IMG/VR virus record: IMGVR_UViG_3300025430_000103
Span: 1-25,299 of that record
DNA from: a virus
Reading direction: 5' to 3' (one strand)
DNA: 25,299 nucleotides
Position 1 is the first letter of the stretch, and every line of letters begins with the position of its first letter. The notes under the pieces are model-generated. The model worked only from the letters and a program-made list of their open reading frames with translations. It was not told the origin of the DNA and searched no databases. This document shows, piece after piece, positions 1-25,299 of this stretch. The position numbers and the translations under genes were made by a program.

Positions 1-1
1 C

Positions 2-271
2 AAGATTAGCCAGCAAGGTTTTTATGGCGCTGACTATCTACACATGACTATCAATGCCCTAGACATTGAGAAGATTGCCCCCGGAACTATGCTGGACCCA
101 GATAACCGAGACAGGGACCGAGTGGTATGGAAGAACCAAATTTGGCGCCCTTTCCAGACACAACAGGCAGGCATTATCTCCGAAACTTTTGTGCTTCTTA
201 GCGTAGACTTAACTCAGGTAATGCCTGAAGAAATGGTGAATGACGCACAATTTCAGGCATACGCCAACTGA
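2..271 (+). CDS. C-terminal part of an unrecognised phage structural/head protein (5' partial)
   Basis: The reading frame is open from the first bases of the window to the stop at 269-271. The in-frame ATG at 44 has no ribosome binding site, and good coding sequence continues upstream of it (KISQQGFYGADYLH), so this is most likely the end of a longer gene that begins outside the window. The visible 89 residues are soluble and end in a short acidic stretch (MPEEMVNDAQF). I do not recognise the family. Its place just before small virion genes and a tail module suggests a head, neck or portal-proximal protein, but that is inference from position only. Confidence 0.6.
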   Translation, partial: KISQQGFYGADYLHMTINALDIEKIAPGTMLDPDNRDRDRVVWKNQIWRPFQTQQAGIISETFVLLSVDLTQVMPEEMVNDAQFQAYAN

Positions 272-286
272 CCAAGGAGAACATTT

Positions 287-601
287 ATGGCTTTATCACA
301 CTCTAACCCGCTAGTGTCGTTGAACTCTTCAACGCCAACAGCCCTTTGGACAGTCCCTACTGTCACCACAAGCATTGAAACCCGCCGTCAGCCTCAGTAC
401 CAAAACGTATTAATTCAGAACACTGACGCCTCTATTGTTATCTACATTGGTGGGCCCGGGGTCTCTACCACTGCCTACGGTGTGGCTTTAAGCGCAGGGC
501 AATCAATTACTCTAGATTCCCTTGGACCTAACGAAATCGCCTACGCTATCTCTGCTTCTGGAACCCCAAAGGCCTCCCTACTCTTTGTAACCTCAGCATG
601 A
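287..601 (+). CDS. Small beta-rich virion protein, possible head decoration/fibre-type protein
   Basis: A 104-residue protein starting at an ATG 6-7 bases after a good AAGGAGA site. The sequence is rich in Ser, Thr, Val and Ile with regular beta-strand alternation. It contains the string IYIGGPGVSTTAYG followed by LSAGQSITLDSL, a pattern I associate with small beta-sandwich phage structural proteins (a 'GG.GV...G..L..G' turn, then strands). There is no signal peptide and no Cys. It sits between head-end genes and the tail module, so a capsid decoration or neck role is plausible. The exact role is not shown by the sequence. Its stop overlaps the start of the next small gene (ATGA). Confidence 0.7.
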   Translation: MALSHSNPLVSLNSSTPTALWTVPTVTTSIETRRQPQYQNVLIQNTDASIVIYIGGPGVSTTAYGVALSAGQSITLDSLGPNEIAYAISASGTPKASLLFVTSA

Positions 602-690
602 GTATCCGTATAACGAAACAGGGCGCCCCTATTTCTATGGGAAACTCCGCCTCAAGGCGTGGTGGCTCTGGAATCAAAGTTAACAAATAA
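598..690 (+). CDS. 30-residue basic peptide, unknown
   Basis: The ATG at 598 overlaps the stop of the preceding gene in an ATGA arrangement, so translation could be coupled. The predicted product (MSIRITKQGAPISMGNSASR...) is basic and rich in Gly/Ser, with a C-terminal KVNK. I recognise no family. The overlap and lack of wasted space favour a real gene, but the length gives little statistical support. Confidence 0.4.
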   Translation: MSIRITKQGAPISMGNSASRRGGSGIKVNK

Positions 691-712
691 CCCACTACGA
701 AAAGGATAAACA

Positions 713-829
713 ATGGCTAAAGATGAAAAGAAGGCTGAGAAGAAGGAAGACAAGTCTGTAAAGAAGGACCCTAAGTTGCTCAAGCCCTTCGATAAGAAAG
801 ACAAGAAGGACGACAAGAAAAAGAAGTAA
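713..829 (+). CDS. 38-residue lysine/aspartate-rich highly charged protein
   Basis: The ATG at 713 follows an AAAGGAT site by about six bases. The product is almost entirely Lys, Asp and Glu (MAKDEKKAEKKEDK...), with one hydrophobic island (PKLLKPF) at residues 20-26, and ends in KKKK. Such tiny KKxE-type proteins occur near phage head genes and could bind DNA or capsid, but there is no diagnostic motif. A long antisense frame over the same bases is only the mirror of these AAG/GAC codons. The next feature downstream is an intrinsic terminator, so this may be the last gene of the head operon. Confidence 0.55.
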   Translation: MAKDEKKAEKKEDKSVKKDPKLLKPFDKKDKKDDKKKK

Positions 830-896
830 AGCACCAAGTCTAAGCGTTGACTATAACTGCTTTGGTGACGCCCGACCTATAACTTGCGAAGACTTT

Positions 897-919
897 AGCC
901 CTCGGAAACGGGGGCTTTT
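897..919 (+). terminator. Intrinsic (rho-independent) terminator
   Basis: AGCCCTCG (897-904) pairs with CGGGGGCT (909-916) through eight pairs, one of them G-U. They enclose a GAAA tetraloop and are followed by a T run (916-919). The form is compact and classic. It would end transcription of the head-end genes before the tail module, or partly attenuate read-through into it. Confidence 0.8.
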
Positions 920-936
920 GTCTATCCTTAGAGTAA

Positions 937-950
937 TTCCCGTGCGGGAA
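937..950. promoter_or_regulatory. 14-base perfect dyad, possible operator
   Basis: TTCCCGTGCGGGAA has perfect 6-base arms around TG. The spacer is too short for a stable RNA hairpin, so protein binding to DNA is a better guess than an RNA role. It lies between the terminator and the first tail-side gene, where an operator would make sense. No other copy was noticed in the window. Confidence 0.25.
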
Positions 951-999
951 GGTTGCTTTACCCTTGCGACTGACTGTGCTTGCTACTAGGAGATGCCTC

Positions 1000-1146
1000 A
1001 TGGCTGAAAAGATTGATGGGCCCTCAGATTCTGAGTTTGCTAGCGCCATCGTCCAAAACATCCCCGACCACAAGATTAGCGTTACAAAAGCGGTGGTAGC
1101 AACATACTTAGTTGGCAAGGCGCTTAAAAGTGCAAAAAAGCGCTGA
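1000..1146 (+). CDS. 48-residue protein, unknown (tail-operon leader gene)
   Basis: I chose the ATG at 1000 because AGGAGA lies six bases upstream. An earlier in-frame TTG/ATG-like start near 964 has no ribosome binding site and would add unrelated sequence. The product MAEKIDGPSDSEFASAIV... has an acidic N-terminal half and a basic C-terminus (KALKSAKKR). No known family is recognised. Its 3' end overlaps the start of the neck gene that follows, so the two are probably co-translated. Confidence 0.6.
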   Translation: MAEKIDGPSDSEFASAIVQNIPDHKISVTKAVVATYLVGKALKSAKKR

Positions 1147-1468
1147 GACTTTAGAGCAATACGCCAAAGATTTGGCCGCTGAGTTAACCCCTCTTCTTAC
1201 AACTGACCTTCACATTATTGCCGCTCAATCAGGTTGGCCCCAAACACTTGTTAAAGTTTTAAAAGTAGACCTTTCCCCTACTCTACAGTTAGAAGTTACT
1301 TACCCAGAGGAAAACAAATCTGAAGTAGAGGACATGGAGTACGGGACTCCTAGCCAACTCCCTAACGCGGCCATTCGCCCTTTTATTCTTCGGGCCCCAA
1401 AAATTATTGAGAAGTTTTTAGAAGAGCGCACTCTTCCAGAGATGTTTAAAGAATTAGGGGTTTGGTAA
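1130..1468 (+). CDS. HK97-gp10-like neck / tail-completion protein
   Basis: The frame allows a TTG at 1112 or a GTG at 1130. I prefer GTG 1130, which has CAAGG upstream; both overlap the preceding gene. The C-terminal half carries the pattern typical of HK97 gp10-family proteins: a MEYGT motif (the usual 'vE.GT') followed by an AxxxPFIL.A segment and a helix. These proteins join the capsid connector to the tail. The order neck - terminator - sheath - tube supports the assignment. The stop overlaps the next ATG (TAATG). The start codon is uncertain. Confidence 0.65.
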   Translation: MQKSAETLEQYAKDLAAELTPLLTTDLHIIAAQSGWPQTLVKVLKVDLSPTLQLEVTYPEENKSEVEDMEYGTPSQLPNAAIRPFILRAPKIIEKFLEERTLPEMFKELGVW

Positions 1469-2094
1469 TGGCCTTTATACTTGCTGAAGAAACCGCGCTT
1501 AAGTCATACGTACAGGGCCTAAAAGTTGGCGACGATTTTAGCCCTAACCGTACTGTAAAGGTTTGGTTTGGATACCCAGACGTTGAAGTGCGTGAGCAAA
1601 CTTTTCCTTACATAACCATTGACCTTATTGACATTGCTCCGGGCAATGAACGTCAAACTTATGGGTACCTTACAGACACAGATTACAGCGGAACCATCAC
1701 CCCCACTAGCGGGGTTACTTACACCCACCCCATTGCGGTGGCCTATGACCTTGTGTTTCAGGTAACTACTTATGCTCGTCATCCGCGCCACGACATTGCT
1801 CTTATGCAGCAACTGTTTAAAAAGTTTCCTTCTAAGTATGGCTACTTAATTGTCCCTAATGACTTAGGTACAGAGAACAGTAGCCGTTCTATGTTTCTTG
1901 ATGGTTTCATCAAGAGAGACACTGTTGAAGGGGAAACGGGTAACCGTCGCCTTCTCCGCAACGTCTTTACAGTCCGTGTACTTAGCGAAATGACCCCAGA
2001 CGTTGCAGCCGCAGTGGTTGGAAAGCAAGTTACTACTGTCAACATAAACACTACTACATCGTCAATCCCGTCTACTTATACCCCGGTCAAATAA
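1468..2094 (+). CDS. Probable tail terminator / tail-completion protein
   Basis: 208 residues from the ATG at 1468, which overlaps the previous stop. A longer start (TTG 1462) would add only two residues. The N-terminal half (LKSYVQGL..., VKVWFGYPDVEVREQTFPYITIDL) resembles tail-terminator-type proteins, where a helix is followed by a strand carrying 'P.I.i.l'. A central section with QVTTYARHPRHDIALMQQLFKKFP fits the helix of that fold. The gene lies directly before the sheath, the standard position of the tail terminator in contractile-tail phages. The family call rests mainly on position and fold-like pattern, not on a diagnostic motif. Confidence 0.55.
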   Translation: MAFILAEETALKSYVQGLKVGDDFSPNRTVKVWFGYPDVEVREQTFPYITIDLIDIAPGNERQTYGYLTDTDYSGTITPTSGVTYTHPIAVAYDLVFQVTTYARHPRHDIALMQQLFKKFPSKYGYLIVPNDLGTENSSRSMFLDGFIKRDTVEGETGNRRLLRNVFTVRVLSEMTPDVAAAVVGKQVTTVNINTTTSSIPSTYTPVK

Positions 2095-2129
2095 ACGGTC
2101 TCTACCCTATAACCTAAGGAGATAAAAGA

Positions 2130-3647
2130 ATGGCAACATACGCCCGTCCCGGGGTTTACGTCACAGAGACGCTTAACCCTGTACAACCTATTGTCGGTCC
2201 TTCCTCAACGTCTATCGGCGCTTTTATTGGCGCTAATGACCGCGGACCAAACGCTGTAACACTTGTTACTTCGTGGAGCCAATACACAAGCCTGTATGGT
2301 TCTTGGAACACCATCGCAAGCAACAGCCTTCCTTTGGCTGTTTATCTTTTCTTTGCAAATGGTGGAAGCCAGTGCTACGTGTACCGCGTTGCTGGTGCAT
2401 CTTCAACAACTGCTAACAGAACCCTAAGCGACCAAGCAGGTACCCCACTTGCTACTCTTAAAGTGAGCGCTAAAAACATTGGCTCTTGGGGCAACAGCAT
2501 TAACGTCAGCACTGTAGCCTCATCACTTACAGGTTACTTTAGTCTCATTGTTTATTACGGTGGCAGTTCTGCCGGTAACATCGTAGAGCAGTGGAATGAC
2601 ATTACAATGCTCTCTACTGACCCACGGTATGCAGTCAACGTTATCAACAACAACTCTACATGGATTGCTGTTCAAGACCTTGGCTCCGCCTCTACCGCTC
2701 CTACAAACAACCCATCAGTTGTTACCAACCAGTCTTTGAGTTCTGGTTCAGACGGCTCCGCAGTAACTTCTTCAACGATTGTTACTTACGCTCTTTCTAG
2801 CCCAAGCCCATTTGATACCGTAACTCAATCTCTTATCCTGAACATTCCCGGGTATACAGATGCCACAACTATTAACGCCGCTATTGCTTACGCTGTTGGG
2901 CGCGGAGATGTTTTTGTAGTTGTTGATGGAATTAACGATACTGCTGCTAACCAACTTAGCCTAGCCGCTACGTATACTTCAACATCACAAGCCGCTGTTT
3001 ACTACCCTCAAATCACTATTGCTGACCCAACAGTCGGTGTTGGTGCCTCAACAGGTGCGGTAAAGACAGTTGGTGCTGGTGCCGCTGTAGTTGGTCTTTT
3101 TGTAAAGACAGACGCCACTCGTGGAGTGTTTAAAGCCCCTGCTGGATTGGCCGCCCGTATTACTGGCGCAGTATCAGTAACGGCTTTGAGTTCAAGTGAC
3201 CTTGACACCCTTAACATCACAAACCCACCGGTCAATGCTATTAAGTATGTTCCCGGCTCAGGCATTGTCGTGTATGGTGCTCGCACCCTTAAAGCAGGTT
3301 ACATAGACCGCTATGTTCCTGTACGTAGAACGCTTATCTACTTAGAAAAGGCTCTTAAAGATTTAACGGCTTACGCTGTGTTTGAGCCTAACGACCAACG
3401 CCTATGGAATAGCCTTAACGCTACCTGTAGCGCTTTCCTCACAGCCTTTTGGCAACAAGGCGGTCTATCTGGAACAACGCCATCTGCCGCGTTTTTTGTT
3501 AAGTGTGATTCAACGCTTAACCCTCAAACAGCCATTGACAACGGCTATGTAAACATTCAAGTAGGTGTTGCATTGCAACGTCCTGCTGAATACGTAGTAA
3601 TCAACATCGGACAATACAGTGGCGGAACTACCGTCACCATCGCGTAA
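2130..3647 (+). CDS. Contractile tail sheath protein
   Basis: 505 residues with a strong AAGGAG site. The N-terminus has the typical sheath opening ARPGVYVTE, then SIGAFIGANDRGP and the block around SLYGSW. The C-terminal 150 residues hold the conserved sheath core: VPVRRTLIYLEKAL, VFEPNDQRLW, LTAFWQQGGLSG, AFFVKCD, and the terminal VGVALQRPAEYVVINIGQ. The protein polymerises around the tail tube and contracts on infection. The middle (about residues 100-300) is Ser/Thr-rich and variable, as expected for the surface domain. Tube and baseplate genes follow in canonical order, so the assignment is secure. Confidence 0.96.
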   Translation: MATYARPGVYVTETLNPVQPIVGPSSTSIGAFIGANDRGPNAVTLVTSWSQYTSLYGSWNTIASNSLPLAVYLFFANGGSQCYVYRVAGASSTTANRTLSDQAGTPLATLKVSAKNIGSWGNSINVSTVASSLTGYFSLIVYYGGSSAGNIVEQWNDITMLSTDPRYAVNVINNNSTWIAVQDLGSASTAPTNNPSVVTNQSLSSGSDGSAVTSSTIVTYALSSPSPFDTVTQSLILNIPGYTDATTINAAIAYAVGRGDVFVVVDGINDTAANQLSLAATYTSTSQAAVYYPQITIADPTVGVGASTGAVKTVGAGAAVVGLFVKTDATRGVFKAPAGLAARITGAVSVTALSSSDLDTLNITNPPVNAIKYVPGSGIVVYGARTLKAGYIDRYVPVRRTLIYLEKALKDLTAYAVFEPNDQRLWNSLNATCSAFLTAFWQQGGLSGTTPSAAFFVKCDSTLNPQTAIDNGYVNIQVGVALQRPAEYVVINIGQYSGGTTVTIA

Positions 3648-3661
3648 GGAGATAAGGCCAA

Positions 3662-4342
3662 ATGCCTAGCACAACGCTTAGTACCTATAACTCAAGTCTG
3701 GCTACAGACCCTTTACGCGGGTTTCGATTTACTGCCAGTTTTCAAGCCGCATCGGCGGACATTGCTGGTGTTTTTGATAAGCGTATCAAAGACGCCTCCG
3801 CCATTAACACCCCCTCTAGTGGAGTCTCCACGGGCTGGGTTGGTGGGTTCACAAACGTAAGTGGACTTAACATTAACACCCAGTCAATCCAATACCGTGA
3901 AGGTGGCTACGCTACTACGGTCCATCAGATTCCGGGTATGACTACATTTAACCCAATTACGTTTACACGTGGGGTTCTTTATGGAAATGACCAAGCCATT
4001 ACATGGATGCGTGGGTTGTTTACCGCTGCTCAAGGTTCCGGCCTTAACAGTTCAGTAATCAATAACCCAAGCAACAACCCTATTTCTCAAGGGGCCAACT
4101 TTCGTGTTGATGTAATTCTTACTGTAAACCAACACCCCAACACAAACGCTACGGCAGACATTCCAGTAATGCGCTTTAAGATTCACAATGCGTGGATTAC
4201 TAATCTTGCATTTACAGACCTTGACGCTACTAACGGCGCCATTTTGTTTGAGACCATGCAGTTGGTCCATGAAGGCCTTTCAGTCTTCTTTACAGACTCA
4301 AATGGAAATCCAGTAGATGGTCTAGGACTTACCGCTTACTAA
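3662..4342 (+). CDS. Tail tube protein (T4 gp19-like)
   Basis: 226 residues with an AAGGAG site between it and the sheath gene. Near the N-terminus DPLRGFRFTASF matches the 'DP.r.f.F.v.f' opening of gp19-type tube proteins. The middle holds GGYATTVHQIPGMTTFNPITFTRGV, the tube loop/strand pattern ('R.g......~pG...~~~itl.rG'). The C-terminal part with FKIHNAWITNLAFTDLDATNGAILFETMQLVHEGL is the conserved final strand-helix region. This protein forms the inner tube through which DNA passes. Position directly after the sheath is diagnostic. Confidence 0.94.
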   Translation: MPSTTLSTYNSSLATDPLRGFRFTASFQAASADIAGVFDKRIKDASAINTPSSGVSTGWVGGFTNVSGLNINTQSIQYREGGYATTVHQIPGMTTFNPITFTRGVLYGNDQAITWMRGLFTAAQGSGLNSSVINNPSNNPISQGANFRVDVILTVNQHPNTNATADIPVMRFKIHNAWITNLAFTDLDATNGAILFETMQLVHEGLSVFFTDSNGNPVDGLGLTAY

Positions 4343-4364
4343 TAGATAACAAGGAGAACTAATC

Positions 4365-5150
4365 GTGACACCAGAAGTAATTACAGATGCTGAACTTATT
4401 AACAAGTTTGCCGCACAGGCTCAGGCAGGGGCAGTAGTAGAAGCACCTACTAAAGCCCCTCCTAGCACAGAGGTTCACCTGCCCGGTGGGTTTATGTGGA
4501 ACGGAGAGTTGATTAAGTCAGCCGAAGTACGAGAACTTACAGGAATAGATGAAGAGGCAATCTCTAAAGCACCTAGCCTAGGAAAGTCTATTACAACTAT
4601 CTTAGAGCGCGGTTTAAAGAAACTTGGCAATAAAGATGCAACCCGTGAAGACCTAGACGCCCTTTTGTCCGGGGACCGCGACGCTATCTTTATCGGTATT
4701 CGCAGAGTTACTCTTGGAGACACTATTGGCTTCAAGACGCGGTGCGGAAACTGCGCTGAAGAACAAGACATTTCTATTGACCTTGGCGAGGACATTCCAG
4801 TTGTAGAACTAGAAGAGTCTCGCTCTTGGAAAATTGAAACTAAAAAGGGTTACGTAGAAGTTGCTTTACCTACAGGAGTCACACAACGTAAATTGCTGGA
4901 CAACATGGATAAAAAGTCTGCGGAGATTAATACCTTGCTACTTGCAGGATGTGTGCTCTCTGTAAATGGAGAACCGTCTATGGGCGCTAGCACTGTTCTT
5001 AATTTTGGCATGGCTGACCGAGCCAAAATTATTGACGAGATTTTACAGAAAAACCCGGGCCCACGCCTTGGGGAGGTGACGAAGACCTGCAAGGCATGTG
5101 GAGAAAAGATTGCTCTGCCACTTGGACTTGCAGACTTGTTTCTCCTATAA
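4365..5150 (+). CDS. Tail-assembly / baseplate-hub assembly protein with zinc ribbon (T4 gp26-like, chaperone position)
   Basis: 261 residues from a GTG with AAGGAGAAC six bases upstream. It contains LPGGFMWNG, LTGIDEEAI, a GDRDAIFIGIRRVTLGD core, and two Cys pairs, RCGNC (about residue 127) and TCKAC (about 243), which should form a zinc ribbon. This layout resembles the T4-like baseplate/hub assembly family and occupies the slot between tube and tape measure, where tail-assembly chaperones sit. Family assignment is from pattern memory and position. A second frame overlaps its 3' end and continues to 5292, probably reached by frameshifting (see the next entries). Confidence 0.7.
   Translation: MTPEVITDAELINKFAAQAQAGAVVEAPTKAPPSTEVHLPGGFMWNGELIKSAEVRELTGIDEEAISKAPSLGKSITTILERGLKKLGNKDATREDLDALLSGDRDAIFIGIRRVTLGDTIGFKTRCGNCAEEQDISIDLGEDIPVVELEESRSWKIETKKGYVEVALPTGVTQRKLLDNMDKKSAEINTLLLAGCVLSVNGEPSMGASTVLNFGMADRAKIIDEILQKNPGPRLGEVTKTCKACGEKIALPLGLADLFLL
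5000..5031. repeat. 10-bp perfect inverted repeat inside the chaperone gene
   Basis: TAATTTTGGC (5000-5009) and GCCAAAATTA (5022-5031) are exact reverse complements separated by 12 bases. Transcribed, they would give a moderately stable hairpin inside the coding sequence, about 100 bases upstream of the frame-overlap region. It is too far upstream to be a usual frameshift stimulator. It may be chance. Confidence 0.4.
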
Positions 5151-5292
5151 CGAAGCAAGGTATGCACATTTACACGATGAGTATGAGGTACTTCTAAGAA
5201 GTTGGCCGAGTTGGAACCTTACAGAAGTAAGGAACTTAACGCCACGAGAACGTACTAACTGGATAGAACGCGCTAATAGAGTTAGGAGGTAG
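5080..5292 (+). CDS. Downstream frame of tail-assembly chaperone, probably made by programmed frameshift
   Basis: This frame is open from 5080 (stop at 5077-5079) to the TAG at 5290-5292 and is shifted +1 (equivalently -2) to the 4365-5150 gene, which it overlaps by about 70 bases. It contains no ATG. The only starts are GTG 5098 and TTGs inside the upstream gene, without good ribosome binding sites. Its C-terminal part (SYNEARYAHLH...WPSWNLTEVRNLTPRERTNWIERAN) has the aromatic/'ltp.eR..W...A' pattern seen in small tail-chaperone extensions. Position before the tape measure gene is exactly where gpG/gpGT-type frameshifts occur. Independent translation from GTG 5098 (64 residues) is the alternative. 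Confidence 0.65.
   Translation, partial: RRPARHVEKRLLCHLDLQTCFSYNEARYAHLHDEYEVLLRSWPSWNLTEVRNLTPRERTNWIERANRVRR
5139..5142 (+). promoter_or_regulatory. Candidate +1 frameshift slip site (TTT C)
   Basis: In the upstream gene the codons near the end read TTG TTT CTC CTA TAA. Phe-tRNA on TTT can re-pair with TTC one base forward, after which reading continues TCC TAT AAC in the downstream frame, three codons before the zero-frame stop. A competing -2 candidate is GAA AAG at 5103-5108, re-pairing as GAG AAA at 5101-5106. Neither is proven. Confidence 0.35.
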
Positions 5293-5294
5293 AG

Positions 5295-7244
5295 ATGGAC
5301 GACAGCAAAGTTGCCCTAGGACTTGGTGGCATGTCTACTACCGTTACTAACATAATTAATGACATCTACAAACTTGCTGGTGTTGTAGAGAACACTCTCC
5401 TACCTAAAATTCAAGCCGCTAGCCGCGCCATGGGCGGCATGTCTGCTGGTATGAATGGCGGAGGTGGCGGTAACGGCGGTGACACTAGAACGGGCAGTTC
5501 TCCCGGCAACTTCGTCAATAAGATTGCTCAATCTCCTGCTACACCTATAGTTTCTGGAATAGCCGCGGCCGCTATGAACGCTATGCCCGGAGTTCCTACT
5601 GCGGTAGTACAAGACCTTCTTACTCAACGCTCTTCTTTTTATGGGCAAGGCGGGCTTAACGGCGCTGGAGGTGTTCGCTCTTTACAGAAGAGTTTGGCGC
5701 ATAACGGTACTGCCCTTAACAACATGGACTCTACCAACGCCTTAATTGCGGCTCAAGCATCTGGCCTTAGTGGGGTAAGTAATTTTAATCAGGTTATGCA
5801 AGGGGCCGCACAAGCCTCTAACTTTACGCCGGGTATAGGACTTACTGCGGCTACGCAAGCCATTGGCAATACTCTTAACTCTGCCAATACAGTAAACCTT
5901 GCCCGCACTATCGGCATTAACATACGGCAACCAGATGGCTCAATGCTTACCCTTCCGCAAATGGTTGACCAAATCTGGAACTACTTAAAGAAAACAAGCC
6001 CCGGCGTTCTTGACAAAAAGGACATGCAGTTTTCTTTGCAGCCCGGTTATGGAATTTACAACATGCTGAATGGCCTTTTTAATGGCGACCCAATGATGAT
6101 TAAGATGGTTGGGGATGAGTTGTTAGCCAAAGCAACTTTTGGTGGCGCCCCTCTCAGTTCTATTACTAAAGCGCAGATGGTATCTGCGGGTATTCAATCA
6201 GCGACCATCCGAAACATGGCCAGCCAAACAGCGGCCGCAACAAACGTTCTTACATCAACTTCATCTGCTATTGCTGGTGGTTACGCAGGAGCCGCTGACA
6301 TCGGTACAGGAATGAACAACTTAGCCGCTTCTATGAGTGACTTAACGGCCGCCCTTGGTGGAGGAAAAGGTTTTCTTTCTGGAACTCTTGGCCTAGGAGG
6401 CGGAGCAGTTGGGTCTGCTTTAAAAGGTTTTGGTATTTTCTCAATAATTAAAAGCATCCTTCCATTGCTGGGGGGCTTTTTAGCAGAAGGTGGGCCTGCT
6501 GACCAAAACGTACCTTACATCGTAGGAGAAAAAGGCCCAGAACTTTTTGTACCTAAGACAGATGGCACAGTTATTCCTAACCACATTATTGGTCGCCAGA
6601 ACGGTGGAGACATGTCTGCCGGAGGTTTTGCCATGAAACTTCTTCAAGGCTTAGGAGCAAAGGCTACTCCTCAGGCTATTGCTGACCTTGTTTTTTGGGA
6701 AGGCAAAGAGGGGGGTAACTGGCAAAACACTGCAAAGTACAACCCCCTCAACACCTCTTATCAAATGAAAGGCTCTACTAACTACAACACAGGGCAAGCC
6801 GGTTCTGGGGTTCAAGCCTATACCTCATGGGACCAAGGTGTCCAAGCAACTATTGGGACACTTACTGGACAAGATGCTGGGGCTAGAGGCTATACAAACA
6901 TCGTTGACATCTTAAAGAAAGGCGGCACCTCTACCGCTAACTTCTTTAAAGCAATGCAGAAATCTAGTTGGGACGGTGGCCACTACGGCGACTCAACGAT
7001 GACCCCATCCACATCCTCTACTTCTATCAACCAAGTTGCCACTGACCCTACTGCCGCAGCACGTTTTGCTCAGGCTCAGGCTCAAGCCTTTGGAACAAGC
7101 GCATCTGCGTTTACTTCACCAGTCAACTACAACTACGGAGGAATTAACATCGTAATTAACTCTCCGGACCCAAAGACCGCAGGGGCGTCCGTCGTTGCTG
7201 AACTAAAGAAAACACAAATGCTGCATCAGGCAGGTAAAAAATAA
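5295..7244 (+). CDS. Tape measure protein with C-terminal NPLNT-type lysozyme-like domain
   Basis: 649 residues with a GGAGG site overlapping the previous stop. Residues 1-360 are Ala/Gly/Asn-rich helices with few charges (MNGGGGGNGG at about 54-63). A hydrophobic Gly-rich segment lies at about 365-395, and GEKGPELFVP...GTVIPN at 411-430 is a hallmark of tape measure C-termini. Residues about 447-565 look like a peptidoglycan-cleaving domain: FWEGKEGGNW, YNPLNT at 482-487, then a YTSWDQGVQATIGTL helix. Tape measures set tail length and often carry such a wall-degrading domain to help DNA entry. The short length implies a fairly short tail. The catalytic class of the C-terminal domain is not settled from sequence alone. 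Confidence 0.88.
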   Translation: MDDSKVALGLGGMSTTVTNIINDIYKLAGVVENTLLPKIQAASRAMGGMSAGMNGGGGGNGGDTRTGSSPGNFVNKIAQSPATPIVSGIAAAAMNAMPGVPTAVVQDLLTQRSSFYGQGGLNGAGGVRSLQKSLAHNGTALNNMDSTNALIAAQASGLSGVSNFNQVMQGAAQASNFTPGIGLTAATQAIGNTLNSANTVNLARTIGINIRQPDGSMLTLPQMVDQIWNYLKKTSPGVLDKKDMQFSLQPGYGIYNMLNGLFNGDPMMIKMVGDELLAKATFGGAPLSSITKAQMVSAGIQSATIRNMASQTAAATNVLTSTSSAIAGGYAGAADIGTGMNNLAASMSDLTAALGGGKGFLSGTLGLGGGAVGSALKGFGIFSIIKSILPLLGGFLAEGGPADQNVPYIVGEKGPELFVPKTDGTVIPNHIIGRQNGGDMSAGGFAMKLLQGLGAKATPQAIADLVFWEGKEGGNWQNTAKYNPLNTSYQMKGSTNYNTGQAGSGVQAYTSWDQGVQATIGTLTGQDAGARGYTNIVDILKKGGTSTANFFKAMQKSSWDGGHYGDSTMTPSTSSTSINQVATDPTAAARFAQAQAQAFGTSASAFTSPVNYNYGGINIVINSPDPKTAGASVVAELKKTQMLHQAGKK

Positions 7245-8374
7245 TGGGAACACCAACACCACTAAACTCTGGTAAAACTTCTTTGCCTCTTGACACCTCT
7301 AAAATGGACCCACAAGTCCTGTATCAATTACAGCAACAGGCTGCTGTTAATAAGTACTTAAAGTTAAAAGGAACGCAACAATCGTTTTTACCTTCGGTAA
7401 CTATTGCAAATAACAAAACTTTATTGTCAAACTTAAGCGCCACACAGACAAAGCCTGCTCCTAAACCAGACAAAGCAGCCTTCTATGTAACTGCGGGGGA
7501 TACTAAATACAACTTGCCACCGCATCTTTGGAGCCTTCCTATTTCTCCGGGAGTTCTTAATAACACTATCTACAGAGACCACAACAGCATTTATCTAAGT
7601 CAAGGTGTTGCGTCTAAAACAATTAACCACGCTACCCGTAGAGCCATCATGTTTCGTTACGACACAACGAACCCAAACTACAAAGCGTCAGGTACCTCTA
7701 TTGTTACGACCCCATCTAACCCGGGCGCAACAACTGACCCTCAATACACAGCGGGGCCGCTCACACAGACAGATGATGCGTGGGGCTTTCAATTTTTATG
7801 GAACCCATCAACTTTAACCAACGTTCTTACAAGAAACTCAAACGTTGTTCCTAGTAATCTAGATAAAGCAGTCGCGCAAAGTTCTCTCTTTACAGCCATG
7901 GAAGCCATACAATTTGGCATAACCATTGACAGAGTAAATGACTTTGCTTGCCTTAAAGGCTTGGCTGTTGCAGGGTCTAAGGTAGATTACTCGCAAGTAG
8001 CCACTACTTACTACAACCAAGGGTACCCAACTAAAGCAAAGCAAAATCCTTCAGACCAAATAGATGAACTTATGCGTAAAGGGACGATGGCCGATGTTGA
8101 GTACATTCTTAGGATGTTAAACAGTTCTGGACAAAATGGCCAGCACTGGGCTAATGGGTTAAACAGAGTCACGGCAGACATTGGGTTCTTACAGCCGAAC
8201 CCCATTGCTATTCAATTTGGTCCTAACCCTGACAGCCTCTCTTATGTGGGTTGGGTAGAAAACCTTAGTGTTACACACACCACTTTTACAGAAGACATGA
8301 TTCCTATTCACACTGAGATTCAAGTTACCTTTAATGCGTTCTCACGTATTGCTAACTCTAATGCGGGGTTCTAA
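7244..8374 (+). CDS. Baseplate / tail-tube-initiator-like protein
   Basis: 376 residues; the ATG overlaps the tape measure stop (TAATG). The first 100 residues are low-complexity and Gln/Lys-rich. The core has DAWGFQFLWNPSTLTNVL and MEAIQFGITIDR, and the C-terminus carries IQFGPNPDSLSYVGWVENLSVTHTTFTEDMIPIHTEIQV. This pattern, a domain ending with 'p...~v~~~f', is typical of proteins capping the tube at the baseplate. In PBSX-like gene order this slot belongs to XkdP, whose LysM part here would be the next small gene. Assignment is from gene order plus pattern. No catalytic motif was seen. Confidence 0.6.
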   Translation: MGTPTPLNSGKTSLPLDTSKMDPQVLYQLQQQAAVNKYLKLKGTQQSFLPSVTIANNKTLLSNLSATQTKPAPKPDKAAFYVTAGDTKYNLPPHLWSLPISPGVLNNTIYRDHNSIYLSQGVASKTINHATRRAIMFRYDTTNPNYKASGTSIVTTPSNPGATTDPQYTAGPLTQTDDAWGFQFLWNPSTLTNVLTRNSNVVPSNLDKAVAQSSLFTAMEAIQFGITIDRVNDFACLKGLAVAGSKVDYSQVATTYYNQGYPTKAKQNPSDQIDELMRKGTMADVEYILRMLNSSGQNGQHWANGLNRVTADIGFLQPNPIAIQFGPNPDSLSYVGWVENLSVTHTTFTEDMIPIHTEIQVTFNAFSRIANSNAGF

Positions 8375-8652
8375 TGGCTATCTATAAAGGCTCTAGGTAT
8401 GAGTACTCTACAGTTGATTTTATTGCAAAGACGTTAAACGGCGCTTCTAACCCGGTTGTGTTTTACCAGTTTAGCAACATCGCTACGCTTACCTACTATG
8501 AGCACACGTATACGCAAGGGGAACGGTTAGACCAGTTAGCAACTAAGTACTACAAAAACCCTTTGTATTGGTGGCTTATTGCAGAGTTTAACCCTTCTGT
8601 AGATTTAACCAACATACCTGCTGGAACTATTTTAAGGATACCAAGTGTCTAA
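8374..8652 (+). CDS. LysM-like / T4 gp53-like baseplate protein
   Basis: 92 residues; the start overlaps the preceding stop. The second half, TYTQGERLDQLATKYYKNPLYWWLIAEFN...IPAGTILRIPS, is a clear LysM-like fold with the 'YY.np.YWW.IAe.N' signature of gp53-like wedge proteins and gpX-like tail proteins. The domain may bind peptidoglycan or act structurally in the baseplate. The first 40 residues (YKGSRYEYSTVDF...) are a typical N-terminal extension. It overlaps the next gene by eight bases. Confidence 0.85.
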   Translation: MAIYKGSRYEYSTVDFIAKTLNGASNPVVFYQFSNIATLTYYEHTYTQGERLDQLATKYYKNPLYWWLIAEFNPSVDLTNIPAGTILRIPSV

Positions 8653-9976
8653 CTATGTATCTGTAAGTTTTCCAGACACCACTGCTGGACCTCAAACAGT
8701 CTACTCTATGTCGTTTTACCAAAACCTATACGAGCATGAAATTGCCACCATTCAATTTAGAGAATGGGATGTGGACCACGAGGTCATTAAAGAAGGTGCA
8801 CCAGTAAACTTTTCAATTATTGACCAAGGAGCGTCACGCACGTTTTACGGCTATGTTCACCACGTATCTGTAGATAGACAGCCCGGACGTAGCATTACTG
8901 AAGTAACCGTCATTAGCGCATCCATGGTTATGAAAAACGAATCACAACGTGTATACAAAAACATGACCGCCGATAACATTATTAACACCATTGCCGCTAA
9001 AAATGGTTTTGCTTGTTTTGCTGTGCCCCACCCACGAGTTTTTCCACAGGTTGCTCAGGCCGGACATACTGATTGGGAGATGTGTGTTCGTTTAGCAAAG
9101 CAATCTGGCTATAGCCTCCGCACAGAAAACACAGAACTTTATTTTCAACCAATGTTGTATGAGTACGCTAGCACGCGTGAGTCTGCTCCAGTATTCACTA
9201 TGAGAGACCCAGACAACCCTAGCGGTTCCACACTTTACTCTTTTATGCCTGTGATTGGTCAGTCTTTAGAGTACGACGGAGACTACAAAGCCGCAGTTGC
9301 TATCTCGGGCGTGGACTCTGCCAGCCTTAAGCCCATGGCTATTACACAGCAAAACAGAGCACAAGTGACCCGTTCTCGTTCTGTTCCAGAGTTTTTTGAC
9401 AGATACGCCACCCATGTAGTTGCTACCAACTCCACTGTTGCGGCTTATGAGGCCCAAGCAGCCGAACAACGAAATAAGTTTCCATACCGAGCAACTGCTG
9501 AAGTGGTTGGTGACCCGACTTTAAGGCCAGACATTCCCGTTTACCTTACGGGTATAGGTGCTCAGTACACAGGCTATTGGACGGTTTTAGGCACCGAACA
9601 CCGCATTATTGAAGAGCAAAGAAATGCCCAACTGTATACAACAATCCTTCATTTAGGCTCCGACTCTTTAGGTGAAGCGATTGCATGGACGGACGGAAAA
9701 ACGGTTCCGGTCCCAAACCAAAAGCCAACTCGAACCATTATTCCCGGGGTGCGCCAAACTGTAACTAAGCCTATTACAAACTTAATTCGCACTACTCGTG
9801 ACATTGGCCCACAGTCAAAAGGTGCTTTTGGAGTAGCGACCAATAGAAGTAAAGGCGTTGCAAACGGAGCAGTGTGGAAGTCTGGTAGCCCTATTTTATC
9901 TACCACTTACACACCACCAACCAGTGTCAACGCCCTTCCTAACAAAATTTTAGCGGGAATACCTACTATCCAATGA
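8645..9976 (+). CDS. Baseplate hub protein (gpD / Mu gp44 / T4 gp27-like)
   Basis: 443 residues from a GTG with AAGGAT upstream. Residues 1-110 form a beta-rich domain (FREWDVDHEVIKEGAPVNFSII, FYGYVHHVSV). The block NMTADNIINTIAAKNGFA, then AGHTDWEMCVRLAKQSGYSLRTENTELYF, is the canonical hub pattern ('W..l.rLA...Gy......~l.f'). Later, DIPVYLTGIGAQYTGYWTVLGTEHRI matches the final hub domain. Residues after about 350 are a low-complexity tail (TKPITNLIRTTRD...). The hub trimer connects the tube to the spike, encoded by the next gene, with which it overlaps (ATGA). Confidence 0.88.
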   Translation: MSNYVSVSFPDTTAGPQTVYSMSFYQNLYEHEIATIQFREWDVDHEVIKEGAPVNFSIIDQGASRTFYGYVHHVSVDRQPGRSITEVTVISASMVMKNESQRVYKNMTADNIINTIAAKNGFACFAVPHPRVFPQVAQAGHTDWEMCVRLAKQSGYSLRTENTELYFQPMLYEYASTRESAPVFTMRDPDNPSGSTLYSFMPVIGQSLEYDGDYKAAVAISGVDSASLKPMAITQQNRAQVTRSRSVPEFFDRYATHVVATNSTVAAYEAQAAEQRNKFPYRATAEVVGDPTLRPDIPVYLTGIGAQYTGYWTVLGTEHRIIEEQRNAQLYTTILHLGSDSLGEAIAWTDGKTVPVPNQKPTRTIIPGVRQTVTKPITNLIRTTRDIGPQSKGAFGVATNRSKGVANGAVWKSGSPILSTTYTPPTSVNALPNKILAGIPTIQ

Positions 9977-10347
9977 CCTACGACAATAGCGGACTCAGTT
10001 ACGACAAGCGCTTTTATGGAATTTACGAAGGCGTCTGCACAAACATAGGCGACCCTCTTTCTATAAACAGAATAAAACTGCAAGTCCCTCAAGTGCTTGG
10101 TACAGCGGAAACAGACTGGGCGCTACCCTGTTTGCCTGTAACCGACAACACGACCCACACAGCACATACCGACACAGTAGTTTCTAGTGGAACAGTCGTC
10201 AGTACTTTCGGCAGTCATACGCACTCAGTTACATTAAACTCAGCACATAGCACTCATACCTCTGTCCCTAACGTAGGACAAAAAGTATGGGTCATGTTTA
10301 TCGCTGGTGACCCTAATTACCCAGTATGGATGGGAGTACAACTATGA
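9973..10347 (+). CDS. OB-fold baseplate spike protein with His/Thr-rich insertion
   Basis: 124 residues. Residues 14-56 (FYGIYEGVCTNIGDPLSINRIKLQVPQVLGTAETDWALPCLPV) and 98-124 (VPNVGQKVWVMFIAGDPNYPVWMGVQL) are the two parts of the gp5/gpV-type OB fold. Between them, residues 57-97 are Thr/Ser/His-rich, with H62, H65, H82, H84, H92 and H95. These form one HxH and two HxxH pairs. In phage spikes such as P2 gpV and phi92 gp138, HxH motifs at the tip hold an iron ion. Here the His-rich segment lies inside the OB domain, not at the C-terminus. It may form the membrane-piercing tip or a loop; metal binding is inference. Confidence 0.85.
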   Translation: MTYDNSGLSYDKRFYGIYEGVCTNIGDPLSINRIKLQVPQVLGTAETDWALPCLPVTDNTTHTAHTDTVVSSGTVVSTFGSHTHSVTLNSAHSTHTSVPNVGQKVWVMFIAGDPNYPVWMGVQL

Positions 10348-10754
10348 CGCTGGCTATCTCGTTGCCCTTTTCATTTGACCCTACTGGCCGTGTAACGACT
10401 ACCTCTAATCAACAAAAGATTTATCAAGACCGAGTTGTCCTTGTATGTATGACCCTCATTAAAGAAAGAGTCATGCGCCCTAATTTTGGAACCCAAGTGC
10501 GGGCGTCGGCTTTTGAAAACACAGACCAAGCCATTGCAATGGTTAGCAAAGAAGTTGCTATTGGATTTAACAAGTGGCTGTCATACCTTACGCTACTTAA
10601 CGTAGAGGCTTTTATAGATGGAAACGGAATTCTTAACGTAAACATCACGTATAAGTACGGGGACAACGGAACCCCAGACGTAGTTTCCGTTAAAACAAAC
10701 GTTGTAAATCAATCAGGAGACATAATCTCGGAGGTACCAAATGGCAACCGTTAA
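10344..10754 (+). CDS. Baseplate wedge protein, T4 gp25-like
   Basis: I chose the ATG at 10344 because it overlaps the previous stop (ATGA) and GGGAG lies seven bases upstream. An in-frame ATG at 10326 would add six residues inside the previous gene. The 136-residue product has LPFSFDPTGRV, an I-to-L helix with LIKERVMRPNFGTQ, and a C-terminal YKYGDNGTPDVV strand. These are the usual landmarks of the GpW/gp25 family ('f.f...G......~~~I.~~~~t..GeR.~~p.~G'). It forms the inner baseplate wedge with the next gene's J/gp6-like product. Confidence 0.9.
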   Translation: MTLAISLPFSFDPTGRVTTTSNQQKIYQDRVVLVCMTLIKERVMRPNFGTQVRASAFENTDQAIAMVSKEVAIGFNKWLSYLTLLNVEAFIDGNGILNVNITYKYGDNGTPDVVSVKTNVVNQSGDIISEVPNGNR

Positions 10755-12534
10755 TAACTACATACCTACTGTCAGTTATACCTCTAGGGATTACACAGCC
10801 ATCTTGGCGGACATGACTGCCAACATCCCTAACTTTTCCCCGCAGTGGACCTCTCGTGACCCAGCCGATTTTGGCATGACCTTGCTTGAATTGTTTGCTT
10901 ACATGGGTGACATTCTTAATTACTACATTGACCGAGCCGCCAATGAGTCTTTTCTTGCTACAGCCTCCCAACGTTCTAGCGTTTTGCAAATTGCAAATTT
11001 AATGGGGTACATTCCAACAACCACCGTCCCATCAACGGTGAATCTTACATTTCAAAACTCTACAGCCTCTCCTATAACACTTCCGGCTTTAACTCAGGTA
11101 GGTACTACCCTTACCACAAACGGAACAACTACTCAAGTTTTGTTTGAGACTAGTACTGCCGTGACTGTTCCAGCAAAATCTGGAGCAGTAAACGGTTCTG
11201 TAGTAGTTACTGCTACTCAAGGCTACACCCCAACTACAGCGTCTTCTACTTCCCCAGAAGTGCAGGGCCCCTCTACTGGACTAGCCAGCCAAACGTATAA
11301 ACTTCTTTTGCCCAATGTAATTGGCTCTTCTATTAAAGTAACAATCAATAACGTAGCGTACACTCAAGTTCAATACTTAATTGATTCCAGCGGGTATGAC
11401 CCGGTATTTGTAGTGGCTACTGATACCAACAACTACGCTTACATCTCTTTTGGTGATGGAGTAAGCGGACGTATACCGCCTCTTGGAGCAAACATCAACG
11501 TAACCTACCGAGTAGGTATTGGTTCTCTTGGCAATGTCTCTACAGGAACAATTACTAACATTCTTAGCGTTCCTACCTATGGCTCTGTTCCTTCTGGCCT
11601 TACTGTAAACAACTCAGACCAATTTGTTGCAGGAGACGGGGCAGCAACTGGGGGAGCCGACCCAGAATCTACAGACTCTATTCGATACAACACCCCATTA
11701 AGTATTCGTTCAATTAACCGCGCCGTTTCTTTGACTGATTACGCCAACCTCGCAGTTCAAGTTGTAGGAGTGGCAAAAGCCTCTGCTGTAGCCAGTACGT
11801 ACTCTTCAGTAACTTTGTACATAGCGCCACTTGGAGATGCGGGCGTAGGTTCTGACAACGTTACGCCAACTACCACGCTTAACACAATTACAAACAATGT
11901 ACTTGCTTATCTTCAAGATAAAGCCCCAGCCAACACAACAATTACTTTTCAACCACCAAAGTATGTGGGCGTTTACTTAATAGTAAACATAACGGTCTCT
12001 CCGCAATACAGCCAAAGTTCTGTGCTAACAAACGTAACTAACGCCATTAACAGCCTACTGTACATTGACAATGTTTATTTTGGAGAAACACTTTCAGTGG
12101 CTACCGTTAGTAACACTATCTCTAACATCCAAGGCGTTTCATACCAAAGCATTAAAAAGTTAGTACGTGCTGACCAAGACCAGACGTTTACTATTAGCAA
12201 TAAGGCTCTTACATCTAACGTTGCTACGCTTACCACTTCCGCTACCCACAACTTAACTGTCGGCCAAACAGTTTTAGTTTCTGGAGTAGATAGCACGTTT
12301 AATGGAACAGTAGTGGTTACCGGAGTTACGGGAACTACTTTTACTTATGCCCTTGTTGCGGCCAACGTTTCCTCAACAGCCTCTACAGGCTCAGTTACGG
12401 CATTGACTGTCGGTGACATTCTTTGCGCGGCTAATGAGTTGCCTACTCTGTACGAAATTGGAACTACCGCTAGTTCCTCTGCGCTTGGGGTCGGCAGTGT
12501 CACTATTAACGCTACTGGGGGAATACTTAACTAA
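10741..12534 (+). CDS. Baseplate J / T4 gp6-like wedge protein with inserted beta-domain
   Basis: 597 residues, GGAGGT upstream, overlapping gp25 by 14 bases. N-terminal YTSRDYTAILADM, DPADFGMTLLELFAYMGDILNYYIDRAANESFL and LMGYIP are standard for large baseplate J proteins. The core continues with SFGDGVSGRIPP, GGADPES..DSIRYNTPLSIRSINRAVSLTDYANLA, and ends in DILCAANELPTLYEIG...NATGGI. Between the core and that final strand lies an inserted domain at residues 488-554 (KALTSNVATLTTSATHNL...). The same domain occurs twice in the next protein. J/gp6 forms the wedge ring that triggers sheath contraction. Confidence 0.93.
   Translation: MATVNNYIPTVSYTSRDYTAILADMTANIPNFSPQWTSRDPADFGMTLLELFAYMGDILNYYIDRAANESFLATASQRSSVLQIANLMGYIPTTTVPSTVNLTFQNSTASPITLPALTQVGTTLTTNGTTTQVLFETSTAVTVPAKSGAVNGSVVVTATQGYTPTTASSTSPEVQGPSTGLASQTYKLLLPNVIGSSIKVTINNVAYTQVQYLIDSSGYDPVFVVATDTNNYAYISFGDGVSGRIPPLGANINVTYRVGIGSLGNVSTGTITNILSVPTYGSVPSGLTVNNSDQFVAGDGAATGGADPESTDSIRYNTPLSIRSINRAVSLTDYANLAVQVVGVAKASAVASTYSSVTLYIAPLGDAGVGSDNVTPTTTLNTITNNVLAYLQDKAPANTTITFQPPKYVGVYLIVNITVSPQYSQSSVLTNVTNAINSLLYIDNVYFGETLSVATVSNTISNIQGVSYQSIKKLVRADQDQTFTISNKALTSNVATLTTSATHNLTVGQTVLVSGVDSTFNGTVVVTGVTGTTFTYALVAANVSSTASTGSVTALTVGDILCAANELPTLYEIGTTASSSALGVGSVTINATGGILN
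12202..12402 (+). other. Inserted FCCH-like beta-domain, copy 1 (in baseplate J)
   Basis: This segment codes for SNVATLTTSATHNLTVGQTV followed by LVSGVDSTFNG..., a VTGVTGTTFTYAL strand pair and a TGSVTA end. The pattern (variable strand, 'aH.l.vG..v.isG....~nG...vt.v..~tF') recurs at 13392-13625 and 14244-14474. It interrupts the C-terminal segment of the J protein. The name 'FCCH-like' reflects the similarity I recall to ubiquitin-activating-enzyme FCCH domains often reported in phage structural proteins. That label is tentative; the repetition itself is visible. Confidence 0.65.
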
Positions 12535-15041
12535 TGTCCCGCTATGGAATTAACTACTATGGGCTGTCTAAGTACGGCCCAGACACAGTTGTGCCCTTTA
12601 CAGCCAAGCCTTCGGGCTATGGTTCTATTGTTTTAAACTGGGAAAGCCCAACTAATTCATGGTCAAACATAGTAGTTGTTAGAAACCCTTACGGGTTTCC
12701 TATTAACCCATGGGATGGAACGCAGATTGTTAATGCTTTATTTGGTAGTTCTGTTCCTGTTTATTACAACGACACGGGCCTAATACAAGGCCAGTATTAC
12801 TATTACTCTATTTTTACTTATGACCTCACACTGTACAAGTGGCTGCAAGTAGCCACTACGTTTGGCGTTTCAGTAAAAAACTTTAATAACACTCAAACAA
12901 TGTACAACTACCTTCCAGACATCTATAAAATTTCACAGGCTTACACAGCCTCTTCTGATTGGGCAAACCCAACCCTTTATAGTTTTCTTTCTAACTTTGG
13001 GTTTGAACTAGATACAGAGCAAACTATTGCAAGCCTGCTTTATAGCAAGTACAACCCACCTTCTGTTAACGGTAACTTTGTTCCGGTGGCCATGAACCAA
13101 TTTGGTCTTACGTATGAGCCCGCGCTAGGTCTACAGCAAAACCGGATTCTTTTAAGAGATGGCGTAACGCTTGCCACTCAAAAGGGTTCGGCACGTGGAC
13201 TTCGTGCATACTTAAAAGACTTTACTACATGGGGAATTCCTGTCCCAACTGCTGGAACACCAAACCCAAGCGTTAGTGGTCTAACTACAGGTAAAAATCT
13301 TATGCTGGACTACAACGACTCGTCGTTTGAAGAGGGCGTTGGACACTGGGTTTCTACAGATGGAACTTCTGACATAGACCAACTTGGAACCTTTAACATA
13401 ACAAGCCTTTCTGTTACTTCGGGCGTTGCGACCTTAGTAATTGGGGCTCACCAGTACGACGTTGGAAACAACATAACTATTAGTGGGCTCCCACAAGTCT
13501 TCTTTAATACAACCTCCCCAGTAACTCTTACCGCTGTAAATCAAAACTCTTCTATCAGTTTTTCTACTACTGCATCTAACATGGTTTCCTCTACGGGCTA
13601 TAACCAAAACACTGGGGCCTACGGAAAAGTATTGCCTTATCCCGGGGCGTGGTCAGAACCTACTGCTCCTGTTCTATTTCCTAATAAAACTTCAGGCATT
13701 ATTGCTCTTTATAACAACTCTACAAGTAACCAAACCATTACTGCGTATTGTGGTGATAGCGCCCCCGTAACAATGGGCATTCCTGTTACTGTAGGTACTA
13801 CATACTGCTTTAGTGTTTACGCTGCTCAAGGAGCAACTGCTAAAACCGTAAGTGCACAAATAAAGTGGTACAACCGTTTTGGTGTTTATCTATCCACAAC
13901 CACAGGCACTGGTGTATCTGACGCTACAGCAACTTTTTCTGCTTCGTATCGCCCTTACGTCTCAGCCGCGGCTCCCGCTAATGCGGCCTATGCAGTTCCC
14001 GGAATTTCTATCGCATCTGTTGGTGGCTCTGCCACGAATGAGCACCATTACTTTGATGCCGCACAGTTTGAGGTTGCTAGTACTCCCACGGCCTTTGATG
14101 AAGCGCGTCAATTACACATAACACTTAGAGCAAACAGAATCAATGAATTAGTTAACCCACATTTTGATTCTCCTGTTACTCCTTGGACTGCGACTGGTGC
14201 ATCAACAACGCTTGCTACACAAATTGCTGAACCCGGAATAACAACCTTTGCAATTACCAGTGCCTCTATTGTCTCTAACGTCGCAACGGTGACATTAAGC
14301 ACTGGTCATAATCTTCCTGTGGGAACTTCTGTATACATCTCTGGAGTAACTGGCGCGGCCTCTGCTAACTATGTTGGCACTCGCGTTATTACTGGTGTCA
14401 CTATTAACACCTTTACATTTTCAGTAACGGCGGCAAACTCAACGGTCACTGGTGGCTCGGTTTATGCCATCGGCAGTGCACTTCAACTAACAGCCACGAC
14501 AGGTGCCGCAGGCATTTCTTCATGGGATGGTTCCACTAATGCACAGCAAATGAGCATTTACTATCCGCAAACGTCTTACACTTTTAGTATCAACGTCCAG
14601 CCCTTAACGGCTACGGAAAGTGTTACCCCCACTATTTCGTGGTACAACTCCTCACACACCCTTATCTCAACAACTACTGGAACTCCTTTTTCTGCCGCTG
14701 TGGGTTCTTGGACACTTCCGTATTTAACAGACACGGCCCCAGCAACAGCCGCATACGCAACTGTTGGGGTAACATGGAACTCACCTACAGCGGGTCACCA
14801 AATTCTTTTTGATGCCGCTGTCTTTGAGAATAGCGCAAACTTACTCCCCTTCTTTGATGGCACCTTTGGAAGCGCCGCTATTGCTTCTGATTTGCTTTGG
14901 GAGGGTACCGCAGGAGCCTCTAGAAGCCACTACTACAAAAACCGCCTCGCCGTCCAAACACGGCTGTATTCTGGTGTTTTAACCTCACAACTACCCCTTG
15001 GCTGTACTTACGCTGTGTATCTTGCTCAACCCCAGACTTGA
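12534..15041 (+). CDS. gpI-like tail protein fused to carbohydrate-binding-like modules (candidate receptor-binding protein)
   Basis: 835 residues; the start overlaps the J stop (TAATG). Residues about 16-115 resemble a fibronectin-III-like domain (VPFTAKPSGYGSIVLNWESP...). Residues 123-235 (MYNYLPDIYK, LYSFLSNFGFELDT, LLRDGVTLATQKGSARGLRAYL) match the P2 gpI / tail protein I region. Two tandem beta-sandwich modules follow: 254-513 (FEEGVGHW...AAQFE) and 535-765 (NPHFDSPVTPWTA...AAVFEN), each with a copy of the FCCH-like domain at the same internal place. The end, FFDGTFG...WEGTAGASRSHYY, is a common phage-tail C-terminal motif. It likely joins the baseplate to cell-surface glycan recognition. 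A separate tail fibre was not seen. Confidence 0.8.
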   Translation: MSRYGINYYGLSKYGPDTVVPFTAKPSGYGSIVLNWESPTNSWSNIVVVRNPYGFPINPWDGTQIVNALFGSSVPVYYNDTGLIQGQYYYYSIFTYDLTLYKWLQVATTFGVSVKNFNNTQTMYNYLPDIYKISQAYTASSDWANPTLYSFLSNFGFELDTEQTIASLLYSKYNPPSVNGNFVPVAMNQFGLTYEPALGLQQNRILLRDGVTLATQKGSARGLRAYLKDFTTWGIPVPTAGTPNPSVSGLTTGKNLMLDYNDSSFEEGVGHWVSTDGTSDIDQLGTFNITSLSVTSGVATLVIGAHQYDVGNNITISGLPQVFFNTTSPVTLTAVNQNSSISFSTTASNMVSSTGYNQNTGAYGKVLPYPGAWSEPTAPVLFPNKTSGIIALYNNSTSNQTITAYCGDSAPVTMGIPVTVGTTYCFSVYAAQGATAKTVSAQIKWYNRFGVYLSTTTGTGVSDATATFSASYRPYVSAAAPANAAYAVPGISIASVGGSATNEHHYFDAAQFEVASTPTAFDEARQLHITLRANRINELVNPHFDSPVTPWTATGASTTLATQIAEPGITTFAITSASIVSNVATVTLSTGHNLPVGTSVYISGVTGAASANYVGTRVITGVTINTFTFSVTAANSTVTGGSVYAIGSALQLTATTGAAGISSWDGSTNAQQMSIYYPQTSYTFSINVQPLTATESVTPTISWYNSSHTLISTTTGTPFSAAVGSWTLPYLTDTAPATAAYATVGVTWNSPTAGHQILFDAAVFENSANLLPFFDGTFGSAAIASDLLWEGTAGASRSHYYKNRLAVQTRLYSGVLTSQLPLGCTYAVYLAQPQT
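13392..13625 (+). other. Inserted FCCH-like beta-domain, copy 2
   Basis: Residues 287-364 of the gpI-like protein: FNITSLSVTSGVATLVIGAH followed by QYDVGNNITISGLPQVFFN. This is the most diverged copy; it keeps the 'GVATL..gaH...vGn.i.isG' core. It lies shortly after the W of FEEGVGHW in carbohydrate-binding-like module 1. Confidence 0.55.
14244..14474 (+). other. Inserted FCCH-like beta-domain, copy 3
   Basis: Residues 571-647 of the gpI-like protein: SASIVSNVATVTLSTGHNLP followed by VGTSVYISGVTGAASANYVG, a TFTFSVTAANS strand and GGSVYAIG. It is closer to copy 1 than copy 2 is. It occupies the corresponding position in module 2, after PVTPWTATG. Confidence 0.65.
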
Positions 15042-15076
15042 TGTGATACCTTAAGGCTCCCTAATAAGGAGGCCCG

Positions 15077-15748
15077 TTGGATAACGCAATAGTAGTCGCT
15101 GGAACAGGAGCGTCCAGCAGGGCAAACATTGAAGCACTTATAGAAGACTACCTTTACAGCCATGGGCAAGAAATAGGCTTTGTACTGGTCTATGACAAGA
15201 AACCTAGCCAAGGACAAGTATTTGCCGCCCAGTTTGCTAGAGATAAAGGCAAAGAGATAGTTGTAATCTGTAATGAAGACGCCAGTTATGATGGAATACC
15301 CGGCGCCTCGGTAGTCTTTAGCGAAAACCATAAGAAGACGCTAAAACAAATGTACGACGCTAACTTTGTGGCTTTTGTCCTCATAGATGATGAAGACACA
15401 GAGCAGTGGCAGTTGCTAGAGTCCTTCCATAAACTAGGAATACTTATGTTTGACCTTACCGAAGGCCTAGTCCCGATAAAGTATGATGATAAGTTCAAGA
15501 AGCCTACGGAACCTGTAATTCCTGAGGCTGAGAAAGTAGAAGAAGAAAATCCCTCAGAGGAAACTGCTGAGGAGGACCTTGAACCTGAGGTCGAAGAAGA
15601 AGAAGAAGAAAACCCTGACGAAGAAGAGGACCAGACCCTCGACGAGTTAGAGGACGAAGCGTACTTCGGCATGATGGCCTTTGCCAAAATGATTGCCAAG
15701 TTAGTCGTCAAAGAGATGAATAAGTCTTCTGAGGAAGGCGAGAAGTGA
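15077..15748 (+). CDS. Rossmann-like N-terminal domain with highly acidic C-terminal region, unknown function
   Basis: 223 residues from a TTG preceded by AAGGAGG. Residues 1-135 alternate strands and helices: NAIVVAGTGASSRANIEALIE, GFVLVYDKKPSQGQVFAAQFA, KEIVVICNE. This is reminiscent of nucleotide-binding SLOG/YspA-like folds, but I see no decisive motif. Residues about 139-195 are dominated by Glu, Asp and Pro, including a run of six Glu encoded by (GAA)6. The C-terminus (AYFGMMAFAKMIAKLVVKEMNK) is an amphipathic helix. It lies between the tail genes and the replication operon and its GTGA overlap couples it to the winged-helix gene. DNA mimicry or a scaffolding/partner-binding tail are possible; neither is shown. 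Confidence 0.6.
   Translation: MDNAIVVAGTGASSRANIEALIEDYLYSHGQEIGFVLVYDKKPSQGQVFAAQFARDKGKEIVVICNEDASYDGIPGASVVFSENHKKTLKQMYDANFVAFVLIDDEDTEQWQLLESFHKLGILMFDLTEGLVPIKYDDKFKKPTEPVIPEAEKVEEENPSEETAEEDLEPEVEEEEEENPDEEEDQTLDELEDEAYFGMMAFAKMIAKLVVKEMNKSSEEGEK
15593..15610 (+). repeat. (GAA)6 trinucleotide repeat
   Basis: Six consecutive GAA codons inside the acidic region of the preceding gene. A change in unit number would add or remove a Glu without shifting frame, so it is length-variable rather than an on/off switch. Confidence 0.8.
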
Positions 15749-16590
15749 TTTCAGCCAGAGCCATTGCAGTACTAGAAGAGATAGCCCTAGACCCCGACCA
15801 TGGAGCGGCTAAGGGCATTTCTTCAAAGGTTGGTGAGGGCAGAGAAGCCGTCCAGTCGGCTATAAGTGAACTGAGGGCCGAGGGGTTAATAAAAACCGCT
15901 ACGGCCAAGCATCATAACGGAAATGTTATAAGCACTATAAGAATTACTGATGCGGGCCACCGGTTACTGGAAACCCGTATCCACAGATTGCTGTATGTGC
16001 TGAATAAGCAGAATACTTTATTAGTCCCTAAAGCCTATTCTGCTTATTCAAGCATAAAAATAGTCATGGGCGCCGCCCATGGGGAGGCAAAAGCGATGGA
16101 TGAAGAGTGGTATTCCTTAGGGCAGATGGATACAGACTACGAGGAGATTGCCCGCTTAAAGCGCGAAGACAAGAAACAGCGTCAAGAGCAGTACAGGGAG
16201 ATGAAGAACTCTCAGGCTAAAGCGAAGATTAATAATCTCGCTAACCTCCAGCCTGCTGACTGGACTGTTGATAACGCCGTGTACGAGTTTGCTCGTCGCA
16301 TGGTTCGCTGGGACATCCCACCGTGGGAAGGTTCACGGCGCAGGTTTGCAGGCGCTTACTCTCAGGCTCAAAAGGTTTACCAGACCAACGGCGAAATAGA
16401 AGCAAAGATGATGGACCTTTTCTTTGCCAGAATTGACCATGAGGGCGGCCTTAAAGACCCTGACATGATTTGGAAGATGTTTATTAAGTCCTTTGGCAAC
16501 CTTTACCATGAAGTTACCCTGTCTATGGTTAGTCAAGACACTATTGCGGCTGACAAAGCAAAGGCCGCTAAAGAACTGGAAAAGTTTTAG
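15745..16590 (+). CDS. Winged-helix protein, candidate replication initiator
   Basis: 281 residues from a GTG overlapping the previous stop (GTGA). Residues 1-78 form a winged helix (GAAKGISSKVGEGREAVQSAISELRAEGLIK, then a beta wing and ITDAGHRLLE). Residues 80-130 are a linker, about 130-160 a charged coiled coil (EEIARLKREDKKQRQEQYREM), and 172-260 a helical region with WTVDNAVYEFARRMVRWDIPPWEG. An N-terminal DNA-binding domain joined by a linker to a partner-binding part, directly upstream of an AAA+ loader and a DnaB-type helicase, fits a phage replication initiator. The linker-coding DNA holds strong inverted repeats (16001-16081). A transcription regulator is the alternative. It overlaps the loader start (TAGTG). 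Confidence 0.6.
   Translation: MISARAIAVLEEIALDPDHGAAKGISSKVGEGREAVQSAISELRAEGLIKTATAKHHNGNVISTIRITDAGHRLLETRIHRLLYVLNKQNTLLVPKAYSAYSSIKIVMGAAHGEAKAMDEEWYSLGQMDTDYEEIARLKREDKKQRQEQYREMKNSQAKAKINNLANLQPADWTVDNAVYEFARRMVRWDIPPWEGSRRRFAGAYSQAQKVYQTNGEIEAKMMDLFFARIDHEGGLKDPDMIWKMFIKSFGNLYHEVTLSMVSQDTIAADKAKAAKELEKF
16001..16050. repeat. 15-bp perfect inverted repeat with inner stem, candidate origin element
   Basis: TGAATAAGCAGAATA (16001-16015) and TATTCTGCTTATTCA (16036-16050) are exact reverse complements. Inside them CTTTA (16016-16020) pairs with TAAAG (16029-16033), leaving an 8-base loop and a 2-base bulge at 16034-16035. This is the strongest hairpin I found inside a coding region. It lies in the initiator linker, as the iterons of lambda ori lie in gene O. 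Confidence 0.8.
16065..16081. repeat. 17-base GC-rich palindrome next to the 15-bp inverted repeat
   Basis: CATGGGCG, a central C, and CGCCCATG are perfect 8-base arms with a one-base centre. It starts 14 bases after the previous repeat, and the spacer (16051-16064, AGCATAAAAATAGT) is A/T-rich. Together the two repeats form an origin-like cluster. Confidence 0.75.
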
Positions 16591-17276
16591 TGTTTAACTT
16601 AGACGACCTTAAGTTACGGCGCAAGGCTTGGGTACAAGCGGCCCACATTAACCCTAATCGCCTTGGCTGGGTCGTTAGCGACTGCACAGCCCTTTCTAAA
16701 GAAGACCAGACCATTATCTATAAGTGGATGGAGGCTGTTAAAGAGGGACAAGTTATTCGGTCTGTAGGAAACAGTCGTTGCGGGAAAGGTTTACTTCTTG
16801 TCGGTGAACCCGGCCATGGTAAGACAACCATCGCACTCTCTATCATTCAAGAGATAATGCTGACATTTCCTTTGTCATCCTTTGACGTGCAGGCAAACCG
16901 TGTTCTTATTCGCCCGTGCTACTTTACAACCTTTAACGACATTTTAGATTTAAAGGGCAGTTTAATTAGTGACCCTGATGACGCAGACGCTGATTTGCTT
17001 TACCAAGGGATGCTGGGAGAGTGCCCTAACGATGCTTACAACATTAGGGTTCTTGTTATAGACGACTTAGGAAAAGAGCACGCTTCGCTTTCAGGTTGGC
17101 AGAAAAATACATTTCACCATGTGTTGCGGACACGTTTTAACAATGGATTGCCTACCATTGTCACTACCAACATTCGGCGGGATAACTGGAAAGGTCTTTA
17201 CGGGGAGGCTACTGAAAGTTTTGCCCACGAGGCATTTATTCATTTGCCGATTGTTATGACTGACCTACGAAAGTGA
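16590..17276 (+). CDS. AAA+ helicase loader (DnaC/IstB-like)
   Basis: 228 residues; the GTG start overlaps the previous TAG. Walker A is GEPGHGKT (72-79), Walker B VLVIDDLG with D158-D159, and sensor-1 is the TTN in IVTTNIRRD (about 192-198). This set, with a helix carrying WQKNTFHHVLRTRFNNGLPTIVTTN, is characteristic of DnaC-type loaders that place the replicative helicase on DNA. The DnaB-type helicase lies three genes downstream. A short N-terminal region (about residues 1-60) may contact helicase or the winged-helix protein. The length is usual for the family. Confidence 0.88.
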   Translation: MFNLDDLKLRRKAWVQAAHINPNRLGWVVSDCTALSKEDQTIIYKWMEAVKEGQVIRSVGNSRCGKGLLLVGEPGHGKTTIALSIIQEIMLTFPLSSFDVQANRVLIRPCYFTTFNDILDLKGSLISDPDDADADLLYQGMLGECPNDAYNIRVLVIDDLGKEHASLSGWQKNTFHHVLRTRFNNGLPTIVTTNIRRDNWKGLYGEATESFAHEAFIHLPIVMTDLRK

Positions 17277-17608
17277 GACCCACAATGAACTTGAGACTCT
17301 TACAGGTCTTTTTAAGTACCTCTAAGACAGTTCCAAGCCCCGGAATTTTTGAAGTCTCTGTTTCTATTCCTGATAACCCTGATGAAGAAGGAGAACTCCT
17401 TTGTACATGCCCCGGGTTTAAGGCTAAGAGTTCATGCAAGCATGTAAGGTTCGTTAGGGATAAGATGCTCAAGAATCAAAGCAACCCCGGCGTGTATCCC
17501 ATGGACATTTCTGTATCTGCAACAGACGCCGATAAAGTAAATGCAAAGAAGTCTTTAGAGAACGCTAGAGAGTTTGTTCTTAAATTTGGAAAGGTAGAGG
17601 TCTACTAA
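17273..17608 (+). CDS. Small SWIM-type zinc-finger protein
   Basis: 111 residues from a GTG overlapping the loader stop (GTGA). An ATG at 17285 is a possible later start. The motif C44-T-C46...C55-K-H57 fits the SWIM pattern CxC...CxH, a zinc site found in DNA- or protein-binding proteins. Flanking strands (GIFEVSVSI, GELLCTCPGF) match the usual SWIM beta-hairpin. The rest is helical and charged (NAREFVLKFGKVEVY). Its place between helicase loader and helicase implies a replication or repair accessory role; the precise function is unknown. The stop overlaps the next ATG (TAATG). Confidence 0.75.
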   Translation: MRPTMNLRLLQVFLSTSKTVPSPGIFEVSVSIPDNPDEEGELLCTCPGFKAKSSCKHVRFVRDKMLKNQSNPGVYPMDISVSATDADKVNAKKSLENAREFVLKFGKVEVY

Positions 17609-18015
17609 TGCAACATGGTGATTTAAGTAATGAACTTCCGAAGCGGGTACTTGTCACCACTGACGCTTTTTCTACTGTTGAGCCGCTTATTAAGAAGAAG
17701 TGGAAAGTCATACCCACAATCCACAAAGAGTTAAAGATACGTAAGGACTTACTAAGTAAGTTTTATCTTTTTACTACCGTTAAAGGAGTCACTCTAGAAG
17801 TTGTTTCTTATGACTTAGACGACGAGCAGTTGCAGACCCTTATGGATACTCTAGACGAGATGGGTACTAATCCTTTTAGATACTCTCATGCTTATGTTTC
17901 TATGGAGAGTCTTATCTCCGACCTCCCTCTTCGGCCTGAGGTACTTGGAGTCATTGATGTGCCTTCTAACCTTTTGCGCTACGGCCACTGGGGAATGGAC
18001 TTTAATTATCTATGA
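17608..18015 (+). CDS. Unknown protein in replication operon
   Basis: 135 residues; the start overlaps the SWIM gene stop. I do not recognise the family. It is soluble, with mixed helices and strands (KRVLVTTDAFSTVEPLIKKKWKVIPTIHKELKIRKDLLSKFYLFTTVKGVTLEVVSYDL), an acidic helix DDEQLQTLMDTLDEM, and an aromatic end with RYGHWGMDFNYL. There is no Cys motif and no membrane segment. Overlaps on both sides (TAATG and ATGA) place it in the same translational unit as the SWIM protein and the DnaB-like helicase, so it may be a helicase partner. That is context-based inference. Confidence 0.7.
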   Translation: MQHGDLSNELPKRVLVTTDAFSTVEPLIKKKWKVIPTIHKELKIRKDLLSKFYLFTTVKGVTLEVVSYDLDDEQLQTLMDTLDEMGTNPFRYSHAYVSMESLISDLPLRPEVLGVIDVPSNLLRYGHWGMDFNYL

Positions 18016-19241
18016 ACAATGAAGCCAAACTGCTCGGGAAGTTGGTCACAGAAGAGAAGGCGCTTGGTTATGCGTTAGAGCGCGGTATCTCAGAAGACTG
18101 GTTCTTAGACCCCACAGATAAACACATCTTTAAGTTCTTGCACCAGCACTTCTCTTTTTATCAAGACACGCCTAGCCTTGAGGTAATTAAGGCTAATTTT
18201 CCTAACTACGTTCCTGAGTCTTCTACTGACTCTTTAGAGTACTTTATTGACAAGGTAGTAGAGGCCCGTAGAAAGTCTGTACTTATCAATACCCTTATTG
18301 ACGCTAGTAAAGACGTTGAGAAGAATCAAGACCATGAGGCCGCAATCCTTACCCTACAAAAAGGACTTTCTGCTTTAGAGCAGGCAGGACTTAATAACAC
18401 AACAGACATTGAGATTAGAAAAGCATCATCACAAGCGCTTACTGAGTACCAAGATAGAAAATCTAACCCCGGCCTTTTAGGCTTATCTACAGGTTTTCCC
18501 ACAATGGATGCCTCTACGTCAGGGCTTCAACCCGGTCAGTTGGTTGTTATTGTGGCGCCACCTAAGACAGGTAAATCAACTCTTGCTTTGCAAATTGCTA
18601 GTACCGTGCACTACAACGGGTTTACCCCACTCTTTATCTCTTTTGAGATGAGCAACGCAGAGCAAAAGACTCGTTACTACGCAATGAAGGCAAAGGTTTC
18701 ACATCAACGCCTGATAACAGGAACTCTTACGGCAGAAGAAGAGGCTCGTTACGTAACAATCATTTCTGGGATTCAAAACATGACCTCAGATTTTTGGCTA
18801 ACAGGTTCAGCCGAGGGCTTAACAGTCAGCGCGGTAGCGGCTAAAATTCAAAGCAAGAACCCTGACATTGTGTTTATTGATGGAACCTACTTGATGTTTG
18901 ACGAGGTGACGGGGGAGTCCAACACCCCTCAGGCTATTACTCAGATTACCCGTAGCCTTAAGCGCCTAGCCATGAAGATAAATAAGCCCATCGTGATTTC
19001 TACGCAGGCCCTTGCGTGGAAGATGAAAAAAGGGCAGGTAAACGCCGACTCTATTGGATACTCCTCTTCTTTTCACCAAGATGCAGACGTTATCTTCGGA
19101 TTACAGCGGGAAGATGAGGCGGTAGAGCACACTCGCCTGCTTCGGGTAATCGCGGCTCGTAACTCTGGATTATCTGAGGTATCCTTAATGTGGGACTGGA
19201 ACACAGGGGTTTTCAGAGAGATGGACAACGATGACTTATGA
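18012..19241 (+). CDS. dnaB: DnaB-type replicative DNA helicase
   Basis: 409 residues; ATGA overlap with the previous gene. Residues 1-110 are the helical N-terminal domain (LLGKLVTEEKALGYALERGISEDWFLDPTDKHIF...). The RecA-like motor has LSTGFPTMDASTSGLQPGQLVVIVAPPKTGKST, with Walker A at 182-190, PLFISFEMSNAEQ (motif H1a), Walker B DIVFIDG around D290, and the DnaB-like QITRSLKRLAMKINKPIVISTQ. The end has RNSGLSEVSLMWDWNTGVF. It unwinds DNA at the phage fork as a hexamer. It is slightly shorter than cellular DnaB, as usual in phages. RadA-like function is unlikely given the N-terminal domain and primase nearby. Confidence 0.92.
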   Translation: MNNEAKLLGKLVTEEKALGYALERGISEDWFLDPTDKHIFKFLHQHFSFYQDTPSLEVIKANFPNYVPESSTDSLEYFIDKVVEARRKSVLINTLIDASKDVEKNQDHEAAILTLQKGLSALEQAGLNNTTDIEIRKASSQALTEYQDRKSNPGLLGLSTGFPTMDASTSGLQPGQLVVIVAPPKTGKSTLALQIASTVHYNGFTPLFISFEMSNAEQKTRYYAMKAKVSHQRLITGTLTAEEEARYVTIISGIQNMTSDFWLTGSAEGLTVSAVAAKIQSKNPDIVFIDGTYLMFDEVTGESNTPQAITQITRSLKRLAMKINKPIVISTQALAWKMKKGQVNADSIGYSSSFHQDADVIFGLQREDEAVEHTRLLRVIAARNSGLSEVSLMWDWNTGVFREMDNDDL

Positions 19242-19372
19242 TTCGCCGGAAGGGCCTAGAGAGGGTAATTCGGGTTTTAGCACTTCGCAGTTCTAATGCC
19301 GCCACCCCCATTAAAAACAAGAAGAAATACTCTCGCACGGTAAAGCACAAGGGGAAGAATAAGCATGAGTGA
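19238..19372 (+). CDS. 44-residue strongly basic protein between helicase and primase
   Basis: The ATG at 19238 overlaps the helicase stop (ATGA) and the TGA at 19370-19372 lies inside the primase start region, so the frame exactly bridges the two genes. The product MIRRKGLERVIRVLALRSSN... is followed by a Lys-rich tail (NKKKYSRTVKHKGKNKHE). With about a third of residues Arg/Lys it could bind DNA or RNA or the fork proteins. It is too short for a family call. Overlap on both sides favours it being translated. Confidence 0.6.
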   Translation: MIRRKGLERVIRVLALRSSNAATPIKNKKKYSRTVKHKGKNKHE

Positions 19373-20288
19373 GATGGAGTCAACCCTAGACAGTTTAGGG
19401 ATAAAGATTGTCGGAGTACGTGGTTCTGAGATTCAGGCTAATTGCCCCGCTCATTTAGAGCGCACTGGTCACGAAGATAGCAACCCTTCGTGGTACATAA
19501 ACGCAGATTCAGGCGCCCACTTATGTTTTTCATGCGGCTTTAAAGGGAACCTCTACTCTCTTATTGCTTACGTTAAAGGTGTTCCAATAGACCAAGCCAC
19601 AGACTGGGCAAACACTTCATTAGACTTAGTTACGAGAATGACAAAGTTATTGGGCCCAGAGAGCCTTCCTGAGCAGGCTGACCTACTTACCATTACAGAG
19701 TCAATGCTGAGTGCCTACACAGCAGTCCCTGATGAGTTTCTTTTATCTCGTGGCCTTTCACGGGAGGCGGCTCGGACCTATGGCATTAAATACGACTTTT
19801 CTAAAAACTGTTGGATTATCCCCGTAAGAGATGCCTACGGGCAGTTGTTAGGTTGGCAGGAGAAAGGGGTTACTGGCCGTTACTTCAATAACTGCCCAAA
19901 GGGCATAAAGAAGGGAAAGGCCCTTTTTGGATTTAACCAGTACAAGCATGGAGACATGATTGTCGTTGAGTCACCCTTAGATGTGGTTCGCATGGCTTCG
20001 GTGGGCATTGCCGGTGGGGTAGCCACTTTTGGGTGCGGGATTACAGTTGACCAGTTAAACACTATTCGGGGCGCTGATAGGGTCATTTTTGCTCTAGACA
20101 ACGACGAGGCAGGCAGGGCCGCTTCCCGAGACATTCTTGCTAGGTGCCGTGAGGTGAAGGCCGAAGCGTGGTTTTTTGACTATTCAGGCACAGACGCAAA
20201 AGACGTGGGAGCCATGTCTAGGTCAGAAATTATGGTAGGTTTAGAGAACGCGCACCACATGATTAAGGGAGAAATTTTATTTAAATGA
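19365..20288 (+). CDS. dnaG: DnaG-type primase
   Basis: 307 residues. Residues 27-57 form the zinc-binding domain with C27-P-A-H30 and C54-F-S-C57 (a CHC2-type finger with a fairly long loop). The TOPRIM core shows MIVVESPLDVVRM (E202) and ALDNDEAGR (D245, D247). Between them lie LLSRGLSREAARTYGIKYD and NCWIIPVRDAYGQLLGWQEK, standard RNA-polymerase-domain landmarks. It lacks a recognisable C-terminal helicase-binding domain, so it is shorter than bacterial DnaG and may contact DnaB differently. It makes primers for lagging-strand synthesis. The ATG at 19365 is preferred; a second ATG lies three codons on. Confidence 0.9.
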   Translation: MSEMESTLDSLGIKIVGVRGSEIQANCPAHLERTGHEDSNPSWYINADSGAHLCFSCGFKGNLYSLIAYVKGVPIDQATDWANTSLDLVTRMTKLLGPESLPEQADLLTITESMLSAYTAVPDEFLLSRGLSREAARTYGIKYDFSKNCWIIPVRDAYGQLLGWQEKGVTGRYFNNCPKGIKKGKALFGFNQYKHGDMIVVESPLDVVRMASVGIAGGVATFGCGITVDQLNTIRGADRVIFALDNDEAGRAASRDILARCREVKAEAWFFDYSGTDAKDVGAMSRSEIMVGLENAHHMIKGEILFK

Positions 20289-20662
20289 GAGCGACAAAAA
20301 TCTACATAGCAGGCCCTATGACTGGCTTGCCAGATTACAACTACCCCGCGTTTAACGAGGCCGAGTCCTACATTAAGAGCCTTGGGTACGAAACAGAGAA
20401 CCCCGCTTCTGCTCCAGATGTAGCAAATGGTTTTCCTTACCAAGGTGCTCCTTACGAGTGGTACCTCCGTCGCGCACTTCGCCAAGTACTTGATTGCGAC
20501 ATGCTTGTCTATCTACCCGGTTCTGACAACTCTAAAGGCGCTCAGTTAGAGATGACTATTGCTAGAGCACTAGCGATGCCGATTATTAGCCTTGAAGAGT
20601 TTACAAAGCACCACGACCTCTTTATCAACAAATTTGCAGAGGGAGAACCTAGTAATGGCTAA
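20285..20662 (+). CDS. DUF4406 / nucleoside 2-deoxyribosyltransferase-like protein
   Basis: 125 residues; the ATG overlaps the primase stop. KIYIAGPMTGLPDYNYPAFNEAE (residues 5-27) is the clear start of DUF4406-type proteins, a Rossmann-like relative of nucleoside 2-deoxyribosyltransferases. YEWYLRRALRQVLDCDMLVYLPGSDNSKGAQLEMTIARALAMPI is the second half, with the G.E..~A helix. It may act on nucleotides or nucleosides in phage DNA metabolism. The kinase gene that follows fits that theme. The true substrate is not known. Confidence 0.88.
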   Translation: MRATKIYIAGPMTGLPDYNYPAFNEAESYIKSLGYETENPASAPDVANGFPYQGAPYEWYLRRALRQVLDCDMLVYLPGSDNSKGAQLEMTIARALAMPIISLEEFTKHHDLFINKFAEGEPSNG

Positions 20663-21212
20663 ATTAGTAGGCCTTTCAGGCTATGCCCAAGCGGGCAAAG
20701 ATACAGTTGCTAACTACCTAGTAAAAGAACATAACTTTACAAGGCTAGCCTTTGCTGATGGTATTCGTAACTTTCTCTATGAGATAAACCCCATCGCAGA
20801 GCAGGACGAGTTTTTTAACAACATTCGTGTACAGTCTCTTGTAGACGAGCACACGTGGGACGTTGCCAAGATTACGACTCCTGAGATTCGTACCTTGCTT
20901 CAAAAGTTAGGTGTTGGCGCTCGTAAAGTGTTTGGTGACACCTTTTGGGTAGACCAAGTGTTCAACGTGGTAAAAGCCAACCCTGAGAACAACTACGTCA
21001 TTACTGATGTTCGTTTTCAAAATGAGGCAACTGCTCTTAAAGAGGTTGGTGGAAGTCTTTGGCGCATTGAACGCGCAGGCGTTGGTGCCGCAAATGACCA
21101 CATCTCTGAGCATGATTTAGATAATTGGACCTTTGACACGTACCTACATAATAACTCTACGATTGAAGACCTAGAGTTTGCAGCAAAGGTTACACTTCAA
21201 AGCCTTAACTAA
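20655..21212 (+). CDS. Deoxynucleoside monophosphate kinase-like protein (T4 gp1-like)
   Basis: I chose the ATG at 20655 because GAGGGAG lies about nine bases upstream and the P-loop then begins at residue 9. A longer frame from 20592 would place 21 residues inside the previous gene. The 185-residue product has LSGYAQAGKDT (P-loop, residues 7-17), FTRLAFADGIR, an LLQKLGVGARKVFGDTFWVDQVF segment, and ITDVRFQNEATALKEVGG with D118 and R120. This set is typical of T4 gene 1-type dNMP kinases, which phosphorylate deoxynucleoside monophosphates for phage DNA synthesis. It overlaps the previous gene by eight bases. Confidence 0.85.
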   Translation: MAKLVGLSGYAQAGKDTVANYLVKEHNFTRLAFADGIRNFLYEINPIAEQDEFFNNIRVQSLVDEHTWDVAKITTPEIRTLLQKLGVGARKVFGDTFWVDQVFNVVKANPENNYVITDVRFQNEATALKEVGGSLWRIERAGVGAANDHISEHDLDNWTFDTYLHNNSTIEDLEFAAKVTLQSLN

Positions 21213-21234
21213 AGGTTAAAGCAAGGGGAGCGCT

Positions 21235-21507
21235 ATGGACAACGCAAAAAACCGTATTGCTGATGGGGCTAACTCTAACTGGATTGGAGTTCCTAAGTCG
21301 TATGTTTTTACTGTGCATGAGAGTAAAGTTTCACGTAGCGCTCCTATTGCAGACCACGTTTACTTTTCAATACCTTGCCCTAAAAACCATTACAACAACG
21401 TAACGGTCTCTAGTAACTATTTTGGGTATTTGCGTGCAACTAACGCTACAGAATCTGTTTTGTGCGGGAAGTGCGACATAGGTTTTAACGTAGAGGTCGT
21501 TCCATGA
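21235..21507 (+). CDS. Small zinc-ribbon protein, first of a tandem pair
   Basis: 90 residues with an AAGGGGAGC site. A CPKNH motif (C-x3-H) is followed 24 residues later by CGKC (CxxC), giving a likely zinc-binding set. Strands flank both halves (HVYFSIPCPKNH, SVLCGKCDIGFNVEV). I do not know the family. The next gene has the same C-x3-H / CxxC design with similar spacing (26 residues), so the two may be diverged paralogues. It precedes an SNF2-type helicase. Its stop overlaps the next start (ATGA). Confidence 0.75.
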   Translation: MDNAKNRIADGANSNWIGVPKSYVFTVHESKVSRSAPIADHVYFSIPCPKNHYNNVTVSSNYFGYLRATNATESVLCGKCDIGFNVEVVP

Positions 21508-21800
21508 CCCGTATCCCTAATAGCATTGCAGAGCGCACAGATAAAATTCTTGCCTCTGATTTTAAATTAAAATTTATTTGTAATGTTAAAGTCTACGCAG
21601 TGTCGCCGCTGTCTCCAGCAAATTTATTAAACCCATACCTTGAACTTGTTATTGGATGTTCTAGTGGCCACCTTGTGACTTTAGGAAGTACAAGAAATAA
21701 TCTTTTGCACCAACTAAAAGATAAGCCTTACATAGAAGGAGGCCATACGTGCCAAATTTGCACCGAGCATTACACTATTAGGCTTTATACTCCAGCATGA
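21504..21800 (+). CDS. Small zinc-ribbon protein, second of a tandem pair
   Basis: 98 residues; ATGA overlap. CSSGH (C-x3-H) and CQIC (CxxC), 26 residues apart, repeat the pattern of the preceding gene. The region between differs (HLVTLGSTRNNLLHQLKDKPYIEGGHT), so similarity is in the metal ligands and strand order rather than in overall identity. It may bind nucleic acid or a partner such as the helicase whose start overlaps its stop. Function is not known. Confidence 0.75.
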   Translation: MTRIPNSIAERTDKILASDFKLKFICNVKVYAVSPLSPANLLNPYLELVIGCSSGHLVTLGSTRNNLLHQLKDKPYIEGGHTCQICTEHYTIRLYTPA

Positions 21801-23386
21801 GTTTTACAGGAACGCTTTTACCCTACCAGCCTGAGGCTGTAGACCGCATGTGCGAACGAGGCAACATGTTAGTTGCTTATGACCTTGGACTAGGTAAAAC
21901 AGTTCTTACTATTGCCGCATTAGAACGACTTATAGATGAAGGTAAAGTAACTGAACCCGGGTTAATTATCTGTTTATCTTCTCTTAAATACCAATGGCAG
22001 GGGCAGATAGATAAATTTACTAGTAGCACTGGTAGAGCACTTGTTATAGATGGCACCCCTGCTAAACGCACAGAACAGTACGAGTCAGCAATGAACTGGG
22101 AAGAGTCTGGTGTTGAGTATGTCATTCTTAATTATGAGCAGGTCGTTAATGACTGGAAATTTGTAGAGAAATTACCGCGTGGTTTTGTGGTACTAGATGA
22201 AGCCACTGCAATTAAATCTTTTCGCTCTAAACGCGCCAAGCACGTTAAGAAGTTAATTACTACTCCTTACCGTTTTGCTCTTACAGGTACTCCTATAGAA
22301 AATGGCAAGCCCGAAGAGTTGTACAGCATTATGCAGTTTGTAGATGCCTCTGTGCTAGGCCGCTTTGACATCTTTGACTCGGCCTTTATTGTGCGTAATA
22401 AGTGGGGAGGCGTAGACCGCTACCGCAACCTGCAAACCTTGCACACTAAGATGAAAGAGGCTTCAGTACGTAAGGCGCAGAAAGACCCAGACGTTGCTCC
22501 ATACTTGCCAGAGTCTATTCATAAAGACCCTATCTACATTCATTTTGACCGTAAATCCAGCAAACTTTACAAGCGAATAGCCGACGACCTACTCCATGAC
22601 CTCGATGAGGCGCAGGAACTTTTTGGTACCTCTTTTAACATCTTTGCTCATTACGGCGTTGAGTCCTCTTCTGACAGTATGGAAAATGAAATGCGCGGGA
22701 AGATTATGTCCAAGATAGGCGCCCTTAAAATGCTCTGTTCTCACCCACAACTATTAAAGACAAGCGCGGAGAAGTACCTCATAGGCGCAGGAGAAGGCTC
22801 TGCTTACATACATACCCTAGAGGCCACAGACGCCTTTGATGGTCTCGTAAACTCCCCAAAGTTAGACTTTCTTGTTCAGTATGTAAAAGAGTTCCTAGAG
22901 CAGGACGAGGCTAACAAAGTCGTTATTTTTGCCACCTATGTAGACATGCTAGAGATTATTCAGGCCGCCCTTGGCCCTGAGCAGTGTCGTCTCTACTCAG
23001 GGAAGTTAAACGCCAAAACAAAGGAGGAGAACAAGATTGCTTTCAATACTAATCCTGCTGTTAAGGTCCTTATTAGTTCTGACGCGGGTGGTTATGGTGT
23101 TGACCTCCCTGCCGCGAATCTGCTGGTCAACTATGACCTCCCTTGGTCGTCAGGCGCGGCGGTTCAACGTAATGGCCGGATTAAGAGGGCCTCTAGTACG
23201 TGGGAGACCATAGTTATCCAAGACATACTGATGGATAACTCTATAGAAGCCCGCCAATGGGCTCTTTTACAGCAGAAATCGGCCCTAGCAGATGCAATCA
23301 TTGATGGGGAAGGTATTACCGCTGAGGGAGGCATTGTGCTTACCGCAGGAAGTTTACGTAGGTTTTTAGGCTCGGCCACGGTATAG
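21797..23386 (+). CDS. SNF2/superfamily 2 DNA helicase-ATPase
   Basis: 529 residues; ATGA overlap. Motifs are in order: LLPYQPEAVDRM (Q-motif-like), DLGLGKT (29-35, Walker A), DEAT (134-137, motif II), LTGTPIENG (162-170, motif III), KVVIFATYVDMLEII (motif IV), SSDAGGYGVDLPAANLLVNYDLPW (motif V), and QRNGRIKR (457-464, motif VI). This is the SNF2-type layout with both RecA-like lobes. Phage relatives are thought to act in replication, recombination or transcription remodelling. DEAT in place of DEAH is a small variant. No nuclease domain was seen. Confidence 0.93.
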   Translation: MSFTGTLLPYQPEAVDRMCERGNMLVAYDLGLGKTVLTIAALERLIDEGKVTEPGLIICLSSLKYQWQGQIDKFTSSTGRALVIDGTPAKRTEQYESAMNWEESGVEYVILNYEQVVNDWKFVEKLPRGFVVLDEATAIKSFRSKRAKHVKKLITTPYRFALTGTPIENGKPEELYSIMQFVDASVLGRFDIFDSAFIVRNKWGGVDRYRNLQTLHTKMKEASVRKAQKDPDVAPYLPESIHKDPIYIHFDRKSSKLYKRIADDLLHDLDEAQELFGTSFNIFAHYGVESSSDSMENEMRGKIMSKIGALKMLCSHPQLLKTSAEKYLIGAGEGSAYIHTLEATDAFDGLVNSPKLDFLVQYVKEFLEQDEANKVVIFATYVDMLEIIQAALGPEQCRLYSGKLNAKTKEENKIAFNTNPAVKVLISSDAGGYGVDLPAANLLVNYDLPWSSGAAVQRNGRIKRASSTWETIVIQDILMDNSIEARQWALLQQKSALADAIIDGEGITAEGGIVLTAGSLRRFLGSATV

Positions 23387-23391
23387 TAGGT

Positions 23392-23402
23392 GTAACGCTT
23401 AC
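23392..23402. promoter_or_regulatory. Short dyad, possible operator before the ribbon-helix-helix gene
   Basis: GTAACGCTTAC has perfect 4-base arms GTAA/TTAC around CGC. It lies in the only short gap (23387-23429) before the ribbon-helix-helix gene, close to a TATAGT at 23382-23387. Ribbon-helix-helix repressors often bind short dyads upstream of their own genes. Support is weak because the arms are short. Confidence 0.2.
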
Positions 23403-23429
23403 CATAAACCTCCAGTAAAGGTGGACAAA

Positions 23430-23588
23430 TTGCCTAACGCTCCAAAGACCCCAACTAGAACTATCCGTATCTCAGATGAAGTATGGCTTGCCGTTCAGAA
23501 AAAGGCCGCCAAAGAAGGTATTACAGTTACCAAGGTTATCCTTGACGCGCTTCTCGTCTACATTGACAAGCCTGTAACTACAAAGTAA
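23430..23588 (+). CDS. Ribbon-helix-helix (Arc/CopG-type) DNA-binding protein, 52 residues
   Basis: The TTG start at 23430 follows AAAGGTGG by a few bases; GTG at 23421 is an in-frame alternative with no site. The protein has TRTIRISDEVWLAVQKKAAKEG then ITVTKVILDALLVYI. A short N-terminal strand with Arg/Ile alternation is followed by two helices with the GITVTKV turn. This is the ribbon-helix-helix plan, which dimerises and puts the strand in the DNA major groove. Likely a small transcription regulator of the phage. It is below the size usually listed and easily missed. Confidence 0.85.
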   Translation: MPNAPKTPTRTIRISDEVWLAVQKKAAKEGITVTKVILDALLVYIDKPVTTK

Positions 23589-23591
23589 AGT

Positions 23592-23608
23592 CTCCCTAAA
23601 CAAGGGGG
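23592..23608 (+). promoter_or_regulatory. Hairpin that could mask a ribosome binding site
   Basis: CTCCCT (23592-23597) can pair with AGGGGG (23603-23608) over a five-base loop. The right arm is the ribosome binding site of the gene that starts at 23613, so folding would lower its translation until ribosomes from the upstream gene (stop at 23586-23588) or other factors open it. There is no long T run, so it is not a good terminator. Confidence 0.3.
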
Positions 23609-23612
23609 GTTT

Positions 23613-24029
23613 ATGGAGTTCAATAACTTCAAGAACAACGTTCGACAATTCCTATTCCTTAAGACAGAGATAGGTGCTCTTTCCTCTAGGCAGTCCGAGA
23701 TTAAGTCTCGGCTTCTAGATGAAATAGAGGGCGTGGATTCAGACGACAAGGGCCATAAGGTTCTTGAGTTTGACGACAGGCTTGTCGGGCATGTAAAAGT
23801 TACAAAACAACGTAGAGTTAGTAAGACCCTTGACATGGAAATCGCAGAGCGAATCCTTACAGAGCGTGGTATCAAAGACACTTGTGTAAAAACAATTACT
23901 GTTCTAGATGATGCGGCGATTATGGCCGCCTTCTACTCAGGGTATTTAACAGAGGAAGACATTGATGCAATGTTCCCTGCTAAGGAATCCTTTGCACTTA
24001 TCGTAGAAAATAAACCCAAGGGAGAATAA
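23613..24029 (+). CDS. Unknown coiled-coil-containing protein
   Basis: 138 residues with an AGGGGG site. The N-terminal 45 residues are a helix with heptad-like spacing (FKNNVRQFLFLKTEIGALSSRQSEIKSRLLDEIEG). Then come a strand pair (HKVLEFDDRLVGHVKVTKQRRVS), a helix (LDMEIAERILTERGI) and an acidic helix with EEDIDAMF. I do not recognise the family. The general shape, a helical start and a small alpha/beta end, resembles phage proteins found beside recombination nucleases, but no such nuclease is in view. Its stop overlaps a 16-residue mini-gene start (TAATG). Confidence 0.75.
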   Translation: MEFNNFKNNVRQFLFLKTEIGALSSRQSEIKSRLLDEIEGVDSDDKGHKVLEFDDRLVGHVKVTKQRRVSKTLDMEIAERILTERGIKDTCVKTITVLDDAAIMAAFYSGYLTEEDIDAMFPAKESFALIVENKPKGE

Positions 24030-24079
24030 TGTTCATTGCAGGTGGTAATTCCAGCAATCTATTGGTCAACGCTAAGTAA
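24029..24079 (+). CDS. 16-residue leader-like peptide (MFIAGGNSSNLLVNAK)
   Basis: The ATG at 24029 overlaps the previous TAA and has AGGGAGA upstream; the TAA at 24077-24079 is three bases before the next ATG (24083). That next gene has no ribosome binding site of its own. The peptide is therefore well placed to couple its translation. A small hairpin, ATTGC (24035-24039) with GCAAT (24054-24058) plus TGG/CCA, lies inside. It may be a leader or merely a short coupling frame. Confidence 0.4.
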   Translation: MFIAGGNSSNLLVNAK

Positions 24080-24082
24080 TTT

Positions 24083-24547
24083 ATGCCTGACGAGATTGAC
24101 ACCTTATTTGCCGGGGTAGACGAGTTCTACCCCGGCAGTAAACGCAAGCGTAGAGCAGTTGCTATTAAAGAACCTGTAACAAGAGCAGATACCAACTGGG
24201 ATGTTAACCCGACCAAACGCACACTACCTAACGGTAAAGACCTTGAACTTTTTGCTATTGGCGCACTTGCACGCGCCCTTGGACGACCAATCATTACTAT
24301 TCGCTCATGGATGAAAGAAGGCCACTTTCCTCCAGCCCCCTATAGACTTCCTGCTAAGAAAGATAAGCATGGAGAAACCCATCTAGGCAAGCGCCTTTAC
24401 TCACGCGCCATGATTGAAGAGACCATAAATCTCTTTAGTAAATACGGTGTTTTAGAGGCGACTCGTATAGAATGGTCTACACACCGGAATCTCAGCCTTG
24501 AGATAACCGAGGCGTGGAATAAAATCCGCGCAACTGAAACCCAATAA
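24083..24547 (+). CDS. MerR/excisionase-like helix-turn-helix protein
   Basis: 154 residues. Residues about 54-90, ELFAIGALARALGRPIITIRSWMKEGHFPPAPYRLP, form a MerR-like HTH with the 'R.W...G..P.P' wing seen in excisionases and phage regulators. LGKRLYSRAMIEETINLFSKYGV (about 102-128) completes the wing and the next helix ('r.Y....i......~~~~'). The N-terminal 50 residues are basic and probably disordered (SKRKRRAVAIKEP). It likely binds DNA as a regulator or architectural protein; there is no integrase nearby to support an excisionase role. Translation probably depends on the 16-residue frame just upstream. Confidence 0.75.
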   Translation: MPDEIDTLFAGVDEFYPGSKRKRRAVAIKEPVTRADTNWDVNPTKRTLPNGKDLELFAIGALARALGRPIITIRSWMKEGHFPPAPYRLPAKKDKHGETHLGKRLYSRAMIEETINLFSKYGVLEATRIEWSTHRNLSLEITEAWNKIRATETQ

Positions 24548-24561
24548 CCTAAGGAAACACG

Positions 24562-25236
24562 ATGCCTACAACTGCCAAGAACGAGTTAGACCCATTTAGT
24601 GACGAGGCTCTAGAAGCCCGTCCTGTAGCCAATCCCAACGCTGTACAGTCTGGTTGGGAAGCCGCTAGCACTATTACCACCCAAGCGGCACCTTTAACAA
24701 AGAAAACTTACGTTGACGACTTTAAGTTCAAGGACGGCGAGTACCAAATCGTTAAGTTCCTTGACCAAAACGGACCCTTTGCGGTCTACAAGCAACACTT
24801 CTTGCAACAGAAGACTGAGGGTAAGCGCTCTTACATTTCTCTTGGAGCCAACGACCCACTCACAACTCGTCTGGGCAGCAAGCCAGAAGAGAAGCGTGCT
24901 TTTTCTATTGTGAACTTCTCTTTGCCTGAGGGACCACAGCGTCAAAAGTTGATTGCTACTCCTCGCCTTTGGAAGTCTCTTCATGCGGCTCACTTCTCCC
25001 CACAGGGTCCTCTTATAAAGAACTACTGGGCGCTTACTCGTACAGGTATTAAGCAGACAACTGCTTACAACATTGTCCCTGTCAAGGGCCGCGATTTGGT
25101 AGACGACTGGAACATTCCTTTTTCTGAGCAAGAGGCTGACGCGCTAGTTGCTACCTTTGCACCATTTACTAAGGACGACGTTAAAATTCCTACATGGGAA
25201 GAACTTGAGGAAGTTGCCCGTTCCCTAGGTAACTAA
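24562..25236 (+). CDS. Probable single-stranded DNA-binding protein (gp32-like pattern, no zinc site)
   Basis: 224 residues with AAGGAAA upstream. After a flexible N-terminus (1-45), the core reads YQIVKFLDQNGPFAVYKQHFLQQKTEGKRSYISLG, then AFSIVNFSLPEGPQRQKLIATPRLWKSLHAAHFSPQGPLIKNYWALTRTGIKQTTAYNIVPVKGRDLVDDW, and an acidic C-terminal tail (EELEEVARSLGN). This order, 'kFL...~Pf..y..H......~rs~', followed by strand pairs and 'Y.i.Pv.~rdL', is what I recall of gp32-like ssDNA-binding proteins in phages. In those the loop usually has a Cys3/His zinc site; here it reads ANDPLTTRLGSKPEE with no Cys. Replication context agrees. The call is moderate. Confidence 0.5.
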   Translation: MPTTAKNELDPFSDEALEARPVANPNAVQSGWEAASTITTQAAPLTKKTYVDDFKFKDGEYQIVKFLDQNGPFAVYKQHFLQQKTEGKRSYISLGANDPLTTRLGSKPEEKRAFSIVNFSLPEGPQRQKLIATPRLWKSLHAAHFSPQGPLIKNYWALTRTGIKQTTAYNIVPVKGRDLVDDWNIPFSEQEADALVATFAPFTKDDVKIPTWEELEEVARSLGN

Positions 25237-25248
25237 GACTCAACAACT

Positions 25249-25290
25249 GTTAGAGGCTGGGCACCCCCTTCCCCAGCCTCTAACTTATTT
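25249..25290 (+). terminator. Strong intrinsic terminator
   Basis: GTTAGAGGCTGGG (25249-25261) pairs perfectly with CCCAGCCTCTAAC (25272-25284), a 13-bp GC-containing stem with a ten-base loop, followed by TTATTT. It ends the replication/regulation gene block right after the ssDNA-binding candidate. It is the strongest terminator in the window. Confidence 0.92.
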
Positions 25291-25299
25291 GAAGGGACA

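Follow-up and report, generated by a model that had tools for sequence, protein, structure and literature searches.

The window analysed here, a stretch of 25,299 nucleotides of viral DNA (IMG/VR record IMGVR_UViG_3300025430_000103, positions 1 to 25,299), harbors contractile-tail genes (sheath, tube, baseplate) upstream of an initiator-like gene, which is followed by genes for a helicase loader, a replicative helicase and a primase. These genes, and the sequence features that lie within the initiator-like gene, are:

15745-16590, + strand: initiator-like gene, 281 amino acids, GTG start; winged helix (residues 1-85), linker (86-129) and helical C-terminal domain (132-280)
15999-16064, no strand assigned: A/T-rich, synonymously constrained box
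16001-16015, + strand: left arm of a 15-bp perfect inverted repeat, TGAATAAGCAGAATA
16016-16033, + strand: inner 5-bp stem, CTTTA (16016-16020) and TAAAG (16029-16033), with an 8-nt loop
16036-16050, + strand: right arm of the 15-bp perfect inverted repeat
16051-16064, + strand: 14-nt A/T-rich spacer, AGCATAAAAATAGT
16065-16081, no strand assigned: GC palindrome (hairpin 2), CATGGGC-GCC-GCCCATG, 7-bp stem and 3-nt loop, with about 20 covarying stem types in the family
16083-16087, + strand: internal Shine-Dalgarno sequence GGAGG, 8 nt before the internal start
16096-16590, + strand: predicted short product of 164 amino acids from an in-frame ATG at codon 118, the C-terminal domain alone
16590-17276, + strand: DnaC-like helicase loader (phrog_50, E 8.5e-25)
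17273-17608: small gene with a possible SWIM zinc finger (below cut-off)
17608-18015: second small gene
18012-19241, + strand: DnaB-like replicative helicase (phrog_19, E 7.7e-61)
19365-20288, + strand: DNA primase with CHC2 zinc finger and Toprim domain (phrog_47, E 3.4e-40)

The product of 15745-16590 was modelled with AlphaFold2 using 36 family members (mean pLDDT 78.6). Structure comparison of the model showed that the winged-helix domain matches PadR/MarR structures, and members of the initiator alignment match replication-initiation, O-like and DnaD-like PHROGs, namely phrog_270, phrog_678 (O-like) and phrog_186 (DnaD-like); these matches are weak and at the domain level only. The modelled fold and these matches support the description of the protein as winged-helix and initiator-like. 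An O/DnaD-class initiator encoded beside a helicase loader, as found here with weak initiator matches, is one feature of origins of the lambda type. Residues 86-129 are disordered in the model and correspond to 16000-16131, which agrees with the placement of the repeat cluster by the first-pass annotation in the linker-coding part of the gene; the 15-bp repeat, the inner 5-bp stem, the 14-base spacer and the 17-base palindrome that it described are all present where it located them. The loader, helicase and primase that it listed as the next genes do follow, with the addition of the two small genes between loader and helicase. The 123-nt gap between the helicase and primase genes (19242-19364) recurs in close relatives of the window, but L009 and L010, among others, have only about 6 nt there. 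The region 3′ of the primase gene (20285-23386) contains genes for a nucleoside deoxyribosyltransferase/MazG-like protein, a dNMP kinase and an SNF2-family helicase.

Scans with the initiator, loader and helicase and with profile queries yielded more than 100 IMG/VR phage loci, which were dereplicated to 37 linkers of <93% identity. The proteins of these 37 relatives are 25-51% identical to the initiator of the window. All are uncultured contigs that may be incomplete, and the family is one of environmental contractile-tailed phages. No cultured relative of the initiator was found among 50,697 phage records, and no prophage relative was confirmed in 84,980 species genomes; relatives of the loader occur in actinophages, where the upstream genes are unrelated. 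The linker placement of the element and the following loader, helicase and primase genes are maintained down to about 26% identity. A search of Rfam returned only mir-26, a chance match of 18 bits where the gathering score is 57.

Of the repeats in the cluster, hairpin 2 is the conserved one. It is found at the same place, with a strict stem of 6-7 bp and a loop of 3-4 nt, in 32 of the 37 dereplicated relatives, which are not independent samples, the roughly 20 distinct stem sequences being the fairer count. Two relatives have a shorter hairpin (5+5) and three have none, which counts against its being part of a lambda-type origin. A hairpin with a 7-bp stem and 3-nt loop is not rare by itself (related phage DNA has about 0.1 per kb), and a stem of at least 6 bp arises in 18% of synonymous shuffles of the window's initiator gene. 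Its occurrence in 30 of 35 tested relatives compares with 1.8 expected from synonymous shuffling. Of the two repeats, it is the palindrome that relatives keep; the 15-bp repeat as such is absent from the relatives and is peculiar to the lineage of the window phage.

Comparison of the 21 distinct 17-mers of hairpin 2 revealed that pairing is retained while the sequence changes: 96.6% of cells are paired, against 31-40% in slid controls, and 55 double-sided changes were counted against 14 after shuffling, with none of 500 shuffles as high. The inner six pairs are Watson-Crick in 202 of 204 cells, with no G-U and no A-C pair, a count that the strict-stem search favours somewhat, although stems with wobble pairs would have appeared as shorter ones. 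The triloops (n=28) are also restricted, with GAA in 11 and GGA in 10, together 21 of 28. Where the loop is an in-frame Gly codon it is GGA in six of seven cases (24% GGA elsewhere), and where it is an in-frame Glu codon it is GAA in 10 of 11 (44% elsewhere); five hairpins that lie in another reading frame, from two lineages, likewise have GAA or GGA loops. The hairpin of the window, with its GCC loop, is an exception to this preference. Triloops of the d(GNA) type are a family of stable DNA structures, of which the GNRA tetraloops are the RNA counterpart (PMC5815330). Because of the strict Watson-Crick pairing without G-U and the GNA-type loops, the data point to hairpin 2 being formed in DNA, its GNA loop lying on the + strand, which is an argument and not a proof.

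The promoter of the N4 virion RNA polymerase is a DNA hairpin of up to 7 bp with a 3-nt loop and a sheared G:A pair that extrudes in vivo under physiological supercoiling (PMC4496689). N4 promoter hairpins share their short stem (5-7 bp) and 3-nt G-N-A loop with the 21 of 28 hairpins mentioned above, and this same physical form raises the question whether hairpin 2 is an N4-like extruded promoter, or a site of primer synthesis for RNA polymerase or primase. N4 hairpins, however, require fixed stem bases and transcribe from a fixed +1C, whereas the present family retains pairing and loop type alone: its stem sequences are wholly replaced between relatives, and no C stands at a fixed position after them. 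Moreover, a rightward start would fall in or after the Shine-Dalgarno sequence in the window and in similar clades. We therefore regard such a promoter or priming site as improbable. An intrinsic terminator of leftward (antisense) transcription, formed by hairpin 2 and a T-tract on the minus strand, would account for a terminator-like match on the minus strand of the window and for the presence of at least five T in the eight positions after the hairpin in 22 of 34 relatives. Next to an A/T-rich box, however, T-rich tails are no surprise, and in many relatives they are interrupted (for example TATTCGGT); since termination would also leave the constraint on the whole box and the loop preference unexplained, we give this explanation very little credence.

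The A/T-rich box precedes hairpin 2. In the relatives, the 45-60 nt 5′ of the hairpin average 73-79% A+T (60-80% in the bins of the window), and the Ser, Asn, Leu and Tyr codons in this segment are shifted to A/T-rich ones. In seven clades, synonymous change is near zero (0.00-0.14 in most bins) over the roughly 40 codons that precede the internal start, as against 0.3-0.6 in most of the remaining gene in the more diverged clades. These values support the conclusion that codon need falls far short of explaining the constraint on the linker-coding DNA. AATAGC-like repeats can be seen by eye in many boxes, but ungapped direct or inverted repeats do not exceed a codon-controlled null across the family, the window excepted, and clear iterons were not seen. 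When gaps are allowed, folding of the box exceeds the null to a similar degree on the two strands (mean z -1.28 and -1.14; p 0.44 for the difference), which is what a DNA dyad would give.

In the window, the arms at 16001-16015 and 16036-16050 are complementary at 15 of 15 positions with 20 nt between them, and form the longest perfect inverted repeat of the 25.3 kb (loop up to 40). In 1000 synonymous shuffles of the linker the longest repeat was 13 bp, so that 15 bp was never reached. A comparison of folding energy with shuffled versions, as the first-pass annotation had suggested, gave for the 121-nt stretch a z of -4.6 as DNA and -3.4 as RNA. Because gapped folding of the box exceeds the null on both strands throughout the family and ungapped repeats do so only in the window, the 15-bp repeat may be considered an extreme, lineage-specific form of a weak dyad tendency. 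Two other perfect inverted repeats were noticed in the window, one of 13 bp with a 10-nt loop at its right end (25249-25284, GTTAGAGGCTGGG) and one of 12 bp with a 5-nt loop (24109-24137, TGCCGGGGTAGA) within the open reading frame 24083-24547.

An internal start and its ribosome-binding site, which the first-pass annotation did not include, are located 3′ of hairpin 2. All 37 relatives possess an in-frame start at the end of the linker (ATG in 26 and GTG in 11; GTG makes up 16% of the Val codons elsewhere). A Shine-Dalgarno sequence of at least 5 nt precedes this start in 22 of 37 relatives, compared with 13.2 expected from synonymous shuffles and 21 in the highest of 200 shuffle sets, and sequences of that length occur at 3.6% of other in-frame ATG or GTG codons. 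We infer from this that a C-terminal-only isoform devoid of the DNA-binding domain can be made beside the full initiator; such an isoform, predicted from the internal start, may regulate helicase loading. In T7 gene 4A/4B and in trfA of plasmid RK2 an in-frame internal start likewise gives an N-terminally truncated replication protein. Unlike in those systems, it is precisely the DNA-binding domain that would be lost in the proposed truncation, and the start neighbours an origin-like DNA element. A search of the open literature yielded no paper in which a phage origin is combined with an internal start.

An alternative is that the element acts in the mRNA, with the A/U-rich stretch and hairpin 2 insulating or presenting the internal ribosome-binding site and so setting the ratio of the two products, or with both serving as an autoregulatory operator. 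The conserved start is always 3′ of the hairpin and usually has a ribosome-binding site, the hairpin directly abuts the Shine-Dalgarno sequence in the window and in several clades, and the covariation is compatible with any hairpin. However, the distance from hairpin 2 to the start varies from 9 to 42 nt across the relatives, whereas its spacing to the A/T box is about fixed; the hairpin is therefore not a mere component of the ribosome-binding site. The lack of G-U among the inner pairs, loops that are DNA-type triloops and not RNA-type tetraloops, and a box that shows no folding preference for the sense strand also argue for a structure in DNA. In the L106 clade, furthermore, the constraint spans box and hairpin and relaxes between hairpin and start. 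A function in the mRNA is accordingly doubtful, though it deserves to be weighed.

An argument that a swap of the DNA-binding domain with retention of the hairpins excludes an initiator site was weakened, since the recognition-helix motif EGR[ED]A is common to domain types A and B; partial Mantel tests were used in its place. Once the C-terminal domain is controlled for, the A/T box correlates weakly with the N-terminal domain (r 0.34, p 0.0005), in contrast to hairpin 2 (r -0.02, p 0.57). Box and hairpin both track the C-terminal domain (0.50 and 0.54). L035 and L036, for example, have N-terminal domains that are far apart (distance 0.77) and an identical hairpin 2. Because hairpin 2 does not covary with the DNA-binding domain, binding of the initiator to its own gene would take place at the A/T box at most. 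The correlation of the box is compatible with such predicted binding, but may reflect linkage only, because the box sits physically between the two domains. L096 and L104 have similar N-terminal domains and A/T boxes and different hairpins and C-terminal domains; a recombination breakpoint apparently lies within the element.

Another conceivable role for the cluster is that of an operator, through which a regulator would control an internal promoter; the winged-helix protein could itself be this regulator. Palindromes of 15-19 bp are typical of operators, and the winged-helix domain resembles PadR/MarR proteins. The sequence of the palindrome changes without regard to the DNA-binding domain, however, and a sigma-70-like promoter was not found at the cluster; an operator is thus hardly to be expected.

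Among the closest parallels to the element is the lambda origin in gene O (NC_001416, locus L163). In lambda, too, the element is located in linker-coding initiator DNA, an A/T-rich stretch is followed by a hairpin, and the helicase-loader gene comes next. In gene O the same measurements found iterons, followed by a stretch of 73-80% A+T and after it a 6-bp hairpin. Binding of O opens an adjacent A+T region of 40 bp (PMC5043065). Lambda differs in having four recognisable iterons of 18-19 bp, where none stand out clearly in the present family, and in the hairpin, which has a 6-bp stem with a 6-nt loop instead of the strict 6-7 bp and GNA-type loop seen here. Codon 176 of lambda O is a GTG without a ribosome-binding site, whereas the family of the window phage has a strong internal one. 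In addition, the loader of the window phage is DnaC-like and the phage encodes its own helicase and primase. Overall, the most likely reading, to which we give about an even chance, is that the initiator gene contains a lambda-type origin and is in addition translated from two starts.

On this reading, the A/T box would be the place where the winged-helix initiator acts and the duplex opens. Upon melting or negative supercoiling, the GNA-type hairpin would form on the + strand next to the box, and it could mark or stabilise the opened region so that the DnaC-like loader and the DnaB-like helicase can be loaded. The in-frame start just 3′ would supply the C-terminal-only isoform alongside the full initiator. 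A more specific version, which we put forward tentatively as possible but less than probable, is that a structure-recognised GNA-triloop DNA hairpin, driven by supercoiling or melting and selected for its pairing instead of its sequence, is placed between an A/T-rich opening site and the internal start, so that a single linker would combine origin and isoform switch. The identity of the element as origin, binding of the initiator to the box, the role of the hairpin and synthesis of the short product are each what we infer from sequence comparison. If the interpretation is correct, the origin of a large family of uncultured phages is located to about 100 nt, and includes a structural part that evolves by pairing alone. 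Short extruded hairpins in DNA are well known from the promoters of N4, but an origin role for a strictly covarying GNA-loop hairpin would be new, as far as we have found.

The first-pass annotation had regarded the cluster as a phage origin resembling lambda ori. This view agrees with the linker position, the A/T richness, the constraint and the layout, but the change in GC skew that it anticipated at the site was not borne out. A skew switch would support an origin of this type without being one of its defining features. In the window and in two relatives, the minimum of the raw cumulative GC skew falls 1-2 kb to the left of the internal start; at fourfold-degenerate sites there is no switch at the element in any of six records (the window and five large relatives). 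The raw minimum is therefore ascribed to coding bias, and skew was given no weight as origin evidence. The local jump in GC and AT skew is probably caused by the gene directly 5′ of the initiator gene (15077-15748), the protein of which carries a very acidic, low-complexity tail rich in Glu and Asp. This gene adjoins the initiator gene in most relatives, at about 41-47% identity. A seeming in-frame fusion of this gene with the initiator gene, by way of the acidic tail, is seen in L129 (about 3119-4414), where the initiator lacks its first residues; it is possibly an assembly artefact at the repetitive stretch.
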